DNA of 64,000 nucleotides from NCBI RefSeq assembly GCF_900090305.1, contig NZ_LT607751.1, positions 1,364,001 to 1,428,000 on the forward strand. Direction: 5' to 3'. A model generated the notes under the pieces. That model did not search any database and was not told the DNA's origin. It saw only the letters and a program-made list of their open reading frames with translations. The DNA is from Micromonospora siamensis (GTDB taxonomy: Bacteria > Actinomycetota > Actinomycetes > Mycobacteriales > Micromonosporaceae). The position numbers and the translations under genes were made by a program. Shown piece after piece: positions 1-64,000 of this stretch (the stretch's first letter is position 1; each line of letters opens with the position of its first letter).

Positions 1-916
1 TGAAGGGGATGAGGGCCGCGGGGGCGCGGGCGGCGATCTCCAGGAAGACCAGCTCGCCGTCGGGGAGCCGGAACACCTCGTGGTGGAACACGCCCCGGGC
101 GGGCTTGTCGGGCAGCGCGTCGAGGACCCGACGGTTGAACGCGAGCAGCGGCTCGTGCGCCGGGTCCTCCTCGGGGAGGGTGAAGCTGCAGCTCAGCTTG
201 CCGGCGATGTAGTCGTAGCAGGGGTAGAGGTTCTCGTTGACGCCGACGTGCAGGATGCGTCCGTCCTCGACCAGGGTGTCCAGGTGGTAGAGGGTGCCGG
301 TGACGAACTCGTCGATCTCCCAGCCGCCGCGGGCGTCGTCCCGGAGCCGGTCGGCGGCCCATTCGGCGAGGTCGGCCCGGGTGTCGATCCGTCGGGTGCC
401 GACGCTGCCGGACTCGTTGGTGGGCTTGGCGAAGGCGGGCAGCCCCACCCGGTCGACGATCCCGTCGAGGTACGCCTCCGGGTCGGTCCGGCAGGCCTCG
501 GCGTCCCAGGCGACGTGCCGCGGCAGGCGTACGCCGGCGTCGCGGAGCGCGGCCTTCATGGCGAGCTTGTCGACGAAGGGCTGGACGTTGTGCGGCAGGT
601 CGCCGGGTATGCCGAGGTCGGCCCGGACCTGCGCGACGGTGCCGAGCGAGTACTCGTCGTGGCAGAGCAGGCGGACGTCGTCGCGCTCGGCGGGGTCGAG
701 TCCGGCGCGGATGGCGGTGACCGCCTCGGTCAGCCCGGCGACGTCGAACCGCTCGGGCACGACGATGTGGGCGAAGACGTCCTGCCGGTTGCGGCGGCGC
801 AGCCGGTCGAGGTTGGCCGGGCTGGTGACCAGCGCGAGGCGACGGTCCGGGCGGGCCAGCAGCGCCGGATCGATGCGGAAGGACGCCACGTCCTGGACGA
901 CGATGTCTGTTCGCAC
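1..916 (-). CDS. ATP-grasp domain enzyme, 3' end cut by window edge
   Basis: The visible 305 codons begin at a GTG at 916 preceded by GAGGGG; the reading frame runs off the left edge. It looks like an ATP-grasp carboxylate-amine ligase. ATP-grasp features seen are a DKLAMK segment (K117, K121), a phosphate-binding lysine region FAKPTNESGSVG (K164), an EIDEFVTG segment (E200-E203) and a metal-binding end with E280 (FHHEVF), E293 and R297 (LEIAAR). The first 110 residues form the usual N-terminal nucleotide-like subdomain. Substrate cannot be told from sequence. It is divergent from the small secreted peptide gene at 1187 and shares its upstream region, so a peptide-modifying role is possible but only inferred. 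Confidence 0.85.
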   Translation of the reverse strand, partial: MRTDIVVQDVASFRIDPALLARPDRRLALVTSPANLDRLRRRNRQDVFAHIVVPERFDVAGLTEAVTAIRAGLDPAERDDVRLLCHDEYSLGTVAQVRADLGIPGDLPHNVQPFVDKLAMKAALRDAGVRLPRHVAWDAEACRTDPEAYLDGIVDRVGLPAFAKPTNESGSVGTRRIDTRADLAEWAADRLRDDARGGWEIDEFVTGTLYHLDTLVEDGRILHVGVNENLYPCYDYIAGKLSCSFTLPEEDPAHEPLLAFNRRVLDALPDKPARGVFHHEVFRLPDGELVFLEIAARAPAALIPF

Positions 917-1024
917 GGGAACCCCTCATCCGTGACGATCGCGTGCCGGAGACACGCGAGTGCCGGTGACCGCATCGATCGGCGGTCGTCTCTTCGGGTA
1001 GGACGCTAGGCCCGTCGGCTCGTC

Positions 1025-1041
1025 TTGTCAACGTTTGGCAA
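1025..1041. promoter_or_regulatory. Double TTGNCAA palindrome, candidate operator
   Basis: Two self-complementary heptamers, TTGTCAA and TTGGCAA, are separated by CGT, and the 17 bp together form an imperfect dyad. They lie between the divergent ATP-grasp and peptide genes in a relatively AT-rich patch. Further copies occur at 1116-1122 and 1436-1442, flanking the peptide gene. TTGGCA at 1035 could also serve as a -35. The regulator encoded at 1516 is the natural candidate for binding, by inference. Confidence 0.45.
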
Positions 1042-1115
1042 ATCGATCGGCAACCCGAGTCAAGATTTATTCCGTTCTGGGTTGCCGACCACGGAGGGCG
1101 GCCTTACGGTGGCGC

Positions 1116-1122
1116 TTGGCAA
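1116..1122. promoter_or_regulatory. TTGGCAA palindromic heptamer, third copy
   Basis: Same self-complementary heptamer as at 1035-1041, 65 nt upstream of the peptide start. It is followed at once by CCTTGG, which extends the dyad-like character. Possible operator or mRNA leader element. Confidence 0.3.
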
Positions 1123-1186
1123 CCTTGGTCGAGCCGGCGTCCCGCGCCGGTCCGCTGTCCCGCCGACCTACATTGCGAGGAATCCC

Positions 1187-1354
1187 ATGGCATCGAAACT
1201 GTCGCTCGGCGTCCTGCTCAGCCTGCTTCTGCTGCTGGGTCTCGCCGGCCCCGCCGCGAGCTCGGCGACGGCGCCGCCGCCGGCCCCTTCCGCCGGCGCG
1301 GTGCAGCCCGAGGCGGGCGGCGACGCGATCAACAACGACATCGACTGGCCTTGA
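1187..1354 (+). CDS. Small secreted peptide precursor (55 aa), possible signalling peptide
   Basis: ATG at 1187 follows GCGAGGAA as a ribosome site; longer in-frame starts lie in the AT-rich upstream region and give no plausible protein. The product has a short charged start, a Leu-rich hydrophobic core (about residues 6-20), an AGPAASSATA stretch that fits signal peptidase cleavage, an Ala/Pro-rich linker and an acidic C-terminus ending NNDIDWP. No domain is recognised. It sits just upstream of an XRE-TPR regulator on the same strand, which is the arrangement of RRNPP-type quorum sensing (a pre-propeptide next to its receptor), and opposite an ATP-grasp enzyme. Signalling, or being a substrate of the enzyme, are both inference. 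Confidence 0.6.
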   Translation: MASKLSLGVLLSLLLLLGLAGPAASSATAPPPAPSAGAVQPEAGGDAINNDIDWP

Positions 1355-1361
1355 TCGACTC

Positions 1362-1408
1362 CGGGGTCGGCCGTGCCCGCGCGGTGCGGTATGGTGCGGC
1401 CGACCCCG
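1362..1408 (+). terminator. Hairpin after the peptide gene
   Basis: An 11-bp perfect stem (CGGGGTCGGCC at 1362-1372 with its complement at 1398-1408) encloses a 25-nt loop 7 nt after the peptide stop. No T-run follows, as is usual in such genomes. It would separate the peptide transcript from the regulator, which has its own promoter-like TTGACA. Confidence 0.4.
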
Positions 1409-1435
1409 CGAGCGAGCCGTCCTGACTGGTGACCT

Positions 1436-1442
1436 TTGACAA
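1436..1442. promoter_or_regulatory. TTGACAA palindrome overlapping a -35 box
   Basis: Fourth TTGNCAA heptamer, inside CCTTTGACAAGG. TTGACA at 1436-1441 is a consensus -35; AACACT at 1460-1465 lies 18 nt downstream as a weak -10. The position suggests that whatever binds TTGNCAA would block transcription of the XRE-TPR gene at 1516, perhaps by autoregulation. Confidence 0.4.
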
Positions 1443-1515
1443 GGTCTTACCAAGTAGGCAACACTTCTTGCGAGCATGCGGCGGGGGGAGACGCCGGGCA
1501 GAAGCAGGTGACAGG

Positions 1516-2721
1516 GTGAGCGAGCCACTAGAGCAACCGGAGTTCGGCCAACGGCTGCGGGCGTTGCGCCGGGAACGTGGCCTGTCCCAGGCCGACGTGG
1601 TCGGTCCGGGAATGTCGGCGGCCTACCTCTCCCGCCTGGAGTCCGGCGCCCGGCCCCCGACCGCCCGGGCCGTCCAGTACCTCGCGGAGAAGCTGGAGCT
1701 TCCGCTGTCCGCGTTCAGCGCCGAGCAGCCCGACGACCTGAGCACGGTGCTGGCGACCATCACCTCCAGCGAGGACGGCGACACCGTCGAGCCGATCATG
1801 TCGGCCGTACGCGCCGACGGCCAGGCCGCCGCCGCCACCCGCTGGCAGGCCCTCTGGATCCTCGCCCGCCTCCAGATCAAGCAGGGCCGGCACGGCGAGG
1901 CACTCAAGACCCTGGACGCCCTGGCCGAGCTCAGCACCGAGGTGGCCTCACCCGAGCTGGAGATCCGGGCACGCAACCAGCTGGCCCGCTGCCAACGCTC
2001 CCTCGGCAACGTCGCCGCCGCCCGCGCCAGCGCGCTCCAGGCGCACGCCCTGGTCACCGCGCACGAGGTCCCCGCGTCCGACGTGGCCCGTACGCTGATG
2101 ACGCTGGTGTCGATCGAGGCCGAGGCCGGCCACTCGGCCGAGGCGCACGTGCACATCGCCATGCTCGACGCGATCATCCCGGACCTGCCCGTCGTCCTGC
2201 GGGTGGAGGCGCTGTGGACCACCGCCACGGTGCTCACCCGGGAGGGCGACCACAAGGGTTCCGCCGAGCTGCTGGAACGGGCCCTGGACGAACTCGACAG
2301 CCGGGACGACCTCACCCTGTGGCTGCGGTTGCGCCTGGCGGCGGCCTCCCTCTACCTCCAGATGCGCCAGCCCGACACGGGAGAGGCGCAGCGCCGGCTG
2401 GTCCAGGCGGAGAGCGCGCTGGACCTCGTCGGCACCCCCCGCCTCGCCGAGGAATTCGCCTTCCTGCACGCCCTGCTCGCCTTCCACCAGGGCCTTCTCG
2501 ACCTGGCCGGGGAGCGCAGCGAGGAGCTGGCCGGCCGCACCCGCTACCTGTCCTTCCGGGACCGGATCCGACTCGACCTGCTGCGCAACCAGGTGCGGCT
2601 GATCCGGGGCGACCGGGCGGCGGCGATCGCCGAGCTGCGCGGTCTGGCCGTCCAGGCCCAGGAGGCCGGCTACAGCGACCTGGCCGCCGACATCTGGCGT
2701 ACGCTCGCCGACCTGCTCTGA
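1516..2721 (+). CDS. XRE-family HTH regulator with C-terminal TPR domain (401 aa)
   Basis: GTG at 1516 has AGGTGA upstream; the in-frame extension to 1429 would cross the promoter. Residues about 9-66 form a Cro/CI-type HTH (FGQRLRALRRERGLSQ, then AAYLSRLESG with RPPT). The remaining 330 residues are Ala/Leu-rich helical pairs typical of tetratricopeptide repeats. This HTH-plus-TPR build is shared with RRNPP receptors (Rgg, PlcR, PrgX, AimR) that bind short peptides, and with a large group of actinobacterial regulators of unknown ligand. The small exported peptide encoded 160 nt upstream is the obvious candidate ligand. No membrane segment; cytoplasmic. Confidence 0.85.
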   Translation: MSEPLEQPEFGQRLRALRRERGLSQADVVGPGMSAAYLSRLESGARPPTARAVQYLAEKLELPLSAFSAEQPDDLSTVLATITSSEDGDTVEPIMSAVRADGQAAAATRWQALWILARLQIKQGRHGEALKTLDALAELSTEVASPELEIRARNQLARCQRSLGNVAAARASALQAHALVTAHEVPASDVARTLMTLVSIEAEAGHSAEAHVHIAMLDAIIPDLPVVLRVEALWTTATVLTREGDHKGSAELLERALDELDSRDDLTLWLRLRLAAASLYLQMRQPDTGEAQRRLVQAESALDLVGTPRLAEEFAFLHALLAFHQGLLDLAGERSEELAGRTRYLSFRDRIRLDLLRNQVRLIRGDRAAAIAELRGLAVQAQEAGYSDLAADIWRTLADLL

Positions 2722-2847
2722 TCCCCCAGCCGGCGGCCCGCGGCGGCCCCGACCGGCGCGGCACCCGACCGGACCGGGCACCGGATGTCGGGTCCGGCGG
2801 CGGCGCCGCCGCCTAGCGTCGACGGCGACGAAGGAAAGGGGGAGCGG

Positions 2848-3714
2848 GTGCTGGAGCGGCTCAACGAGGCGATGGCCCACCTCGAACGCCACCTCGACCA
2901 GCGGGTCGACGTGGCCGACCTGGCCCGGATCGCCACGACGTCGGAGTACCACTTCCGGCGGATGTTCTCGGCGCTGGCCGGCATCCCGCTGTCGGAGTAC
3001 GTCCGGCGTCGCCGGCTCACCGTCGCCGCCGCCGAGGTACTGGCCGGGGAGGCCACGCTGCTCGACATCGCGGTGCGGTACGGCTACGGCTCGGCGGAGG
3101 CGTTCGGCCGGGCGTTCCGCTCGGTGCACGGCGTCGGCCCCGGCGAGGCCCGGCGCACCGGCGCCACCCTGCGCTCGCAACCCCGGATGTCCTTCCGACT
3201 CGTCGTCGAAGGGAGCACCACCATGCGATACCGCGTCACCGACAAGCCCGACTTCCACCTGGTCGGCCGCAAGGCCCGGGTGCCGCTCGTGCACGAGGGG
3301 ATGAACCCCGCCATCGTGGCGTTCGTCCGGAGCATCGACCGGGAGACGGTACGCCGGATCGAGGCGCTCTCCGACCAGGAACCGGCCGGGATCGTCAACG
3401 TCAGCGACGCCCTCGACGAGTCCCGCGCCGAGGGCACCGAGCTGGACTACTGGCACGGCGTGGTCACCTCGGCCGAGCCGCCGGCCGACCTGGACGCGAT
3501 GCCGGTGGCGGCCGGCGCCTGGGCGGTCTTCGAGAGCTCGGGGGAGTTCCCGCAGGCCCTGCAACACCTCTGGCGGGACGTCTTCACCGAGTGGTTCCCG
3601 GCGAACCCTTACCGCAGCCGGCCGGGGCCGGAGCTGCTGCGGGCCCGGGTGTCGCCGGACGGCAGCCGGGCGGACGCGGAGCTGTGGATCCCGGTGGAGC
3701 GCGTGGCCGCCTGA
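2848..3714 (+). CDS. AraC-family regulator with GyrI-like effector domain (288 aa)
   Basis: GTG at 2848 is preceded by a strong AAGGAAAGGGGGAG. Residues 1-105 are an AraC/XylS DNA-binding domain with two HTH units (VADLARIATTSEYHFRRMF; LDIAVRYGYGSAEAFGRAF). Residues from about 125 form a GyrI/Rob-type effector-binding domain (MRYRVTDKP onward, ending AELWIPVERV). The N-terminal placement of the HTH followed by GyrI-like domain is the Rob/BmrR-effector type layout, often linked to multidrug or stress responses; ligand unknown. It starts 126 nt after the XRE-TPR gene and may be cotranscribed. Confidence 0.85.
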   Translation: MLERLNEAMAHLERHLDQRVDVADLARIATTSEYHFRRMFSALAGIPLSEYVRRRRLTVAAAEVLAGEATLLDIAVRYGYGSAEAFGRAFRSVHGVGPGEARRTGATLRSQPRMSFRLVVEGSTTMRYRVTDKPDFHLVGRKARVPLVHEGMNPAIVAFVRSIDRETVRRIEALSDQEPAGIVNVSDALDESRAEGTELDYWHGVVTSAEPPADLDAMPVAAGAWAVFESSGEFPQALQHLWRDVFTEWFPANPYRSRPGPELLRARVSPDGSRADAELWIPVERVAA

Positions 3715-3806
3715 GCGACCGTCGGCCGCGCCGGCAGTGGCCGGCACGGCCGCCGGTCGTAGCACGGTGACGGGGCCGAGCCCTGCGGGCAGTCGAAGAT
3801 CATCTG

Positions 3807-3812
3807 TAGCAT
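3807..3812 (+). promoter_or_regulatory. -10 box TAGCAT for leaderless mrr-like gene
   Basis: TAGCAT lies 6 nt before the GTG at 3819, with no ribosome-binding site, so transcription would begin at or next to the start codon. Confidence 0.45.
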
Positions 3813-3818
3813 CCCGCC

Positions 3819-5513
3819 GTGAGTAATGCGATGTCGCCGACGGGGACCGACCAGGCGACGACAAAGGATCCGAGACCGAACTGGCCGTACGTCATTGCGA
3901 TGGCCCTGCTGATCCTCCCGTGCTGCCTGGTGAACAATGAGACCGTCTATTCGGGCTCCGGGGGAGAGAACATCCTTCGGCTGATCGGCTTCCTCGTGCT
4001 GGCGCTGATCGTCGGGCTCACGATCGTCGGCAAGTGGGGCGGCCCGCACGACCACGCCCGCGAGGAAGAGGCGGCAGCGCCCTCACCGGTGGCGACCGCA
4101 CTCGCCGCCGCACTCAGGGAGCTTGAGACGGAGACGGAGACGCCGGCCGCGCGGCCCGGTTCGGACGAGACCGATCCCGGGGATTCCTCGACCGGTCCGG
4201 CCTCGGGCGGGCAGGACGACCGAACCGGCGATCGGCCGACGCCTCCGGCGGTCACCGCGGACTTTCTGCGGACCGATCCCCGTACCGCCTGGGCCTACCG
4301 GCGGTACCTCGGGCAGCGGTCCCCGGCTGGCATACCGGAGGCCACCGGGCGGCGGCTGCTGGCCGCGGTGGAGCATGGCGACCACGTCGAGTTGTTCCTC
4401 GACGCCACCGCGCGGGAGAGCGCCAACCTGTTGGACGCCGTCGACTGGTCCCGGCGCGGCGCCGATCAGTTCGTGGCCGCCCGCACCCTGCGGGGCTGGA
4501 TCCTCGTCGAGCGGGACGACGGTGTGCCGATCGTGCTGCCTGGCCCGGCCTGGTCGGGTCTCCGTGCCGGCACCAGCCGGAGCGCCCCGGCTTCGGACGT
4601 CGGCTGGGCCACGGTGCTGTCGACCCCCGACGGCCGGTCGTACGCGCTCAAGGTCTTTCTGGACGATCGGGACGGGGGCGATCTCAAAATCATCGAGCAC
4701 GGCGCCGGCGAGGTGATCCTCCGGTTGCCGGAGGCGCAGGCGGTGCCGCCGATGCCGGATGTGACGGATCTGCCGGCCGACCTGTCCGCACAACCACCGG
4801 CCGTCCTGCCCGCCGACTGGCAGACCGCCGAGGAGATCGCCTGCACACACATGCGTGGCCTGGGCTTCCTCGACGCGGAGACCACCCGGGGTGGCCGGGA
4901 CGGCGGACTGGACGTCCAGTCCGAGCGCGGGGTCGCCCAGGTCAAGATGCTGGCCCAGCCGGTGGGTGCGCCGCCCGTGCAGCAACTCCGGGGCACCCGG
5001 CCGAATGCCGCCTACCACCTCTTCTACTCGACCTCGGGATACACGTCGGCGGCGATCGCGGCCGCCGCTGAGATCGGGGTGGCGCTGTTCCGGATCGCGC
5101 CCACGGGCCAGGTCGGCGCGGTGAACGCGCCGGCGACCAGGCTGGCCCGCCACGGTGCGGCGGTCGACGGCGACCAGCAGGGCGCGGCCCGCCGTCGGTC
5201 GGTGGAGCGGCTGGTGGACGAGTACGCGGCCGAGGTCGTCGCGCGGGTGACCCGGGCGGTGGAGAACACCGATCGGAAGCGAGCCGTCGAGCACGCCCGC
5301 TATCCAGGCCAGGAGGACCGGCTGAACCGCTATCTCTTCCGCGCGCTGGACAACCTCACGGCTGAGCGGAGTTTCCCGTCAGCCCGCTCGGCGCTCGCCC
5401 ACTACCACCACAGCGAACTGCTGGCGCACGTCTGGTTCCAGGAGCTCGGCATCCCGTACCCGGACGGCGGCGGCCGCTCGGAGCCGGAGACGTTGGAGTC
5501 GTACTACGGCTGA
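3819..5513 (+). CDS. Membrane-anchored Mrr-like restriction endonuclease domain protein (564 aa)
   Basis: GTG at 3819 (ATG 3831 is an alternative) lies 6 nt after a -10-like TAGCAT. Two hydrophobic segments (about residues 22-42 and 51-71) anchor the N-terminus; an acidic, low-complexity linker follows. The C-terminal half carries a Mrr_cat-type nuclease fold: TAEEIACTHM helix, GGLDV with D365 and QVK with Q374/K376, which match the D-x(n)-QxK catalytic pattern. Mrr-type enzymes cut modified or foreign DNA or act under stress. No methyltransferase gene is nearby, as expected for a type IV-like enzyme. The membrane anchor is unusual for classical Mrr but is seen in other actinobacterial relatives. 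Defence role is inferred. Confidence 0.8.
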   Translation: MSNAMSPTGTDQATTKDPRPNWPYVIAMALLILPCCLVNNETVYSGSGGENILRLIGFLVLALIVGLTIVGKWGGPHDHAREEEAAAPSPVATALAAALRELETETETPAARPGSDETDPGDSSTGPASGGQDDRTGDRPTPPAVTADFLRTDPRTAWAYRRYLGQRSPAGIPEATGRRLLAAVEHGDHVELFLDATARESANLLDAVDWSRRGADQFVAARTLRGWILVERDDGVPIVLPGPAWSGLRAGTSRSAPASDVGWATVLSTPDGRSYALKVFLDDRDGGDLKIIEHGAGEVILRLPEAQAVPPMPDVTDLPADLSAQPPAVLPADWQTAEEIACTHMRGLGFLDAETTRGGRDGGLDVQSERGVAQVKMLAQPVGAPPVQQLRGTRPNAAYHLFYSTSGYTSAAIAAAAEIGVALFRIAPTGQVGAVNAPATRLARHGAAVDGDQQGAARRRSVERLVDEYAAEVVARVTRAVENTDRKRAVEHARYPGQEDRLNRYLFRALDNLTAERSFPSARSALAHYHHSELLAHVWFQELGIPYPDGGGRSEPETLESYYG

Positions 5514-5556
5514 CGGCGCCCGCCGGCCGGGAAGGGCGGCCGGGCCGGAGGCGTGG

Positions 5557-5582
5557 GTCACCACCAACCTGGGGGTGGTGAC
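5557..5582 (+). terminator. Hairpin after the mrr-like gene
   Basis: GTCACCACC at 5557-5565 pairs perfectly with GGTGGTGAC at 5574-5582 across an 8-nt loop, 43 nt after the stop codon. Plausible rho-independent-like terminator without T-run. Confidence 0.4.
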
Positions 5583-5670
5583 GACGGTCAGGGCCAGCTA
5601 CGACGCCCGCTGAGGCGAAGTTCCGGAACCGGCGGAGTCTGGCGTGACCCGCCGAGATGGGGTAGGAACA

Positions 5671-5697
5671 GGGACGTCCCGTCAGGAGAGCGCTCTC
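5671..5697. promoter_or_regulatory. Two adjacent palindromes, LacI-type operator candidate
   Basis: GGGACGTCCC (5671-5680) and GAGAGCGCTCTC (5686-5697) are perfect palindromes 5 bp apart, 45-71 nt before the start of the secreted beta-helix protein. The second, with its central CG and AGAGCGCTCT core, resembles operators of actinobacterial LacI-family sugar repressors such as CebR (GGGAGCGCTCCC). Carbohydrate-dependent repression of the downstream gene is inferred. Confidence 0.5.
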
Positions 5698-5741
5698 TCA
5701 TTTCCCCTGGCGACCCGCACCCCCACCGAACAGGCAGGCCG

Positions 5742-7520
5742 ATGAGACCACTCGACCCCTCCCGTCGCCGTTTTCTCGCCCTCACCGCCTCGGCCGCGTC
5801 GCTGACCGCCCTCGGGCTGCCGGCCACGTCGGCCGCCGCGGCTCCCGCGACCACCGCCGCCGAGGGTGACCCGGACTTCGGCCCGAACGTCTTCGTGTAC
5901 GACCCGACCACCCCGACCGCCGAGATCCAGGCCACCCTGGACCGGCTCTTCACCGCCCAGTACCGCAACGAGATGGGCAGCGAGCGGTACGCCGTGCTGT
6001 TCAAGCCCGGCCGGTACGAGGTGGACGCGAACCTCGGCTACTACACCACCGTCGCCGGCCTGGGCCGCCACCCCGACGACGTCGACATCCACGGCGCCGT
6101 ACGCGTCATCGGCCAGCCCGACCCGAACGGGCACAACGGCATCTCCGCGCTGACCAACTTCTGGCGCTCGGCGGAGAACCTCGCGGTCACCCCGACCGGC
6201 TGGTCGAACCAGTGGGCGGTCTCCCAGGCGTCCCCGATGCGCCGGGTGCACATCAAGGGCATCCTTTTCCTTGAGCCGGACGCACAGGGTTACTCCAGCG
6301 GCGGCTTCCTCGCCGACTCCAAGGTGGACGGCGTCACCATCAACGGCTCCCAGCAGCAGTGGCTGACCCGGGACAGCGAGCTGGTCGGCGAGTGGACCAA
6401 CGGGGTGTGGAACCAGGTCTTCTCCGGCGTGCTCGGCGCCCCGGCGCAGTCCTACCCGACCCCGCCGTACACCACCCTGCCGACCAGCCCGGTCACCCGC
6501 GAGAAGCCGTACCTCTTCGTCGACGAGGCCGGTCGCTGGCGGGTCGCCGTACCCGGCCTGCGGCACGACACCGCCGGCACCAGCTGGCACCTGACCAGCC
6601 CGTCGCTGCCGCTGAGCGACTTCTACATCGCCCGGCCCACCGACAGCGCCAAGCGGATCAACCAGGAGCTCTCCCGGCCCGGCCGGCACCTGCTGCTCAC
6701 TCCGGGCGTCTACCGGCTGGACCGGGCGCTGCGGGTCAAGCACCCCGACACGATCGTGCTCGGCCTCGGCATGCCCAGCCTCGCCCCCACCACCGGCGAC
6801 GCCGCGCTGCGGATCGCCGAGGTGGACGGCGTCCGGATCGCCGGGGTGCTGGTCGACGCGGGACCGGTCGAGTCCGAGGTGCTGGTCGAGGTCGGTGCGG
6901 CGCACGGCCGCCCGGCGAACCCCGCCAACCCCACCTCGCTGCACGACGTCTTCTTCCGGATCGGCGGCCCGGGGGTCGGCCGGGCCCGGACCAGCCTGGT
7001 GATCAACAGTGACCACACCATCGTCGACAACATCTGGGCCTGGCGCGGCGACCACGGCAAGGGCATCGGCTGGAACAGCAACACCGCCGACACCGGCGTG
7101 GTCGTCAACGGCGACGACGTGACCGCGTACGGGCTCTTCGTCGAGCACTACCAGCGGTACCAGACGATCTGGAACGGCGAGCGCGGCCGGACGATCTTCT
7201 ACCAGAGCGAACTGCCCTACGACCCGCCGAGCCAGGCAGCCTGGAACAGCCCGACCGGGCGGGGCTGGGCCTCGTACAAGGTCGCCGACGGTGTCCGCGA
7301 GCACGAGGCGTGGGGGCTGGGCGTCTACTCGTACTTCAACCAGGGCGTCGACATCCGCTGCGAGCGGGGCATCGAGGTGCCCCGCCGGGCCGGGGTGCGG
7401 CTGCACGACATGGTGACCGTCTTCCTCGACGGCAGCGGCGGCATCGAGCACACCGTCAACGAGGCCGGCACCCCGGTCGTCGGTTCCTACGGCACCAGCC
7501 CGGTGGTCAGCTACCCCTGA
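5742..7520 (+). CDS. Tat-exported parallel beta-helix protein, GH55/pectate-lyase-like (592 aa)
   Basis: ATG at 5742 opens a twin-arginine signal (SRRRFLALTASAASL then Ala-rich cleavage region near residue 35). The mature part has recurring Asp/Asn/Gly-rich turns and short strands of a right-handed beta-helix, with motifs GPNVFVYDPTTPTAEIQ, LFKPGRYEVD and INGSQQQWLTRDSEL that I recall from actinobacterial secreted proteins related to GH55 exo-beta-1,3-glucanases (often annotated adenylyl cyclase or F5/8 type by error). Polysaccharide binding or cleavage outside the cell is likely; no catalytic residues can be assigned by eye. No partner genes adjoin; the palindromic operators upstream suggest sugar control. 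Confidence 0.7.
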   Translation: MRPLDPSRRRFLALTASAASLTALGLPATSAAAAPATTAAEGDPDFGPNVFVYDPTTPTAEIQATLDRLFTAQYRNEMGSERYAVLFKPGRYEVDANLGYYTTVAGLGRHPDDVDIHGAVRVIGQPDPNGHNGISALTNFWRSAENLAVTPTGWSNQWAVSQASPMRRVHIKGILFLEPDAQGYSSGGFLADSKVDGVTINGSQQQWLTRDSELVGEWTNGVWNQVFSGVLGAPAQSYPTPPYTTLPTSPVTREKPYLFVDEAGRWRVAVPGLRHDTAGTSWHLTSPSLPLSDFYIARPTDSAKRINQELSRPGRHLLLTPGVYRLDRALRVKHPDTIVLGLGMPSLAPTTGDAALRIAEVDGVRIAGVLVDAGPVESEVLVEVGAAHGRPANPANPTSLHDVFFRIGGPGVGRARTSLVINSDHTIVDNIWAWRGDHGKGIGWNSNTADTGVVVNGDDVTAYGLFVEHYQRYQTIWNGERGRTIFYQSELPYDPPSQAAWNSPTGRGWASYKVADGVREHEAWGLGVYSYFNQGVDIRCERGIEVPRRAGVRLHDMVTVFLDGSGGIEHTVNEAGTPVVGSYGTSPVVSYP

Positions 7521-7547
7521 CGGGGGTGGGTAGCAGACCCCGGTGAC

Positions 7548-7583
7548 GACGACGGCCGACGGGACCTCCCGCCGGCCGTCGTC
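7548..7583. terminator. Hairpin between converging beta-helix and clpP genes
   Basis: GACGACGGCCG (7548-7558) pairs with CGGCCGTCGTC (7573-7583). It lies between two genes that converge, so it can serve both. Confidence 0.5.
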
Positions 7584-7618
7584 ATCGCCCCGGCCGCCCC
7601 CGTGCCGGCCGTGGTGGG

Positions 7619-8215
7619 TTAGCCGGCCAGCTGGTCGACGCGGCTGACCACCTGGTCGATCAGGCCGTACTCGCGGGCCTCCTCGGCGGTGAACCAGCGG
7701 TCCCGGTCCCAGTCGCGCTTGATCTCCTCGACCGTGCGGCCGCTGTGCCGGGCGATCAGCTCCTGCATGGTCCGCTTCACGTGCAGCATGTTCTCGGCCT
7801 GGATGTTGATGTCGGCCACCGTGCCGCCGAAGCCGCCGGACGGCTGGTGCATCAGGATCCGCGAGTGCGGGAGCGCGTAGCGCTTGCCCGCCGTGCCGGC
7901 GCAGAGCAGGAACTGCCCCATCGAGCCGGCGAGCCCGAGGGCCAGGGTGGCCACGTCGTTCTTCACGTACCGCATGGTGTCGTAGACGGCCATCCCCGCC
8001 GTGACCGAGCCGCCCGGCGAGTTGATGTAGAGCGTGATGTCCCGGTCGCTGTCCTCCGCCGCCAGCAGCAGGATCTGGGCGCAGATCTGGTTGGCCGAGT
8101 CGTCGGTGACCTCGGTGCCGAGGAAGACGATCCGCTCCCGCAGCAGGCGCTGGAAGACCTGGTCACCGAAGGTCGGCTGGCTGTCGTCCAACATCCGTAC
8201 GCCGTCGAAGATCAT
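7619..8215 (-). CDS. clpP: ATP-dependent Clp protease proteolytic subunit (198 aa)
   Basis: Serine peptidase of family S14 forming the Clp proteolytic barrel. The triad is visible: S98 in LAGSMGQ, H123 in ILMHQPSGG and D172 in RDRW. The ATG at 8215 has GGGAGG 8 nt upstream and is preferred to the GTG at 8224, which lies inside that site. The gene stands alone with no second clpP or clpX, and a ClgR/PopR-type activator gene is directly upstream in the same direction. Active-site surroundings (AGSMGQFLL rather than AASMGAVLL) put it in the divergent ClpP3/4-like group rather than the housekeeping pair; this is a judgement by eye. Confidence 0.93.
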   Translation of the reverse strand: MIFDGVRMLDDSQPTFGDQVFQRLLRERIVFLGTEVTDDSANQICAQILLLAAEDSDRDITLYINSPGGSVTAGMAVYDTMRYVKNDVATLALGLAGSMGQFLLCAGTAGKRYALPHSRILMHQPSGGFGGTVADINIQAENMLHVKRTMQELIARHSGRTVEEIKRDWDRDRWFTAEEAREYGLIDQVVSRVDQLAG

Positions 8216-8304
8216 CGCGACCACCTCCCGCGCCGGCGGGCGATCGACTCCGCCCGGGGACCGGCGCCTCCAGCCTGCGTCCGCCGGTGGCCGGGAGACC
8301 AGGA

Positions 8305-8323
8305 TTTCTGCCCGCGGCAGATC
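8305..8323. promoter_or_regulatory. PopR/ClgR-like operator upstream of clpP
   Basis: TTTCTGCC at 8305-8312 faces GGCAGATC at 8316-8323 with a 3-nt centre, a dyad resembling the TTTCTGC...GCAGAAA sites I recall for Streptomyces PopR, though the spacing between the TTTCTGC and GCAGA parts is 5 rather than 3. A half site GGCAGAA follows at 8331-8337. It is 90 nt upstream of clpP and just past the regulator gene's stop codon. Confidence 0.55.
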
Positions 8324-8347
8324 CGCCGTGGGCAGAACCCCGCCGGC

Positions 8348-9010
8348 CTAGGCGGCGGTCAGCCGCCGCCGACGGGCCCGGGCCCGCCGCCGCGCCAGCA
8401 TCGCCGAGGTACGCGGACCGGTGCGCCCGCCCGGGGCGGAGGCGGTCAGCCAGACCCGCAGGCCGGCCCCGCCCACCGGCGAGCCGAGCCGCCCGGCCGA
8501 CCCGTCGCCCAGCGGCGCCCCGAGCCCGGCTGGCGACCCCACGCCGAACGGTGTGCCGAGGCGGGGCAGCGCGGCCACGACGTGCGGCATCGTTCCGGTC
8601 GGGTGCGGCGCCGGCGCGGCGAGATGCGACCGCGCCCCGGCGGGGTGGAAGCCGATCCGCACCGGCTGCCCGGCGGCGTCCTGGCCGGCGACGGGTAGCC
8701 GCCCGGCGGGCACCGCTCGCGGCCCGACCGACGTGGCCCCGGCCAGCCCGGCGCGGGGCGCGGCGGGAATCCGCGGTTCGACCCGCCGCAGGTCGTTGCG
8801 GGCCTCCTCGAGCAGGTCGGAGAGGCTGATCCCGAGCGCCCGGCAGATCGCCGCGAGCACCTCGGAGGAGGCCTCCTTGCGCCCGCGCTCGACCTCGGAG
8901 AGGTAGGGCAGGGACACCCCGGCGACCTCGGCCACCTCGCGCAGGGTGCGGCGCTGGCGCAGCCGGATCCGACGCAGCACCCCGCCGATCACCCGTCGCA
9001 GCAACGACAT
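8348..9010 (-). CDS. clgR: ClgR/PopR-family HTH activator of clp genes (220 aa)
   Basis: ATG at 9010 follows GGAGGTGAGG. The N-terminus is the ClgR signature: [13 protein letters not shown], then an XRE HTH at about 22-66 ([39 protein letters not shown] split over two helices). ClgR and PopR switch on clpP operons in actinobacteria and are themselves degraded by ClpP through C-terminal alanines; this protein ends RRRRLTAA. The usual protein is short (110-190 residues); here an Ala/Gly/Pro-rich extension of about 140 residues separates the HTH from the terminus. It lies directly upstream of clpP with a PopR-like dyad in the gap, so a self-limiting loop is expected. Confidence 0.88.
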
Positions 9011-9175
9011 GGCCGCCTCACCTCCGCGCCTCGGCGTACCGGACACCCCCATCATGCCCGGAGCGGGCGGGCCGTGTCGGCCCTGCCGGTGCCGCCGGGC
9101 CACCCCGACGTGCGAAGCCCCGCGTACCCGCTATGTTGTGGTCGTGCAGGCGACGGCGGGGGAGCAGGTTCGACG

Positions 9176-10192
9176 GTGATCCATTTTCCCGCGCAGCGGC
9201 GAGGGCCGCTGAGCGCGCTCAGCCTGCGCCTGCTGGCCGCCCTGCTCCTGGTCCTGACCGTGGTAGGGGTGGTCTACCTCGACCGGGACGGCTACCGCGA
9301 CGTCAACGAGGACGGCCTGACCCTCCTCGACTGCTTCTACTACGCGGTGGTCACCCTGTCGACCACCGGATACGGCGACATCACCCCGTTCACGCCGTCG
9401 GCCCGGCTGGTCAACGTCCTGTTCATCACCCCGGCCCGGGTGATCTTCCTGATCATCCTGGTCGGCACCACCCTGGAAGTCCTGACCGAGCAGTACCGGA
9501 CCGGCCGTCGCCTGTCGCGGTGGAGGAGAACCGTGAAGGACCACGTCATCATCTGCGGCTACGGCACCAAGGGCCGCAGCGCGGTCTCCGCCCTGCTGGA
9601 GAACGGCCTGGACAAGTCCCGGATCGTGGTGGTGGAGCGCAGCGGCGCCGCCCTGCGCCAGGCCACCTCGGCCGGGCTGGTGGCGATCGAGGGCTCGGCG
9701 ACCCGCTCGGCGGTGCTGGAGCAGGCGCACGTCCGGACCGCCAAGTCGGTGATCATCGCGACCGACAGCGACGACGCCTCGGTGCTGGTGGCGCTGACGG
9801 TCCGGCAGCTCACCGCCGGCCAGGTCCGGATCATCGCGGCGGTCCGCGAGGCGGAGAACGCCCCGCTGCTGCGGCAGAGCGGCGCGCACCACGTGATCGT
9901 CTCCTCGGCCACCGCCGGCCGGCTGCTCGGCCTCTCCACCTCGGCGCCGCCCCTGATCGACGTGGTGGAGGACCTGCTCACCCCCGGGCAGGGCATGGCC
10001 CTGGCCATGCGCTCCGCCGAGCGGCACGAGGTCGGCAAGTCCCCCCGGGAGCTGGAGTCGCTGGTCATCGCCCTGGTCCGGCGCGGCAAGGTGGTGACCC
10101 TGGCGGACAAGGCCGGCGCGACGGTGGAGACCGGCGACATGCTGGTGCACGTCCGCGACGACCGCCCCAGCTCGCCCGCCCCCACCGCCTGA
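9176..10192 (+). CDS. Two-TM potassium channel with RCK/TrkA-N domain (338 aa)
   Basis: Membrane channel of the Kch/MthK layout. TM1 is at about residues 16-34, the pore helix and selectivity filter TTGYGD at 63-68, TM2 at about 79-100, then a cytoplasmic RCK domain starting KDHVIICGYGTKGRSA (Rossmann GxGxxG) and a C-terminal TrkA-C part. GTG at 9176 is the first start compatible with the membrane topology; GGGGAG is 12 nt upstream. It is divergent from clgR. A hairpin follows the stop. Gating by NAD or another ligand through RCK is family knowledge. Confidence 0.9.
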   Translation: MIHFPAQRRGPLSALSLRLLAALLLVLTVVGVVYLDRDGYRDVNEDGLTLLDCFYYAVVTLSTTGYGDITPFTPSARLVNVLFITPARVIFLIILVGTTLEVLTEQYRTGRRLSRWRRTVKDHVIICGYGTKGRSAVSALLENGLDKSRIVVVERSGAALRQATSAGLVAIEGSATRSAVLEQAHVRTAKSVIIATDSDDASVLVALTVRQLTAGQVRIIAAVREAENAPLLRQSGAHHVIVSSATAGRLLGLSTSAPPLIDVVEDLLTPGQGMALAMRSAERHEVGKSPRELESLVIALVRRGKVVTLADKAGATVETGDMLVHVRDDRPSSPAPTA

Positions 10193-10200
10193 CGACGACC

Positions 10201-10238
10201 GAAGGCGGCCGTCCCGGGAACCGGGGACGGCCGCCTTC
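10201..10238. terminator. Bidirectional terminator between K+ channel and korB
   Basis: GAAGGCGGCCGTCCC (10201-10215) pairs over 15 bp with 10224-10238; loop of 8 nt. Located between converging genes. Confidence 0.8.
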
Positions 10239-10255
10239 GTCGTGTCGCGTCGGGC

Positions 10256-11323
10256 CTAGAGGATCGTCCAGGTGTCGCCGCTGCCGAGCAGGGCGCCGAG
10301 CTGCTGCTCGGGGGTCTCGGTGACGGTGGCCCGGGCGCTGGCGACCTGCTCCTGCACCACCCGGTCGTAGGACGGGCGGCCCACCGACCGGAACACCCCG
10401 ATCGGGGTGTTGCGCAGGTCCAGCCCGGGCAGCCGGGACAGCGCGAAGGCGTACGCCGGGTCGGTGACCGTCGCGTCGTGCACGACGATCTCCTCCGCCG
10501 GGGTGGCCGCCGTCTCGCGGACCTCCAGGCCGAAGCCGCCCGGCGGGTGGACGACGCAGAACTGCCCGTCCTTGCCGCCGACCTGGCTGTTCGGCTTGCC
10601 AGCTGCGCCGAAGACGATCGGCTGCCCGTGCTCCAGCCGGATCAGGAAGTCGTCCCGGGTCGCCGGCTCCTTGAGCTGGTCGAAGGCGCCGTCGTTGAAG
10701 ATGTTGCAGTTCTGGTAGATCTCCACGAACGCCGAGCCCTCGTGCTGGGCGGCGGCCCGCAGCACCGACTGGAGGTGCTTGCGGTCGCTGTCGATGGTGC
10801 GGGCGACGAAGGTGGCCTCCGCGCCCAACGCCAGCGAGAGCGGGTTGAACGGAGCGTCCGCCGAGCCCACCGGGGTCGACTTGGTGATCTTGCCGACCTC
10901 GGAGGTGGGCGAGTACTGCCCCTTGGTCAGGCCGTAGATCCGGTTGTTGAACAGCAGGATCTTCAGGTTGACGTTGCGGCGCAGCGCGTGGATCAGGTGG
11001 TTGCCGCCGATGGAGAGCGCGTCACCGTCGCCGGTCACCACCCAGACCGACAGGTCCGGCCGGGACACCGACAGGCCGGTGGCGATCGCCGGGGCGCGAC
11101 CGTGGATCGAGTGCATCCCGTACGTGTTCATGTAGTACGGGAAGCGCGACGAGCAGCCGATCCCGGAGATGAAGACCGTGTTCTCCCGGGGGATGTTCAG
11201 CTCCGGCATGAACTGCTGGACGGCGGCCAGAATCGCGTAGTCGCCGCAGCCGGGGCACCAGCGCACCTCCTGGTCGGACTTGAAGTCCTTGGCGGTGAGC
11301 TTGAGGGCGACGGGCTCAGACAT
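10256..11323 (-). CDS. korB: 2-oxoglutarate:ferredoxin oxidoreductase, beta subunit (355 aa)
   Basis: Carries the thiamine-diphosphate site and a 4Fe-4S ligand set: WCPGCGDY at about 22-29, GDGDALSIGGNH as the TPP/Mg motif, and FNNRIYGLTKGQYSPTS as in KorB. With KorA it oxidatively decarboxylates a 2-oxo acid, reducing ferredoxin; in actinobacteria the pair provides an alternative to the 2-oxoglutarate dehydrogenase complex. Its ATG at 11323 overlaps the korA stop by 8 nt (ATGTCTGA), so translation is coupled. No ferredoxin gene adjoins. Confidence 0.95.
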   Translation of the reverse strand: MSEPVALKLTAKDFKSDQEVRWCPGCGDYAILAAVQQFMPELNIPRENTVFISGIGCSSRFPYYMNTYGMHSIHGRAPAIATGLSVSRPDLSVWVVTGDGDALSIGGNHLIHALRRNVNLKILLFNNRIYGLTKGQYSPTSEVGKITKSTPVGSADAPFNPLSLALGAEATFVARTIDSDRKHLQSVLRAAAQHEGSAFVEIYQNCNIFNDGAFDQLKEPATRDDFLIRLEHGQPIVFGAAGKPNSQVGGKDGQFCVVHPPGGFGLEVRETAATPAEEIVVHDATVTDPAYAFALSRLPGLDLRNTPIGVFRSVGRPSYDRVVQEQVASARATVTETPEQQLGALLGSGDTWTIL

Positions 11324-13163
11324 TCTTCAGGACCTCTTCCAGCATCGTCTCCAGCTCGGCGGCCGTGAACGGCAGACCGCGGACCTGGTTGTAGCCGATC
11401 GCGTCGACCAGGTACTTCGCCCGGATCACGTGGGCGAGCTGGCCGAGGTTCATCTCGGGGATGACCACCCGGTCGTACGAGCGCAGCACCTCGCCGAGGT
11501 TGGCCGGCATCGGCGACAGGTGCCGCAGGTGCGCCTGGGCGACGGAGAGGCCGCGCTGGCGCAGCCCACGGCAGGCCGCCCCGATCGGGCCGTACGTCGA
11601 GCCCCAGCCGAGCACCAGCACCCGGGCGTCGCCGTCCGGGTCCTCGACCTCGACCTCCGGCACCGGGATCGTCTCGATCCGCGCCGCCCGGGTACGCACC
11701 ATGAAGTCGTGGTTCGCCGGGTCGTACGAGATGTCACCGGTCTTGTCGGCCTTCTCCAGGCCGCCGATCCGGTGCTCCAGCCCCGGGGTGCCCGGCACGG
11801 CCCACGGCCGGGCCAGCGTCTCCGGGTCGCGCAGGTAGGGCAGGAAGGTGGTGCCGTCCTCGCCGTTGGGTGCGGTGGCGAACTCGACGCGCAGGTCGGG
11901 CAGGCTCTCCACGTCGGGCAGCAGCCACGGCTCGGAGCCGTTCGCGACGTAGTTGTCCGACAGCAGGATCACCGGGGTGCGGTAGGTCAGCGCGATCCGG
12001 GCCGCCTCCAGGGCCGCGTGGAAGCAGTCCGACGGCGACTTCGGGGCGATCACCGCGACCGGGGCCTCGCCGTGCCGGCCGTTCAGGGCCATGTTCAGGT
12101 CGGCCTGCTCGGTCTTGGTCGGCATGCCGGTGGACGGCCCGGCCCGCTGCACGTCGACGATGACCAGCGGCAGCTCCAGCGCCACCGCGAGGGAGATCGT
12201 CTCGCTCTTGAGCGCCACGCCGGGGCCGCTGGTGGTGGTGACGCCGAGCGAGCCGCCGTACGACGCGCCCAGGGCGGCGCCGACCGCGGCGATCTCGTCC
12301 TCGGCCTGCATGGTGACGACGCCGAACTTCTTGTGCTTGCTCAGCTCGTGCAGGATGTCCGACGCCGGGGTGATCGGGTAGGCGCCCAGGAAGACCGGCA
12401 GGCCGGAGCGTACCCCGGCGGCCACCAGGCCGAGCGAGAGCGCCTGGTTGCCGGTGATGTTCCGGTAGGTGCCCGGGTGCATCTTGGCCGGCTTGACCTC
12501 GTACCGGACGGCGAAGTCCTCGGTGGTCTCGCCGAAGTTCCAGCCGGCCTTGAAGGCGGCCACGTTCGCGGCGACCAGCTCGGGCCGGGCGGCGAACTTG
12601 CGCTCCAGGAAGCGCAGCGTCGAGGCGTACGGCCGGGAGTACATCCAGGAGAGCAGGCCGAGGGCGAACATGTTCTTCGCCCGCTCGGCGTCCTTCTTGG
12701 ACACGTCCTGGTCGGCGAGGGCGCCGACGGTCATCGAGGTGAGCGCCACCGGGTGGACCACATAGCCGGCGAGCGAGTCGTCGTCCAGCGGGCTGGTCTG
12801 GTAGCCGACCTTGGCCAGGTTGCGGCGGGTGAACTCGTCGGTGTTGACGATGATGTCCGCCCCGCGCGGCAGGTCGGCCAGGTTGGCCTTGAGCGCGGCC
12901 GGGTTCATCGCCACCAGCACGTTCGGCGCGTCGCCGGGGGTGAGGATGTCGTAGTCGGCGAAGTGCACCTGGAAGCTCGACACGCCCGGCAGGGTGCCGG
13001 CGGGGGCGCGGATCTCGGCCGGGAAGTTCGGCAACGTGGAGATGTCGTTGCCGAGCTGCGCGGTCTCCGAGGTGAACCGGTCGCCGGTCAACTGCATGCC
13101 GTCGCCGGAGTCACCGGCGAACCGGATGACGACCCGGTCCAGTTGACGGATCTGCTTGGTCAC
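11316..13163 (-). CDS. korA: 2-oxoglutarate:ferredoxin oxidoreductase, fused gamma-alpha subunit (615 aa)
   Basis: GTG at 13163 has AAGGTGG 6 nt upstream and is preferred over an ATG at 13262, which would add a basic, unrelated 33-residue tail. Residues 1-190 are the gamma domain (RFAGDSGDGMQLTGDRF), followed by the alpha pyrimidine-binding domain (GNQALSLGLVAAG, AYPITPASDILHEL, QAEDEIAAVGAALGASYGG, TTTSGPG). The fused order is the actinobacterial KorA/OorA type. First gene of the korAB operon; about 250 nt of upstream sequence contains an AT-rich stretch (13310-13370) that probably holds the promoter, though I cannot assign boxes. Confidence 0.95.
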   Translation of the reverse strand: MTKQIRQLDRVVIRFAGDSGDGMQLTGDRFTSETAQLGNDISTLPNFPAEIRAPAGTLPGVSSFQVHFADYDILTPGDAPNVLVAMNPAALKANLADLPRGADIIVNTDEFTRRNLAKVGYQTSPLDDDSLAGYVVHPVALTSMTVGALADQDVSKKDAERAKNMFALGLLSWMYSRPYASTLRFLERKFAARPELVAANVAAFKAGWNFGETTEDFAVRYEVKPAKMHPGTYRNITGNQALSLGLVAAGVRSGLPVFLGAYPITPASDILHELSKHKKFGVVTMQAEDEIAAVGAALGASYGGSLGVTTTSGPGVALKSETISLAVALELPLVIVDVQRAGPSTGMPTKTEQADLNMALNGRHGEAPVAVIAPKSPSDCFHAALEAARIALTYRTPVILLSDNYVANGSEPWLLPDVESLPDLRVEFATAPNGEDGTTFLPYLRDPETLARPWAVPGTPGLEHRIGGLEKADKTGDISYDPANHDFMVRTRAARIETIPVPEVEVEDPDGDARVLVLGWGSTYGPIGAACRGLRQRGLSVAQAHLRHLSPMPANLGEVLRSYDRVVIPEMNLGQLAHVIRAKYLVDAIGYNQVRGLPFTAAELETMLEEVLKNV

Positions 13164-13410
13164 TGTGCCACCTTCGCGTGCCCGGTCACGAGCCCTCCCT
13201 GACGCGCCGCTGCGCCCGGTCCACCAGATGACTGGGCCGGCCCGCTTGGATTTCTGCTTCAAAGCCTACGTCGAACGGTCTGGGCGACTCCCCAGGAGGC
13301 CCGAGGAGCGAGACACTATTACGCGGCTATTTGTCGGATTATGTGTTGATTAGAACCGGCCGCCGTAATTCAGATCACCGAGGTCCGCCGGTGGCCGGGT
13401 CAGCGTGGCG

Positions 13411-14970
13411 TCAGTCGGTGGCCGCCGGGGCGGACTCGGCCGACGGGTCGGTGAACCGCCGGCGCAGCGAGGTGGTGGCCAACCCGAGGGCCAGCGCCAC
13501 CAGCAGCGCGGAGACCGCGATCAGCGCCAGCGCGGTGTGCTGGCCGGAGAACCCCTGGCCGTCGCTACCGTCCCGCTGGCCCGCCGCGGCCAGCACGCCC
13601 TGCGAGCCGGTCGGGGCCGGGGTGGCCACCGGCGGGGTCGCCAGGGCCGCCGCCGCGGTGATCCGGAAGCTCATCTGCATCTGCCGGGTCCGCCCGTTGC
13701 GCGGGTCGAGCTGGCCGGCGACCGCGCCGGCCAGCGGGCTGAGCCGCTGCGCCTGCGGCGTCGCGGCCACGGTGAGCCGCAACTCGGTCCCGCTGCCGGC
13801 CGCCACCGTCCCGGTGTCGCACCGGGTACGCCCCGACCCCGCGTCCACACAGCCCGGCGGCAGCGTCGACACGGTCACCCCGGCCGGCAGGGTCACCTCG
13901 ATCCGGCCCTTCGCGTCGGCCTTGCCGGTGTTGCCCAGTCGCACCGCCAGCACGGCCGGGTCGCCGCTGATGTCGAAGGCCGGCGGGTCGGCGCGCAGCG
14001 AGATGCCGGGCACCGGCGGGCCGGGCGGGAACAGCACCGCGAAGCCCTCGTCGTCGACGGCCGTGCCGCTGACCGAGGGCGCCCGCCCGACGACCCGTAC
14101 CGCGCCGCTGAGCGGCATCGAACGCCAGGCGTCGCCGCTGACCCGCACCCGGACCAGGGCGCTGAACCGGGCCCCGGGGGCGGTCGTCCACTCGCCACAG
14201 CGGTAGCCGCCACCGCCGGCCGGGGCGCAACCCGGCGTACCGGCGTCGGTCAGGCCGGCCGGCAGCGTGTAGCCGAGGCGGATCTGCTCGGTCACGGTGC
14301 CGGTGTTCGCCACCGTGACGCGGAGGCTGGTCACCGTCCGGTCGGCGTTCCAGTAGGCCGGGGTGAGCACCACGTCGCCGGTGCTCACCGCGACGCCGAC
14401 CTGCCCCTGCGGTTGCTGGCCAGGAGCGGCCGGCGGGGCGGCCGGCGCCCCCGGGGGCACACCGGGGGCCGCGGGCGACCCGCCGGGAACCGCGGGCGGC
14501 GTTCCCGGGACCGCGGGCGGGACGACCGGCGGCGGGGCCGGGGCCTTGGCGGTGGGGGAGGTGGTGGTCGGCGCCGGTACGCCCGGAGCCGGCGCGGTCG
14601 TGGTGCTGGTCGGGGCCGGGGCCGGGGCGGTGGTCGTGGTGGTGGGCGCCGGGGCCGGCGCGGTGGTCTCCGGGGGCGGGGCCACCGTGGGCGGGGCCGT
14701 GGTCGGCTCCGGGGCGCTCGTGGTGGTGGTCGGGTCGGGATCGCTCGTGGTGGTGGTCGGATCGGGCACCGGATCCGTGGCCGGGTCGGTGACCACCTCA
14801 CCCGGGTCGGTGGCGGCGGTGACGACGCCGGTCACGGTCGGCGCGGCCGTCGCCCAACCGGGCGCCGCCGCGGTCGCGGCGAGCACACCGGCGGCGAGGG
14901 CCGCCGCCAGCAGCGGCGCGGTGCGCCGACCACCGGCCCGGGCGACCGGGCGTACGTCCACGCGGGCCAT
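13411..14970 (-). CDS. Secreted, membrane-anchored surface protein with Pro/Thr stalk (519 aa)
   Basis: ATG at 14970 follows GGAGGACAG. A basic start and hydrophobic signal (about 10-42) is followed by a low-complexity Thr/Pro/Ala stalk (about 50-190) that could span the peptidoglycan. Two Ig-like DUF11-type domains follow (about 195-300 and 310-420), each with a conserved YTLPAGLT or VTLPAGVT strand and a paired cysteine (GCAPAGGGGYRCGEW; GCVDAGSGRTRCDTG). A C-terminal TM helix (about 475-497) with a basic stop-transfer sequence anchors it; there is no LPXTG. Probably an exposed adhesin or sensor; function unknown. The + strand shows an open frame only because of the composition. Confidence 0.8.
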   Translation of the reverse strand: MARVDVRPVARAGGRRTAPLLAAALAAGVLAATAAAPGWATAAPTVTGVVTAATDPGEVVTDPATDPVPDPTTTTSDPDPTTTTSAPEPTTAPPTVAPPPETTAPAPAPTTTTTAPAPAPTSTTTAPAPGVPAPTTTSPTAKAPAPPPVVPPAVPGTPPAVPGGSPAAPGVPPGAPAAPPAAPGQQPQGQVGVAVSTGDVVLTPAYWNADRTVTSLRVTVANTGTVTEQIRLGYTLPAGLTDAGTPGCAPAGGGGYRCGEWTTAPGARFSALVRVRVSGDAWRSMPLSGAVRVVGRAPSVSGTAVDDEGFAVLFPPGPPVPGISLRADPPAFDISGDPAVLAVRLGNTGKADAKGRIEVTLPAGVTVSTLPPGCVDAGSGRTRCDTGTVAAGSGTELRLTVAATPQAQRLSPLAGAVAGQLDPRNGRTRQMQMSFRITAAAALATPPVATPAPTGSQGVLAAAGQRDGSDGQGFSGQHTALALIAVSALLVALALGLATTSLRRRFTDPSAESAPAATD

Positions 14971-15087
14971 CTGTCCTCCGTGACTCTGGGTGAGCTTTCC
15001 ATGTTCGTCAAAACTTGCCCTGCGGCACTAGTCCCTGCGGGGAAACAAATCCGTAACGTGTCCGGATCGCTGCGCTCTCCGGCACGG

Positions 15088-15093
15088 TAGGCT
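15088..15093 (+). promoter_or_regulatory. -10 box TAGGCT for leaderless nuoA
   Basis: TAGGCT ends 8 nt before the GTG at 15102 and no Shine-Dalgarno sequence is present. Confidence 0.45.
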
Positions 15094-15101
15094 GACCGAT
15101 C

Positions 15102-15479
15102 GTGACCGGTTACCTGGGCTCTTACGCGACGCTCGGGCTGCTGCTGCTCGCCAGCGTCCTCTTCTTCGTTACGGCGTTCTCGGCCAACCGGTTGTTACGC
15201 CCTGCCCGTCCGGCCGATCCCGCCGGCAAGCGGGCGACGTACGAATGCGGGCTCGACCCGGTCGGCGGCGACTGGGCGCAGGTCCAGATCCGTTACTACG
15301 TGTATGCGTTCTTCTACGTCTTGTTCGCGGTGGAGGCGGTCTTCCTCTTCCCTTGGGCGGTGGTCTTCGACCGGCCCGGGTTCGGGCTGGTGACCGTGGT
15401 CGAGATGGGGATCTTCGTCGGCGTGCTGGCGCTCGGCATCCTCTACGCCTGGCGGCGCAACGTCCTGCGCTGGACCTGA
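15102..15479 (+). CDS. nuoA: NADH-quinone oxidoreductase subunit A, orphan copy (125 aa)
   Basis: Three TM helices and the NuoA signature are clear: YECGLDPVGGDWAQVQIRYYVYA in the middle loop region and FLFPWAVVFD after TM2. Length is normal for the family. In complex I, NuoA lies in the membrane arm next to the quinone channel. Here no nuoB-N gene is adjacent: a wall protein precedes it and folP2 converges on it. Either it is an extra subunit copy that exchanges into complex I or works with a split partial complex encoded elsewhere. The GTG start with an immediate -10 box suggests a leaderless, independently transcribed gene. Confidence 0.92.
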   Translation: MTGYLGSYATLGLLLLASVLFFVTAFSANRLLRPARPADPAGKRATYECGLDPVGGDWAQVQIRYYVYAFFYVLFAVEAVFLFPWAVVFDRPGFGLVTVVEMGIFVGVLALGILYAWRRNVLRWT

Positions 15480-15500
15480 CCGGGCTCTCCGGTCGACCGC

Positions 15501-16370
15501 TCAGGCCAGGCCGCGGCGGGTCACCGCCGGCGGCCGGTCGCCCCGGATCGACGCCACCATGTCCAGCACCCGCCGGGTCGGCGCGACCTGGTGGGCGCGG
15601 AACACCTGGGCGCCCAGCCAGGCCGAGACCGCGGTGGCGGCGAGGGTGCCCTCCAACCGCTCGGCCACCGGCAGGTCCAGCGTCTCGCCGATGAAGTCCT
15701 TGTTGGAGAGCGCCACCAGCAGCGGCCAGCCGGTGCCGGCGAGCTCGCCGAGGCGGCGGGTGATCTTCAGCGAGTGCCGGGTGTTCTTGCCGAAGTCGTG
15801 CGCCGGGTCGATCAGGATCCCGTCGGCGCGTACGCCGAGGGAGACCGCGCGCTCGGCGAGCCCGGTCACCGTCGCGACCACGTCGCCCACCACGTCGTCG
15901 AAGGCGGCCCGGTGCGGCCGGGTCCGCGGCGCCAGCCCACCCGCGTGCGAACAGACCAGCCCCGCGCCGGTCTCGGCCGCCACCCGGGCGAGCGCCGGGT
16001 CGGCCCCGGACCAGGTGTCGTTGAGCAGGTCCGCGCCGGCCGCGACGGCCTCCACCGCCACCTCGGCCCGCCAGGTGTCGATCGAGATCACCACGTCGGG
16101 GAAGGCGGCCCGGACGGCGGCGATGGTGTCCACCGTGCGCCGGATCTCCTCGGCCACGTCGACCTCGTCGCCCGGCCCGGCCTTGACCCCGCCGATGTCG
16201 ATGATCGCCGCGCCCTCGGTGACCGCCCGGTCGACCGCGCGCAGGGCACTGTCCGCGGCGAAGGTCGCCCCCCGGTCGAAGAAGGAGTCCGGGGTGCGGT
16301 TGACGATCGCCATCACCACCAGCTCGCCCGGTGGGAACGTCCGCCCACCGAGCCGAAGCGCGCCGGCCAT
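15501..16370 (-). CDS. folP2: Dihydropteroate synthase homologue, FolP2 type (289 aa)
   Basis: The TIM-barrel DHPS signatures are present: VMAIVNRTPDSFFDRG, IIDIGGVKAGPG, ISIDTWRAEVA, LLNDTWSG and LIDPAHDFGKN. The GGVKAGPG and VNRTPDSF variants match FolP2 of mycobacteria, a paralogue reported not to complement folP1, rather than the canonical enzyme. ATG at 16370 follows AGGAGGCGGG. Location supports this: in M. tuberculosis folP2 starts the same gene block (DivIVA-like protein, tag, DUF3117). The gpgS gene that follows folP2 in mycobacteria is not here. Real activity in folate synthesis is therefore uncertain. Confidence 0.9.
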   Translation of the reverse strand: MAGALRLGGRTFPPGELVVMAIVNRTPDSFFDRGATFAADSALRAVDRAVTEGAAIIDIGGVKAGPGDEVDVAEEIRRTVDTIAAVRAAFPDVVISIDTWRAEVAVEAVAAGADLLNDTWSGADPALARVAAETGAGLVCSHAGGLAPRTRPHRAAFDDVVGDVVATVTGLAERAVSLGVRADGILIDPAHDFGKNTRHSLKITRRLGELAGTGWPLLVALSNKDFIGETLDLPVAERLEGTLAATAVSAWLGAQVFRAHQVAPTRRVLDMVASIRGDRPPAVTRRGLA

Positions 16371-16534
16371 CCCGCCTCCTGCCGTTCCGTCCGCCGTCGA
16401 CCGGGTCGCCGGCCGCCCCCGACGCTAACCGGTCGGGCACCGGGCGGCACCGCCGGAGCGCCCGTCGCCGCGGCTCGCCGATCGGTACGGGTGGTGGGGT
16501 CGCTCCGGGCCGATCCGCATGCCACGATCTCTGT

Positions 16535-17314
16535 ATGGGTCACGTTCTGCTCCTCCTGGTCGTCGCGCTGACCGTCGCGGCGGTGGTGTTCGGGGTGACC
16601 GTGCTGGTCTCCGGCCGCGATCCCGGCCTGGCGCCGGCCGAACCGGACGGGCACGCGATCCCGCTGCCGGCCGCCCGCCCGCTGCGCGAGTCCGACGTCG
16701 GTGCGGTCCGGTTCGACACCGCGGTGCGCGGCTACCGGATGGCGCAGGTCGACCAGGCGCTGCGCCGGGCGGCGTACGACATCGGCTACAAGTCCGAGCT
16801 GATCGACGTGCTGGAGGCCGAGGTCAAGGCCCTGCGGGAGGGGCGGACCGTCGAGGCCGACGCGCTGCGTCAGGCCCGCGAGCAGGCCGCCGCCGCGGTC
16901 CCGGCGGAGTCCCCGACCACGGGACCGGACGGACCGGTCGCCGGGGAGCCCGTGTCCACGGCGGGCGGGGACCGCGCGGTGACGGTCACCGCCGCCGACC
17001 CGGTCACGGTCCCGCCACCCACCGCGCCCTCCGTCGACCGTTCCGACATCGACCCGACCCGGGACCCGGAGCCGCCCGCGCCGGGGGACGCCGAGTCGCC
17101 CGTGCTGCGGGACGCCGAGTCGCCCGTGCTGCGGGACGCGGCAGCGCCGGTGGAGGTGGCCGGGGAACCCACCGGCGAGCCGGACCCGGCGGCTGCCGGG
17201 CACCGGGACATCGCGGCGACCGGGCGTCCGGACGGGCCGGTGTCCGAGGCCTCGGAGGCGGACCTGGACGGCGCCGGGCGTACCGACGCGGTGGTCCGCT
17301 CGGAGTCCCGATGA
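16535..17314 (+). CDS. DivIVA-domain membrane protein with acidic low-complexity tail (259 aa)
   Basis: ATG at 16535. One N-terminal TM helix (about 3-22) is followed by a DivIVA-type motif, VRFDTAVRGYRMAQVDQALRR, and a short coiled coil to about residue 110. The rest is Ala/Pro/Asp-rich and probably disordered, with a duplicated eight-residue unit (DAESPVLR twice, 17087-17134). The position matches Rv1209 in the mycobacterial folP2-tag block. Likely a cytoplasmic-membrane scaffold for cell-wall or polarity functions. A CACGAT box 6 nt upstream may be the -10 of a leaderless start. The stop overlaps the next start (ATGA). Confidence 0.8.
   Translation: MGHVLLLLVVALTVAAVVFGVTVLVSGRDPGLAPAEPDGHAIPLPAARPLRESDVGAVRFDTAVRGYRMAQVDQALRRAAYDIGYKSELIDVLEAEVKALREGRTVEADALRQAREQAAAAVPAESPTTGPDGPVAGEPVSTAGGDRAVTVTAADPVTVPPPTAPSVDRSDIDPTRDPEPPAPGDAESPVLRDAESPVLRDAAAPVEVAGEPTGEPDPAAAGHRDIAATGRPDGPVSEASEADLDGAGRTDAVVRSESR
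17087..17134 (+). repeat. 24-bp exact tandem duplication in coding sequence
   Basis: Two identical 24-nt units, each encoding DAESPVLR, lie head to tail in the disordered tail of the DivIVA-like protein; a third, diverged unit (DAAAPVE) follows. In frame, so a length-variable tail is possible. Confidence 0.9.
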
Positions 17315-17808
17315 CCGGGCCCGAAGGCGCGGACGACCTGCGCGAGGCCGCCCAACCCGGCGCCGGGGAGGTGACCGCCACGGTGATCGTGAACGCCCCC
17401 GCCGAGCGGGTCTTCGCCGCGCTCACCGCCTGGGAGCGGCAGTCGGACTGGATCCCGTTCACCACGGTCCGGGTGGTGGAGGGCGACGGTGGCGAGGGCA
17501 GCCTGGTCGAGGCGGTCACCGCCATCGGCCCGGCGGCGCTGCGCGACGAGATGCGGGTGGTCCGGGTGGACGCCCCGTACGAGGTCGGTGTGGTGCACTG
17601 CGGCAAGCTGCTGCGCGGCCCCGGTGTGCTGCGCTGCACCCCGATGGAGCGGGACCGCACCCAGGTGGTCTGGCACGAGTGGTTCCACCTGCCGGGTGGG
17701 TCGGCCGGTCGGGTCGCCTGGCCGCTGCTCTGGCCCGGTTCGAAGTTCAGCCTCACCCAGGCGCTGAAGAAGTTCGGCCGGCTGGTGGAGCAGGGCCGGC
17801 TGCCCTGA
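17311..17808 (+). CDS. SRPBCC/polyketide-cyclase-type START-fold protein (165 aa)
   Basis: Begins at ATGA overlapping the DivIVA-like stop, so the two are translationally coupled. The fold is START/Bet v1-like: VTATVIVNAPAERVFAALTAWERQSDWIPF at the N-terminus, VVRVDAPYEVGVVHCGKLLRGPG in the central strands and a long C-terminal helix (FSLTQALKKFGRLVEQ). Such proteins bind hydrophobic ligands or act as cyclases and toxins RatA-like; no active site can be assigned. Operon with the DivIVA-like gene suggests an envelope or lipid role. Confidence 0.85.
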   Translation: MTGPEGADDLREAAQPGAGEVTATVIVNAPAERVFAALTAWERQSDWIPFTTVRVVEGDGGEGSLVEAVTAIGPAALRDEMRVVRVDAPYEVGVVHCGKLLRGPGVLRCTPMERDRTQVVWHEWFHLPGGSAGRVAWPLLWPGSKFSLTQALKKFGRLVEQGRLP

Positions 17809-17858
17809 CCGTCCCGCCGGCTGCCCCGACCTTGCCGCCGGCTGTCGGTGGGGCCGCC

Positions 17859-17864
17859 TACCGT
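17859..17864 (+). promoter_or_regulatory. -10 box TACCGT for leaderless tag
   Basis: TACCGT lies 7 nt upstream of the GTG at 17872. Confidence 0.45.
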
Positions 17865-17871
17865 GGACGCC

Positions 17872-18456
17872 GTGACTGACCTGGTGACCGGCGCGGACGG
17901 GCTGCCCCGCTGCGCCTGGGGGGCGAGCACCCCCGACTACGCCGCCTACCACGACGACGAGTGGGGTCGGCCGCTGCACGGCGACGACGCCCTCTACGAG
18001 CGGCTGACCCTGGAGGCGTTCCAGTCCGGGCTGTCCTGGCTGACCATCCTGCGCAAGCGGCCGGCGTTCCGGCTGGCCTTCGACGAGTTCCGGATCGAGG
18101 CGGTCGCTGGCTACGGCGAGGCGGACGTGGCCCGGCTGCTCGCCGACGCCGGCATCGTGCGCAACCGGGCCAAGATCGAGGCGGCGCTGGCGAACGCCCG
18201 GGCCGCGCTGGAGCTGCCCGACGGGCTCTCCGCGCTGCTCTGGTCGTACGCGCCACCGGCCCGGGCCACCCGGCCGGCGTCGTTCGCTGACGTGCCGGCG
18301 CTCACCCCGGAGTCCACCGCGCTGGCCAAGGCGCTCAAGAAGCGCGGCTTCCGCTTCGTCGGCCCGACCACCGCGTACGCGCTGATGCAGGCCACCGGGA
18401 TGGTCGACGACCACCTCGCCGGCTGCCACGTGCCGCCGGCCGCGGCACGGACGTGA
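17872..18456 (+). CDS. tag: DNA-3-methyladenine glycosylase I (194 aa)
   Basis: Base-excision enzyme removing 3-methyladenine. Signature regions: RCAWGASTPDYAAYHDDEWGRP, LTLEAFQSGLSWLTILRKRPAF with the catalytic-pocket Glu, and the zinc-type end FRFVGPTTAYALMQATGMVDDHLAGCHV. C-terminal length is normal. GTG at 17872 is placed by the -10-like TACCGT 7 nt upstream; an in-frame GTG/ATG further up has no support. Syntenic with tagA (Rv1210) of M. tuberculosis. Confidence 0.95.
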   Translation: MTDLVTGADGLPRCAWGASTPDYAAYHDDEWGRPLHGDDALYERLTLEAFQSGLSWLTILRKRPAFRLAFDEFRIEAVAGYGEADVARLLADAGIVRNRAKIEAALANARAALELPDGLSALLWSYAPPARATRPASFADVPALTPESTALAKALKKRGFRFVGPTTAYALMQATGMVDDHLAGCHVPPAAART

Positions 18457-18519
18457 CGCGGGTGGCCCGACGGTGGCGTGCCGGGTCGGCGGGCGGCCCG
18501 GCGTGATGGGATGGCAGGC

Positions 18520-19155
18520 ATGACCGACACCGACCAGCGGGTCACCACCGCGACCGACACCGACGGCAGCCCCGCGCCCGGCCCGGGTGCCTGGGCCGTG
18601 CTGCTGCCCCCCGGCCGGTACGACGCGGAGCGGCTCGTCCACCACGACGCGCTGGAGCTGACCGGCCTGGGCGAGGCCGCCCTGCCGCGCCCCGGTGACC
18701 GGGTGGCGGTGCTCGCCGACGCGCCACTCCGGCTGGTGGCGCTGGGCCGGGTCTCCCCGGCGACCGGTGACCGGCAGGACGCCCCCGAGGATCCGGAGTC
18801 CGAGCCGGGTCCGGTCGAGCTGGTGGTGGCGTACACCCGGCGGGCGTTCGACGCGCCCGTGCCGGTCGACGGGCTGGCCCTGACCGGGCCGGTCACCGCG
18901 CTGGACGAGGCCGCCTGGCGGGAACTGGTCGACCGGCTGGGTCCGCCGCCGCGGCGCCGGTCCTGGCTGGTCAGCCTGGACCTGCCGATCGAGGCGGCCT
19001 CCCCGGCCGAGGCGGTCGGCCTGTTCTGGTCGTACGTCCAGGAGTTGGGCCCCCGCGAGCTGCCGGCCTTCGTCTCCCCGTCCGGCGACGAGCTGGCCAT
19101 GCAGGCGTTCGTGCTGGGCGAGGCGGCCAACCAGGATCCTGAAGAGGACGACTGA
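18520..19155 (+). CDS. Conserved hypothetical protein (211 aa)
   Basis: ATG at 18520. I do not recognise a named family. The N-terminal half (WAVLLPPGRYDAERLVHHDALELTG split, then PRPGDRVAVLADAPLRLVALGRV) reads like a small beta-barrel of the EVE/PUA or OB type; the C-terminal half has an amphipathic segment AAWRELVDRLGPPPRRRSWLVSLDLPIEA and an acidic end (EEDD). No signal peptide or TM segment. It follows tag on the same strand after 63 nt, so a link to nucleic-acid repair is possible but unsupported. Confidence 0.7.
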   Translation: MTDTDQRVTTATDTDGSPAPGPGAWAVLLPPGRYDAERLVHHDALELTGLGEAALPRPGDRVAVLADAPLRLVALGRVSPATGDRQDAPEDPESEPGPVELVVAYTRRAFDAPVPVDGLALTGPVTALDEAAWRELVDRLGPPPRRRSWLVSLDLPIEAASPAEAVGLFWSYVQELGPRELPAFVSPSGDELAMQAFVLGEAANQDPEEDD

Positions 19156-19226
19156 GCCCCGGTTCCCCGGGTTACGGTGCGAAGGACGGCCGGCGTCGGT
19201 CGCCGGCCGCGCACGAGGGAGATCCG

Positions 19227-19985
19227 ATGCGGTTCCAGGACAAGGTCGCGTTCGTCACCGGCGGCGCCTCCGGGCTCGGCGCCGCCGCGGCCCGGCGGTT
19301 CGCCGCCGAGGGCGCGAAGGTCGTGATCGCCGACATCAACCGCGAGGGTGCGGCGCAGGTCGCGGCGGAGCTGCCGGACGCCCTGGCGGTCACCATGGAC
19401 ACCGGCGAGGCCGCCTCGGTGGAGCAGGGCATCGCCGACGCGATGCAGCGCTACGGCCGACTCGACGTGATCTTCAACAACGCCGGGATCGACGGGCAGC
19501 AGCAGCCGCTGCACGAGATGGAGATCGGGAACTGGGAGCGGGTCCGCCGGATCAACGGCGACGGCGTCTTCTACGTGCTCAAGTTCGGCATCGAGGCGAT
19601 GCTGCGCGGCGGCGGGGGCGGGGGCGCCATCGTGAACACGTCGTCGACCACCGGCCTGGCCGCCCAGGAGAACATCTCCCCGTACACCTTCACCAAGGCC
19701 GGGATCGTCGGCCTGACCCGCTCGGCGGCGATCGAGTACGCGGCCCGCGGCATCCGGGTCAACGCGGTCGCGCCCACGGTGGTGATGACCCCGCTGGTGG
19801 AGCACTTCATCGACACCGCGCCCGACCCGGGTCAGATGCGTCGCCAGATGGAGTCGTTCAACCCGAAGCCGGGCATCCCCACCCCCGACGACGTGGCCGG
19901 CGTGGTCCTCTTCCTCGCCTCCGACGACGCCGCCTGGATCACCGGCCACACCATCCCGATCGACGGCGGCTACGTCGCCCGCTGA
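19227..19985 (+). CDS. SDR-family NAD(P)-dependent oxidoreductase (252 aa)
   Basis: Classical short-chain dehydrogenase. TGGASGLGAAAARRF is the nucleotide-binding TGxxxGxG, NNAGIDG the structural NNAG, SST near residue 138 the catalytic Ser, and YTFTK (Y-x3-K) the catalytic pair; ends with IPIDGGYVAR. The acidic residue DIN after strand 2 favours NAD. ATG follows GAGGGAGATCC. Substrate unknown; FabG-like or hydroxyacyl dehydrogenases are the nearest type. A strong hairpin follows. Confidence 0.9.
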   Translation: MRFQDKVAFVTGGASGLGAAAARRFAAEGAKVVIADINREGAAQVAAELPDALAVTMDTGEAASVEQGIADAMQRYGRLDVIFNNAGIDGQQQPLHEMEIGNWERVRRINGDGVFYVLKFGIEAMLRGGGGGGAIVNTSSTTGLAAQENISPYTFTKAGIVGLTRSAAIEYAARGIRVNAVAPTVVMTPLVEHFIDTAPDPGQMRRQMESFNPKPGIPTPDDVAGVVLFLASDDAAWITGHTIPIDGGYVAR

Positions 19986-20010
19986 CCCGTCGAGATCCGC
20001 TCAACCACCC

Positions 20011-20050
20011 GGGAGATGCTGCCTCACCCGCGCGGGAGGCAGCATCTCCC
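20011..20050. terminator. Bidirectional terminator
   Basis: GGGAGATGCTGCCTC (20011-20025) pairs perfectly with 20036-20050 around a 10-nt loop, between converging SDR and enoyl-CoA hydratase genes. Confidence 0.85.
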
Positions 20051-20080
20051 GTGGAGTCGCCGGGCCGGTCCCGACGGGCG

Positions 20081-20872
20081 TCAGCGGCCCTCGAAGGTGG
20101 GCTTCTGCTTGTTGACGAAGGACATCGTGGCCGCCTTGTGGTCGGCGGTGGTGCCGCAGATCGCCTGGGCCTGGGCCTCGGCGGCCAGGGCGTCGGCGAG
20201 GGTGCCGGCGTCGGCGATGGAGAGCTGCCGCTTGATCGCCCCGTACGCGACGGTCGGGCCGGCGGCGAGCCGGGCGGCCAGCTCCTGCGCGGTGGGCAGC
20301 ACCTGCTCGTCGTCGTCGACCAGCGTGTTGAGCAGGCCCAGCCGGCACGCCTCCTCGGCCGGCACCGGCTCGGCGAGCATCAGCAGCTCGACGGCCTTGG
20401 CGTGGCCGACCAGCCGGGGCAGCGTCCACGAGGCGCCGGTGTCGGCGGCCAGGCCCACCCCGGCGAACGCCATCAGGAACCGGGTCTTCGGGCCGCCGAT
20501 CCGGAAGTCGGCGAGGAAGGCCAGCGAGGCGCCCGCGCCGGCGGCCATGCCCCGGACGGCGGCGACGACCGGCTTCGGCAGGCTCGCCAGCCTTGCCGCG
20601 ATCGGGTTGTAGTGCGCGGCGACGGTGTCCAGCGGGTTGGCGGTGGCCGACTGGAGGGTCTGCACGTGCTCGCGCAGGTCCTGCCCCGCGCTGAACGAGC
20701 CGCCGGCGCCGGTGAGCACCACCGCCCGGCAGGAGCGGTCGGTCTCCAGCTCGGCCAGGACGTCCCGGAGGGCCTCCTTGAGCGCCACGTCGAGGGAGTT
20801 CATCGCCGTGGGGCGGTTGAGGGTCAGGGTCACCACGGCGTCGGTGCGGTCGACGAGCAGCGGCTCGGTCAC
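20081..20872 (-). CDS. Enoyl-CoA hydratase/isomerase, PaaG-like (263 aa)
   Basis: Crotonase-fold protein with oxyanion-hole segments FSAGQDLREH and RGMAAGAGASLAFLADFRIGG. The second catalytic Glu of true hydratases is replaced in GLAADTGASW by Asp, as in PaaG-type isomerases of phenylacetate breakdown (1,2-epoxyphenylacetyl-CoA to oxepin-CoA). The GTG start is 3 nt after the PaaX-family gene stop, so the two form an operon, again pointing to phenylacetate-like aromatic catabolism. No other paa genes are in the window. Confidence 0.85.
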   Translation of the reverse strand: MTEPLLVDRTDAVVTLTLNRPTAMNSLDVALKEALRDVLAELETDRSCRAVVLTGAGGSFSAGQDLREHVQTLQSATANPLDTVAAHYNPIAARLASLPKPVVAAVRGMAAGAGASLAFLADFRIGGPKTRFLMAFAGVGLAADTGASWTLPRLVGHAKAVELLMLAEPVPAEEACRLGLLNTLVDDDEQVLPTAQELAARLAAGPTVAYGAIKRQLSIADAGTLADALAAEAQAQAICGTTADHKAATMSFVNKQKPTFEGR

Positions 20873-20875
20873 TTT

Positions 20876-21694
20876 CTAACGACCCTTCTGTCGGGCGGTG
20901 CGGTTGGCGGCGTCGAGGCACTGCTCGACGTACCGGTCGGCGGCCGGCCGGAGCCGGGCCGCGTGCCGGTCGAAGAAACTGGCCGCGGCGGTGCCGGGCC
21001 AGCGCTCCGGGAGCAGCGCCGGGGGCAGCTGCGGGTCCCGGAAGAGGAAGGTACGCCACGCGTGCACCAGCCGGAACCGGGCCGCGTACGCCTCCTCGTC
21101 GCCGCTGCGCACCGTCACCGCGGAGAGCAGCGGGCGCTGCTCGGCGACGAAGCGTTCGTACGCCTGGCCGATCTCGGTGAGGTCCCAGGCCCGCCGGACG
21201 ACGCCCATCGCCCCCGCCGTGCCGGCGTGGTGGGCGGCGGTGAACCGTTCGTACGGCACGCCGGCCTCGGAGAGGAGCAGGTCGACGTCCTCGGCCGGGC
21301 GGGTGGCCACCCAGGTCTGCTCGTCGAGGGTGCCGTAGCCGAGGAAGCTCAGGTTGGCGGCGAGCCGCTGCCGCTCGCGTCGGGTGGTGGGGGCCTGGAG
21401 GACCAGGAGGTCGAACCGGCCGTCCCAGCTGACCCGGCCGGTGCGGTAGATCCGGGCGGCCGCCTCGTCGAGTCGCCGGGCGGCTTTCGGTGTGATCGAA
21501 TATCCCGGTCCGGAGGCCAGCCGGAGGGGGTCGAGCCAGCCCTGGCGGACCATCCGGGAGACCGCGGTGCGTACCGCCGGAGGGGCGATCCCGAGCGGCG
21601 ACAGCAGCTTGACCAGGGCGGCGACCGGTGCCCGGCCACCCCTCGGCCGGAGGTGGTCGCCGTACAGGTCGAAGAGTGCCGACCGTGCCTGCAT
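20876..21694 (-). CDS. PaaX-family transcriptional regulator (272 aa)
   Basis: Matches PaaX, the phenylacetyl-CoA-responsive repressor: N-terminal winged HTH (ARSALFDLYGDHLRPRGG, PPAVRTAVSRMVRQGWLD), middle PaaX domain (WDGRFDLLVLQAPTTRRERQ) and C-terminal domain with FRLVHAWRTFLFRDPQLPPALLP. ATG at 21694. It is the first gene of a two-gene operon with the PaaG-like hydratase. The upstream region (21700-21760) is unusually AT-rich and likely carries the promoter and PaaX site, which I cannot delimit. Confidence 0.92.
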   Translation of the reverse strand: MQARSALFDLYGDHLRPRGGRAPVAALVKLLSPLGIAPPAVRTAVSRMVRQGWLDPLRLASGPGYSITPKAARRLDEAAARIYRTGRVSWDGRFDLLVLQAPTTRRERQRLAANLSFLGYGTLDEQTWVATRPAEDVDLLLSEAGVPYERFTAAHHAGTAGAMGVVRRAWDLTEIGQAYERFVAEQRPLLSAVTVRSGDEEAYAARFRLVHAWRTFLFRDPQLPPALLPERWPGTAAASFFDRHAARLRPAADRYVEQCLDAANRTARQKGR

Positions 21695-21883
21695 GACCGC
21701 ACATTGTGACAGGCCTTCTCAAGATAAGCTAGATGCTGTTACATCAATGCTGCTTCGGTTTGGGTCCGGCGGTGTTCATCAGGGAAAATCGTTGGTCGAC
21801 ACCCCCGCGAAGGCTGCGGCGGTTATGGCGAAGAGGCTGTGGGGCAACCCACCGACCCTGGTGTAGGTCTGAGGGGAGACAAC

Positions 21884-22051
21884 ATGGCGGCGATGAAGCC
21901 GCGGACGGGCGACGGTCCGCTGGAAGTCACCAAGGAGGGCCGCGGCATCGTCATGCGGGTCCCGCTGGAGGGTGGTGGCCGGCTCGTCGTCGAGATGACT
22001 CCCGACGAGGCCAACGCGCTCGGTGACGCGCTGAAGGCAGCTGCCGGCTGA
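21884..22051 (+). CDS. DUF3117 small conserved protein (55 aa)
   Basis: Compact protein MAAMKPRTGDGPLEVTKEGR... ending DEANALGDALKAAAG, nearly invariant in actinobacteria (Rv1211 in M. tuberculosis). ATG at 21884 follows GAGGGGAG. No signal peptide or TM. Function is unknown; extreme conservation and location between tag and pepA in several lineages suggest a housekeeping role. A strong hairpin closes the gene. The open frame starting near 21733 in another phase is not coding. Confidence 0.92.
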   Translation: MAAMKPRTGDGPLEVTKEGRGIVMRVPLEGGGRLVVEMTPDEANALGDALKAAAG

Positions 22052-22100
22052 CCGACGGCCGGCCCGGGCGGCAGCCGTCGTCCGGAACCGTTTCGTCAAT

Positions 22101-22133
22101 CCCTGAGCCACCGGCGACGCCGGTGGCTCAGGG
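22101..22133 (+). terminator. Strong hairpin after DUF3117 gene
   Basis: CCCTGAGCCACCGGC (22101-22115) pairs over 15 bp with 22119-22133; 3-nt loop. Confidence 0.85.
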
Positions 22134-22189
22134 CCTTCGCACATCCATGGCGGGGCCGTCCGGCGCCCGCTCCACGATCTTTTCGGAGG

Positions 22190-22195
22190 TACGGT
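22190..22195 (+). promoter_or_regulatory. -10 box TACGGT for leaderless pepA
   Basis: TACGGT lies 5 nt before the GTG at 22201. GGAGG at 22185-22189 is too far for that start and overlaps the -10. Confidence 0.4.
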
Positions 22196-22200
22196 CCAGC

Positions 22201-23670
22201 GTGCTGGCGATCCGTCTGGTAACCGGGCCCGACCGGCTCGACACCCTCGTCCTGCCCGTCCGACCGGGCGGGCCGGCCGACGGCGACGCCCCGGCCGAGC
22301 TGGTGCCGACCCCGTCGGCGCTCCCCGACGACGTGCTGGCCGAGGCCGCCGCGCTGATCCCCGCCGCCCGGCTGACCGGGCGACCCGGTGAGGCCCGGGA
22401 GCACCTGCGGCCGACCCGTACCCCGCAGCGGCTGCTGCTGCTCGGTGTCGGCGACGGCGACGAGGCCGGCTGGCGGACCGCGGGGGCGGCGCTGGCCCGC
22501 GCCGCCCGGGCCGAGGCCCGGCTCGTCGTGGCGCTGCCCGAGGACGCCCCGGCCGCGGTCCGCGGGCTGGCCGAGGGGCTGCTGCTCGGCTCGTACCGGT
22601 TCCGGCTCACCGAGGCCGGCGAGGCGCCCGCGCTGCGCGACGTGGACCTGCTGGTGGCCGACGTCGAGGCGTACCGGCCGGTGCTCGAGGTGGCCCGGAC
22701 GACCGCCGAGATGACCCGGCTGGCCCGGGACCTGACCAACATGCCCTCCTCGGTCAAGGACCCGGAGTGGTTCGCCGCCCAGGTCGAGGCCGCCGTGTCC
22801 GGCACGCCGGACCTGCACCTGCGGGTCCGGGAGCCGGACGAGCTGGCCACCGAGGGCTTCGGCGGCATCCTGGCGGTCGGCAACGGCTCGGCCAGCGGGC
22901 CCCGCCTGGTCGAGCTGGACTGGCGACCGGCCGACGCCCGTACCCACGTGGTCCTGGTCGGCAAGGGCATCACCTTCGACACCGGCGGCATCTCGATCAA
23001 GCCGCGGGACGCCATGAAGCTGATGCGCAAGGACATGGCCGGCGCCGCCGCCGTGGTGGCCGCCACCCTCGGCGCAGCGGCCCTGAAGCTGCCGGTACGC
23101 GTCACCACGCTCACCCCGCTGGCCGAGAACATGGTCAGCGGCTCGGCCTTCCGTCCCGGCGACATCATCCGGCACTACGGCGGGCTGACCAGCGAGAGCA
23201 CCAACTCCGACGCCGAGGGCCGACTGGTTCTCGCCGACGCCCTGGCGTACGCCGTCGCCGAGCTGCGCCCGGACCTGCTGGTGGACCTGGCCACCCTGAC
23301 CGGGGCGAACGCGGTGGCGCTCGGCAAGCGCACCGGCGCGCTCTACAGCGACAACGACGAGCTGGCCGAGCAGCTGCTGACCGCGATCGCGGCGGCCGGC
23401 GAGTCGGCCTGGCGGATGCCGTTGCCGGCGGACTACGTCGAGCACCTCGGCAGCGAACTGGCCGACCTGCACAGCTCCCCGAGCGCCGGGGCGGGCTCGG
23501 TGACGGCCGCGCTCTTCCTCCGCGAGTTCACCGGCGACCTGCGGGACCGCTGGGTGCACGTGGACATGTCCGCCCCGTCCTGGGCCGACGGCGACGCCGC
23601 CGAGCTGACCAAGGGGGCCACCGGGTGGGGCGTCCGCGGCCTGCTCCGCTGGCTCGCGACCCTGACCTGA
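22201..23670 (+). CDS. pepA: Leucyl aminopeptidase, M17 family (489 aa)
   Basis: Dinuclear zinc/manganese exopeptidase removing N-terminal residues. The catalytic domain shows KGITFDTGGISIKP (metal-binding Lys/Asp), MKLMRKDMAGAAAVV and the family signature NSDAEGRLVLADAL, where NTDAEGRL is usual. The N-terminal 180 residues are the variable regulatory domain. GTG at 22201 is preferred since upstream in-frame codons fall in the terminator. Normal length for actinobacterial PepA. Monocistronic. Confidence 0.95.
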   Translation: MLAIRLVTGPDRLDTLVLPVRPGGPADGDAPAELVPTPSALPDDVLAEAAALIPAARLTGRPGEAREHLRPTRTPQRLLLLGVGDGDEAGWRTAGAALARAARAEARLVVALPEDAPAAVRGLAEGLLLGSYRFRLTEAGEAPALRDVDLLVADVEAYRPVLEVARTTAEMTRLARDLTNMPSSVKDPEWFAAQVEAAVSGTPDLHLRVREPDELATEGFGGILAVGNGSASGPRLVELDWRPADARTHVVLVGKGITFDTGGISIKPRDAMKLMRKDMAGAAAVVAATLGAAALKLPVRVTTLTPLAENMVSGSAFRPGDIIRHYGGLTSESTNSDAEGRLVLADALAYAVAELRPDLLVDLATLTGANAVALGKRTGALYSDNDELAEQLLTAIAAAGESAWRMPLPADYVEHLGSELADLHSSPSAGAGSVTAALFLREFTGDLRDRWVHVDMSAPSWADGDAAELTKGATGWGVRGLLRWLATLT

Positions 23671-23719
23671 CCCACCCGCCCCCACCCCGCAGCGACCCCA
23701 CCCGCGGCGCCTTCGCCAC

Positions 23720-23792
23720 GATCGCGCTCGATCCTGGATCCAGTGGTTTCGGACATCCGCCGATGCGACTCTTTCCTTGATTGAGCGCGATC
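23720..23792. repeat. Intergenic inverted repeat with nested palindrome
   Basis: GATCGCGCTCGATC (23720-23733) faces GATTGAGCGCGATC (23779-23792), 13 of 14 positions complementary, and CTGGATCCAG (23734-23743) is a perfect palindrome inside. No gene is here. It could be a dispersed REP/MITE-like element or the pepA terminator region. Confidence 0.5.
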
Positions 23793-23842
23793 TTGCGGGC
23801 CGGGGGCCGGGGGCCGGGGCGGGGGCGGGGGTCAGGGGCGGG

Positions 23843-24463
23843 TCAGCACTTGACGGCGACGAGCAGGCCGTGGCCCACCGGGAGCAGGGCCGGCACCCAG
23901 TGCTCGGACTCCCGGATCGCCTTGATCGTCTCGCGCAGGGTCACCGTCTCGACGTCGCGGGCGGCCGGGTCGCCGATCCGGCCACCGGCCAGCGCGCCGT
24001 TGAGGGCGAGCACGCCCCCGGGCCGCAGCAGACGCAACGCGGCGTCGACGCAGGCGGTGAACCCGGTCACCTCCGCGTCGACGAAGACCAGGTCGTACGC
24101 CCCGTCGGCGAGCCGGGGCAGGACGTCCAGCGCCCGCCCGGTGATGATCCGGGTACGGCCGGACGGGAATCCGGCCTCCACGAAGATGCGGCGCGCGATC
24201 CGCTGGTGCTCCACCTCGACGTCGATGGTGGTGAGCACCCCGTCGGCGCGCATGCCGCGCAGCAGCCAGACGCCGCTGACGCCGGTGCCGGTGCCGATCT
24301 CCACCACCGCCCGGGCGTTGCCGGCGGCGGCGAGCAGCCGCAACGCGGCCCCGGCACCCGGGGTCACCGCGTCGACGCCGACCTCCCGGGCCAGGCTGCG
24401 GGCGGTGCGCAGCACCAGGTCCTCGGTGACGTACGACTCGGCGAACTGCAGCGCCTGGGCCAT
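23843..24463 (-). CDS. SAM-dependent O-methyltransferase, family 3 (206 aa)
   Basis: Caffeoyl-CoA/catechol O-methyltransferase-like. SAM motif I is VVEIGTGTGVSGVWLL, followed by DGVLTTIDVEVEHQRIAR, a metal-binding Asp in DLVFVDAEV, and LLRPGGVLALNG. It matches Rv1220c of M. tuberculosis, which precedes sigE-rseA-htrA-tatB. Here htrA is the divergent neighbour but sigE and rseA are absent. The first ATG is at 24463, yet the only good ribosome site (GGAGGTG, 24498-24504) is 35 nt upstream and is 5 nt from an in-frame ATC at 24493; a non-canonical ATC start would add 10 residues. Confidence 0.88.
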   Translation of the reverse strand: MAQALQFAESYVTEDLVLRTARSLAREVGVDAVTPGAGAALRLLAAAGNARAVVEIGTGTGVSGVWLLRGMRADGVLTTIDVEVEHQRIARRIFVEAGFPSGRTRIITGRALDVLPRLADGAYDLVFVDAEVTGFTACVDAALRLLRPGGVLALNGALAGGRIGDPAARDVETVTLRETIKAIRESEHWVPALLPVGHGLLVAVKC

Positions 24464-24497
24464 CGAGCTGCCGGAATTGGCGACCGTGGCGATGGGA

Positions 24498-24504
24498 CAC
24501 CTCC
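24498..24504 (-). promoter_or_regulatory. Ribosome-binding site GGAGGTG with no normal start at usual distance
   Basis: Read on the minus strand, GGAGGTG ends 5 nt before an in-frame ATC (24493-24491) and 34 nt before the first ATG of the methyltransferase. The GTG inside it is in another frame that does not encode the protein. Confidence 0.5.
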
Positions 24505-24731
24505 GGACGGCGGGAGAGTGGTGCGAGGGGCGGGTTGGCGCTATGAGCGTAGAGCGGGCGTCGCAGGCGTGCAGCCGCGCGTCCGCCGTCGGCGATCACG
24601 GCGGGCAACCGGTGACTCCACTCGGGGCATTCGTGCAATCCTGGATGCGGTATCCCGACGGTCGCGGCCGCGCCGGCTCCGTCCGGCGTCGTGGCGTACG
24701 GGATCCGGGGATGGACTGGGAGGGCACCGAC

Positions 24732-26051
24732 GTGACCGACGGCTGGGACTGGCGCCGGCCCGGGGGAAGTCCGGCACCGGCGGGACAGCCGGTGCCCGGG
24801 ACGCCACCGGCCGGTACGCCGACGGCGATGGGCGCCGGGGGCGACGCGACGTCACCGTGGTGGTCGGACGCGTTGGCCGACCCGTGGCGGGACCCGTACG
24901 CCCCGACGGCGGTGCTGCTGCCCCCACCGCCCCCGAGCGGGTCGGCGGAGCCCGAGCCGGTGACCGACCCCGACGCCCCGCGCCGGTCCAACCTGCGCCA
25001 GGCGCTGGTCATCCCCTTGATCGCCGCGCTGCTGGCCGGTGCCCTCGGTGGGGCGCTGGGGTACGCCTTTGCGGTCCGGGCCGGTGCCGGAGCGGCGGTG
25101 ACCCTGGGCACCCCGGCCTCGGCGCCCGCCCTGGCCCAGCGCAAGCCGGAGTCGCTGGCCGGGGTGGCCGAACGGGTGCTGCCCAGCGTGGTGACGGTCC
25201 GGGTGACCAGCCTCGGCGGCACGAGTGAGGGTTCCGGCTTCGTCGCCAGCGCCGACGGGCACGTCATCACCAACGACCACGTGGTCTCCGGCGGGGTCGG
25301 CAAGGCGTCGGTGATCTTCAACGACGGCAGCTCGGCGCCGGCCACCGTGGTGGGGCAGGATCCCGAGTCGGACATCGCTGTGATCAAGGTCTCCCGCAGC
25401 GGTCTCAAGCCGGTCGAGTTCGGCGACTCCGACGCGCTGGCCGTCGGCGACCCGGTGCTGGCGATCGGCTCGCCGCTCTCGCTGGCCAACACGGTCACCG
25501 CCGGCATCGTCAGCGCCCTGGACCGCACCATGCAGGCCGGTGAGCCGGGCGGGCCGACCCGCTACTACGCGGCGATCCAGACCGACGCGGCGGTCAACCA
25601 CGGCAACTCGGGCGGCCCGCTGGTGGACGGGGCCGGGCGGGTGGTCGGCGTGAACTCGACGATCAAGTCGCTGGTCGCCGACGGGCAGGAGGCCGGCAAC
25701 ATCGGCCTCGCCTTCGCCATCCCGATCAACCAGGCGAAGCGGATCACCCAGGACATCATCGGCACCGGCAAGGCCCGGCGTACGGTGATCGGCGCCCAGG
25801 TCGGCGGGCCCGGCGTGACCAGCGGCGACGGCGTACGCCTGGCGGCGGTGGAGCCGTCCGGGCCGGCGGCCGGGGCGGGCCTGCGGGCTGGTGACGTCAT
25901 CCTGCGGCTCAACGGTCGACCGATGAGCGAGCCGACCGACCTGATCGCCCTGGTCCGCAAGTTCGCCCCGGGATCCGTGGTGACCGTCGAGTACCGGCGC
26001 GGTTCGTCGAAGCAGAACGCCTCGGTGACCCTCGCCGCAGATGCCAAGTGA
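24732..26051 (+). CDS. htrA: HtrA/DegP-type membrane serine protease with PDZ domain (439 aa)
   Basis: Cytoplasmic Pro-rich N-terminus (about 1-85), one TM helix (VIPLIAALLAGALGGALGYA, about 93-112), trypsin-like domain with H183 (TNDHVV), D214 (SDIAVI) and S293 (GNSGGPL), and a C-terminal PDZ (about 350-430; LRAGDVILRLNG). GTG at 24732 has GGGAGG 8 nt upstream; an in-frame ATG at 24711 is the alternative. It handles misfolded envelope proteins; the gene pair htrA-tatB is conserved with mycobacteria (Rv1223-Rv1224), where SigE controls it, but that sigma gene is not adjacent here. Confidence 0.92.
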   Translation: MTDGWDWRRPGGSPAPAGQPVPGTPPAGTPTAMGAGGDATSPWWSDALADPWRDPYAPTAVLLPPPPPSGSAEPEPVTDPDAPRRSNLRQALVIPLIAALLAGALGGALGYAFAVRAGAGAAVTLGTPASAPALAQRKPESLAGVAERVLPSVVTVRVTSLGGTSEGSGFVASADGHVITNDHVVSGGVGKASVIFNDGSSAPATVVGQDPESDIAVIKVSRSGLKPVEFGDSDALAVGDPVLAIGSPLSLANTVTAGIVSALDRTMQAGEPGGPTRYYAAIQTDAAVNHGNSGGPLVDGAGRVVGVNSTIKSLVADGQEAGNIGLAFAIPINQAKRITQDIIGTGKARRTVIGAQVGGPGVTSGDGVRLAAVEPSGPAAGAGLRAGDVILRLNGRPMSEPTDLIALVRKFAPGSVVTVEYRRGSSKQNASVTLAADAK

Positions 26052-26090
26052 GCACCCCTCACCCCTTGCCCTGGGGCCGTCCCACGTGCG

Positions 26091-26096
26091 TAGTCT
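26091..26096 (+). promoter_or_regulatory. -10 box TAGTCT upstream of tatB
   Basis: TAGTCT with about 20 nt of leader containing GAGGAGG, so this gene has a normal leadered mRNA in contrast to many neighbours. Confidence 0.4.
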
Positions 26097-26125
26097 TTCC
26101 CTGACGCCGACGAGGAGGCCCAGCC

Positions 26126-26569
26126 GTGCTCGAAAACCTGAACTGGTGGGAGATCGGTGCGCTGCTGCTCCTGGCGCTGCTGATCTTCGGTGACCGGCTG
26201 CCCCAGGTGATCAGCGACGGGCTGCGGATGGTGCGCAACCTGCGCAACATGGCCCAGAACGCCACCGGCGACCTGAGCCGCGAGTTGGGCACCGACATCC
26301 AGTTGCAGGACCTCCACCCGAAGGCGTTCATCCGCAAGCACCTGCTCAGCGAGGAGGACGAGCAGGCGCTCCGCAAGCCGTTGCAGGGCGTCTACGACAA
26401 CCTCCGCGCCGACGTGACCGGCGTGCACAACGACCTGAAGGACGTCGCCTCCGCCGCCGACATCCGGTCCACCAACGGTCGCGGCCCCTCCGCCCCGGCC
26501 GCCGGCGGCGTCCCGGCCGCCCCGGCTCCGGCGCCCCGCTCGCACGCGTACGACGACGACGCCACCTGA
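26126..26569 (+). CDS. tatB: Sec-independent protein translocase subunit TatB (147 aa)
   Basis: GTG at 26126 follows GAGGAGG. Short N-terminal TM helix (WWEIGALLLLALLIFGDRLP) with the hinge Gly-Asp-Arg-Leu-Pro, an amphipathic helix (LPQVISDGLRMVRNLRNMAQ) and an acidic-basic helical domain, then an Ala/Pro-rich tail: the TatB plan. It recognises twin-arginine precursors with TatC; TatA and TatC are encoded elsewhere. The beta-helix protein at 5742 is one likely substrate. Follows htrA by 75 nt. Confidence 0.93.
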   Translation: MLENLNWWEIGALLLLALLIFGDRLPQVISDGLRMVRNLRNMAQNATGDLSRELGTDIQLQDLHPKAFIRKHLLSEEDEQALRKPLQGVYDNLRADVTGVHNDLKDVASAADIRSTNGRGPSAPAAGGVPAAPAPAPRSHAYDDDAT

Positions 26570-26654
26570 TCCCCGGAGCGGGTCTCGTCGCAGCGGAGGG
26601 TTCGGGCTCAGCGGGATGCCCGCTGTGGCTGACTGGTCGGGCGGGCATACGAGG

Positions 26655-26708
26655 TGCGAGCGGGATACCTCAGAGTCATTTTGATACCCGCGAGGTATCA
26701 CGCTCGCA
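26655..26708. repeat. Long imperfect inverted repeat, 17-bp arms
   Basis: TGCGAGCGGGATACCTC (26655-26671) and GAGGTATCACGCTCGCA (26692-26708) are complementary at 16 of 17 positions, with a 20-nt relatively AT-rich loop that repeats GATACC. The base composition contrasts with the surroundings. It has the form of a REP/MITE-like palindromic element; I cannot confirm other genomic copies. Confidence 0.55.
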
Positions 26709-26815
26709 GATTCTTCCGGGCCCGGCGTGGGGCCGGCCGTCATCCGCTGAACAGGCTGCCGGGCGTGAGACAAGGTGCCGCCGACGCGACGTAGGGGCCT
26801 GGCGCGACGAAGGCC

Positions 26816-26849
26816 GCGACATGGCGAAGGCCGCGACATGGCGAAGGCC
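26816..26849. repeat. 17-bp direct repeat, two exact copies
   Basis: GCGACATGGCGAAGGCC occurs at 26816-26832 and 26833-26849, and a part copy (GCGACGAAGGCC) precedes. The repeat includes the left arm start of the mrp terminator, so it seems to be duplicated terminator sequence. Confidence 0.85.
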
Positions 26850-26871
26850 CCCGCGTCGGCGGGGGCCTTCG
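26842..26871 (-). terminator. Terminator after mrp
   Basis: CGAAGGCCCCCGC (26842-26854) pairs perfectly with 26859-26871; 4-nt loop; 9 nt beyond the mrp stop. Confidence 0.8.
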
Positions 26872-26880
26872 TGGCGTTCG

Positions 26881-28032
26881 TCAGCGACCGGCGGGCTTCA
26901 GGCCCAACGGCTTGCCCAGCAGCGACTCGCGGCGCACGGCGAGCCGGTCGGCGACCGCGCCCAGCGCCTTCGACGCCGGGGCGTCCGGCTGGGCCAGCAC
27001 GATCGGGGTGCCGGCGTCGCCGCCCTCCCGGACCCGGGTGTCCATCGGGATCTGGCCGAGCAGCGGCACCTGCGCGCCGATGGTGCGGCTCAGCGACTCG
27101 GCGACGGCCTCGCCACCACCGGCGCCGAAGACCTCCATCCGGGACCCGTCCGGCAGCTCCAGCCAGGACATGTTCTCGATGACGCCGACCACCCGCTGGT
27201 GGGTCTGCAGGGCGATGGCGCCGGCCCGCTCGGCCACCTCGGCGGCGGCGGTCTGCGGGGTGGTGACCACCAGGATCTCGGCGTTGGGCAGCAGCTGCGC
27301 GACCGAGATGGCGATGTCACCGGTGCCCGGCGGCAGGTCGAGCAGGAGGACGTCGAGGTCACCCCAGTAGACGTCGGCGAGGAACTGCTGCAACGCCCGG
27401 TGCAGCATCGGGCCGCGCCACACCACGGCCGCGTTGCCCGGGGTGAACATGCCGATCGAGATGACCTTCACGCCGTGCGCCTGCGGCGGCATGATCATGT
27501 CCTCGACCCGGGTGGGTGCGCCGTCGGCGCCGAGCATCCGGGGCACCGAGTGGCCGTAGATGTCCGCGTCGACCACACCGACGGAGAGGCCGCGGGCGGC
27601 CAGCGCGGCGGCCAGGTTGACCGTGACGCTGGACTTGCCGACGCCACCCTTGCCGGAGGCGACCGCGTACACCCGGGTCCGCGAGCCGGGCTGGGCGAAC
27701 GGGATCACCGGTTCGGCGGCGGCGCCGGCCCCACCGCGCAGCTTCGCCTGGAGCTCCTGGCGCTGCTCGGGGCTCATCACGCCGAAGTCGATCTGGACAC
27801 CCGTCACGCCGGGGACGGCGGCCACCGCGGCGGTGATGTCGGTGCGCAGCTTGTCCTTCAGCGGGCAGCCGGCCACGGTGAGCAGCAGCTCGACGCGGAC
27901 CACGCCGTCGTCGTCGATCGCCGCGGAGCGGACCATGCCCAGCTCGGTGATCGGCCGGCGGATCTCCGGGTCGTTGACGGTGGCCAGGGCGGCCTGGATC
28001 GCGTCGGAGACGGTGCTGACGGGTGCTGACAT
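26881..28032 (-). CDS. mrp: Mrp/ApbC-type iron-sulfur cluster carrier P-loop NTPase (383 aa)
   Basis: N-terminal MIP18/DUF59 domain (about 1-95, with AGCPLKDKL cysteine) followed by the ParA-like NTPase: GKGGVGKSS (deviant Walker A), DADIYGHSVPRMLG, DLPPGTGD. It assembles or delivers Fe-S clusters. The C-terminal CxxC that bridges clusters in Nbp35/ApbC is absent: after IENMSW comes LELPDGSR instead of a cysteine pair, as I also recall for mycobacterial Mrp, so the DUF59 cysteine may serve. A TAACAT box lies 7 nt before the ATG, suggesting a leaderless mRNA. Confidence 0.93.
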   Translation of the reverse strand: MSAPVSTVSDAIQAALATVNDPEIRRPITELGMVRSAAIDDDGVVRVELLLTVAGCPLKDKLRTDITAAVAAVPGVTGVQIDFGVMSPEQRQELQAKLRGGAGAAAEPVIPFAQPGSRTRVYAVASGKGGVGKSSVTVNLAAALAARGLSVGVVDADIYGHSVPRMLGADGAPTRVEDMIMPPQAHGVKVISIGMFTPGNAAVVWRGPMLHRALQQFLADVYWGDLDVLLLDLPPGTGDIAISVAQLLPNAEILVVTTPQTAAAEVAERAGAIALQTHQRVVGVIENMSWLELPDGSRMEVFGAGGGEAVAESLSRTIGAQVPLLGQIPMDTRVREGGDAGTPIVLAQPDAPASKALGAVADRLAVRRESLLGKPLGLKPAGR

Positions 28033-28039
28033 GCCGGCA

Positions 28040-28045
28040 ATGTTA
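28040..28045 (-). promoter_or_regulatory. -10 box TAACAT for leaderless mrp
   Basis: On the minus strand TAACAT ends 7 nt before the ATG at 28032. Confidence 0.45.
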
Positions 28046-28108
28046 CGTCGGCGGTGGTCCCGGTCCGCCGCTGGCGGGCCGGGGTGTGAGGGAATCGATG
28101 ACCGGAGG

Positions 28109-28735
28109 TCAACCGGACGCGGGGGGACGATCCGCTCGGTGCTCGGGCCGGCCGTCCCGGGCGAAGTCGGTGTCCAGCTCGTCGCGGGGCTCGTCGAGCG
28201 GTTCGGCGCCCCGCTGCGCCCGCTCCTGCTGGCGGCGTTCCAGCTTCTGTCGGCGCTGGTTCGCCTCGTCCAGCTCCTCGGCCAGCCGGGCCAGTTCGGA
28301 GCGGAGGAAGTCCCGGGTGGCCACCTCGCCCAGTGCGATCCGCAGCGCGGCGACCTCCCGGGCCAGGTACTCGGTGTCCGCCTTCTGCATGGTGGCCCGC
28401 CGCCGGTCCTCCTCCAGCGCCACCCGGTCCCGGTCCGTCTGCCGGTTCTGGGCGAGCAGGATCAGCGGCGCCGCGTACGACGCCTGGAGGGAGAGGACCA
28501 GGGTCAGGAACGTGAAGGTGTACGGGTCGAACTGCAGGTCCCGCGGGGCGAGGGTGTTCCACAGGAACCAGGCGGCGATCACCACGGTCATGTAGACGAT
28601 GAAGTTCGCCGTACCCATGCCCCGGGCGATGCCCTCGGACCACCGGCCGAACGCCTCCGGGTCGAACCTGGGCAGCTTGACGCCCCGGGGCTCGCGCGGC
28701 TGGTCCAGCCGCTCGGCCCGTCGCTGGTCAGCCAT
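28109..28735 (-). CDS. DUF1003 membrane protein (208 aa)
   Basis: Typical DUF1003: soluble N-terminus, two TM helices (FIVYMTVVIAAWFLWNTLA; YTFTFLTLVLSLQASYAAPLIL) joined by FDPYTFTF, conserved AQNRQTDRDR after TM2, then a long charged coiled coil (about 110-185) and an acidic tail. Function unknown. Its ATG overlaps the 3' end of the MgtE-N/CBS gene by 8 nt, so both are one operon; the pair plus mrp repeats the mycobacterial Rv1229c-Rv1232c order. A role tied to divalent-cation or membrane homeostasis is inferred. Confidence 0.9.
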   Translation of the reverse strand: MADQRRAERLDQPREPRGVKLPRFDPEAFGRWSEGIARGMGTANFIVYMTVVIAAWFLWNTLAPRDLQFDPYTFTFLTLVLSLQASYAAPLILLAQNRQTDRDRVALEEDRRRATMQKADTEYLAREVAALRIALGEVATRDFLRSELARLAEELDEANQRRQKLERRQQERAQRGAEPLDEPRDELDTDFARDGRPEHRADRPPASG

Positions 28736-30014
28736 CGGCGCCGTCCGTCGTCTCGTCGGCGGGGGCCGGGGTCGCCACGGCGTCCCGGTCGCGCCAGTCG
28801 CGGGGCAGCGAGTGGTCCAGCACGTCGTCGACGGTGACCGCCCCCACCAGCCGGTTGTTCCGGTCGATCACCGGCATGGCGACCAGGTCGTAGGTGGCCA
28901 TCCGGCGGGTGATCTCGGGCAGCGGGGTGCCCGGGCGCAGCGGGTCGATGTCGTTGACCACGATCCCGCCCAGCAGGTCGGCCGGCGGCTCGCGGAGCAA
29001 CCGCTGGAAGTGGACCATGCCCAGGTAGCGGCCGGTGGGCGTGGTCATCGGCGCCCGGGCCACGAAGACCTGCGCGGCGACGGCCGGGGAGAGCTGGGGT
29101 TCCCGGATCCGGGCCAGGGCCTCGGCGACGGTGGCGTCCGGCGGCAGGATCACCGGCTCGGAGGTCATCACGCTGCCCGCCGTGCCGGAGGTGTACTTCA
29201 GCAGCTGGCGTACCGGGTCGGCCTCGTCCGGCTCCATCAGGTCCAGCAGCACGTCCTGCTCGGGCGGGGGCAGCTCGTTGAGCAGGTCGGCGGCGTCGTC
29301 CGGGTCCATCTCCTCCAGCACGTCGGCGGCCCGCTCCCGGTCCAGCGCGGCCAGGATCTCCACCTGGTCGTGCTCGGGCAGCTCGCTCAGCACGTCGGCC
29401 AGGCGTTCGTCGTTCAACGCGGCGGCGACCTCGTTGCGCCGGGCGTCGGGCAGGTCCTGGAGGGCGTTGGCCAGGTCGGCCGGGCGCATGTCCTCCAGCA
29501 CGGCGAGCAGGTTGGCGGTGCCCCGGTTCTCGCCGATGCCGCTGAGCCCGCGTACCCGGTCCCACTCGACCTGGTGCAGGTGCCCGCGTCGGCCCAGCCG
29601 GCCGGCCTGCTCGCGGACCGCCACCCGGCTCAGCGACCACTCGCCGCCGCGGCTGCACTCCATCGCCACGTCGACCACCGCGCCGGACTGGCCGCCGGGG
29701 TCGAGCTGCACCCGCCGGTCCAGCAGCTCCTGGAGTACGAGCAGCTCGTTCGGCCGCTTCTCGAAGCGGCGCAGGTTGAGGGTGCCGCTGCCGAGCACCA
29801 CGGCGTCGGGATCGATGGAGGTGATCCGGTTGAGGGAGAGGAAGATCCGCCGGCGCATCGGCATTTCGGCGACCAGGCCGACGACCTCCGGCGGTCGCTG
29901 GGTCGGCCGGATCCGCGCCACCGCGTCACGGACCCGACCCACCTGGTCACCGTTCGGATCGAAGACGGCGACTCCGGCGAGTCGGGCGATGTAGACCCGG
30001 GTCGGCGTGCTCAC
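28728..30014 (-). CDS. PRC-barrel, MgtE-N and CBS-domain protein without membrane part (428 aa)
   Basis: Three parts: PRC-barrel-like N-terminus (about 1-160; VFDPNGDQVGRVRD), an MgtE intracellular N domain made of repeated helical hairpins (about 165-280; repeated LPEHDQVEILAAL/MDPDDAADLLNELP units), then two CBS motifs (about 285-410; VMTSEPVILPPDATVAEAL, VNDIDPLRPGTPL, VDDVLDHSLPRDWR). This is the cytosolic Mg2+-sensing part of MgtE, but no TM pore follows. It may regulate the DUF1003 protein made from the same mRNA. GTG at 30014 is set by a TAGGCT box 7 nt upstream; GTG 30020 is possible. Confidence 0.9.
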   Translation of the reverse strand: MSTPTRVYIARLAGVAVFDPNGDQVGRVRDAVARIRPTQRPPEVVGLVAEMPMRRRIFLSLNRITSIDPDAVVLGSGTLNLRRFEKRPNELLVLQELLDRRVQLDPGGQSGAVVDVAMECSRGGEWSLSRVAVREQAGRLGRRGHLHQVEWDRVRGLSGIGENRGTANLLAVLEDMRPADLANALQDLPDARRNEVAAALNDERLADVLSELPEHDQVEILAALDRERAADVLEEMDPDDAADLLNELPPPEQDVLLDLMEPDEADPVRQLLKYTSGTAGSVMTSEPVILPPDATVAEALARIREPQLSPAVAAQVFVARAPMTTPTGRYLGMVHFQRLLREPPADLLGGIVVNDIDPLRPGTPLPEITRRMATYDLVAMPVIDRNNRLVGAVTVDDVLDHSLPRDWRDRDAVATPAPADETTDGADG

Positions 30015-30021
30015 GGGCACC

Positions 30022-30027
30022 AGCCTA
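30022..30027 (-). promoter_or_regulatory. -10 box TAGGCT for MgtE-N/CBS operon
   Basis: Minus-strand TAGGCT, 7 nt before the GTG at 30014; the divergent phzF-like promoter starts 6 nt further on. Confidence 0.45.
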
Positions 30028-30033
30028 AGCGCC

Positions 30034-30039
30034 TACTGT
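30034..30039 (+). promoter_or_regulatory. -10 box TACTGT for leaderless phzF-like gene
   Basis: TACTGT ends 8 nt before ATG 30048. The two divergent -10 boxes are back to back, so the start sites are only about 30 bp apart. Confidence 0.45.
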
Positions 30040-30047
30040 TTATCAAC

Positions 30048-30917
30048 ATGTCGACCTTGTCCTACGAGATCGTGGACGTCTTCACCGACCGTCCGTACGC
30101 GGGGAACCCGCTGGCCGTGGTGTTCGGTGCCGAAGCGCTCGCCACCGAGCAGATGCAGGCGCTCGCGGTGGAGTTCAACCTCTCCGAGACGGTGTTCGTG
30201 CTGCGCCCCACCCAGGTCGGCGCCACCTACCGGGCGCGGATCTTCACCCCGGCCGCGGAGCTGCCCTTCGCCGGGCACCCGAGCGTGGGCGCAGCGGTGA
30301 CGGCCAGCCGGCGGGGCATGTTCGGTGTGGGCAAGGTCACCCAGGAGTGCGGCGCGGGGGTGCTGCCGATCGAGGTCACCGCGACTGGGGCGACCCTCAC
30401 CGGGGGTACGCCCACCCTCGGCCCGGAGCTGGACCCGGAGCCGCTGCTGGAGATGGTCGGCCTGGCCGCCGCCGACCACGCCGGTCCGCCGCCCCGGGTG
30501 GCCGGCTGCGGGCTGGAGTTCCCGTACCTGCCGGTGCGCCCGGACGCGGTGGCCCGCGCCCGGGTGAACGCGGCTGCTGCTGAGCGGTACGGCGTGGAGC
30601 ACGTCAGCGTCTTCTCCTGGGACGCCGACGCGCAAACCGCACACGCCCGGGTCTTCGTGCCGGGACTGGGTGTCCCCGAGGACCCGGCGACCGGTTCGGC
30701 GGCCCTCGGGTTGGGCGTCTGGCTGGTGGCGAGCGGGCTGCTGCCGGGCGAGGGCCGGTCGGCGTACACCGTCCACCAGGGCATCGAGATCCACCGGCCG
30801 TCGGTGCTCTCCTGCACGGTGACGGCGATGGGCGGGGCGGCGGCCGGCGCGACGGTCTCCGGCCAGGTCATGCCGGTGGCCCGCGGCGAGATCATGGTCC
30901 CGCCCTTCGTCGGCTGA
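30048..30917 (+). CDS. PhzF-family isomerase (289 aa)
   Basis: Diaminopimelate-epimerase-fold protein with the PhzF marks: YEIVDVFTDRPYAGNPLAVVF at the N-terminus, catalytic Glu in NLSETVFVL, PFAGHPSVGAAV (first nucleophile loop without Cys) and DPATGSAALGLG in the second half. PhzF enzymes isomerise dihydroxyanthranilate; most relatives have unknown substrates. ATG at 30048, leaderless by inference. Monocistronic; no phenazine genes nearby. Confidence 0.92.
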   Translation: MSTLSYEIVDVFTDRPYAGNPLAVVFGAEALATEQMQALAVEFNLSETVFVLRPTQVGATYRARIFTPAAELPFAGHPSVGAAVTASRRGMFGVGKVTQECGAGVLPIEVTATGATLTGGTPTLGPELDPEPLLEMVGLAAADHAGPPPRVAGCGLEFPYLPVRPDAVARARVNAAAAERYGVEHVSVFSWDADAQTAHARVFVPGLGVPEDPATGSAALGLGVWLVASGLLPGEGRSAYTVHQGIEIHRPSVLSCTVTAMGGAAAGATVSGQVMPVARGEIMVPPFVG

Positions 30918-31274
30918 CCGTTGCCGTCACCGTCGCCGGTGGCGTCGCCCGGGTCCGGTGTGCCCGCCTCCCGGGGGCCGCGGTGCGGGAGCGGATGGTG
31001 GGCTGGGAAGGGTGCCGGTCCTGGTGCGGACGACGTTTCGGGTGCCTACGGACTTGAGAGCGTGGACGACTCACGGGCCGGGCCGGGCCCGCTTCGGTAT
31101 GGCGAGGAGTGAGACCGGGAGCGGTCGCCTGAGTCGTCGGTGCTCTCAAGCCTGTAGGGGCCGACGGGTGGTTGGCGGCGGAACTCGTCGCGCGGGCGCC
31201 CCGGGCGCCCCGCCGATGACCGGTGCGCCCCGGTCCGGGTGCCCGGACGGCTCGTCGTGCGGGAGGATGCGGGG
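30918..31274. other. Gene-free stretch of 357 bases
   Basis: No credible coding frame. It holds the large inverted repeat at 31045-31158 and the ribosome site (GGGAGG, 31261-31266) of the next gene. Only composition-driven open frames are present. Confidence 0.6.
31045..31158. repeat. Large imperfect inverted repeat, 29-bp arms (MITE/REP-like)
   Basis: Arms 31045-31073 and 31130-31158 are complementary at 24 of 29 positions, sharing CTTGAGAGC and GACGACTCA blocks. The 56-nt interior has a second small dyad (GACCG/CGGTC). It lies in a non-coding gap. Compensated arm structure suggests a palindromic dispersed element or a structured RNA; copies elsewhere cannot be checked here. Confidence 0.55.
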
Positions 31275-31790
31275 GTGACCGACGAGGTGGAGACCCGCGA
31301 GACCACGCCGCTGGTGGACGAGGCGATGAAGAAGGCGGCCGTGGCCTGGGTGAGCGTCGCCGACGGTCCGGCGCTGGCGCTCTGGTGCATGCCGCTCGAG
31401 AGTGCGCTCTTCGTGGTCAGCGGTCCGGGCGAGCAGTCCGCCCCGGGGCTGGCCGACGCCACCGAGGCCCGGGTGACCCTGCGCGGGGACCACGGCGGCC
31501 GGATCGTGACCTGGCCGGCCCGGGTGACCCGGCTGGCCCCCGGCACGGAGGCCTGGGAGACGGCGGCGCCGCTGGTGGCAGCCAAGCGGCTGAACGCGCC
31601 GGGCCCCACGGCCGAGCTGGTGGCCCGATGGGCGGCCGACGGCTGCGCGTTGACCCGGCTCGACCCGGCCGGCACCCCGGACGCCGGCACCGACCTGCCG
31701 GACGCGTCGCTCGCCGAGGTGCCGCGCGGTGCCCCGGTGGTCCGTCAGACCCGCAAGCCGTTCCGGCTCCACCGGGTCCGCCGCCGCTGA
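31275..31790 (+). CDS. Hypothetical protein, possible FMN split-barrel fold (171 aa)
   Basis: GTG at 31275 with GGGAGG 8 nt upstream. The middle (AAVAWVSVADGPALALWCMPL, ALFVVSGPGEQ, ARVTLRGDHGGRIVTWPARVTRL, ETAAPLVAAKRLNAPG) follows the strand order of pyridoxamine-phosphate-oxidase-like split barrels, with a basic C-terminus. No catalytic motif is definable. The gene ends 1 nt before the converging HAD gene's stop. Function unknown. Confidence 0.7.
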   Translation: MTDEVETRETTPLVDEAMKKAAVAWVSVADGPALALWCMPLESALFVVSGPGEQSAPGLADATEARVTLRGDHGGRIVTWPARVTRLAPGTEAWETAAPLVAAKRLNAPGPTAELVARWAADGCALTRLDPAGTPDAGTDLPDASLAEVPRGAPVVRQTRKPFRLHRVRRR

Positions 31791-31791
31791 G

Positions 31792-32502
31792 TCAGCTCGC
31801 CACGCAGACGGGTGTCGCGGCCCGGTCGACCAGGTCCAGGACCTCGGTGAGCGAGTGCAGCACCGGGCCCGTCCAGTCGGGCTCGGCGTCGAAGACCAGG
31901 TGCCCGGCCAGGTCCGGGGTGATCAGCCGGACGGCCGTCAGGCCGGCGTGCTGCGCACCCGTCAGCTCCCGGCTGCCGCCGTCGCCGACGTACAGGCACT
32001 GGCCGGGTTCCAGCCCGAGCCGCCGGCACGCCGCCAGATAGAGCGCCGGGTCCGGCTTGCAGCGGCCCACCTGCACCGAGAAGACCCGCACGTCGAGCAG
32101 GGGCGCGACGGCCAGCTGCGGCAGGAACGCCGGCAGCTCGTGGGTGCAGTCGCTGACCAGCCCGGTGCGTACGCCCCGGCGGCGCAGCGCCGCGAGCACC
32201 GGCACGGCGTCGGCGCGCAGCCGGGTGTCGGCGCGTACCGCCAGGTGGCGGGAGGCCACCGCCGCGCGGACCGCGCTCGCCGACGGGCGTACGCCGACCT
32301 GCGCGCACACCCAGCGCAGGCACGCCTCGGCGTCGCCCAGCGAGCCGCTGGCCCGCCGGTAGTAGGTGCGGTCGAGCACCTCGGCCAGCCGCTCCGGGGA
32401 GCAGCCCAGCAGCTCGGCGGTGGCCCGGTGCGCCCCGCCCCGCCGCACGGCACTGGTCAGCGTGCCGAAGAAGTCGAAGAGCACCGCCTGGTAGCTGGGC
32501 AT
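31792..32502 (-). CDS. HAD-superfamily hydrolase (236 aa)
   Basis: ATG at 32502, GGAGG 10 nt upstream. HAD motifs: I, FDFFGTLT (nucleophile Asp present but the usual second Asp is Phe); II, VSDCTHE; III, GRCKPDPALY; IV, VGDGGSRELTGA. Cap domain of helices between I and II. Loss of the general acid/base Asp argues against ordinary phosphatase chemistry and towards dehalogenase-like or weak activity. Substrate unknown. Convergent with the preceding gene. Confidence 0.85.
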   Translation of the reverse strand: MPSYQAVLFDFFGTLTSAVRRGGAHRATAELLGCSPERLAEVLDRTYYRRASGSLGDAEACLRWVCAQVGVRPSASAVRAAVASRHLAVRADTRLRADAVPVLAALRRRGVRTGLVSDCTHELPAFLPQLAVAPLLDVRVFSVQVGRCKPDPALYLAACRRLGLEPGQCLYVGDGGSRELTGAQHAGLTAVRLITPDLAGHLVFDAEPDWTGPVLHSLTEVLDLVDRAATPVCVAS

Positions 32503-32612
32503 GGGGGAGCGCCTCCGGGCGGTCGAGGGGGTGTCGCCGGCGCGGACGCGCATGATCGTAACGGAGTGCTGACGATCCGTGTTGTCCCCTGGTCGTGTGA
32601 GGATTGCTCCCC

Positions 32613-33569
32613 GTGCAGCCAATCCAGCCCCGCCCGCCGGTCGACCCGCTGACCGGTGCCGCCCTCCTGCTCGCCGTGGTCGCCGTCTCGTCCTCGGGGC
32701 CGCTGATCGCGTTCGCCGCCGCGCCCGCCCTGGCCATCGCCTTCTGGCGCAACACCCTCGCGGTCGGTGTGCTCGGCCCGTTCTCACTGGTCCGGCGGCG
32801 CGCCGAGTTCCGCTCGCTGACCGTGGGCGACGGCCGGCGGGAGGGCTGGTACTGCGTGCTCTCCGGGGTGGCGCTCGCCGCGCACTTCGCCACCTGGATG
32901 TCCGCGGTGCAGCTCACCTCGGTCGCCGCCGCGACTGCGCTGGGCGCCACGCAGCCGGTCTGGCAGGGGCTGATCGCGCGCTGGCAGGGGCGCCGGCTGC
33001 CGGGTGTGGTCTGGGTCGGCATCGGGGTGGCCGTGCTCGGCGCGGCCCTGGCCACCGGCGCCGACCTCACCGTGTCCGGCCGCGCGGTCGCCGGTGACCT
33101 GCTCGCGGTGGCCGGTGGGATGTTCGCCGCCGTCTACACCGCGTTCGGCGAACGGGCCCGGGTGGCGATCAGCACCACCACGTACACCACCATCTGCTAC
33201 GGCGTCTGCGGGCTGATCCTGCTGGTCGTGTGCCTGGCCACCGGCGTGCCGCTGGTCGGCTTCGACACCGGCACCTGGCTGGCGATCCTCGGCCTGGTGG
33301 CCGGCGCGCAGCTGCTCGGGCACTCGATGTTCAACTACGCGCTGCGCCGGATCTCCGCCACCACGGTCAGCGTGCTGATCCTGCTGGAGGTGCCGGGCGC
33401 GGCCCTGCTGGCCTGGGTCTGGCTGGGGCAGGCGCCCCGCCCGCTGGCGCTGCCCGGCCTGGCGATGCTGGTGGTCGGGGTGGTCGTGGTGGTGCTCGGC
33501 GGCGCCCGCGCGGTGCGCCGCGGCGCACCGGTGCCGCTCCCCGCCGACCCCGCCCCGCTCGCCGACTGA
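32613..33569 (+). CDS. EamA/DMT-superfamily transporter (318 aa)
   Basis: About ten TM helices in two EamA repeats (each about 140 residues); repeat ends show WQGLIARWQGRRLPGVVWVG and LEVPGAALLAWVWLGQAPRP, typical of RhaT/YdcZ-type drug/metabolite transporters. GTG at 32613 opens after GAGGAT 8 nt upstream, possibly a leaderless start. Direction and substrate unknown. Cytoplasmic membrane. Confidence 0.88.
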   Translation: MQPIQPRPPVDPLTGAALLLAVVAVSSSGPLIAFAAAPALAIAFWRNTLAVGVLGPFSLVRRRAEFRSLTVGDGRREGWYCVLSGVALAAHFATWMSAVQLTSVAAATALGATQPVWQGLIARWQGRRLPGVVWVGIGVAVLGAALATGADLTVSGRAVAGDLLAVAGGMFAAVYTAFGERARVAISTTTYTTICYGVCGLILLVVCLATGVPLVGFDTGTWLAILGLVAGAQLLGHSMFNYALRRISATTVSVLILLEVPGAALLAWVWLGQAPRPLALPGLAMLVVGVVVVVLGGARAVRRGAPVPLPADPAPLAD

Positions 33570-33620
33570 GCTTGCCGAAACGGCCGCCAGGCGGGCGTGG
33601 GGTCCGCGACAGTAGCGGTC

Positions 33621-35804
33621 ATGGGACGCGACGCCGGTGACGAGGGCGGGAGCGCCGTCACCCCGTCGGCCGAGTTCCCGCCGTTGCGGCCGGAGGAGGT
33701 CGACCGGCTGGGCCGGATCGGGCAACGCTGGCGCGGGCCCCGGCCTTCGGACGGACTGCCGGTCGACCCGACCCTGGACCGGTACCGGGGCCGACCGGCC
33801 GCGGGCCGGTCCGGCCGGCTCACGCCGATCGAGATGTTCGCCGTCGCGCCGCCTGAGCCGGCCGTCGCGCCGCCGGAGCAAGGCGGGGCGCCGGCCGGCG
33901 AGCTGATCGCCGGCGAACCGGCCAACCTGCCGCGCTCCCGGCCGGTCCGGGCGCTCACCCGGCTGCGCCGCGCGGTCGTCGGCCCGCCACTGCGCAGCTC
34001 GGCGGTGCTCTACGAGCGGATGCGCAAGCTGGTCGCCCTGCCGGTCCTCTCCTCCGACCTGCTCAGCTCGGTGGCGTACGGACCGGAGGCGATGCTGAGC
34101 GTGCTGGTGCTGGCCGGCGGTGGGGCGCTCGGCCTGTCGCTGCCGCTGGCCGCCGCGCTGGTGGTGCTGATGATCGCGGTCGGGATCTCCTACCGGCAGA
34201 CCATCCCGGCGTACCCGCACGGTGCCGGGTCGTACCTCGTGGCCTCGGACAACCTCGGCGCCGGGGCGGGACTGACCGCCGCCGCCGGGCTGATGCTCGA
34301 CTACGTGCTGACCGTGGCGGTGTCGGTGGCGGCCGGGGTGCACGCGGTCACCTCGGCGCTGCCGGGGCTGGCGCCGTTCACCGTGCCGCTCGGGGTGCTG
34401 GTGATCGTGGTGCTGCTCGCCGGCAACCTGCGCGGCGTGCGTACCGCCGGCAACATCTTCGTGCTGCCCACGTACGCCTTCGTGGTCGCGGTCCTGGCGC
34501 TGCTCGTGGCCGGCTGGCTGCGCGCGGCCGGGCGCGGGTTCGCGCCGGTGGCGCCGCCCCCGGTGCCGGCGGCCGAGGGGCTGGGCCTGCTGCTGGTGCT
34601 GCGGGCGTTCGCCTCCGGCGCGGTCTCGATGACCGGCATCGAGGCGGTCTCCAACGCGGTGCCGGCATTCCGGCCGGTCGAGTGGCGCAACGCCCGGACC
34701 ACGCTGGGCTGGATGGTCACGATGCTGGTGGTGCTCTTCGCCGGGCTGACCGGGCTGATCCACCTCGACGGCCTGGTGCCCCGGCCGGAGGAGACCATGC
34801 TGTCCCAACTGGGCCGGCTCACCTTCCCCACCGGCCCCTGGTACGCCCTGATCCAGGCGGCGACCGCGCTGATCCTGCTGCTGGCCGCGAACACCGCCTT
34901 CAACGACTTTCCCCGGCTGCTGTACTTCATGGCCCGCGACGGCCACGCGCCGCGCCGGTTCCTGCACATGGGGGACCGGCTGGCGTTCAGCAACGGGCTG
35001 CTGGCCCTCTCGGTCGCGGCGACGACGGTGTTCGTGGTGTTCGGCGGGCACACCGCGTCGTTGATCCCGCTCTACGCGGTCGGGGTGTTCCTCGCGTTCA
35101 CCCTCTCCCAGGCCGGGATGGTGGTGCACTGGCGCCGCCGGCCCGGGCCGGGGTCACGACGTCGGCTCGGGCTCAACGCGCTCGGCGCGACCCTGTCCGG
35201 GCTGGTGCTGCTGACCGCCGCGACCGCGAAGTTCGCCGAGGGCGCCTGGCTCATCGTGGTCGCCGTACCGCTGCTGGTGCTGCTGTTCCACCGGATCCAC
35301 CGGCACTACGCCACCCTGCACCGGGCCCTGGAGTTGCGTCCGCCGCCGGTCGGTCCCGCGCCCGCCGGTCCCGCGGAGGGCGAGGAACTGCCCCAGCAGG
35401 TACGCCACCTCGTGGTGGTGCCGGTGGCCCGGCTGAACCGGGCGTCGCTGCGTGCCCTGGCGTACGCGGCGTCGCTCGGTCAGCCGACGCTGGCGGTGCA
35501 CATCGCCCCGGAGGAGGCCGAGGCGGACCGGTTCCGGGAACAGTGGCGGGCCTGGGGTTCACACGTCCGGCTGGAGACGATCGTGTCGCCGTACCGGGCG
35601 GTGATCGGGCCGCTGGCGCACTACCTGGAGGCGTTGCACGCGGTTGGTCCGGAGCTGACGCTCACCGTGATCGTGCCGGAGGTGGTGCTGCGTCGGCGCT
35701 GGCACCGGCCGCTGCACAGCCGGGCCGAGCAGCGGCTGCGGGCCGCCCTGCGACCGCTGCCGCAGGTGGTGGTGACCAGCGTCCCGGTGCACCTCGTCGG
35801 CTAG
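33621..35804 (+). CDS. APC-superfamily amino acid/cation permease with C-terminal cytosolic domain (727 aa)
   Basis: Start chosen at ATG 33621; a GTG at 33597 adds 8 residues. After a long cytosolic N-terminus (about 115 residues), 12 TM helices begin around VALPVLSSDLLSSVAYG, with the APC marks PAYPHGAGSYLVASDNLG and FASGAVSMTGIEAVSNAVPAF. The last 200 residues form a soluble domain (HLVVVPVARLNRASLRALAYAASL...) with a USP-like strand pattern. Such proteins import amino acids or, in the KimA group, K+ under c-di-AMP control; the C-terminal domain would suit that, but it is inference. Confidence 0.87.
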   Translation: MGRDAGDEGGSAVTPSAEFPPLRPEEVDRLGRIGQRWRGPRPSDGLPVDPTLDRYRGRPAAGRSGRLTPIEMFAVAPPEPAVAPPEQGGAPAGELIAGEPANLPRSRPVRALTRLRRAVVGPPLRSSAVLYERMRKLVALPVLSSDLLSSVAYGPEAMLSVLVLAGGGALGLSLPLAAALVVLMIAVGISYRQTIPAYPHGAGSYLVASDNLGAGAGLTAAAGLMLDYVLTVAVSVAAGVHAVTSALPGLAPFTVPLGVLVIVVLLAGNLRGVRTAGNIFVLPTYAFVVAVLALLVAGWLRAAGRGFAPVAPPPVPAAEGLGLLLVLRAFASGAVSMTGIEAVSNAVPAFRPVEWRNARTTLGWMVTMLVVLFAGLTGLIHLDGLVPRPEETMLSQLGRLTFPTGPWYALIQAATALILLLAANTAFNDFPRLLYFMARDGHAPRRFLHMGDRLAFSNGLLALSVAATTVFVVFGGHTASLIPLYAVGVFLAFTLSQAGMVVHWRRRPGPGSRRRLGLNALGATLSGLVLLTAATAKFAEGAWLIVVAVPLLVLLFHRIHRHYATLHRALELRPPPVGPAPAGPAEGEELPQQVRHLVVVPVARLNRASLRALAYAASLGQPTLAVHIAPEEAEADRFREQWRAWGSHVRLETIVSPYRAVIGPLAHYLEALHAVGPELTLTVIVPEVVLRRRWHRPLHSRAEQRLRAALRPLPQVVVTSVPVHLVG

Positions 35805-35815
35805 GGCAAGGGCTG

Positions 35816-36121
35816 TCAGGCGTCGTGGACCTCGAGCACCCGGGTGGTGGGCGCGTCGTCGCCGAGCGCGGCGCGCAGCGCCACCCGCTCCGGGTCCACC
35901 AGGAACGCCTCGTAGCCGGCCCGCTCGGCGAACCGGATCAGGTGCACCTCGCTGCGCCCGTCCGCGGTCCGCAGCCGCCGTTCCAGCCGCCCCCGGTGCC
36001 GGCCGAGCAGGGCCAGCACCGCGTCCTCGTAGCGCCGGCCCGCCTGCACCCCGGCCATCTCCACCAGCGCGACCAGCAGCAGTTCCCCGCCGTCGTCGCC
36101 CGTTTCGTTCCCCGTCGTCAT
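35816..36121 (-). CDS. DUF1330-like dimeric alpha/beta-barrel protein (101 aa)
   Basis: Ferredoxin-fold monomer: strand LLLVALVEM, helix GRRYEDAVLALLGRHRGRLERRL, strand SEVHLIRFAERAGYEAFL, ending in a short acidic tail. Resembles DUF1330/EthD-like small proteins; no catalytic residue is evident. CATACT 7 nt before the ATG could be the -10 of a leaderless mRNA. Converges with the APC permease. Confidence 0.7.
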   Translation of the reverse strand: MTTGNETGDDGGELLLVALVEMAGVQAGRRYEDAVLALLGRHRGRLERRLRTADGRSEVHLIRFAERAGYEAFLVDPERVALRAALGDDAPTTRVLEVHDA

Positions 36122-36169
36122 GCCGGGAAGTATGGCAGCGCCGACCGGTTCCGGCGCTCCCGGAAACCG

Positions 36170-37015
36170 TCAGCCGTCGATGCCGACGGCCTTGGCGCTG
36201 GCCGTCCAGAGCCGCGCCGAAAGCGTCGGGTCGGCCGCCTTGCGCAACGGCCGGCGCAGCCGCCGGTCGGCGTAGTAGCCCCCGTCGACCAGCCGGGACG
36301 GGTCCTGCCCGGCCAGCCAGACCAGCGTCTCGGCGCCCTTCTCCGGGCTGCGGAACGGCAGCAGCCGCATCCCGAGGGCGACGAGCCGGCTGTCGGCGCC
36401 GAACCGGGTCCGCACCACCCCCGGGTGGAAGCAGTACGCCGGGATCTCCGGCCAGCGCCGGGCCGCCTCGGCGGTGAACAGGATGTTCGCCTGCTTGCTG
36501 GTGCCGTACGCGCGCATCGGCCGGTAGCCGCGCAGCTGGCCGTTGAGGTCCTCCGGGTCCAGTCGGCCGCTGCGGTGCGCGCCGGAGGCGGTGACCACGA
36601 TCCGGCCCACCCGGTCGGCGAGCAGGTTGCTCAGCAGGAACGGGGCCAGGTGGTTGGCCTGGATGGAGAGCTCGAAACCGTCGACCGTGGTGACCGGCTC
36701 CAGCACGATCGCCCCGGCGTTGTTGGCGAGCACGTCGATCCGGTCGTACGCGGCCCGCAGGTTCTCCGCCAGCCGGCGTACGTCGTCGAGCACCGCGAAG
36801 TCCGACCGGAACAGCTCGGGGCGCTCGCCGGAGGCCTCGCGTACCCGGTCGCCGGCGGCCTGTAGTCGGGCCGGGTCCCGGCCGACCAGCACCACCCGGT
36901 CGCCACGGCGGGCCAGTTCCTCCGCGGCGGCCAGGCCGATGCCGGAGCTGGCCCCGGTCACCACCACGGTCCGCCGCCCAGTGAGATCTTCCACAGGTCC
37001 ATTCACCCCGGTCAC
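36170..37015 (-). CDS. SDR-family oxidoreductase, retinol-dehydrogenase-like (281 aa)
   Basis: TGASSGIGLAAAEELARRGDRVVLVGRD (split over binding and cofactor loop, R at the NADP position), NNAG, IVVTASGAHR and YGTSK (Y-x3-K). The long form with ANHLAPFLLSNLL and a C-terminal extension (LARLRRPLRK-type basic segment, then ARLWTASAKAVG) matches light-dependent protochlorophyllide reductase/retinol dehydrogenase-like SDRs. GTG at 37015 is preceded by TAACCT at 6 nt. Substrate unknown. Confidence 0.88.
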   Translation of the reverse strand: MTGVNGPVEDLTGRRTVVVTGASSGIGLAAAEELARRGDRVVLVGRDPARLQAAGDRVREASGERPELFRSDFAVLDDVRRLAENLRAAYDRIDVLANNAGAIVLEPVTTVDGFELSIQANHLAPFLLSNLLADRVGRIVVTASGAHRSGRLDPEDLNGQLRGYRPMRAYGTSKQANILFTAEAARRWPEIPAYCFHPGVVRTRFGADSRLVALGMRLLPFRSPEKGAETLVWLAGQDPSRLVDGGYYADRRLRRPLRKAADPTLSARLWTASAKAVGIDG

Positions 37016-37021
37016 GGCACG

Positions 37022-37027
37022 AGGTTA
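37022..37027 (-). promoter_or_regulatory. -10 box TAACCT for leaderless SDR gene
   Basis: Minus-strand TAACCT, 6 nt before GTG 37015. Confidence 0.45.
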
Positions 37028-37120
37028 CCGTGGCGTCACAACGCCCTTTGGGATCGTTAAGTTCTCACATTCCGCCAGGTGGCGTCGGCGTGCCCGCCGG
37101 ACGCTGGAAGGAGCGCATCC

Positions 37121-38077
37121 ATGGCCGCTGTCGGTCGCCCCCGTCGGTCCTGCCTCGCCGTACCGGGTTCCAGCGTCAAGATGCTCGGCAAGGCCCAGGG
37201 CCTCCCGGCCGACCAGGTCTTCCTCGACCTGGAGGACGCAGTCGCCCCGCTGGCCAAGCCGGACGCCCGCAAGAACATCGTCGCCGCGCTCAACGAGGGC
37301 GACTGGGCGGGCAAGACCCGGGTGGTCCGGGTCAACGACCTGACCACCTCCTGGACCTATCGGGACGTCATCGAGGTGGTCGAGGGGGCGGGCGCCAACC
37401 TGGACTGCATCATGCTGCCCAAGGTGCAGAACGCTGGCCAGGTGCAGTGGCTGGACCTCACCCTTACCCAGATCGAGAAGACCCTGGGCCTTCCGGTCGG
37501 CAGGATCGGCATCGAGGCGCAGATCGAGAACGCCGCCGGCCTGGTGAACGTGGACGCGATCGCCGCCGCCTCGCCCCGGGTGGAGACCATCATCTTCGGC
37601 CCGGCCGACTTCATGGCCTCGATCAACATGAAGTCGCTGGTGGTGGGCGCGCTGATCCCGGACTACCCAGGCGACCCGTACCACTACATCCTGATGCGGA
37701 TCCTGATGGCCGCCCGGATGCACGACAAGCAGGCCATCGACGGCCCGTTCCTGCAGATCCGCGACGTCGACGCGTTCCGCGAGGTGGCGAAGCGTTCGGC
37801 GGCGCTCGGCTTCGACGGCAAGTGGGTGCTGCACCCGGGCCAGATCGACGCGGCGAACGAGGTGTACGCGCCGGCGCAGGCCGACTACGACCACGCCGAG
37901 CTCATCCTCGACGCGTACGAGCACTACACCTCGGAGGCGGGCGGCCGGCTCGGCGCGGTGATGCTCGGCGACGAGATGATCGACGAGGCGTCCCGCAAGA
38001 TGGCCCTGGTCATCTCCGCGAAGGGCCGGGCGGCCGGGATGACCCGTACCTCCACCTTCACCCCGCCGGAGCGGTGA
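37121..38077 (+). CDS. HpcH/HpaI-CitE family CoA lyase, malyl-CoA/beta-methylmalyl-CoA lyase-like (318 aa)
   Basis: ATG at 37121 follows GGAAGGAG. TIM-barrel CitE-type: RSCLAVPGSSVKMLGKA, VFLDLEDAVAP (metal-binding Glu-Asp), IMLPKVQNAGQVQWL, IEAQIENAAGLVNV (metal Glu) and FGPADFMASINM, ending with KWVLHPGQIDAANEVYAP. The long 318-residue form with DYPGDPYHYILMRILMAAR fits the malyl-CoA/beta-methylmalyl-CoA lyases of the ethylmalonyl-CoA pathway rather than citrate lyase beta. An acyl-CoA dehydrogenase (40281) and a MaoC hydratase (48303) of possibly the same route are nearby. Confidence 0.88.
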   Translation: MAAVGRPRRSCLAVPGSSVKMLGKAQGLPADQVFLDLEDAVAPLAKPDARKNIVAALNEGDWAGKTRVVRVNDLTTSWTYRDVIEVVEGAGANLDCIMLPKVQNAGQVQWLDLTLTQIEKTLGLPVGRIGIEAQIENAAGLVNVDAIAAASPRVETIIFGPADFMASINMKSLVVGALIPDYPGDPYHYILMRILMAARMHDKQAIDGPFLQIRDVDAFREVAKRSAALGFDGKWVLHPGQIDAANEVYAPAQADYDHAELILDAYEHYTSEAGGRLGAVMLGDEMIDEASRKMALVISAKGRAAGMTRTSTFTPPER

Positions 38078-38093
38078 CCCGGAACGCGTGACG

Positions 38094-38123
38094 CGGGCCG
38101 TCCCGGGCGACCGGGACGGCCCG
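38094..38123. terminator. Bidirectional terminator
   Basis: CGGGCCGTCCCGG (38094-38106) pairs with 38111-38123, loop GCGA, between converging genes. Confidence 0.8.
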
Positions 38124-38130
38124 TCGCACG

Positions 38131-38628
38131 TCAGGAGCCGGCGGTGCCGGTGTCCGACTGGCTGGCCGCCCAGATGAACAGGCCCGACAGGACGAGGGTG
38201 GCCACCACCGCGAGCGCGGTGGTGATCCAGCCGATGATGATGCCGGCCGTCGCGAAGCCCTCGCCGCCCTCGCCCCGCTCGCGGAGCTGCCGGCGCGACG
38301 TGTAGCCCAGGATCAGGCCGACGATGCCGAGGAAGCCGCCGAGGCCGTACGCGCAGAGCCCGAGCGCGGCGACGATCGACACCACCATCGAGGCGATGGC
38401 CAGCCCGTTCTGCGGCGGGTTCGGCCGGTAACCGGCCGGCGGATATCCCGGCGGCGGCTGACCGTACGGGTCGTAGGTGGATTTCGTGCCGGCGTACGGG
38501 TCGCCCGGCGCGGGCGGCTGCGGAACGGCGACGCCACCCATGGGCAGGGTCGGGTCGGCGGGCGGGGTGGAGTGCGGGCCGGGTGCGGCCGGCTCCGGCC
38601 AGCCGGCGTTGGGCGGGGGATAGCTCAT
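38131..38628 (-). CDS. DUF4190 membrane protein with Pro-rich N-terminus (165 aa)
   Basis: The first 75 residues are Pro/Gly/Tyr-rich ([19 protein letters not shown]), followed by two TM helices ([46 protein letters not shown]) joined by [23 protein letters not shown]. This is the common actinobacterial DUF4190 layout; role unknown. A second, shorter copy is at 39678. Confidence 0.85.
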
Positions 38629-38891
38629 CTGTTCTTCGTCCGTTCCGGGTAGGGGTGCGCGCGGTCAGGGTAGCCATCGCCGGCACACCCGGGGCGTCCC
38701 CTTCCGAGTGCCGCGTTGCCCGGGGCACTTCCAGCGGGCAGGATCTCGGCATGGCACATGACGCGCGCGGCGCGGACCGGTCCGGTGGCCGCCCGAGGCG
38801 GGACGTCAGCCGCCCTGGCCTGGCCCGGCGCAGCCGTACGCCGGCCGGGGTGGGGCGCGACGAGCCCGCGCCGACGTCCGACCTGGTGACG

Positions 38892-39647
38892 ATGCGGCTC
38901 GACGGCCGGGTGGCCCTGGTGACCGGCGCGGGTAGCCCCGACGGCATCGGGTACGCGACCGCCCGGCGGTTGGCCGACCTGGGCGCCAAGGTCGCGATCG
39001 TCTCCACCACCCGGCGCATCCACGAGCGCGCCGAGGAGCTGGGGGTGACCGGCTTCGTCGCCGACCTGACCGACGAGTCGGAGGTGGGCGCGCTCGCCGA
39101 CGCGGTGACCGACCAACTCGGCGACGTCGAGGTGCTGGTCAACAACGCCGGGCTGGCCAGCCGGGCCAGCCCCGAGGTGCTCCGCCCGGTGACGCAGCTC
39201 AGCTACGACGAGTGGCGGGGGGAGATCGACCGGAACCTGACCACCGCGTTCCTGTGCAGCCGCGCCTTCACCGGCGGGATGGTCGAGCGGGGCTGGGGGC
39301 GGATCGTCAACCTGGCCGCCACCGCCGGCGCGGTGAACGCGCTGCCCACCGAGGCCGCGTACGCGGCGGCGAAGGCGGGCGTGGTGGGGTTGACCCGGGC
39401 GTTGGCGATGGAGACGGTCACCGACGGGGTGACCGTGAACGCGGTCGCGCCGGGCATCATCCACACGGCGGCCTCGACGCTGGTGGAGCTGAAGCAGGGC
39501 CACGGCACACCGGTCGGCCGGCCGGGTATGCCGGACGAGGTCGCCGCCGCCGTCGCCTTCCTCTGCTCGCCGGCCGCCTCGTACATCACCGGGCAGATGC
39601 TGGTGGTCGACGGCGGGAAGAGCGTCGGCGAGTCGCACTTCCGCTGA
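38892..39647 (+). CDS. SDR-family oxidoreductase, FabG-like (251 aa)
   Basis: ATG at 38892 starts [27 protein letters not shown]; longer in-frame starts (GTG 38886, ATG 38751 with AGGAT upstream) would add a basic disordered tail. TGxxxGxG is expanded to [10 protein letters not shown] as in InhA/FabG variants; NNAG, catalytic Ser in NLAATAG is replaced by Ala-Thr, and Y-x3-K is YAAAK. Ends [13 protein letters not shown]. The Ser position is therefore atypical. 3-oxoacyl reductase-like; substrate unknown. Confidence 0.85.
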
Positions 39648-39677
39648 CCGCCCGGCGTCCGCTGCCCGGCGCCGGGG

Positions 39678-40076
39678 TCAGCGGTACGTGCCGTGGTCGC
39701 CGGAGCCGGCCCAGAAGGCGAAGGCGATCCAGCCGCAGCAGGCGAGCAGCCCGAGCGCGGTGAAGACGTAACTGAGGATCAGGCCCCAGAAGGCGAGCTG
39801 TTCGCCCTCCTCCCCGGTCTGCCGGATCTGCCTCCGGGCCAGGTGGCCGAGGACGATCCCGGCGGGGGAGAAGAGGAAGGCGAAGACCAGGGACAGGACG
39901 GCCAGCACGTTCATGCCCGGCCTCGGTCCCCACTGTCCGGGGTGCTGCCCGTAGGGCGGGGGTGGTCCGTACGGCTGCCAGCCCGACGGTGGCTCGTACG
40001 GTGACGGCGGCTCGTCGCCGGCCCGCCCGTACGGAGGTGGCTGGTCCGGTCCGCCCGGTGCCGGTGGCTGGCCCAT
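39678..40076 (-). CDS. DUF4190 membrane protein, short paralogue (132 aa)
   Basis: Same plan as the gene at 38131: Pro/Tyr-rich N-terminus (GWQPYGPPPPYGQ), TM1 (VLAVLSLVFAFLFSPAGIVLG), HLARRQIRQTGEEGEQLA linker and TM2 (LILSYVFTALGLLACCGWIAFAF). ATG at 40076 follows GGAAGGGGTGG. Function unknown; the two copies flank the FabG-like SDR on the other strand. Confidence 0.85.
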   Translation of the reverse strand: MGQPPAPGGPDQPPPYGRAGDEPPSPYEPPSGWQPYGPPPPYGQHPGQWGPRPGMNVLAVLSLVFAFLFSPAGIVLGHLARRQIRQTGEEGEQLAFWGLILSYVFTALGLLACCGWIAFAFWAGSGDHGTYR

Positions 40077-40161
40077 GCTGCGTCCACCCCTTCCGCACGC
40101 TGCCGCCCACGGCGACGCCGCAGGTCAGGACCCCTTTCTCTTGCGGACGCTACCCGCAGCG

Positions 40162-40175
40162 GTGAACCTTTTCAC
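40162..40175. promoter_or_regulatory. GTGAA-N4-TTCAC palindrome
   Basis: Perfect 5-bp arms around CCTT, 86 nt upstream of the DUF4190 start on the minus strand and 24 nt upstream of the -35 of the acyl-CoA dehydrogenase promoter. Could be an operator for either gene; binding factor unknown. Confidence 0.3.
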
Positions 40176-40198
40176 AGCGGTTGTGTGTACCGGTCACC

Positions 40199-40242
40199 TT
40201 GGCCTCGCCGGGCGCGGGGTCGATACTGACCGAGCGTTCAGT
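40199..40242 (+). promoter_or_regulatory. Promoter with overlapping TetR-type operator for acyl-CoA dehydrogenase
   Basis: -35 TTGGCC (40199-40204), 17-bp spacer, -10 GATACT (40222-40227). The 18-bp dyad ACTGACCGAGCGTTCAGT (40225-40242) overlaps the -10 and probable start site; it has the ACCGnnCGnT core typical of TetR-family repressors that sense acyl-CoA in actinobacteria. Repression by occlusion is inferred. Confidence 0.65.
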
Positions 40243-40280
40243 TACCCATGAGTAATGCGCCGAATCCCCCGGAGGCTGAG

Positions 40281-41477
40281 ATGGCCCGACTCGCCCAGAC
40301 GCCCGGCCTGACCGATGTGCAGCGGTCGATCCTGGAAACCGTCCGGGAGTTCGCCGACAAGGAGATCATTCCGCACGCCCAGCGGCTGGAGCACGCCGAC
40401 GAGTACCCCACCGACATCCTCGACGGGATGCGCGAGATGGGGCTGTTCGGCCTCACCATCGACGAGGAGCACGGCGGCCTGGGCGAGTCCCTGCTGACCT
40501 ACGCCCTGGTGGTCGAGGAGCTCTCCCGGGGCTGGATGTCGATCTCCGGCATCGTCAACACCCACTTCATCGTGGCGTACCTGATCTCCCAGCACGGCTC
40601 CGCCGAGCAGAAGGCCCGGCTGCTGCCGAGGATGGCCACCGGCGAGGTGCGCGGCGCCTTCTCGATGTCGGAGCCTGAGTGCGGCTCGGACGTCTCGGCG
40701 ATCAAGTCGAAGGCCGTCCGCCAGGGCGACGACTACGTGCTCAACGGCCAGAAGATGTGGCTGACCAACGGCGCCTACTCGTCGGTGGTCGCGACCCTGG
40801 TCAAGACCGACACCGGCGCCGACTCGGTCTACGGCAACATGAGCACCTTCCTGCTGGAGAAGGAGCCCGGCTTCGGCGAGACCGCCCCCGGCCTGACCAT
40901 CCCCGGCAAGATCGACAAGATGGGCTACAAGGGCGTCGAGACCACCGAGATGGTCCTCGACGGGGTCACCGTCCCGGCCTCCGCCGTGCTCGGCGGGGAG
41001 GAGAAGGTCGGCCGCGGCTTCTACCAGATGATGGACGGCATCGAGGTCGGCCGGGTCAACGTGGCCGCCCGCGCCTGCGGCATCTCCATCCGGGCCTTCG
41101 AGCTGGCCGTCGCGTACGCCCAGCAGCGCAAGACCTTCGGCCAGCCGCTCGCCCGGCACCAGGCCATCGCCTTCAAGCTCGCCGAGATGGGCACCAAGAT
41201 TGAGGCCGCGCACTCGCTCATGGTCAACGCCGCCCGGCTCAAGGACGCCGGCCAGCGCAACGACGTCGAGGCCGGCATGGCCAAGCTGCTCGCCTCCGAG
41301 TACTGCGCCGAGGTCGTCCAGGAGGCGTTCCGCATCCACGGCGGCTACGGCTACTCGAAGGAATACGAGATCGAGCGGCTGATGCGGGAGGCGCCGTTCC
41401 TGCTGATCGGCGAGGGCACCTCGGAGATCCAGAAGACCATCATCTCCCGCGGCCTGCTCAAGGAGTACAAGCTCTGA
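40281..41477 (+). CDS. Acyl-CoA dehydrogenase (398 aa)
   Basis: FAD flavoenzyme. ATG at 40281 has GGAGG 6 nt upstream; the ATG at 40248 has none and lies in the leader. Signatures: N-terminal helical domain (REFADKEIIPHAQRLEH), FSMSEPECGSDVSAIKS (flavin and substrate strand), KMWLTNGAYSSVVATL, RTFGQPLARHQ-type KTFGQPLARHQAIAFKLAEM, and the catalytic region RIHGGYGYSKEYEIERLMREAPFLLIGEGTSEI with the GEGTSE glutamate. Could be a general short-chain enzyme or the methylsuccinyl-CoA dehydrogenase of the ethylmalonyl-CoA route. Under a promoter with TetR-type operator. Confidence 0.93.
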   Translation: MARLAQTPGLTDVQRSILETVREFADKEIIPHAQRLEHADEYPTDILDGMREMGLFGLTIDEEHGGLGESLLTYALVVEELSRGWMSISGIVNTHFIVAYLISQHGSAEQKARLLPRMATGEVRGAFSMSEPECGSDVSAIKSKAVRQGDDYVLNGQKMWLTNGAYSSVVATLVKTDTGADSVYGNMSTFLLEKEPGFGETAPGLTIPGKIDKMGYKGVETTEMVLDGVTVPASAVLGGEEKVGRGFYQMMDGIEVGRVNVAARACGISIRAFELAVAYAQQRKTFGQPLARHQAIAFKLAEMGTKIEAAHSLMVNAARLKDAGQRNDVEAGMAKLLASEYCAEVVQEAFRIHGGYGYSKEYEIERLMREAPFLLIGEGTSEIQKTIISRGLLKEYKL

Positions 41478-41482
41478 GCGGC

Positions 41483-41518
41483 GAGAAGGGGCTCCCGCCG
41501 ACCCGGGGGCCCCTTCTC
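41483..41518. terminator. Bidirectional terminator
   Basis: GAGAAGGGGC (41483-41492) pairs with GCCCCTTCTC (41509-41518), extended by CCC/GGG inside. The right arm overlaps the stop region of the converging gene. Confidence 0.75.
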
Positions 41519-42263
41519 AACCCGCCGGCACGGCCGGTTCCGGCGCGCTGACCGGCAGGCCGGTCGACAGGGCCTGCGGCCGGTGCCGGAAGTACTCGAT
41601 CGCGGCGAGCAGCCGGTCCTCGCCGACGGCCGTGTCCCGGCCCCCCACCACCGGCGCCGGCTGGAGCGAGACCCACCGCACCGGCCGCAGCCGCACGCCG
41701 TCCAGCCGCCCGTCGTTCTTGTGCGGGCTGACCCGGTCGATGTTCGTCCAGTCGTACACTCGGCGGCCGTGCCGGACGCCCCCGGCGGTCAGCGCGAGCC
41801 GGCCGGTGAACCGCGCCTCCTCGTAGCCGATCCGGCCCACCACCACCGCGATGCCGGCCCACACGACGACCCAGGCGATCCTGCCCCACGGTCGCTCGTC
41901 GGGCAGCAGGGAGGCCACGGCCAGGGTCAGCGTCACGCCGAACAGGGCGTCGACGACGAGGTCGGCACAGCCGGCGAGCGACCGGCGCGCCACCAGTCCC
42001 GGCTCGACCGCGTCCCGACCGGCCACCCGGGCCCGCCAGGCCAGCCGGCCGCGCGCCCGCGGACGCCACCGCCGCTCCAACCACTGCACGGCGGGGAGCG
42101 CCCAGGCCACCCCCGCGAAGCTTTCCGTGTCCCATCCCCGCGTCCGCCAGAGCGCGCCGCCGACCAGCGCGGCCACCGCCGCGCCGACCGCGAGGGCGAG
42201 CAGCCGCCGCGACCAGAGACCGTCACCGAGCGGGGGTACGCGGACCGCACGCGGCAGGGGCAT
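41517..42263 (-). CDS. Membrane protein with PH-like domain, paralogue 1 of 3 (248 aa)
   Basis: ATG at 42263, 6 nt after a TACCCT box. Two N-terminal hydrophobic segments (LLALAVGAAVAALVGGALW; around VAWALPAVQWLE), a second pair (LVVDALFGVTLTLAVASLL; IAWVVVWAGIAVVVGRIGY) and then a soluble PH-type part (FTGRLALTAGGVRHGRRVYDWTNIDRVSP) ending in an Ala/Pro tail. It shares plan, C-terminal strand pattern and promoter type with the two genes at 42292 and 43571. Function unknown. Confidence 0.7.
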   Translation of the reverse strand: MPLPRAVRVPPLGDGLWSRRLLALAVGAAVAALVGGALWRTRGWDTESFAGVAWALPAVQWLERRWRPRARGRLAWRARVAGRDAVEPGLVARRSLAGCADLVVDALFGVTLTLAVASLLPDERPWGRIAWVVVWAGIAVVVGRIGYEEARFTGRLALTAGGVRHGRRVYDWTNIDRVSPHKNDGRLDGVRLRPVRWVSLQPAPVVGGRDTAVGEDRLLAAIEYFRHRPQALSTGLPVSAPEPAVPAG

Positions 42264-42269
42264 GCGCGC

Positions 42270-42275
42270 AGGGTA
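42270..42275 (-). promoter_or_regulatory. -10 box TACCCT for leaderless paralogue 1
   Basis: Minus strand, 6 nt before ATG 42263. Confidence 0.45.
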
Positions 42276-42291
42276 CGACGGGCCAACCAGC

Positions 42292-43017
42292 TCATCCGCC
42301 GAGCACGGCCACCAGCCGGTCCCGCTCCCCGGGGCTGCCGATCGCCGCCCGGTGCTCCGGATGCGCCCGGTAGTGCCGGATCGCGGCGGCCAGGAAGCTC
42401 GGCGACACGTCCAGGTCCCCGATCCACAGCCGCAGATCACCGCGCTCCCGACGCCGCCCGTCAACCAGTTCCGGGCGGCCGAGGAAGAGCCGGAGCCGGC
42501 CGTCGCCGTCGACGGCGTGAATCGGCATCGTCGGGTCCAGCGCCACCCACGGCACGAACAGCGGGCGCCGCTGCCAGCCCTGCCAGCCGATGCCAGCGGG
42601 GGTCAACGCGAGTCGTGCCGCCCGCCGCCAGGTGCCCGCGCCCACGTACCCCATGGCGGCGAGCGCCGCCGCGGTCAGCAGCCACGCCGGCACGTCCCGC
42701 TCCCACCGCCCCTCGTACTGGGCGAGCTGGGCCGGAAGCCAGCCGACGATGACCAGGGCAGCGAGCGGCACACCCCGGCCCGGCGCGTATGCCTCTGCCG
42801 CGTCGTCCCCGACCCGTAGCCCGCGCTGCCCGGGCCAGCGGAACAGTCCGTATGCCAGCACACCGACCGGCAGGAGCATCGCCACGAACACCAGCGTCGC
42901 GCCGAGCGGGCCGGCCGGCTGCCACCGCACCACCAGCCCGGCGAGGACGCCGACCACCACCGCCAGCACCACCGCGACCCGCTGCCGGCGCAGCGCCCGG
43001 TCCGCCGTCCTCCGCAC
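42292..43017 (-). CDS. Membrane protein with PH-like domain, paralogue 2 of 3 (241 aa)
   Basis: GTG at 43017 is set by TACCGT 7 nt upstream; an in-frame ATG at 43035 lies before the box. Two N-terminal TM helices (VAVVLAVVVGVLAGLVVRW; LVFVAMLLPVGVLAYGLF), two more (ALVIVGWLPAQLAQ; WLLTAAALAAMGYVGAG), then LALTPAGIGWQGWQRRPLFVPWVALD and a C-terminal helix with AIRHYRAHPEHRAAIGSPGERD. The last motif recurs in paralogue 3, showing common origin. Function unknown. Confidence 0.75.
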   Translation of the reverse strand: MRRTADRALRRQRVAVVLAVVVGVLAGLVVRWQPAGPLGATLVFVAMLLPVGVLAYGLFRWPGQRGLRVGDDAAEAYAPGRGVPLAALVIVGWLPAQLAQYEGRWERDVPAWLLTAAALAAMGYVGAGTWRRAARLALTPAGIGWQGWQRRPLFVPWVALDPTMPIHAVDGDGRLRLFLGRPELVDGRRRERGDLRLWIGDLDVSPSFLAAAIRHYRAHPEHRAAIGSPGERDRLVAVLGG

Positions 43018-43024
43018 CCCCGGC

Positions 43025-43030
43025 ACGGTA
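43025..43030 (-). promoter_or_regulatory. -10 box TACCGT for leaderless paralogue 2
   Basis: Minus strand, 7 nt before GTG 43017. Confidence 0.45.
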
Positions 43031-43056
43031 CGCACACCGCGCCAGCCGGGCCGGCC

Positions 43057-43464
43057 TCAGCCGAGCCGGGTCAGTCCGCCGGCCGCCCGCTCGACGATCA
43101 GGCAGCGGTCTTCGACGTAGTCGATGCCGGCCTCCTCGGCGATCCGCCGCGCCCCGGCCGAGACGATGCCCAGTTGCAGCCAGACCGCGGGCGCGCCGAT
43201 GGCCACCGCCTGCCGGACCACGTCGACGGCGTCGGCCGCAGGCCGGAACACGTCCACCAGGTCCACCGGGTGCGGGATGTCCGCCAGCGTCGGGTACGCC
43301 TGCTCGCCGAAGAGTTCGTCGACCGTCGGGTTCACCGGGATGATCCGCCAGCCGTAGCGCTGCATCTCCAACGGCACCCGGTGCGCGGCCTTGCCCGGGT
43401 CGCGGGACGCGCCCACGACGGCGATCACGGCGGAGTCGGCGAGGATCTGACGAGCGGTACGCAT
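43057..43464 (-). CDS. CoA-binding-domain protein, YccU type (135 aa)
   Basis: Single Rossmann CoA-binding domain: IAVVGASRDPGKAAHRVPLEMQRYG (split), IIPVNPTVDELFGEQAYPTLADIP, VDLVDVFRPAADAVDVVRQAV, VWLQLGIVSAGARRIAEEAG and the conserved EDRCLIVE end. Matches YccU/succinyl-CoA-synthetase-alpha-like small proteins that bind CoA; function unknown. ATG at 43464 is 6 nt after TACGCT, so leaderless. It separates paralogues 2 and 3. Confidence 0.92.
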   Translation of the reverse strand: MRTARQILADSAVIAVVGASRDPGKAAHRVPLEMQRYGWRIIPVNPTVDELFGEQAYPTLADIPHPVDLVDVFRPAADAVDVVRQAVAIGAPAVWLQLGIVSAGARRIAEEAGIDYVEDRCLIVERAAGGLTRLG

Positions 43465-43470
43465 CCGCCG

Positions 43471-43476
43471 AGCGTA
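43471..43476 (-). promoter_or_regulatory. -10 box TACGCT for leaderless CoA-binding protein
   Basis: Minus strand, 6 nt before ATG 43464. Confidence 0.45.
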
Positions 43477-43570
43477 ACCGCGCCACCCGGCCCGCGCGCC
43501 CCGGCGGGAGGTCCGTGCCGCCGCCCCGTTCCCCGCCCCGCGAGGGCCGGCCGGCCTCGGGCAGTGGCGG

Positions 43571-44308
43571 TCAGGCCGGCCCGTCGAGCCGTTGCCGCAG
43601 CCGGGCCAGCTCCCCCGTGGTGCCGATGGCCGACCGGTCCTCGGGATGGGTCACGTAGTGGCGCAGCACCGCCGCGAGCCGCGCCGGAGCCAGGTCCAGC
43701 TCGGCGGTGCCGACCTGATCTCGGGTCCGCCCCCAGCCCCGGCCGCGGAGCAGTTCCGGCCGCACGATCGGCAGCGAGATCGCGCCGACGCGTCGAGGTG
43801 AGGGCGTGCCCACTCGGCCGGCCGGGTCCACCGCTGCCCACGGCACGAAGACCTCCCGTTCCAGGTGCCGGTGGGTGATCCCGTCCGGGGTCAGTTCGAC
43901 GCCGGGCGCCCGTCGCCAGCAGCCCACCGCGATCCCCAGGGCGAAGATCCCGAACAGCACCGCGAAGGCCAGCGACGTCCGGTCACGCGGGGCGTCGAAC
44001 GCGCTGCCGACCGCCTGGTACGCGGCGTAGCCGGCCCAGACCGGCGCGAGCCCGACACCGGGGCGCGGCGGGACGTAGAAGGCCCGCTCCTGCTCGTCGA
44101 CCCGAAGCTCGCCCCGACCGGGTCGCCGCCAGACGACCCACAGAATCGCACCGGCGAACAGGAGCACCGGCAGTGGACCCAGCAGGCCGGCCGAGCCGCC
44201 TAGGGCCTCTTCCCGATGGGCCAGCAGGGCGGCGGCCCCGCCCAGCAGGAGAGCTACCACGATCCGGATCCGTTGCCGCCGCCGCGCCGCCGCGATGCTC
44301 TCCGCCAT
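43571..44308 (-). CDS. Membrane protein with PH-like domain, paralogue 3 of 3 (245 aa)
   Basis: ATG at 44308, 6 nt after TACTGT. Two N-terminal TM helices (IVVALLLGGAAALLAH; LLGPLPVLLFAGAILWVVW), a further pair (PVWAGYAAYQAVG; TSLAFAVLFGIFALGIAVGCW), then VELTPDGITHRHLEREVFVPWAAVDPAG and LRHYVTHPEDRSAIGTTGELARL, the motif shared with paralogue 2. Function unknown. Confidence 0.75.
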   Translation of the reverse strand: MAESIAAARRRQRIRIVVALLLGGAAALLAHREEALGGSAGLLGPLPVLLFAGAILWVVWRRPGRGELRVDEQERAFYVPPRPGVGLAPVWAGYAAYQAVGSAFDAPRDRTSLAFAVLFGIFALGIAVGCWRRAPGVELTPDGITHRHLEREVFVPWAAVDPAGRVGTPSPRRVGAISLPIVRPELLRGRGWGRTRDQVGTAELDLAPARLAAVLRHYVTHPEDRSAIGTTGELARLRQRLDGPA

Positions 44309-44314
44309 GCCGGC

Positions 44315-44320
44315 ACAGTA
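44315..44320 (-). promoter_or_regulatory. -10 box TACTGT for leaderless paralogue 3
   Basis: Minus strand, 6 nt before ATG 44308. Confidence 0.45.
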
Positions 44321-44334
44321 GACGGACCGTGCGC

Positions 44335-45384
44335 TCACAGCAGGGTGAGCTGCTCACTCGGCGCGGGCGCCGGGGTCGGCTCGGGGAGACGGCGGTTGTC
44401 GCCGACCTCGCCCCGGTGCAGGCCGTGCCGGCGGGCCGCGATCCGCACCCGCGCGGTCAGCTCCCGCTGGTACGCCTGCGGCGCGTACGCCCCGGCCCGG
44501 TAGAGCTCGCGGTAGCGGGGGACCAGGTGCGGGAACTCCCGGGCCAGCCAGTGCGCGTACCACTCGCGGGCGCCGGGGCGCAGGTGCAGCGCCATGGGCG
44601 TCACGCTGGCCGCGCCGGCCGCCGCGATCGCCGAGACGGTGGCGTCGATCGACTCGTCGTGGTCGCTGAGCCCGGGCAGGATCGGGGCCATCAGCACGCC
44701 CACCTCGAAGCCGGCGTCGACCAGCGTGCGGACGGCGTCCAGCCGGCGTCGGGGGCTCGGGGTGCCGGGCTCGACCGAGCGCCAGAGCGCCTCGTCGACG
44801 AAGCCCACCGAGAAGGAGAGCCCGACCCGGGTCACCTCGGCGGCCTGGCGCAGCAGCGGCAGGTCCCGCAGGATCAGCGTGCCCTTGGTGAGGATCGAGA
44901 ACGGGTTGGCGAAGTCGCGCAGCGCCTCGATGATCGGCGGCATCAGCCGGTAGCGCCCCTCGGCGCGCTGGTAGCAGTCCACGTTGGTGCCCATGGCGAC
45001 GTGCGCGCCCCGCCAGCGCGGCGCGGCCAGCTCGCGGCGGACCAGCTCACCGGCGTTGACCTTGACGATCACCTTCCGGTCGAAGTCGTCCCCGGCGTTC
45101 AGGTCGAGATAGGTGTGAGTATTTCTCGCGAAACAATATTTACAAGCATGGATGCATCCCCGGTACGGGTTGATCGTCCACTGGAACGGGACCTGCGACT
45201 CGCCCGGCACCCGGTTGATGATCGACTTGGCGCGTACCTCGTAGAAGGTCATCCCGGCGAAGCCGGGGGTGTCGAAGGTGCGCGTGACGGCGCCGGGCAG
45301 CGCCAGCGGCAGGGGTGGCGTCGCTGGCGCTGACCCGTCGGGATGCCCCTCGTCCGGGGGAGCGGAGAGGTTCTCCCAGCGCAT
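44335..45384 (-). CDS. Radical SAM protein, Rv2578c/SplB-like (349 aa)
   Basis: Contains the radical-SAM cluster motif CxxxCxxC as C77-IHA-C81-KY-C84, then FARNTHTYLDLN, MGTNVDCYQRAEGRYRLMP and SILTKGTLILRDLPLL, the Rv2578c subfamily pattern related to spore-photoproduct-lyase-like repair proteins. ATGs at 45393, 45390 and 45384 are in frame; 45384 gives the conserved MRW start. A LexA-type box lies at 45394-45409. The 17 codons from 45159 to 45109, over the cluster motif, use A/T-ending codons (TGT AAA TAT, AGA AAT ACT) in contrast to the rest. A DNA-repair role is inferred. Confidence 0.88.
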   Translation of the reverse strand: MRWENLSAPPDEGHPDGSAPATPPLPLALPGAVTRTFDTPGFAGMTFYEVRAKSIINRVPGESQVPFQWTINPYRGCIHACKYCFARNTHTYLDLNAGDDFDRKVIVKVNAGELVRRELAAPRWRGAHVAMGTNVDCYQRAEGRYRLMPPIIEALRDFANPFSILTKGTLILRDLPLLRQAAEVTRVGLSFSVGFVDEALWRSVEPGTPSPRRRLDAVRTLVDAGFEVGVLMAPILPGLSDHDESIDATVSAIAAAGAASVTPMALHLRPGAREWYAHWLAREFPHLVPRYRELYRAGAYAPQAYQRELTARVRIAARRHGLHRGEVGDNRRLPEPTPAPAPSEQLTLL

Positions 45385-45393
45385 GGCCATCAT

Positions 45394-45409
45394 TCGAACA
45401 CGTGTACGA
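45394..45409. promoter_or_regulatory. LexA (SOS) box
   Basis: TCGAACACGTGTACGA matches the actinobacterial SOS consensus TCGAAC-N4-GTTCGA in 11 of 12 specified positions. It abuts the start codons of the radical SAM gene and is 68 nt from the divergent DCC1 gene, so it can control either. I recall Rv2578c as part of the mycobacterial LexA regulon, consistent with this. Confidence 0.75.
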
Positions 45410-45476
45410 GCGGCGCGCAAGTGACGCGCCGGACACCGGCCCCCGGAGCGCGGGCGGCGGGTGGAGGATTGGGGGC

Positions 45477-45893
45477 ATGGAGACGTCCACCTTCGTCTAC
45501 GACGGCGACTGCGCCTTCTGCAGCCGCTGCGCCGAGTTCATCGAGCGCCGCATCCCCACCGGCGCCCGGGTGCTGCCCTGGCAGTTCGCCGACCTGGCCG
45601 CGCTCGGCCTGACCGAGGCGGAGTGCGAGGAGGCGGTGCAGTGGGTCGGCGCGGACGGCTCCCGCGCCGCCGGCCCGGACGCCATCGCCAAGCTGCTGGG
45701 CGACAGCGCCCCGGTGTGGCGGGCCGCCGGCCTCGGGTTGCGGTTCCCGCCGGTCCGGGCGGCGGCGTGGCCCGCGTACCGCTGGGTGGCCCGCAACCGG
45801 CACCGCCTGCCCGGCGGCACCGCCGCCTGCTCGCTGCCCCAGGAGGCTCGGGAGCGGTTGTACGGCCCGACCGGCCGGCCCGCCGACTCCTGA
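45477..45893 (+). CDS. DCC1-like thiol-disulfide oxidoreductase, DUF393 (138 aa)
   Basis: Signature VYDGDCAFCSRCAEFI at the N-terminus (DxxCxxC), then LPWQFADLAALGLTEAECEEAVQWVGADG and a C-terminal YRWVARNRHRLPGG. ATG at 45477 follows GGAGG. DCC1 proteins have a thioredoxin-like fold; they are often next to or fused with HTTM membrane proteins, and here an HTTM gene converges 4 nt away. Redox partner for that membrane protein is inferred. Confidence 0.9.
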   Translation: METSTFVYDGDCAFCSRCAEFIERRIPTGARVLPWQFADLAALGLTEAECEEAVQWVGADGSRAAGPDAIAKLLGDSAPVWRAAGLGLRFPPVRAAAWPAYRWVARNRHRLPGGTAACSLPQEARERLYGPTGRPADS

Positions 45894-45897
45894 CCGC

Positions 45898-46803
45898 TCA
45901 GGGGGCCGCGGGATCCGCCGTCGGCACCAGCCGCTCCGGTGCGTCGTCGACGGGCGGCCCGGGATCGTCGTGGACCGGTCGCCGGCCGCGCAGCCAGGTC
46001 ACCGGGCGGACCCGCTCCAGCGGCAGGAAGCTGGTCATCGCGGCCAGGTGCGGGGCGAACGAGATGGTGATGGTGGCCATGGTGACGGCGTGGAACGAGT
46101 AGAAGAAGCCGACCATGGCCAGCCGCCAGCGTTCGGGCAGCAGGAAGACCACCGGGCTGAGCAGCTCGAACGCCACGATGCCGAACTGGGCGACGATCAG
46201 CAGGTAGGGCACCTGGGCAATCAGGTCGGCGAGGTCGGTGCCGCGCCGGATGATCGCCCGGGCGAGCACCGAGCCGGTGACCCAGTCGATCCCGCCGAAA
46301 CGCAGCTTCGCCCAGGCCGCGAGGAAGTACGTGCAGATGACGGCGATCTGGGTGACCCGCAGGGCCCAGCCGCCGGCCTCGCTGCGGGTCGGGTCGCCGT
46401 GCCGGGCCCGGCCGACGGTGGCCAGCGCGGCGAGCGCCACCAGCAGGCCGACCCGGTCGTGGTCGACCTTGCCGTAGCTCATCGCGATGAGCATCCACTC
46501 GAAGTAGAGCGCGAAGACGGTCCAGCCGAGCAGTCGGGGGGCGCGGCCGGTGGCGGCGAGCAGGCTGAGCGCCAGCAGCGCCCAGAAGACCGCCGTGACC
46601 CCGGCGGTGGTCGGGGTGGGCAGGTGCAGCAGACGACCGACGAGCAGCGGCCGGTAGAGATCGCCGGGCACGTCGGCGCGGGTGCGTACCCAGGGGGTGA
46701 AGACCACCAGGTCGGCCGCGACGAAGAGGTGGATCAGGGTACGGAAGGCGGCGACCCGGCCGAGCGGGACCGGCTCGGTCAGCCAGCGGGCGATCCGGCT
46801 CAC
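45898..46803 (-). CDS. HTTM-domain membrane protein, vitamin K-dependent carboxylase-like (301 aa)
   Basis: Six or more TM helices with HTTM-type motifs: FRTLIHLFVAADLVVFTPWVR, ALYFEWMLIAMSYGKVDHDRVGLLV, YFLAAWAKLRFGGIDWVTGSVL and FEWL-like FELLSPVVFLLPERWRLAMVGFFYSFHAVTMATITI (given in pieces across the protein). The family is related to the membrane part of gamma-glutamyl carboxylase and sporulation-delay SdpB. GTG at 46803 overlaps the upstream gene's stop by 4 nt (GTGA), so both are one operon. Neighbours DCC1 and thioredoxin suggest a redox function; unproven. Confidence 0.87.
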   Translation of the reverse strand: MSRIARWLTEPVPLGRVAAFRTLIHLFVAADLVVFTPWVRTRADVPGDLYRPLLVGRLLHLPTPTTAGVTAVFWALLALSLLAATGRAPRLLGWTVFALYFEWMLIAMSYGKVDHDRVGLLVALAALATVGRARHGDPTRSEAGGWALRVTQIAVICTYFLAAWAKLRFGGIDWVTGSVLARAIIRRGTDLADLIAQVPYLLIVAQFGIVAFELLSPVVFLLPERWRLAMVGFFYSFHAVTMATITISFAPHLAAMTSFLPLERVRPVTWLRGRRPVHDDPGPPVDDAPERLVPTADPAAP

Positions 46804-47237
46804 CGGACCTCCCAGCTGACCACCGTCTGGTCGGTGCGCCGGCCGGTTGGGCGGCCGTCGTGGATGCCGTGCCAGCGGATCACGATGCGTACCTCGGCCA
46901 GCGGCGGGGCGTCCGGGTGCCGCTCGGCGTACGCGTCGGCGACCTGGCGCAGCAGGGTCGGGTCGGTGGTGTAGCGGCTCTGCTGCCCCTCGATCTCGGC
47001 CCGGCGGATGCCGGTGGCGGACTGGTCCAGCTCGATCACCCGCCCGGTCCGGTCGACGCCCTCCACCCGGGTGTCCGGGGCGGGCTCGTTCGGCGGGTTG
47101 CTGGTCGCGTACATCCGGAACGGGCCGAACGGGAAATCGTCGTCGGCCCCCCAGAGGGTGCCGGCCAGCAGCAGGGCCAGGCAGAGAGCGGTGGCGCCCA
47201 GCCGCATCCGACGACCGCCGCTGGTCAAGGTCTCCAT
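46800..47237 (-). CDS. Exported or anchored small protein, partner of HTTM protein (145 aa)
   Basis: ATG at 47237 with TATCGT 9 nt upstream. One N-terminal hydrophobic segment (GATALCLALLLAGTLWGADDD) acts as signal or anchor; the rest is extracytoplasmic with FPFGPFRMYATSNPPNEPAPDTRVEGVDRTG and a central helix, ending WHGIHDGRPTGRRTDQTVVSWEVR. The conserved FPFGPFRMYA motif is one I associate with small proteins encoded beside HTTM genes. Translationally coupled with it. Confidence 0.8.
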   Translation of the reverse strand: METLTSGGRRMRLGATALCLALLLAGTLWGADDDFPFGPFRMYATSNPPNEPAPDTRVEGVDRTGRVIELDQSATGIRRAEIEGQQSRYTTDPTLLRQVADAYAERHPDAPPLAEVRIVIRWHGIHDGRPTGRRTDQTVVSWEVR

Positions 47238-47334
47238 CGGCTCGTGACGATACGGGAAGACGGGCCGCAAAGGGGTCCTATCGTCGTCCACTCGTCGCTG
47301 TCCGTGTCGGCAGTCCCTGAGGCCGCACGAAGAC

Positions 47335-47373
47335 GGCGCCGGCCGGACCCCGCGCAGGGGTCCGGCCGGCGCC
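47335..47373 (-). terminator. Strong hairpin after trxA
   Basis: 17-bp perfect stem, GGCGCCGGCCGGACCCC (47335-47351) with 47357-47373, 5-nt loop, 16 nt after the thioredoxin stop. Confidence 0.85.
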
Positions 47374-47389
47374 GGATGTTCCGGGCCGA

Positions 47390-47752
47390 TCAGTGGCTGT
47401 GGTCGGCCAGCTTCTTGCGTACGTCGTCCATGTCGAGCGCCTCGACCTGCTCGATCAGGTTCTCCAGGGCCGACTCGGGCAGGGCGCCCGGCTGCGCGAA
47501 GACGATCACGCCGTCCCGGATCGCCATGATCGTGGGGATCGAGCGGATGTCGAACTTCGCGCCCAACGCCTGCTGGGCCTCGGTGTCGACCTTGCCGAAG
47601 ACGATCTCCGGGTGCTTCTCCGAGGAGCGCTCGTAGACCGGGGCGAACCGCTTGCACGGGCCGCACCAGTCGGCCCAGAAGTCGACCAGGACGATGCCCT
47701 CGCCCTCGGTCACCTCGTCGAAGTTGGCCGTGGTCAGCTCAACGGTAGCCAT
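47390..47752 (-). CDS. trxA: Thioredoxin (120 aa)
   Basis: VLVDFWADWCGPCKRFAPVYERSS holds the WCGPC active site; IRSIPTIMAIRDG contains the cis-Pro. Length is slightly over the usual 108 because of a C-terminal extension (ALDMDDVRKKLADHSH). ATG at 47752 follows GGAGATTGCA. General cytosolic disulfide reductase. No thioredoxin reductase adjoins; the DCC1/HTTM genes are the redox neighbours. Confidence 0.95.
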   Translation of the reverse strand: MATVELTTANFDEVTEGEGIVLVDFWADWCGPCKRFAPVYERSSEKHPEIVFGKVDTEAQQALGAKFDIRSIPTIMAIRDGVIVFAQPGALPESALENLIEQVEALDMDDVRKKLADHSH

Positions 47753-48302
47753 TGCAATCTCCGATCACCGCGTATCACCTACGTCCCGTGGAACCAGGTC
47801 CGGTCTCCGGGAATTCCCGGTGCGGGAGAGGCGAAACGCCGGCCGGCGGGTGCGGCCCCCGGATCGCCGGACATTCAGGATCTTCGGTGCCTTGGCTCCC
47901 TGCCGTTCGCAAGTGCACGACGCACTTGCGTGACCAGCCGTGATGGGAGCGTTTCCAAGGAGATCCACCCGGAATCCGGCTACGAATCGGTAACTTCGGG
48001 GTTGACGAGGGCCGATCCCACCTGCGGAGATCGCTCAGCCGGAAAGATCAAACAACGCAGAGTAGTGTTACAAAAAGATAAATGTGATGTCTGTCTCTGT
48101 CGTCGTCGTCCACCCGTACGGCAGAATCTTCGACATCAGAGCGTGGGCGGCGGGTGCCGGGGAGGGCCCCGCCGCTCATTGCGTCTCCCCCCGGTTTTCC
48201 CCGGTGTGACTTTTCCGCACGGCCACCGACCCCGGCGTCGACCCGCCGACCGGTAGTGCATGCTGTGCCGAACTCCATTGCCGCCCGTCGAAGGGGACAA
48301 GG
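47753..48302. other. Gene-free 550-bp divergent intergenic region
   Basis: Between trxA and the MaoC gene. It contains the 23-bp dyad at 47908-47930 and a markedly AT-rich island at about 48040-48095 (AGATCAAACAACG, GTGTTACAAAAAGATAAATG), the lowest-GC non-coding stretch of the window. TTGACG at 48004 may be a -35. No credible ORF on either strand; the length allows a small RNA or long leader. Confidence 0.5.
47908..47930. promoter_or_regulatory. Perfect 9-bp inverted repeat, candidate operator
   Basis: CGCAAGTGC and GCACTTGCG are separated by ACGAC. Located 156 nt upstream of trxA. The size (9-5-9) fits a dimeric repressor site or a hairpin; no T-run and no gene immediately before it, so operator is more likely. 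Confidence 0.4.
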
Positions 48303-48818
48303 ATGCAGTTCGGCCGCTACTACGAGGAGTTCGAGGTCGGCGCGGTCTACCGGCACTGGCCCGGCAAGACCGTCACCGAGTACGACGACCACCTCTTCTG
48401 CCTGCTCACCATGAACCACCACCCGCTGCACATGGACGCGCACTACGCCGAGTCGGCGAGCCAGTTCAAGCGCAACGTCGTGGTGGGCAACTACATCTAC
48501 TCCCTGCTCCTCGGCATGTCCGTGCCGGACGTCAGCGGCAAGGCGATCGCGAACCTGGAGATCGAGTCCCTCCGGCACGTCGCGCCGACCTTCCACGGCG
48601 ACACGATCTACGGCGAGACCACCGTGCTGGACAAGCGCGAGTCCGCCTCCAAGCCGGACCGCGGCGTGGTGGCGGTCGAGACCCGCGGCTACAACCAGGA
48701 CGGCACGCTGGTCTGCGTCTTCCGCCGCAAGGTGATGGTCCCCAAGCGGGAGTACGCCGCCGCGGCCGTCGCCGAGGGCGTCGACCCCGAGCGGCCCAGC
48801 TTCCCCGAGCCGCGCTGA
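48303..48818 (+). CDS. MaoC-family hot-dog-fold dehydratase (171 aa)
   Basis: ATG at 48303 follows AAGGGGACAAGG. Single MaoC domain: FEVGAVYRHWPGKTVTEYDDHLFCLLTMNHHPLHMDAHYAE (read in parts) with the catalytic Asp/His pair in the NHHPLHMD loop, then VVVGNYIYSLLLGMSV and SLRHVAPTFHGDTIYGETTVLDKRES. Close in type to mesaconyl-CoA hydratase and (R)-enoyl-CoA hydratases. With the CitE-like lyase at 37121 it may belong to the ethylmalonyl-CoA pathway. A strong terminator follows. Confidence 0.9.
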   Translation: MQFGRYYEEFEVGAVYRHWPGKTVTEYDDHLFCLLTMNHHPLHMDAHYAESASQFKRNVVVGNYIYSLLLGMSVPDVSGKAIANLEIESLRHVAPTFHGDTIYGETTVLDKRESASKPDRGVVAVETRGYNQDGTLVCVFRRKVMVPKREYAAAAVAEGVDPERPSFPEPR

Positions 48819-48830
48819 CGCCGTACCCCG

Positions 48831-48886
48831 TGCCGAAAGGGCCCCGGTTCCGCCACGTTCCGGCGGGGACGGGGCCCTTTTCGGCA
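48831..48886 (+). terminator. Terminator after MaoC gene
   Basis: TGCCGAAAGGGCCCCG (48831-48846) pairs with 48870-48886 with a one-base bulge, ending CCCTTTTCGGCA. Confidence 0.8.
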
Positions 48887-48918
48887 TCTGCGGGCATATG
48901 CTGACGCCGGAGGTTGCC

Positions 48919-49410
48919 ATGAGCCACTCCCTCGCCGGAGAGCCGCCCTCTGCCGGTCGCCGTGCCGCACCGCTGACCACCGCCGTCTACTCCGCCGCCG
49001 AGTGGGAGCTGCTGACCAGCCTGCCCGGACGGGTGCTGGTGGCCGCCGCCGCGCCCGGCCCCGGCCGGCCCCACCGGGGAGTCGCCGCCGGCCTCGCCGG
49101 CCTGGACGCCGTGGCCGCCGGCCGGGCCTTCGACAGCGACCTCGTCCGGGCCGTGGTCGCCGCCATCTACGCCCGCCACGACGGGGCCCAGCCGTCGACC
49201 GCCCGCCTCGCCGACCTGGTGGACCTGCTGGCCGCCTGCCGGGCGACCGTACGCGTGCTCAGCCGCCGGGCCGACCCGGCCGACTCGGCCGCGTACCGGC
49301 AGTGGGTGGAGTCGGTGGCCGCCCGCGTCTGCCGCGCCGCCGACGGGACGCCGAGCCCCGCCGACCGACGCTTCCTCGACCGGCTCGGGGTGGCGCTGGG
49401 TCTGCGCTGA
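48919..49410 (+). CDS. Hypothetical helical protein (163 aa)
   Basis: ATG at 48919 follows GGAGG. I do not recognise a family. Mostly Ala-rich helices: TTAVYSAAEWELLTSLPGRV, FDSDLVRAVVAAIYARH, LADLVDLLAACRATVRVLSRR and SAAYRQWVESVAARVCRAA. No TM or signal peptide. The WELL...LPGRVLVAA start and later helical bundle look like a compact four-helix fold. It precedes the rRNA methyltransferase by 46 nt but that gene has its own -10. Confidence 0.7.
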   Translation: MSHSLAGEPPSAGRRAAPLTTAVYSAAEWELLTSLPGRVLVAAAAPGPGRPHRGVAAGLAGLDAVAAGRAFDSDLVRAVVAAIYARHDGAQPSTARLADLVDLLAACRATVRVLSRRADPADSAAYRQWVESVAARVCRAADGTPSPADRRFLDRLGVALGLR

Positions 49411-49441
49411 GCCCCGGCGCCGGCGCCGGCCGTCCGGCCCG

Positions 49442-49447
49442 TACGCT
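49442..49447 (+). promoter_or_regulatory. -10 box TACGCT for trmH-like gene
   Basis: TACGCT ends 9 nt before GTG 49457. Confidence 0.35.
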
Positions 49448-49456
49448 CTGGAAACC

Positions 49457-50080
49457 GTGACCGACGACCAGCTCGACGTGGGGGTGGGGCCGTGGCCCGG
49501 CGACCCGCCGGACGACCCGCGGTACGACCCGGAGCTGCTCGCCGACGGTGACCGGCGCAACGTGGTCGACCGGTACCGCTACTGGCGGCGCGAGGCCGTG
49601 GTGGCCGACCTGGACCTCCGCCGGCACGACTTCCACGTGGCGATCGAGAACTGGCAGCACGACTTCAACATCGGCACGGTGGTCCGCAACGCCAACGCCT
49701 TCCTCGCCGCCGAGGTCCACGTGGTCGGCCGGCGGCGGTGGAACCGGCGCGGGGCGATGGTGACCGACCGCTACCAGCACGTGCGGCACCACCCGACGAT
49801 CGAGGAGTTCGTCGACTGGGCGGCCGGCGAGCGGCTGCCGGTGGTCGGCATCGACAACCTGCCCGGCTCCAGACCGCTGGAGAGCAGCACCCTGCCCCGG
49901 CGTTGCGTGCTGCTCTTCGGCCAGGAGGGGCCGGGACTGTCCGAACCGGCCCGGGCGGCCTGCACCGAGCTCTTCTCGATCGCCCAGTACGGCTCCACCC
50001 GGTCGATCAACGCCGGGGTGGCCAGCGGCATCGCCATGCACGCCTGGATCCGCGCGTACGCCGGTCCGCCGCCCGCCTGA
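49457..50080 (+). CDS. TrmH/SpoU-family RNA 2'-O-methyltransferase (207 aa)
   Basis: SPOUT trefoil-knot protein with motif 1 HDFNIGTVVRNANAF, motif 2 VLLFGQEGPGLSEPARAACTE and motif 3 IAQYGSTRSINAGVASGIAMHAW. Motif 1 carries the catalytic Arg and Asn. A short N-terminal extension precedes (about 55 residues). It methylates a ribose in rRNA or tRNA; the exact target cannot be told. GTG start, possible leaderless mRNA. Confidence 0.93.
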   Translation: MTDDQLDVGVGPWPGDPPDDPRYDPELLADGDRRNVVDRYRYWRREAVVADLDLRRHDFHVAIENWQHDFNIGTVVRNANAFLAAEVHVVGRRRWNRRGAMVTDRYQHVRHHPTIEEFVDWAAGERLPVVGIDNLPGSRPLESSTLPRRCVLLFGQEGPGLSEPARAACTELFSIAQYGSTRSINAGVASGIAMHAWIRAYAGPPPA

Positions 50081-50148
50081 CCCGCCCGGCCGGGTGTCCC
50101 GGGCGCGCTCGGCTTGACGTGCCGGCGGCCCGGGGTGACGGTGGAGTG

Positions 50149-50838
50149 GTGAGTGTCACGACGAGTTGTCCCAGGTGCGGTGGCGCGGTCCGGCCACCCG
50201 ACCTGATGAACAGTGGCTCGCGCTGCCCGCGGTGCGGACCGGTGGCCCCGTTGCACGTCCCCGAGCACATCAACGCGGAGATCGTGACCAGCGTGGTGGA
50301 TCGGCTCACCGGCGTGGCGGAGGGCCCCCGGCCACCGCTGTGGTGCCCCTGGCCGCTGCCGCCGGGCTGGACCATGACCGGGGTGGCCTGGGCCGGCGAC
50401 GAGAATTCCGAGGTGCGCGCCACGGCCGTGGCCTGTGCCGGCCCGGCCCCGCTCGGCGGCGGCCCGGCCGATCTGGTCTTCGTCGCCGAGGAGCCGGGCG
50501 TGGGTCTCGGCAACCGCTTCGCCGGGGTGCCCGGCCCGGATCCGGGACCGGAGTTGGCCGAGGCGTTGGCCGAGCCCGGCCGGGGCCATCCGGAGCGGGT
50601 GGCGCACGCCAAGATCCGGGTCGCCGGCCATCCGACTCCACTGTGGTTGGTTAATTCTTCGACAGATCGAAGTGCGTACGCCGGCGAGGCTCGGGGAATG
50701 TGGCTCCATGCGATAGCCTGGCCGGCGAGTGCGGGTCACCTCCTCGCGGAAGAAGTCGTGCTGCACGACCTCGCCGAGTGGACTCCGCCCGAACTCGTGT
50801 ACGGCGCGCCATCTCCGTACCTGCACGGTCAGGCCTGA
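50149..50838 (+). CDS. DUF6758-family zinc-ribbon protein (229 aa)
   Basis: GTG at 50149. N-terminal zinc ribbon (SCPRCGGAVRPP, then SRCPRCGPVAPLH). A larger domain follows: PPLWCPWPLPPGWTMTGVAWAGDENSEVRATAVACAGPAPLGGG (in parts), VFVAEEPGVGLGNRFAG, and TPLWLVNSSTDRSAYAGEARGMWLHAIAWP, which match the family I know in Streptomyces as DUF6758. Cytosolic. Function unknown. It is the last gene before the small membrane peptide and PH protein, on the same strand. Confidence 0.88.
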   Translation: MSVTTSCPRCGGAVRPPDLMNSGSRCPRCGPVAPLHVPEHINAEIVTSVVDRLTGVAEGPRPPLWCPWPLPPGWTMTGVAWAGDENSEVRATAVACAGPAPLGGGPADLVFVAEEPGVGLGNRFAGVPGPDPGPELAEALAEPGRGHPERVAHAKIRVAGHPTPLWLVNSSTDRSAYAGEARGMWLHAIAWPASAGHLLAEEVVLHDLAEWTPPELVYGAPSPYLHGQA

Positions 50839-50956
50839 CGGCCCGGCCGGGCGAGTTGGAGACCGGTGCGCGGATATTCACTCTACGACACGATCCTGAT
50901 ACTCTGGGTGCCGCTGCGGTAAACGGACCCGGCGCCGCGCGAGAGGATGGCCCGCC

Positions 50957-51115
50957 ATGGTCAAGAAGGTCCTCACCTGGGCCGGAATCGCTTTCTTGAT
51001 CTTCTTCGTCGCCTATCGGCCCAACTCGGCGGCGGACGTGTTCAAGTCCCTCGGGGGCGGCATCATGGACATCGCTCAGGGCTTCGGCGACTTCTTCACC
51101 AGTCTCGTCGCCTAG
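50957..51115 (+). CDS. Small single-TM protein (52 aa)
   Basis: ATG at 50957 preceded by GAGAGGAT. Product: MVKKVLTWAGIAFLIFFVAY as TM helix, then a soluble tail RPNSAADVFKSLGGG followed by IMDIAQGFGDFFTSLVA, an amphipathic helix. Stop is 6 nt before the PH-domain gene, so the two are surely cotranscribed. I have seen similar 50-60-residue proteins beside PH genes in actinomycetes. Possibly a regulator or assembly partner of the PH protein. Easily missed by gene callers because of its size. Confidence 0.85.
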   Translation: MVKKVLTWAGIAFLIFFVAYRPNSAADVFKSLGGGIMDIAQGFGDFFTSLVA

Positions 51116-51121
51116 CCGCCG

Positions 51122-51979
51122 ATGGGAAGCCCCTCCGGTCCGCCCTTCGATCCCGACGACCCCGACTGGGCGCGCCGGGACACCGAACCCATCCCGCGGC
51201 ACCGGCCCGACGACGGGCCGGGCTACGGATCCGGTGCGGGGCTGTCCGATGGTCCCTCCCTTTCGGACGACATCGGCTACGGTCCAGGTCCGGGCTACGC
51301 CGGCGAGGGGCGGGCCTGGGCGCGTGACCCGGACGAGCCGCCGGTCATCTCCGAGGAGGAGCTGTCCGGCCTGCGGGTGGACGCCTCCGGCATGCCGCTC
51401 GGCCCCCGCCGGGTGCTGCCCCTGGAGGACGAGCCCAGCTCGCTGGTGGCCCGCTACCTCTTCCCCACCGAGCGCTACCGGGGCGAGTGGAAGCGCCACT
51501 GGATCCATCTCTCCACACCGCTGCTGATCGGCGTCGCCGCGACGTTCGTCCTCGGCTACCTCTCCGGCTTCCTCGCCGGCCGGGACGTCGGGGCGCTCAC
51601 CACCATCGCGGTGCTGCTCTGGTTCGCGGTGATGGGCTGGGTCGCCTGGCGGGTCGCCGACTGGTGGTACGACCGCTTCATCCTGACCAACAAACGGGTG
51701 ATGGTCGTCAACGGCATCGTCACCCGCCGGGTCGCCATGATGCCGCTGGTCCGGGTCACCGACATGAAGTACGAGCAGACCCCGACCGGTCGTGCGCTCA
51801 ACTACGGCACCTTCGTGCTGGAGTCCGCCGGCCAGGAGCAGGCCCTGCGCGAGATCAAGAATCTGCCCAACCCCAACGAGCTCTACCTGCGCGTCGTCGA
51901 GGAGATGTACGAGCCGCAGGCGGTCGAGGCGCGGTTGGGCAAGGAGGCGGACGAGGCCAAGGCAGACGACGGGGCGTGA
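51122..51979 (+). CDS. PH-domain (bPH2/YdbS-like) membrane protein (285 aa)
   Basis: Long acidic, Gly/Pro-rich N-terminus (about 110 residues), short basic segment YLFPTERYRGEWKRHWIHL, two TM helices (LLIGVAATFVLGYLSGFLAG; TTIAVLLWFAVMGWVAWRVADWW) and a bacterial PH domain (DRFILTNKRVMVVNGIVTRRVAMMPL, TDMKYEQTPTGRALNYGTFVLESAG). ATG at 51122 is 6 nt after the small peptide's stop. Role unknown; PH2 proteins are membrane-associated. Downstream a small dyad separates it from the sigma factor. Confidence 0.9.
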   Translation: MGSPSGPPFDPDDPDWARRDTEPIPRHRPDDGPGYGSGAGLSDGPSLSDDIGYGPGPGYAGEGRAWARDPDEPPVISEEELSGLRVDASGMPLGPRRVLPLEDEPSSLVARYLFPTERYRGEWKRHWIHLSTPLLIGVAATFVLGYLSGFLAGRDVGALTTIAVLLWFAVMGWVAWRVADWWYDRFILTNKRVMVVNGIVTRRVAMMPLVRVTDMKYEQTPTGRALNYGTFVLESAGQEQALREIKNLPNPNELYLRVVEEMYEPQAVEARLGKEADEAKADDGA

Positions 51980-51983
51980 AACT

Positions 51984-52005
51984 TTCCGACCGAACATCGT
52001 CGGAA
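51984..52005. other. Small inverted repeat before ECF sigma gene
   Basis: TTCCGAC (51984-51990) pairs with GTCGGAA (51999-52005); 8-nt loop CGAACATC. It lies 5 nt beyond the PH-gene stop and 77 nt before the sigma gene, so it may be an attenuator, operator or autoregulatory promoter part. Confidence 0.35.
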
Positions 52006-52081
52006 GCTCGCACCATTTGCCCTCGACCCGACCCGCCCGGCCATGGCAACCTGCCAGGCAGGACGGGGCGAGGAGGTACCG

Positions 52082-52843
52082 GTGGCTGCCAGGGATCCCC
52101 TGGAGGAGGAGTTCCGTGAGTTCGTCGCGGCGCGCTCCGCCGCCCTGCTGCGCACCGCGTACCTGCTCGCCGGGGACTGGGCCACCGCCGAGGACCTGCT
52201 CCAGACGGCGCTCACCAAGACCTACCTGGCGTGGAAGCGGCTCGGTGGGATCGAGGCGATCGAGCCGTACGCCCGGCGGGTCCTGGTCAACACGTCGACG
52301 AGCTGGTGGCGCCGGCGCTGGCACGGTGAGCGTCCGACCGAGGTGCTGCCCGAGCGGGCCGGGACCGACGAGATCGAGCAGCAGCTCGACCGGGACGTCC
52401 TGTGGCGGCACCTGAGCGCCCTGCCCGCCCGCCAGCGGGCGGTGCTGGTGCTGCGCTTCTACGAGGACCTGTCCGAGGCGCAGACCGCGGCCCTGCTGGA
52501 GATCTCCCCGGGCACGGTGAAGAGTCAGACCTCCCGCGCCCTCGGCACGTTGCGCCGCCGGCTCGGCGAGGCCGCCGCCGCGGAGCTGACCGAGCGGGAA
52601 CCGGCCGCCCCGGCCCGGCCGGCCCCGCGTACCCCCGGGCGGCCCGCGCACCGACCCGCCCGGCCGGCCGCCGCCACGCCCACGGCGCCGGTCTCGCCCC
52701 CGACCGCGCCGGCCGGGCCCGCGACCCGGCCGGCCGCCCCGGGCGAGCCGGCCAGCGAGGCGGCCACGGCCGGCGGGCCGGCCCGTGTCACCGCCCTGGC
52801 CGGTGGCACGTCGACCGCCGCGTCCGGCCGGGAGGCCCGGTGA
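52082..52843 (+). CDS. SigE-family ECF RNA polymerase sigma factor (253 aa)
   Basis: GTG at 52082 follows GAGGAGG. Sigma region 2: EFREFVAARSAALLRTAYLLAGDWATAEDLLQ with ...TALTKTYLAWKRLG; region 4: LSALPARQRAVLVLRFYEDLSEAQTAALLEISPGTVKSQTSRALGTLRRRL (parts). This is the SigE-family (SCO-type ECF41-neighbour group, TIGR02983-like) pattern. An 85-residue Ala/Pro-rich tail follows, unusual in length. The stop overlaps the next start (GTGA), so the downstream membrane protein is the likely anti-sigma or sensor. Confidence 0.9.
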   Translation: MAARDPLEEEFREFVAARSAALLRTAYLLAGDWATAEDLLQTALTKTYLAWKRLGGIEAIEPYARRVLVNTSTSWWRRRWHGERPTEVLPERAGTDEIEQQLDRDVLWRHLSALPARQRAVLVLRFYEDLSEAQTAALLEISPGTVKSQTSRALGTLRRRLGEAAAAELTEREPAAPARPAPRTPGRPAHRPARPAAATPTAPVSPPTAPAGPATRPAAPGEPASEAATAGGPARVTALAGGTSTAASGREAR

Positions 52844-54111
52844 GCGCCGTCCGCCCGCCGGCCGACAACCGGACGGGCCGGCCGGAGCGTCCTACCGCCG
52901 TGGGGCAGGACGAGCTGGAGCGCGCGCTGCGGGAGATGCTCTCCCGGCAGGCGGACGGGCGGCCGGCTCCGGTGCTCGCCGACCCGGCCGACCGGGTCAT
53001 CCGCCGGGTCGGCCGGAGCCGCCGCCGGCGGGCAGCCGCCGGCACCGCTGCCGCCGCCGTGGTCACCGCGCTCGCCACCGCCGCCCTCGGCCACTTCGGC
53101 GGCCCGACCGGCGGGACGGCCGGGCCGGTCGTGGTGGTGGTCGACCCGGACGCCACCGGAGCACCCGCCGGCCCCGTCGACCCGCCCACCGGTGGGCCGG
53201 TCCGCGCCGAGGTCGACCTGATCGTCGGCGCCACGCTGACCTCCAGCAACGGCCAGCGGGTGGATTTGACCGGCGTCGGGCCGGTGGACCGGGCCCAGCG
53301 GGTGGCCGGCGCCGACGGCTGGCTGGTGGTCGGCCCCGAGACGGTGGCCGGCCGGACGCTCTGGTCGGTGCGGCCGGGAACGGCCCCCCGGGTGCTGCTG
53401 GCCGGCGCGCGGGCGATCGCCCTCTCGCCCGACGGGGGGCAGGTTGCCTGGCGTGACGGCCGCGAACTGGTGGCCGCCGGGATCGTCGGCGGTCAACTGG
53501 TGGCGACGATCCGCGTCCCGGCGCCGGCCCGCGCCGTCCCCACCGGTTTCCTGGGGGCCACGGTCGTGGTCCGCCCCGACACGCTCCGCCCCGGGTACGC
53601 GCTGTGGCGGCCCGGAACCGGCCCGCTGCCGTCCGGCACCGACCGCGGCACCACCGCCGTCTACGGGGTGGGACCCGGTGGCCAACTGGTCGCGCAGGTC
53701 CTCGCCGGCCAGCCCCGGCGCGCCTGCCTGGCGCTGCTGGACACGGCCCACCACCTCACCCCGACCCGCACCGACTGCGCCGTCACGGTCAGCGACGACG
53801 GCCGGGGTGCGGTGTCCCCCGACGGTCGTTGGCTGCTGCTCAACGGCCGGACGGCCGGTGACGTCGGCGACCAGGCGCTGCTGGTGGACCTGACCGGTCT
53901 GGGCTCGGCGCCCGTCCGCCCCGCCGGCCCACCGCTGACCGCCGACGCCTCCTGGGTGTCGCCCACCTCCACCGTGTACGTCGACGGCGCCGGTGGACTG
54001 GTCCGGGTCCGGGTCGACCGGGTGCTCGCCGGGGAGCGGGCCACCGGCGACGCGGTCACCGGGGTGACGCCGGGCAGCCGACCCGTGGTGGTGACCGGCG
54101 CCGCCCGCTGA
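52840..54111 (+). CDS. Membrane protein with extracytoplasmic beta-propeller-like domain, possible anti-sigma partner (423 aa)
   Basis: GTG at 52840 overlaps the sigma gene stop. About 75 cytosolic residues include a helical QDELERALREMLSRQADG, often found in SigE-partner proteins. One TM helix (AAAGTAAAAVVTALATAALGHFGG) is followed by a Pro-rich linker and about 290 residues of regularly spaced strands (ALSPDGGQVAWRDGRELVAAG; GAVSPDGRWLLLNGR), which read as WD40/TolB-like propeller repeats. No zinc HxxxCxxC anti-sigma domain is present, so direct sigma binding is uncertain. Possibly an envelope sensor coupled to the sigma factor. Confidence 0.75.
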   Translation: MSAVRPPADNRTGRPERPTAVGQDELERALREMLSRQADGRPAPVLADPADRVIRRVGRSRRRRAAAGTAAAAVVTALATAALGHFGGPTGGTAGPVVVVVDPDATGAPAGPVDPPTGGPVRAEVDLIVGATLTSSNGQRVDLTGVGPVDRAQRVAGADGWLVVGPETVAGRTLWSVRPGTAPRVLLAGARAIALSPDGGQVAWRDGRELVAAGIVGGQLVATIRVPAPARAVPTGFLGATVVVRPDTLRPGYALWRPGTGPLPSGTDRGTTAVYGVGPGGQLVAQVLAGQPRRACLALLDTAHHLTPTRTDCAVTVSDDGRGAVSPDGRWLLLNGRTAGDVGDQALLVDLTGLGSAPVRPAGPPLTADASWVSPTSTVYVDGAGGLVRVRVDRVLAGERATGDAVTGVTPGSRPVVVTGAAR

Positions 54112-54132
54112 ACCTGCCGCCGGTCGTCCCGG

Positions 54133-54138
54133 TAGCGT
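54133..54138 (+). promoter_or_regulatory. -10 box TAGCGT for leaderless PHP gene
   Basis: TAGCGT, 6 nt before ATG 54145. Confidence 0.5.
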
Positions 54139-54144
54139 CGGGCG

Positions 54145-55026
54145 ATGACCCCGCCAACCGTGCCGGCCGGCGCCCGGATCGACCTGCACGCGCACTCGAC
54201 CGCCAGCGACGGCACCCTCACCCCCGCCGAGCTGGTACGCGCCGCCGCCGAGGCGGGGCTGGACGTCGTCGCGATCACCGACCACGACACCACGTCCGGG
54301 TGGGACGCGGCGGTCCGGGCGTTGCCCCCCGGCCTGTCCCTGGTCCGCGGCGCGGAACTCTCCTGCCGGTGGCACGGGGTGGAGCCGGCCCTGCCGCTGC
54401 ACCTGCTGGCGTACCTGTTCGATCCGGCGGAGCCGGAGCTGGTCGCCGAGCTGGCCCGGGTCCGGCAGGCCCGACGGGAGCGGGGCGAGCGGATCGTCCG
54501 GCTGCTCCAGGCCGACGGGATCGACGTGAGCTGGACGGAGATCCTCACCGGCGCGGCCGGCGGGACGGTGGGCCGCCCGCACATCGCCGCGGCGCTGATC
54601 CGCGCTGGCCTGGTCGCCACCACCACCGAGGCGTTCGGCCCGGACTGGCTGGGGGAGCGGTACCGGCTGCCCAAGGAGGACATCGACGTGTTCCGGGCGG
54701 TCGCCCTGGTCCGGGCGGCCGGCGGGGTGCCCGTCTTCGCCCACCCGCGGGCCTCCCGGCGCGGCCGGATCGTCCCCGACGAGCTGATCGCCGAGCTGGC
54801 GGCGGCCGGCCTGGCCGGGTTGGAGGCCGACCACGAGGACCACACTCCGGCCGAGCGGGCGCATGTCCGCGGGCTCGCCGCCGAGCTGGGCCTGCTGGTG
54901 ACCGGCTCGTCGGACTTCCACGGCAGCCACAAGACCGTCCGGCTGGGCGCGCACACCACCGGGCCGCAGGCGTACGAGCGGATCGTCGCGGAGGCCGGCG
55001 GGGTGACCCCGGTCATTTCGACCTGA
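54145..55026 (+). CDS. PHP-domain phosphoesterase (293 aa)
   Basis: Polymerase-and-histidinol-phosphatase fold with motif I IDLHAHSTASDG, motif II AITDHDTTSGWD, motif III RGAELSC, FAHPRASRRG and the final SDFHG with SHKTVRLG. This arrangement fits YciV/TrpH-type 5'-3' exonuclease or 3',5'-nucleoside bisphosphate phosphatase (RNase AM). Metal-dependent, cytosolic. ATG at 54145 immediately after the -10 box. Followed closely by MarC and a Cas4-like nuclease, each with its own start signal. Confidence 0.92.
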   Translation: MTPPTVPAGARIDLHAHSTASDGTLTPAELVRAAAEAGLDVVAITDHDTTSGWDAAVRALPPGLSLVRGAELSCRWHGVEPALPLHLLAYLFDPAEPELVAELARVRQARRERGERIVRLLQADGIDVSWTEILTGAAGGTVGRPHIAAALIRAGLVATTTEAFGPDWLGERYRLPKEDIDVFRAVALVRAAGGVPVFAHPRASRRGRIVPDELIAELAAAGLAGLEADHEDHTPAERAHVRGLAAELGLLVTGSSDFHGSHKTVRLGAHTTGPQAYERIVAEAGGVTPVIST

Positions 55027-55046
55027 TCCTGTCGCACCCGCGCGGC

Positions 55047-55052
55047 TACCGT
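55047..55052 (+). promoter_or_regulatory. -10 box TACCGT for leaderless marC-like gene
   Basis: TACCGT, 6 nt before GTG 55059. Confidence 0.5.
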
Positions 55053-55058
55053 GTCCGG

Positions 55059-55673
55059 GTGGATCTCAAGCTCTTCGGCGAGGTCTTCGTGACCCTGCTG
55101 GTCATCACCGACCCGCCGGGCATGATGCCCATCTTCCTCGCGCTCACCGGGCCGCTGCCCGCGCGCGACCGGAACCGGGCCGCCTGGCAGGCGGTGGCGC
55201 TGGCGCTCGGCGTGATCGTGATCTTCGCGGTGGCCGGGCAGACGCTCCTGGCGTACCTGCACGTGGACCTGCCCGCGTTGCAGGCCGCCGGTGGCCTGCT
55301 GCTGGTGCTGGTCGCCCTGGAGCTGCTCACCGGCAAGGCGGACGACCCGAGTCAGCAGGTCACCTCGAACATCGCGCTGGTGCCGCTCGGCACCCCGCTG
55401 CTCGCGGGCCCCGGCGCGATCGTCGCGACCATGCTCTTCGTCCAGCAGGCCCAGGGATTCCGCGACTTCTCGGCCATCGCCGCCGCCATCGTGGCCGTGA
55501 TGGTGGCGGTCTGGATCGTGCTTCGCTTCTCCGGCGGCATCGTGAAGATCCTCCGGCCCGGCGGCATCGAGGTGCTCACCCGGATCGCCGGCCTGCTGCT
55601 CGCCGCGATCGCCGTCCAGCTCATCGCGGACGCCGTCGCCGCCTTCGTCACCCAGTACATCCGGATGGCCTGA
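55059..55673 (+). CDS. MarC-family integral membrane protein (204 aa)
   Basis: Six TM helices with the UPF0056 marks VTLLVITDPPGMMPIFLALTG at the start (NPxG-like DPPG), ALELLTGKADD, VPLGTPLLAGPGAIVATML and GGIEVLTRIAGLLLAAIAVQLIADA. GTG at 55059 set by TACCGT. Role unresolved: MarC was first linked to antibiotic resistance but not confirmed. Cytoplasmic membrane. Confidence 0.92.
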   Translation: MDLKLFGEVFVTLLVITDPPGMMPIFLALTGPLPARDRNRAAWQAVALALGVIVIFAVAGQTLLAYLHVDLPALQAAGGLLLVLVALELLTGKADDPSQQVTSNIALVPLGTPLLAGPGAIVATMLFVQQAQGFRDFSAIAAAIVAVMVAVWIVLRFSGGIVKILRPGGIEVLTRIAGLLLAAIAVQLIADAVAAFVTQYIRMA

Positions 55674-55725
55674 CCGCCGGCGGGCCCGGCCGGCGACTGT
55701 CGTACCGGGGTGGCAGGATCGCGGG

Positions 55726-56670
55726 GTGCGACGATCCTCCCCGGCCGACCGATCCTCCCCAACCGGTCGTCCCGGCACCGGTGGCCGGGCTCCCCGTCCC
55801 CGCGCCACCGACCAGCCCGAGCAGCTCGGCTTCGCGGGCATGCCGGAACGGCTCTTCGTGTGCACGCCGAGCAAGCTCGGCGCGTACGAGGACTGCCCGC
55901 GCCGCTACCGTTACTCCTACGTCGACCGGCCGGCCCCGCCCAAGGGGCCACCGTGGGCGCACAACTCCCTCGGCGCCAGCGTGCACACCGCCCTGAAGAA
56001 CTGGTACGCGCTGCCCGCCGAGCGGCGCCGGCCGGAGGCGCTGCCCGCCCTGCTGCGCGGCACCTGGGTGCGCGAGGGCTACCGCGACGACGAGCAGGAA
56101 CGGGCCGCCTACCGGCGGGCGCTGGGCTGGCTGGAGTCGTACGTGGCCGGCCTCGACCCGGCCGACGAACCGCTCGGCGTCGAACGGGTGGTGGCGGTCC
56201 GCACCGCGGTGCTCGCCTTCAACGGCCGGACCGACCGGATCGACTCCCGCCCCGGCCCGGACGGGCCCGAGCTGGTGATCGTCGACTACAAGACCGGCCG
56301 CACCGGGCTCGACGCCGACGACGCGCGCGGCTCCCAGGCGCTGGCGCTCTACGCGTACGCCGCCGAGCGGACGTTCCGCCGGCCGTGCCGCCGGGTCGAG
56401 CTGCACCACCTGCCCACCGGCACGGTCGCCGCCCACGACCACACCGCCGACTCGCTGGCGCGGCAGCTCGACCGGGCCGAGGCGACCGCTCGGGACATCA
56501 TGGCCGCCGAACGGTCGGTCACCGACGGCGCCGACCCCGACGACGCCTTCCCCACCAGTCCGGGCCCCCGCTGCGGCTGGTGCGACTACCGGCGGGTCTG
56601 CCCCACCGGTGCCCAGACCCCGGCCAGGGAGCCCTGGGCCGCCGTCGACCGCCCGGATCCCGCCGGCTGA
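55726..56670 (+). CDS. RecB/Cas4-like PD-(D/E)XK nuclease with Fe-S cluster (314 aa)
   Basis: GTG at 55726 with AGGAT 8 nt upstream. After a disordered start: LFVCTPSKLGAYEDCPRRYRYSYV gives the first Cys, then GRTDRIDSRP (Asp), LVIVDYKTGRTG (D-x-K of the nuclease motif), QALALYAYAAER and the three C-terminal cysteines in RCGWCDYRRVCP. This is the 4Fe-4S-stapled fold of AddB, Cas4 and RecB-family exonucleases. No cas or add genes adjoin; likely a stand-alone DNA-repair exonuclease. Convergent with the MpaB gene. Confidence 0.92.
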   Translation: MRRSSPADRSSPTGRPGTGGRAPRPRATDQPEQLGFAGMPERLFVCTPSKLGAYEDCPRRYRYSYVDRPAPPKGPPWAHNSLGASVHTALKNWYALPAERRRPEALPALLRGTWVREGYRDDEQERAAYRRALGWLESYVAGLDPADEPLGVERVVAVRTAVLAFNGRTDRIDSRPGPDGPELVIVDYKTGRTGLDADDARGSQALALYAYAAERTFRRPCRRVELHHLPTGTVAAHDHTADSLARQLDRAEATARDIMAAERSVTDGADPDDAFPTSPGPRCGWCDYRRVCPTGAQTPAREPWAAVDRPDPAG

Positions 56671-56674
56671 TCCG

Positions 56675-57532
56675 TCAGGAGGGTGCCGTGGCGAGCCGGG
56701 CCGCGCGGGCCTTGGCGGTCTGCTGGAGGGGGCCCTCGCGGTAGCGGCGCGGGACCGCGGCCAGGGCGAGGCGGAGGGCCCGGACGCTCAGGTCGGCCGA
56801 GAGCGCGGTGGTCGGCAGGCCCAGACCGCCGTACATCCGGCGGGCCCAGGCCGGCAGCAGGCCCAGCGCGGTGCCGGCGATCCCCAGGTACGCCCACCGC
56901 GGCGGCCCCAGGTGCAGGCCGAGCTTGACCGGCCGGCTCAGCTTCCACGGGATCGGCGGGGCGGTGAGGAAGAGCGCCGTCTCGGCCGCCTCCTTCGTCA
57001 TCCGCAGCTCCGGCCGGACCCGGCGGTAGTAGTCGTCCACCTCGGCGGCGGTGCCGGGCACGTCCTGCGGGTCCAGCCCGACCAGGGCGGCCGAGCGGCG
57101 CTGCTCGGTGTAGTAGCGGTCCACCTCGGCGTCGGTGAGGGCCAGCCCGGCCCGCCGGGCGGTGCTCAGGAACGACTCGACCTCGGTGACGTGCACCCAG
57201 CGCAGCAGGTCGGGCTGGTCGATCCGGAACTGCTCACCGGTGAACGGGTCGGTGGCGCGCAGCCGCGAGTGCAGCGCACGCAGCCGCCGGCCGGCCTCCT
57301 CCGCCTCGGCGGTGGTGCCGTACACGGTGGTGCCCACGTAGTTGGCGGTGCGGACCAGGCGGCCCCAGGCGTCCCGGCGGTAGTTGCTGTTCTGCGCCAC
57401 CCCGGCCATCGCCCGCGGGTGCAACGCCTGGAGATAGAGCGAGCGGAGGCCGGCGACGATCAGGATCGGTTCCTCGTGCAGCTTCCACGTGACCGAACCG
57501 GGACCGAACAGGCCGAGGTCATCGGAGTCCAC
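56675..57532 (-). CDS. Oxygenase MpaB family protein, DUF2236 (285 aa)
   Basis: DUF2236 pattern: VTWKLHEEPILIVAGLRSLYLQALHPRAMAGVAQNSNYR (parts) with conserved His, TANYVGTTVYGTTAEAE, FRIDQPDLLRWVHVTEVESFL with second conserved His, and a C-terminal hydrophobic stretch. The family includes latex-clearing-protein-like and MpaB haem or di-metal oxygenases. GTG at 57532; CACTCT 6 nt upstream may be a -10. Substrate unknown. Confidence 0.88.
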   Translation of the reverse strand: MDSDDLGLFGPGSVTWKLHEEPILIVAGLRSLYLQALHPRAMAGVAQNSNYRRDAWGRLVRTANYVGTTVYGTTAEAEEAGRRLRALHSRLRATDPFTGEQFRIDQPDLLRWVHVTEVESFLSTARRAGLALTDAEVDRYYTEQRRSAALVGLDPQDVPGTAAEVDDYYRRVRPELRMTKEAAETALFLTAPPIPWKLSRPVKLGLHLGPPRWAYLGIAGTALGLLPAWARRMYGGLGLPTTALSADLSVRALRLALAAVPRRYREGPLQQTAKARAARLATAPS

Positions 57533-57571
57533 CGACCAAGAGTGCCACGCCGTCGGCCGGGCCGCCCCGCG

Positions 57572-58000
57572 TCAGTCGTCGACCGAACGCCGGGCCTGGC
57601 AGCCGGGGCAGAGCCCCCAGAAGGTCACTTCCGCCTCGTCGACCTCGAAGCCGTCCGCGCTGGACGGGTCGAGGCAGGGGGCGGCGCCCACGGCGCAGTC
57701 CACGTCGGCGATCTCGCCGCAGCTCCGGCAGACCACGTGGTGGTGGTTGTCCCCGGCCCGTGCCTCGTACCGGGCGGGGCTGCCGGCCGGTTCGATGCGC
57801 CGGGACAGGCCGGCCCGGGAGAGGGCGCCGAGCACGTCGTAGACCGCCTGGGTGGAGACGGAGTCGAGGCGTTCGCGGACCTGCCGGGTGATCTCCTCGA
57901 CCTCCAGGTGCCCCCCGCCGGCCAGCACGTCGAGGACGGCGAGGCGCGGACGGGTGACCCGAAGGCCCCTCGACCGGAGCAGTTCCTCGCCGCTGGACAT
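57572..58000 (-). CDS. Fur-family metalloregulator (142 aa)
   Basis: Winged HTH (LRSRGLRVTRPRLAVLDVLAGG, VSTQAVYDVLGALSRAGL) and metal-binding dimerisation domain with DNHHHVVCRSCGEIADVD, and structural zinc cysteines CRSC and CPGC. The C-terminal ATFWGLCPGC-type VTFWGLCPGCQ is like FurA/CatR, which senses peroxide or iron beside katG; no catalase is in this window. The gene is followed by MpaB on the same strand after 39 nt. ATG at 58000, no clear ribosome site; TGTCAT 6 nt upstream could make it leaderless. Confidence 0.9.
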   Translation of the reverse strand: MSSGEELLRSRGLRVTRPRLAVLDVLAGGGHLEVEEITRQVRERLDSVSTQAVYDVLGALSRAGLSRRIEPAGSPARYEARAGDNHHHVVCRSCGEIADVDCAVGAAPCLDPSSADGFEVDEAEVTFWGLCPGCQARRSVDD

Positions 58001-58190
58001 GGGTCAATGACAGCACGCGTCCGCCGGGGCGACAACCGAGCCAACTGGTGCGTGGCCCCCACCACACGGCCTCGCCGCGGAGTGAACCGGTCGGTCCGTT
58101 CCGGCGTGTAACGGATCGACGGAGAGCGACGGGCTGTCCCCCGTCGTACGCTGATCATCGCGCGAGCCGCGACGACTGCCGGAGGTGTCG

Positions 58191-58673
58191 GTGTTCAGGG
58201 AGATCAACGGGCTGCCAGGTCACATCCTGGTCGTCCATGCCGTTGTCGTGCTTGTCCCGCTGCTGGCGCTGCTCGCCGTCGCCTACGGCGTGCTGCCCCG
58301 CTGGCGGTCCCGCCTCGGGTGGGCGGTGGCCGTCCTCGCCGTGCTCGCCCCGATCTTCGCGTTCGTGGCCACCGAGTCCGGCGAGGCATTCGAGGAGGTG
58401 CTCGAGGAGCGCGGGTACCCGGCCCAGGCGCTGGAGAAGATCCACGAGCATTCCGAGTACGGCGAGAACCTGCTCTGGTTCACCGTCGGGCTGGCCGTCG
58501 CCGCGCTGGTGCTGCTGGTGCTGACCAGCAACCACCCTCGCGTGCCGCAGTTGCCCCGCTGGGCGGTGCCGGCGCTGATCGTGGTGGTGGCCGTGCTGGC
58601 GGCCTTCGCGCTGGTCTACGCGTACCTGACCGGTGACTCCGGAGCCCAGGCGGTCTGGGGCAACACGCTCTAG
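58191..58673 (+). CDS. DUF2231 membrane protein (160 aa)
   Basis: GTG at 58191 has GGAGG 5 nt upstream; GTG 58185 lies inside that site. Begins FREINGLPGHILVVHAVVVLVPLLALLAVAYG with the conserved PxHxxxVH of DUF2231, three to four TM helices, and a loop FEEVLEERGYPAQALEKIHEHSEYGENLLWF with a conserved His. Some relatives are haem-associated membrane proteins. Divergent from the Fur gene, so Fur control is plausible but unproved. Confidence 0.87.
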   Translation: MFREINGLPGHILVVHAVVVLVPLLALLAVAYGVLPRWRSRLGWAVAVLAVLAPIFAFVATESGEAFEEVLEERGYPAQALEKIHEHSEYGENLLWFTVGLAVAALVLLVLTSNHPRVPQLPRWAVPALIVVVAVLAAFALVYAYLTGDSGAQAVWGNTL

Positions 58674-58724
58674 CTAGCCCTGCCAGCGGGCGCGGTGGCT
58701 CGGGCGCGCTGGCTCCGGTGGGGG

Positions 58725-59132
58725 TCAGCCGCGCAGGAACGCCCGGGAGCAGAGCAGGCAGAGCAGCAGAAGCAGCACCACCCCGGCCACCGCGCCCATT
58801 CCCCAGGTGAACCGCTGGGCCCGCTGTTCGTCGGCGTCGAGCGCGGCCATGTCCTGCGGCGGCAGCCGGCGCGGCGGTGTCCCCTGGACATGTACCGGTG
58901 GGCGCCAGCCGGGTGGCGGTGGGCTGGTCGGCGGCGGGCCGGTGTACCCGCCGGTGGCTGCTCCGCCGGTGGCTGCTCCGCCGGTGGCTGCTCCGCCGGT
59001 GGCTGCTCCGCCGGTGGCTGGTCCGCCCGGCGGGCTGGTCGGCGCCGACGTCGGGGAGTCGGGCGGGCCGGCGCCCGGTTCCGGTCGCCGCCAGTAGTCG
59101 TCGTCGGGGCTGGCGCCGCTGGGGGTCGTCAC
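58725..59132 (-). CDS. Repeat-containing single-TM protein (135 aa)
   Basis: GTG at 59132, 8 nt after TAGCGT. Disordered N-terminus with five GGAAT-type pentapeptide repeats (DNA repeat at 58951-59025), a Pro-rich stretch (PPPTSPPPPGWRPPV), then MAALDADEQRAQRFTWG and a C-terminal TM helix (MGAVAGVVLLLLLCLLCSRAF) with two cysteines. Tail-anchored layout. Function unknown; repeat number is probably variable. Confidence 0.75.
   Translation of the reverse strand: MTTPSGASPDDDYWRRPEPGAGPPDSPTSAPTSPPGGPATGGAATGGAATGGAATGGAATGGYTGPPPTSPPPPGWRPPVHVQGTPPRRLPPQDMAALDADEQRAQRFTWGMGAVAGVVLLLLLCLLCSRAFLRG
58951..59025 (-). repeat. 15-bp tandem repeat, five copies
   Basis: Unit CCGGTGGCTGCTCCG repeats head to tail five times; the last copy differs by one base. 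In frame it encodes GGAAT repeats. Exactness implies recent slippage or recombination. Confidence 0.95.
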
Positions 59133-59140
59133 GCCGTCCG

Positions 59141-59146
59141 ACGCTA
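59141..59146 (-). promoter_or_regulatory. -10 box TAGCGT for repeat protein
   Basis: Minus strand, 8 nt before GTG 59132. Confidence 0.45.
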
Positions 59147-59201
59147 CCAACGCCGTCGTGGCGCCGCCCGCATCCACCTGTCGTGGCGGCCCCCGCTGGA
59201 C

Positions 59202-59207
59202 TAGTCT
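59202..59207 (+). promoter_or_regulatory. -10 box TAGTCT for small acidic protein
   Basis: TAGTCT, 8 nt before GTG 59216. Confidence 0.45.
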
Positions 59208-59215
59208 TGCCGCTC

Positions 59216-59395
59216 GTGAGCAGCGAGGACCCCGGCATGCAGGCGCGCGGCGACGACGACCGCGCCGTCGACCTCAGCGACGACTTCGTGGTGCTGCCCG
59301 AGCAGACGGCCGACGACACCGACCGGGGCTGGGGCGAACGCGCCGGAGGCAACGACGACTGGCTGCTGGCCGAGCGGCCGCCGCACTGGGACTGA
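59216..59395 (+). CDS. Small acidic protein (59 aa)
   Basis: Very acidic: DDDRAVDLSDDFVVLPEQTADDTDRGWGE (read in parts) and WLLAERPPHWD at the end. Aromatic residues near the C-terminus (GGNDDWLL, PPHW) are the only hydrophobic part. No TM or metal motif. The Asp-rich, Trp-ended pattern is shared by small proteins I have seen in other actinomycetes. Function unknown. Leaderless start inferred. Divergent from the repeat protein. Confidence 0.75.
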   Translation: MSSEDPGMQARGDDDRAVDLSDDFVVLPEQTADDTDRGWGERAGGNDDWLLAERPPHWD

Positions 59396-59411
59396 CGGCG
59401 CGGCTGTTCCC

Positions 59412-60092
59412 TCATCCGCGTACCACCACGGCGAAGCGACTGCCCTCCGGCTGGCCGACGGCCCGCTGCGCCTGCCCCGGAGTGAGGGCCAGGTAGAGGG
59501 CCGACGAGCCGTCCAGCGCCGCCGCGCCCACCACGTCGAGGACCTGTGCGCCCGAGGCCAGCAGCACGGCCTCGCCGGCCCGGCCGCCGGCCGGCACGAC
59601 CAGCAGGTCGACCCGGGCCCCCGGCCGGAGCACTGCGAGGGCGGCCGGCTCGGCCAGCCGCACCGGTACGCCGACCGCGCCGGACGGCAGGGGCAGCGCG
59701 CCGCCGGTGCCCGACCGGCCGGCCCCGGTGTCCGCGCCCGGCTGGCTCGCTTCGTCATCCGCGCCCGGCTGGCTCGCTCCGCCGTTCCCGCCCGGTCGGC
59801 TCGCTCCGCCCGTGCCGGGCTGGCCGGGTGCGCCGGCCGGGGTCGGCTGGCCCGGTGTGCCCGCCGAGCCGGCGGGGGCCGGTCGATCCGGGTCGGCGCC
59901 GCCGGGCGGCTGGTGCCGCGCCGCGCCGGGAGCTGTCGTCTGCGAGGGGGCCGGCGGGCAGCCGGCCGGGGTCTGCAGGACCGCCGCCGCCAGGCCGAGC
60001 AGTGCCGCCACCAGTCCGGCACGCAGCAGGGTGCTGCCCCGGGGCAGCCGGGGCCGGCGCACCGGCCGCAGTGAGCCCGCATCGTCGGCCAT
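59412..60092 (-). CDS. CpaB/RcpC-like protein with SAF-type domain (226 aa)
   Basis: ATG at 60092 follows GGGAGGGTGCC. N-terminal TM helix (STLLRAGLVAALLGLAAAVL), a long Gly/Pro/Ala linker with repeated GGASQPG/GADDEASQPGAD units, and a C-terminal domain GVPVRLAEPAALAVLRPGARVDLLVVP, QVLDVVGAAALDGSSALYLALTPGQAQRAVG as in Flp pilus assembly CpaB. The SAF part is short. No tad genes are here, so it is an orphan; it may belong to a pilus encoded elsewhere. Confidence 0.8.
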   Translation of the reverse strand: MADDAGSLRPVRRPRLPRGSTLLRAGLVAALLGLAAAVLQTPAGCPPAPSQTTAPGAARHQPPGGADPDRPAPAGSAGTPGQPTPAGAPGQPGTGGASRPGGNGGASQPGADDEASQPGADTGAGRSGTGGALPLPSGAVGVPVRLAEPAALAVLRPGARVDLLVVPAGGRAGEAVLLASGAQVLDVVGAAALDGSSALYLALTPGQAQRAVGQPEGSRFAVVVRG

Positions 60093-60134
60093 GGCACCCT
60101 CCCGCCCGTCGCCCGTCGATCTCCTGTGGCGGAG

Positions 60135-60140
60135 AGGCTA
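60135..60140 (-). promoter_or_regulatory. -10 box TAGCCT for cpaB-like gene
   Basis: Minus strand TAGCCT, 42 nt before ATG 60092, with a normal leader. Confidence 0.35.
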
Positions 60141-60179
60141 GGTCGGGGCGGACCCTCGGCGGGCGGGTCGGCGGCGACC

Positions 60180-60207
60180 TGTGGACAACGGGGGTGCCTG
60201 TGGACAG
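60180..60207. promoter_or_regulatory. Two DnaA-box-like nonamers
   Basis: TGTGGACAA (60180-60188) is the exact complement of the actinobacterial DnaA box TTGTCCACA; TGTGGACAG (60199-60207) differs in one base and lies 19 bp further. They sit in the non-coding gap between the cpaB-like and ruc genes. Possible DnaA-titration or regulatory site. Confidence 0.4.
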
Positions 60208-60323
60208 CCCCCCGCAGCGGCTCTCGATCTGCTACGCGGCCGAGGGCTCCACGGCGTCGCCGGGGCGGGTCCGCCGTACCTTGCGCTGGTGCCGCGAGAG
60301 GAGGGGCCGAGTTGCCGTAGACG

Positions 60324-60353
60324 GCGCCGAGCCCGGCCAGGGCCGGGCTCGGC
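60324..60353 (-). terminator. Terminator after ruc
   Basis: CGCCGAGCCCGGCC (60324-60337) pairs with 60340-60353 over 14 bp (inner pairs probably open to a larger loop), 31 nt after the ruc stop. Confidence 0.7.
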
Positions 60354-60383
60354 GTCAGCCGGGGGTCGGCCCCGGCGGGGGCG

Positions 60384-60743
60384 TCAGGAGGTGGTGCTGG
60401 CGGCCGGCGCCTTGCTCGCCGAACCGCCGCCGGACGAGCCGGAGCCGCCGGACGAGCCGGTGCCGGTGCTCGACGACGAACCGGACGACGAGGACGACGA
60501 AGACGAGGAGGACGAGTCGGACTTGGTGCTGCTGCCCGAGCTGCTGCTCTTGCTCTCCGAGCCCGACGAGCGGGAGTCGGTCCGGTAGAAGCCGGAGCCC
60601 TTGAAGACGACGCCGACGGAGTTGAAGACCTTGCGCAGCCGCCCCTCGCACGCGGGGCACTCGGTCAGCGGCTCGTCGGAGAAGGACTGCACCGCCTCGA
60701 GCTGGTGGCCGCACGCGGTGCAGGCGTACTGGTACGTGGGCAC
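60384..60743 (-). CDS. ruc: FmdB-type zinc-ribbon protein, Ruc chaperone homologue (119 aa)
   Basis: GTG at 60743 follows GGAGGAAGAC. Zinc ribbon with C8, C11 and C29, C32 (YACTACG; ECPACEG), then FNSVGVVFKGSGFYRTDSR and a Ser-rich disordered tail. This matches M. tuberculosis Ruc (Rv0991c), a redox-regulated chaperone whose cysteines lose zinc on oxidation; neighbours also match (Rv0992c cyclo-ligase, Rv0993 galU). A perfect CIRCE element lies just upstream, so HrcA-controlled heat-shock expression is expected, as I recall for Rv0991c. The tail is 70 residues, mostly Ser/Gly. Confidence 0.9.
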   Translation of the reverse strand: MPTYQYACTACGHQLEAVQSFSDEPLTECPACEGRLRKVFNSVGVVFKGSGFYRTDSRSSGSESKSSSSGSSTKSDSSSSSSSSSSSGSSSSTGTGSSGGSGSSGGGSASKAPAASTTS

Positions 60744-60770
60744 GTCTTCCTCCGGATCTGGATCGGCCGG

Positions 60771-60797
60771 TTGGCACTCGCAGTATTCGAGTGCCAA
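60771..60797. promoter_or_regulatory. CIRCE element (HrcA operator)
   Basis: TTGGCACTC (60771-60779), nine-base spacer, GAGTGCCAA (60789-60797): perfect 9-9-9 inverted repeat of the CIRCE type (consensus TTAGCACTC-N9-GAGTGCTAA; the GG/CC variant occurs in actinobacteria). It begins 28 nt upstream of the ruc start. Confidence 0.9.
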
Positions 60798-60804
60798 TGG
60801 TGCG

Positions 60805-61470
60805 TCATGGGACCCGGGTTCGTCCAGCGGAAGTGCCGGGATCGACACCGGGAGCCGCGCCAAGGGTACGGAGCCCACCCGAGGGCGTGATCACCGCGCG
60901 GACCGGACGGTCGTGCGGCTCGCCGGGCAGCCCCTCGACCAGCTCGCCGTCGTGCAGCAGGGCCACGGTCAGCGTCGCCGCCGGCACCCGGGCCAGCGCC
61001 CGGTCGTACGAGCCACCGCCGCGGCCCAGCCGGACGCCGCGGGCGTCCACCGCCAGCGCCGGCACCACCACCAGCGCGGCGGTGGCGACCGCCCCGGTGC
61101 CGAGCCGTGGCCCGGCCGGCTCCCGCAGGCCGCGTCCCGCCGCCACCAGCGAGCCGGGGTCGGTGCACCGCGCCCAGTCCAGGTCGAGGTCGTCGCGGAG
61201 CACCGGGAGCAGCAGTTCGCCACCGGCCGGCAGCGCCGCCAGCAGCGCCGCCGGCAGGTCCGGGCCGCCCGGCTCGGTGCCCACCGGCACGTACGCCGTG
61301 ATCCGGGTCGGGCGTAGCCGGCGTACCAGGTCGGCGAGCTCGGCCTGGACGCGCCCGGCGGCGGCGCTCCGGTCGGTCGGCGTCAGGCGCCGACGGCGGG
61401 CGAGCAGCTCCACCCGGGTCCGGCGCTTCGCCTCGTGGGTCGGTTCCGCTCCATCAGAAAAATCCGGCAC
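60805..61470 (-). CDS. 5-formyltetrahydrofolate cyclo-ligase (221 aa)
   Basis: Converts 5-formyl-THF to 5,10-methenyl-THF using ATP. Marks: KRRTRVELLARRRRLTPTDRSAAAGR at the N-terminus, ITAYVPVGTEPGGPDL, LPVLRDDLDLDWARC and the ATP-binding VRLGRGGGSYDRALAR. GTG at 61470 follows AGGAG 6 nt upstream. It is upstream of ruc with only 61 nt between, and the CIRCE lies in that gap, so ruc can be transcribed alone. Same order as Rv0992c-Rv0991c. Confidence 0.93.
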   Translation of the reverse strand: MPDFSDGAEPTHEAKRRTRVELLARRRRLTPTDRSAAAGRVQAELADLVRRLRPTRITAYVPVGTEPGGPDLPAALLAALPAGGELLLPVLRDDLDLDWARCTDPGSLVAAGRGLREPAGPRLGTGAVATAALVVVPALAVDARGVRLGRGGGSYDRALARVPAATLTVALLHDGELVEGLPGEPHDRPVRAVITPSGGLRTLGAAPGVDPGTSAGRTRVP

Positions 61471-61551
61471 GCAACACTCCTGACGCAACGCTCGTCCAGC
61501 GGTCGCTCTGTGTCAGCATCGCAGGGTCGGGCGGAACTTCCGGGGGGAAGC

Positions 61552-63783
61552 GTGACGCTACGCGGGCGACTGACCGCCGCCTTCCTCGCGGTGGTGCTCG
61601 GCCCGGTGCTGCTCGGCGCCTTCTTCGTCGGCTCGACGATCACCGCCCTGGACCGCAGTCGCGCCACCGAACGGCTCGGCCTGGCCGCGGCCGCCGCCCG
61701 TACCTCCGTCGACGCCCTCTGCCAGCAGCTGCGCGCCGCCGCCGACGCGGTCGCCCTGCACCCCGACGCGGCGAGTCGGGCCGCCGCCGCCGGGCAGGCG
61801 GTCGGCCGGGGGCTCGCCGCCGCCGTGATGATCACCGACGTGACCGGCGCGACGACGTACGCCACCCCGGGCGCCCCGCCCACCCCGTGGCGGGACTGCA
61901 CGGCGGGCCGGTCGGCGGTCGGGCCGGTCCGGGCGCTCACCGCCCGGGTCGACCTGCGCGACCCCGCCGGTACGGCGCTCGGCACGGTCGCCGCCGCGCA
62001 GGCGGTCGACCCGGCGTTCGTGGCCCGGCTCGCCGGTGTCACGGGCGCCGCGGTCACCCTGCTCGACGGCGACCCGGCCCGGATGGCACAGACCACCGAG
62101 GCGACGGCGGTACGCGAGGCGGTGCTCGCCGCCGCCCGCCGCGCCGACGGGGAGACGGTGACGCAGACCGGGGACGGCCGGTACGTCCGCCGGATCGGAC
62201 CGGCCGACGGCCAGCCGCTGCCGCTGGTGCTCTCCGTCCCCGGCGAGCGTCCCCCCGGCCTGTACGCCGCGCTGGCCGGCGCGGTGCTGATCGCCGCGCT
62301 GCTGGCCGTGCTGGCGGCCGGGCGGCTGGCCCGGGTGACCACCCGGCCGCTGGTGGAGCTGGCCGGGGCGGTGGACCGGGTCGCCCGGGGCGACCTGACC
62401 GCGCGGGTGCCGGTGCGCAGCCGGGACGAGATCGGCCGGCTGGCCGGGGCGTTCAACCGGATGGCCCGGGAGACCGGCACCTACGTGACGGCGCTGACCA
62501 GCAGCCGGGACCAGCTGCGCGGCCACCTGGCGGTGCTCGGCGACACCCTGGCCAGCACGCACGACCTCCAGCGGATCCTGCGGGTGATCCTGCACAGCGC
62601 CATCGCGGCCACCGGGGCCCGGGCCGGGGCGGTGCTGCTGCTCGACGGTGAGGGAGTGCTGGTCGGGCAGTGCGCCGAAGGGCTGGCCGGGCGGTGCCGG
62701 GACGTCGAGCCGGCTTCGTTGCGGGTGCCGGTGGGCGCCGGGGTGGTGGGTGCGGTCGCCGCGACCGGGGTGGCGCAGCGGGGCCGGGTGGAGCCGTCGG
62801 CGGGGTCGACGGGGGAGCCGCGCTGCGAGACGTACATCGCGGTGCCGTTCGCCACCCCCGGCGTGGCCGACCCGACCGGCCGCGGTGGCGCGGACCCGGT
62901 GGGCCGGCACGGCGCGGACGCCACCGGGGCCGGCGGCGCCCTCGGGGTGCTCGCCCTCTACGACCGGGTCGGCGCGGACGAGTTCGACGACGACGACCTG
63001 GTCACCCTGCGGACCTTCGCCGGGCACGCCGCGGTGGCGGTGGAGAACGTCCGGGTGCACGAGGAGGCGCAGCGGTTGTCGCTGACCGACCCGCTGACCG
63101 GGTTGTGGAACTACCGCTACCTGCGGGAGTCGATCCGGCGGGAGGTGGAGCGGGCCAGCCGGTTCGGCCGGATGCTCAGCGTCCTGGCGCTGGACCTGGA
63201 CCGGTTCAAGGACGTCAACGACACCTGGGGGCACGCGGCCGGGGACACCGTGCTGGCCGAGTTCGCCCGCCGGGTCCGCGGCGAGATCCGCGAGGTCGAC
63301 CTGGCCTTCCGGCAGGGCGGCGAGGAGTTCGTGCTGCTGCTGCCGGAGACCGACGCGCGGGGGGCCACGATCGTCGCGGAACGCCTCGGCGCGGTGGTCC
63401 GGGACAGCCCGATCCCGGTCGACGGGCACGGTGGCGCGCCCGTCCCGGTGCCGGTCACCGTCTCCATCGGGATCGCCGTCTACCCGGACCACGCCACCAA
63501 CGGGCAGCGGGTCCTCGACGCCGCCGACGACGCGCTCTACGCGGCGAAGGCGGCCGGCCGGGACACCTGGCGGCTGGCCGAGCCGGGGGCCCGGCCGGCC
63601 ACCGACGAGATCACCGTGCCGGCGGCGGCGAGCAGCCCAGCCGACGGCCTGCCCCGCGCCGGTACGCCCGATCCGGCGGCGGCCCGCCCCGACGCCGCGC
63701 GGGCCGGTCCGGGCGGCGCCGCCCCGGCTCCGGGCGGCGCGTCTTCCGGTCCTCACCCGCCGCGGCAGAGCCGTGGCCGATAG
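61552..63783 (+). CDS. Membrane diguanylate cyclase: TM-HAMP-GAF-GGDEF (743 aa)
   Basis: GTG at 61552 follows GGGGGGAAG. TM1 about 8-30, extracytoplasmic sensor domain about 31-235, TM2 about 237-258, HAMP about 258-310 (RPLVELAGAVDRVARGDLTARVPV), GAF about 330-490 and GGDEF about 500-660. The active site is GGEEF at 589-593 and the inhibitory I-site RxxD is R580-D583, five residues before it, so product control is expected. It makes c-di-GMP. A Pro/Ala-rich 80-residue tail follows. No EAL domain. Its 3' end overlaps the -10 of galU. Confidence 0.93.
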   Translation: MTLRGRLTAAFLAVVLGPVLLGAFFVGSTITALDRSRATERLGLAAAAARTSVDALCQQLRAAADAVALHPDAASRAAAAGQAVGRGLAAAVMITDVTGATTYATPGAPPTPWRDCTAGRSAVGPVRALTARVDLRDPAGTALGTVAAAQAVDPAFVARLAGVTGAAVTLLDGDPARMAQTTEATAVREAVLAAARRADGETVTQTGDGRYVRRIGPADGQPLPLVLSVPGERPPGLYAALAGAVLIAALLAVLAAGRLARVTTRPLVELAGAVDRVARGDLTARVPVRSRDEIGRLAGAFNRMARETGTYVTALTSSRDQLRGHLAVLGDTLASTHDLQRILRVILHSAIAATGARAGAVLLLDGEGVLVGQCAEGLAGRCRDVEPASLRVPVGAGVVGAVAATGVAQRGRVEPSAGSTGEPRCETYIAVPFATPGVADPTGRGGADPVGRHGADATGAGGALGVLALYDRVGADEFDDDDLVTLRTFAGHAAVAVENVRVHEEAQRLSLTDPLTGLWNYRYLRESIRREVERASRFGRMLSVLALDLDRFKDVNDTWGHAAGDTVLAEFARRVRGEIREVDLAFRQGGEEFVLLLPETDARGATIVAERLGAVVRDSPIPVDGHGGAPVPVPVTVSIGIAVYPDHATNGQRVLDAADDALYAAKAAGRDTWRLAEPGARPATDEITVPAAASSPADGLPRAGTPDPAAARPDAARAGPGGAAPAPGGASSGPHPPRQSRGR

Positions 63784-63786
63784 TCT
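63781..63786 (+). promoter_or_regulatory. -10 box TAGTCT for leaderless galU
   Basis: TAGTCT (overlapping the cyclase TAG stop) ends 6 nt before ATG 63793. Confidence 0.5.
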
Positions 63787-63792
63787 CGCGAC

Positions 63793-64000
63793 ATGTCGGA
63801 GCACTCAGTGAACCCCTCAGCGACCGCCGCAGCCGGTCGTCCACGCGCGGTCAAGGCCGTGATCCCGGCCGCCGGCCTGGCCACCCGCTTCCTGCCGGCC
63901 ACCAAGGCGGTGCCCAAGGAGTTGCTCCCGGTGGTCGACCGCCCGGTGCTCCAGTACATCGTCGAGGAGGCCACCCAGGCCGGGATCAGCGACGTGCTGC
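63793..64000 (+). CDS. galU: UTP-glucose-1-phosphate uridylyltransferase, 5' part
   Basis: Only about 69 codons are visible before the window edge. After a short disordered start, [27 protein letters not shown] is the nucleotidyltransferase signature of GalU (GxGTRFLPxTKxxPKEmLP; here [11 protein letters not shown]), followed by [23 protein letters not shown]. Makes UDP-glucose for polysaccharides and cell wall. The cyclo-ligase-galU neighbourhood is conserved with mycobacteria. Confidence 0.95.

Follow-up and report, generated by a model that had tools for sequence, protein, structure and literature searches.

A candidate peptide signal and HTH-TPR receptor in Micromonospora siamensis, with a peptide core that recurs beside related regulators of actinomycetes

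We analysed a stretch of 64,000 nucleotides from Micromonospora siamensis (NZ_LT607751.1, positions 1,364,001 to 1,428,000; hereafter the window). A small peptide and the HTH-TPR protein encoded next to it likely form a signal-receptor pair that controls linked biosynthetic genes, with export, re-import and binding of the peptide as predicted steps. The module is best read as a peptide pheromone with a cytosolic receptor, which would work in the manner of the RRNPP systems. A sequence-only reading of this DNA had pointed to a 55-aa ORF, an HTH-TPR regulator and a divergent ATP-grasp gene, and all three are real features, at 1187-1354, 1516-2721 and 2-916, respectively. The finding is larger in extent than that reading stated, as a small ORF with the motif [IV][DEG]WP was found at 56 of 79 regulator loci.

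The peptide gene and its orthologues

The candidate pre-pro-peptide gene (1187-1354, plus strand) starts with ATG at 1187, ends with a stop codon at 1352-1354 and encodes 55 residues, MASKLSLGVLLSLLLLLGLAGPAASSATAPPPAPSAGAVQPEAGGDAINNDIDWP, with orthologues and a wider family. Its signal-like N-terminal part comprises a lysine, a hydrophobic stretch of 17 residues (residues 5-21; 1199-1249, plus strand) and then small residues; the export signal was judged from hydrophobicity alone, and LLLLL is invariant in three orthologues. The C-terminus reads NNDIDWP. The codons for DIDWP and the stop (1337-1354, plus strand; pattern match G000:C1:1365337-1365354), the conserved core of the putative signal, are identical in three species. 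A Shine-Dalgarno-like GAGGA (1177-1181, plus strand) stands ahead of the ATG, and GCGAGGA, which contains it, precedes the ATG in both relatives as well.

Both close orthologues of the regulator (96% and 89% identity) have, at the corresponding upstream position, an ORF ending in DIDWP-stop. The pro-region drifts among the peptide orthologues, and what is retained is mainly the hydrophobic core and the C-terminal DIDWP. When 160 genomes of the genus were searched for the DIDWP-TGA pattern, four matches were obtained, all on the same contig as a regulator homologue and at most 5 kb from it, and the reversed control pattern gave none. Over the whole peptide ORF pN (0.20) and pS (0.19) are equal; selection on the entire ORF is therefore not demonstrated. 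In a tblastn search with the 55-aa peptide, 40 of 41 genomes were matched at E-values no higher than 1, and the matches other than the window itself were judged to be low-complexity. Taken as sole evidence, this search would have pointed to absence of conservation.

The HTH-TPR regulator

The regulator, a putative cytosolic peptide receptor of 401 aa, is encoded at 1516-2721 on the plus strand from a GTG at 1516. An alternative in-frame GTG lies at 1429, and the closest orthologue has a possible ATG start one codon upstream of the equivalent of 1516. Pfam matches were to HTH_31, HTH_3 and TPR_2, with the HTH at residues 9-65 and repeat helices from about residue 75. The protein thus has the make-up of an RRNPP receptor (an HTH and C-terminal TPR repeats in 250-500 aa), the size range being that given in a passage of the survey PMC10075063.

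The AF2 model of the regulator combines an HTH with a TPR superhelix (mean pLDDT 92.7). When the PDB was searched with this model by Foldseek, the first-listed match was PlcR-PapR7-DNA (E 1.3e-6, TM 0.40/0.55), its E-value tied with that of LGN. Unrelated TPR proteins fit the model equally well or better, and RRNPP and other TPR proteins were not told apart by this fold search. The top PDB profile match was the HTH of ComR, and sequence matches to ComR, PlcR and Rgg covered the HTH part only. The genome of the window has eight SBP_bac_5 matches, none tied to the 55-aa peptide.

Recurrence of the peptide core beside regulator genes

The sequence-only reading had named the lack of the peptide beside this regulator in relatives as evidence against itself; such a lack was looked for and not found. 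Loci were gathered via the regulator alone, as the 79 best of 167 confirmed regulator relatives, all actinomycete and many of them close kin. A small ORF with [IV][DEG]WP lies within 2 kb of the regulator at 56 of these 79 loci and in 22 of 34 receptor clusters. The motif is often C-terminal or repeated, and a hydrophobic segment is present in the first part of the motif ORF at 43 of the 56 motif-positive loci. An adjacent, co-conserved pro-peptide gene with a signal, as expected of an RRNPP system, accordingly accompanies the regulator in the window, in both orthologues and at the 56 loci, the signal being judged by hydrophobicity. Precursors paired elsewhere with the same receptor family carry one to six copies of the motif, and 10 of 12 plasmid loci fetched contain a motif ORF.

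The motif class was widened after the data had been inspected; IDWP, however, was obtained in an open count of the last four residues of hydrophobic small ORFs. In that count IDWP led within 2 kb (19 of 79 loci), followed by VEWP (4) and others (at most 2), and it was again first beyond 2 kb (4 of 79 loci). Control letter orders gave 0-8 of the 79 loci in 22 instances, and one order that overlaps the same repeats gave 15. By position, six-frame motif matches fell into the 500 bp just ahead of the regulator start at 47 of 79 loci, in the next bin upstream at 11 and in other bins at 0-4.

The remaining 23 of 79 loci have no motif ORF within 2 kb. By eye, 8 of the 13 regulator genes of Micromonospora are without one, among them the paired ones of genomes G042 and G121. 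Motif ORFs at L079, L095, L112, L113 and L133 have no signal segment. Apparently leaderless motif peptides also lie beside the regulator at plasmid loci L174, L177 and L179; at L179 and L181 a leaderless ORF is accompanied by a signal-bearing one.

Across 345 genomes of the class, the pattern [DE]IDWP-stop matched three times, in the window and in genomes G539 and G706. The latter two have no receptor at E 1e-50, and a receptor is present in 9 of the 345. With two of three matches in receptor-less genomes, the pattern alone was dropped as a finder. Small ORFs with W near the C-terminus were also collected at nine Micromonospora loci, where those other than the DIDWP peptides were judged to be chance.

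Peptide core types are clustered on the receptor tree, with 29 changes against a shuffled mean of 47.6 and none of 200 shuffles as low, a signal inflated by near-copies and obtained from a quick tree with hand-assigned core types, 'none' counting as one type. No receptor column separated IG from ID types in more than three of five contrasts, and we therefore propose no specificity residue.

Putative TTGNCAA operators

Three putative operators, given without strand, lie around the peptide gene: a paired TTGTCAA-N3-TTGGCAA between the ATP-grasp and peptide genes (1025-1041), TTGGCAA upstream of the peptide (1116-1122) and TTGACAA upstream of the regulator (1436-1442), the last with an imperfect TTACCAA next to it (1447-1453). 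The sequence-only reading did not include these sites. TTGNCAA occurs 143 times in the 400 bp upstream of 95 regulators where 5.5 are expected, an enrichment of about 26-fold; exact sites are absent from this interval in 30 of the 95. Within 300 bp before peptide genes, a site was found for 17 of 18 genes in tandem with the receptor and for 9 of 11 convergent with or remote from it (background 2.8%), in lists that were hand-made and include some close kin. The remote peptides of M. rosaria and L068 have no site before the gene. At plasmid loci, 6 of 13 motif ORFs have a site within 300 bp upstream, mostly signal-bearing ones. In 13 stretches read around TTGNCAA pairs, no small ORF was judged to be a secreted-looking [IV][DEG]WP peptide; the xxWP ORFs there were few and chance-like. 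The peptide-signalling reading is backed by the motif loci within 2 kb together with the operators before the convergent or remote peptide genes.

The ATP-grasp gene and linked cluster

The first 305 codons of the ATP-grasp gene lie in the window (2-916, minus strand); the gene heads a divergent set that extends past the left edge, beyond the view of the sequence-only reading. The full protein has 415 aa (G000:C1:1363669-1364916) and matches Dala_Dala_lig_C below the cut-off. The gene set continues with an oxygenase, an SDR, an aminotransferase and a KAS III, and after a further 1.2 kb come an FlK-like thioesterase and an MFS transporter.

The suggestion that the ATP-grasp enzyme modifies the peptide fared poorly. 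Homologues of at least 90% are limited to the three-species clade of the window, and any ATP-grasp relative at E 1e-4 was found in only 25 of 100 locus records (duplicates counted), so that the majority of motif loci are without one and the consistent pairing of ATP-grasp and precursor expected of graspetides was not seen in these records. ATP-grasp relatives do lie near receptors: of 26, six are at most 10 kb from one, spread over 3 of 8 genomes, and this is consistent with enzymes of a controlled cluster. Among the protein families of 93 loci, no single enzyme family stood out besides the regulator; the largest other cluster was a chained NRPS/ATP-grasp mix (60 loci), followed by MFS (14). 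Ten proteins of the chained cluster were scanned, giving four ATP-grasps, four NRPS-type adenylation domains and two without a match. The ATP-grasp is probably an enzyme of the cluster rather than a modifier of the peptide.

Proposed mechanism and alternatives

The signal-like segment suggests that the pre-pro-peptide would be exported, after which cleavage of the pro-region would free a short peptide from the C-terminus that includes (N)DIDWP. An oligopeptide permease may take this peptide back up, and it would then bind the TPR groove of the regulator. Binding would alter the occupancy of TTGNCAA, both ahead of the regulator's own gene and in the divergent promoter of the ATP-grasp and peptide genes; enrichment supports these sites, and their recognition by the regulator of the window is a prediction. 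The outcome would be feedback on both the peptide and the receptor, together with control of the ATP-grasp operon by activation or repression.

The peptide might instead stay unexported in the producing cell and act there on the HTH-TPR protein, as its ligand or co-regulator, in the manner of a timer or autoregulatory brake, with the hydrophobic segment used for membrane association or lost. Apparently leaderless peptides with the same core beside the regulator at some loci (L079, L095, L112, L113, L133, L174, L177 and L179), and the coexistence of leaderless and signal-bearing ORFs at L179 and L181, speak for this, but most motif-positive loci, like the window and its orthologues, keep the hydrophobic segment, and we consider a purely intracellular role unlikely.

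That the peptide is a RiPP precursor, its IDWP core becoming a natural product through a graspetide-like ATP-grasp beside an ordinary cluster regulator, would agree with the clustering of ATP-grasps and receptors and with the multi-core look of the repeat-bearing precursors. It is very improbable, given that no enzyme family stands out in the 93 loci, that signal-like segments precede many cores and that putative operators link the peptide gene to the regulator. Least credible is a chance or decaying ORF in the regulator gene leader with no function of its own: the equality of pN and pS and the regulators that have no such ORF would fit it, but the C-terminal core, ribosome-binding site and stop are all retained, and one and the same core recurs among precursors unlike each other, whichever strand encodes them, as well as at distant sites that have operators.

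We therefore favour the exported signal read by a cytosolic receptor. Somewhat less securely, we propose a widespread peptide-pheromone language proper to actinomycetes, in which secreted, often repeat-bearing precursors would yield short [IV][DEG]WP peptides, read by cluster-situated HTH-TPR receptors that act at TTGNCAA to switch specialised-metabolite clusters. The leaderless twins at some loci may be intracellular antagonists.

Comparison with known systems

The module resembles PlcR-PapR, NprR-NprX and related RRNPP systems of Bacillota in joining an HTH-TPR receptor-like protein to a small, probably exported pro-peptide. It differs in its actinomycete hosts, in a single core common to several genera, in its repeat-bearing precursors and in its linkage to NRPS and ATP-grasp genes; sequence matches to those systems are confined to the HTH part, and import and binding are here predicted steps. 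ComR-ComS of streptococci likewise has an HTH-TPR receptor, and its signal XIP (GLDWWSL in S. mutans) shares a DW pair with the core in the window. In contrast to that core, XIP carries a WW pair, and ComR-ComS controls competence. The string GLDWWSL does not occur in the main text of PMC5131891.

Three of four neighbouring ATP-grasps scanned match LAL_C2, as L-amino-acid ligases do, whereas the ATP-grasp of the window matches Dala_Dala_lig_C only, below the cut-off. The gamma-butyrolactones of Streptomyces are enzyme-made lactones whose receptors are TetR-type repressors. According to a passage of PMC13220807, these small signals modulate actinomycete secondary metabolites. The module would share this role, but its signal is a gene-encoded peptide. 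A search of openly licensed PMC papers found no such system among the papers listed and no paper in which IDWP occurs together with Streptomyces.

Implications

In Bacillota, quorum sensing by peptides and cytosolic TPR receptors has been described. Signals of Actinomycetota are typically enzyme-made small molecules, according to a passage of the survey PMC10075063. The occurrence of similar candidate peptide-receptor pairs beside antibiotic-type clusters of other actinomycetes suggests that actinomycetes switch such clusters by peptide messages. What turns silent clusters on is a long-standing question. If the proposal is true, a gene-encoded signal with a widely common core would make the switching of silent clusters testable with short synthetic peptides, and it could be predicted which clusters respond to which peptide. 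A core nearly common to many genera would also permit eavesdropping between species, and synthetic peptides would serve as keys to silent clusters.

The peptide gene and its surroundings

The gene layout of the sequence-only reading, a 55-aa signal-like peptide ORF followed by an HTH-TPR regulator and facing an ATP-grasp gene on the opposite strand, was recovered in full. The peptide (1187-1354, + strand) has a hydrophobic, signal-like N-terminus and ends in NNDIDWP, and the 401-aa regulator (1516-2721, + strand) matches HTH_31, HTH_3 and TPR_2. The window, which starts at position 1364001 of the single contig of a 6.25-Mb genome (G000:C1), holds only the first part of the gene for the 415-aa ATP-grasp protein (2-916, - strand). 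To its left the same strand continues with genes for an oxygenase-like protein, an SDR, a class-III aminotransferase and a KAS III and, further on, a thioesterase and an MFS transporter; we read these, together with the ATP-grasp gene, as a small biosynthetic cluster. The 2-oxoglutarate-oxygenase-like protein had no Pfam match, and its matches to the GntD, VioC and clavaminate-synthase models all fell short of the cut-off.

The thioesterase gene (G000:C1:1357863-1358270; 5863-6270 in locus record L043), which is FlK-like (fluoroacetyl-CoA-type) and adjoins that of the MFS exporter, is separated from the KAS III gene by 1.2 kb. FlK-like thioesterases can serve as self-protection genes, and this one hints at the product of the cluster. 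Within the window, an AraC/GyrI-like regulator (2785-3714) adjoins a protein with an Mrr-type restriction endonuclease domain behind a hydrophobic segment (3819-5513).

Conservation within Micromonospora

Across the genus, 10 of 121 genomes carried the regulator (E 1e-30). Both close orthologues (96% and 89% identity) had a peptide ORF at the equivalent position, 62% and 51% identical to that of the window, with DIDWP-stop invariant. Between the window and M. mirobrigensis, pN and pS were equal over the whole peptide ORF (0.20 and 0.19), unlike those of the regulator (0.02 and 0.14), and therefore the pro-region drifts.

Across 160 Micromonospora genomes the DIDWP-TGA pattern matched four times, always on the contig of a regulator homologue and less than 5 kb from it; the reversed control pattern did not match in the same genomes. 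The fourth match was in M. rosaria (G092), whose regulator is 51% identical to that of the window and whose peptide, judged by eye, is dissimilar apart from DIDWP. In the stretches read by eye, a peptide with an [IV][DEG]WP core accompanied 5 of 13 Micromonospora regulator genes and, for the other Micromonosporaceae, 5 of 11; one of the Micromonospora cases, in G007, is a leaderless ORF of 28 aa.

The peptide motif beside receptors in the wider family

One genome per GTDB species was scanned with a regulator alignment, which yielded 167 confirmed relatives; the best were retained as 79 loci, the majority from Streptomyces and others from Kitasatospora, Amycolatopsis, Nonomuraea, Actinoplanes, Actinomadura and further genera. 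The C-terminal core of the peptide is conserved and recurs beside these receptors. For small ORFs that have a hydrophobic segment and lie no more than 2 kb from the receptor gene, IDWP was the top C-terminal tetrapeptide (19 loci), followed by VEWP (4 loci), with every other at 2 or fewer; IDWP was again first beyond 2 kb (4 loci), and IGWP, counted at any position past residue 15, occurred at 8 loci. A fixed rule required an ORF of 18-120 aa that starts with ATG or GTG, contains [IV][DEG]WP and lies within 2 kb; 56 of the 79 loci (43 with a hydrophobic segment) and 22 of 34 receptor clusters, formed at 70% identity, were positive. When the letter classes were put into the 23 other orders, 22 of these gave 0-8 loci each; the remaining one, [DEG]WP[IV], gave 15 and overlaps the same repeats. 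At 47 of 79 loci a six-frame motif match fell within the 500 bp that precede the regulator start; the adjacent upstream bin had 11 and all others 0-4.

Motif ORFs upstream on the same strand mostly carried one C-terminal copy, as in the window, while divergent, and likewise convergent or remote, ORFs carried 1-4. Leaderless-looking ORFs that share this core, mostly in a DDDIGWPK-like form, lay divergently before the receptor at L079, L095, L112, L113, L133, L174, L177, L179 and L181, and could be intracellular partners or antagonists. L179 (3512-3709, 5524-5784) and L181 (3382-3735, 5379-5612) combine such an ORF with a signal-bearing repeat precursor.

Twelve of 36 receptor-bearing plasmid records were examined, and 10 had a motif ORF (all but L182 and L185), with six motif copies at L175. 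These receptors were 77-99.7% identical to ones already in the set, so the plasmid loci are not independent. At five (L175, L179, L181, L183, L184) a motif ORF sits in an annotated 'hypothetical protein'.

A putative operator

Operator-like sites precede both peptide and receptor genes, in a cluster context. The 400-bp regions upstream of 95 regulators contained TTGNCAA 143 times, compared with 5.5 expected from their flanks, and 65 of the 95 had at least one copy. In lists picked by hand from the peptides found, which include close kin (L080/L101/L107; L091/L092/L114), 17 of 18 tandem peptide genes had a site no more than 300 bp ahead of them. More telling, so did 9 of 11 peptide genes that either converge with the regulator or lie about 2-6.6 kb from it, often with two or three sites spaced 10-12 bp apart; the background was 2.8% of 20,000 stretches. 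The exceptions were L127, L062 (M. rosaria) and L068. Among plasmid motif ORFs, 6 of 13 had a site within 300 bp upstream.

In the window, sites at 1025, 1035 and 1116 precede the peptide and ATP-grasp genes, and one at 1436 precedes the regulator. The latter, TTGACAA, resembles a -35 box, so the regulator may repress its own promoter through it; the pair at -162/-152 before the peptide would suit activation.

Pairs at most 30 bp apart occurred at four places in the whole genome, including the window locus (reversed control, one). At most 16 bp apart, there were 0-6 pairs per genome in eight receptor-bearing Micromonosporaceae genomes (reversed control, 0-1). In G092 all six shared the receptor's contig, no further than about 16 kb from it; two of two in G042 and three of four in G121 were at most about 7 kb from a receptor, and two of four adjoined it in both G106 and G137. 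G007 and G322 each had a single pair, away from the receptor, and G105 had none genome-wide. Triple sites away from the receptor gene (L158, G137:C97:235231; L159, G106:C2:2161338) may mark another target, either of this regulator or of a related one. At L052 (G121) and L051 (G042), two family regulator genes about 2.8 kb apart share one biosynthetic cluster with operator pairs; a peptide was looked for there and none was found.

Association with biosynthetic clusters

Clustering of 1056 predicted ORFs from 93 loci, with one member scanned per smaller cluster, placed the regulator at 85 loci and a chained cluster at 60; of 10 scanned among the latter's 99 members, four had NRPS-type adenylation domains, four were ATP-grasp proteins and two were without match. 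MFS, SARP, P450, two aminotransferase classes, ABC, thioesterase and phosphopantetheinyl-transferase clusters were each present at 8-14 loci. Of 100 locus records, some of them duplicates, 25 contained an ATP-grasp relative. Eight of the nine receptor-bearing genomes from a class-wide set of 345 together held 26 such ATP-grasps, six of them, in three of the eight, within 10 kb of a receptor, compared with about 0.1 expected by our own arithmetic. We therefore regard the receptor as a probable cluster-linked regulator, with the ATP-grasp most naturally read as a member of the cluster under control.

Relation to known signals and proposed mechanism

An RRNPP survey (PMC10075063) covered Firmicutes and viruses and describes Actinomycetota signals as typically small molecules; a passage of a 2026 review (PMC13220807) names gamma-butyrolactones for Streptomyces. 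Among the CC-licensed PMC papers searched, none combined IDWP with Streptomyces, and no actinomycete system of this kind was among the matches listed; given this scope, we do not claim priority. In the mechanism we propose, the peptide would be exported, its precursor cleaved, and the product taken up into the cell and bound by the receptor, which would in turn affect transcription.
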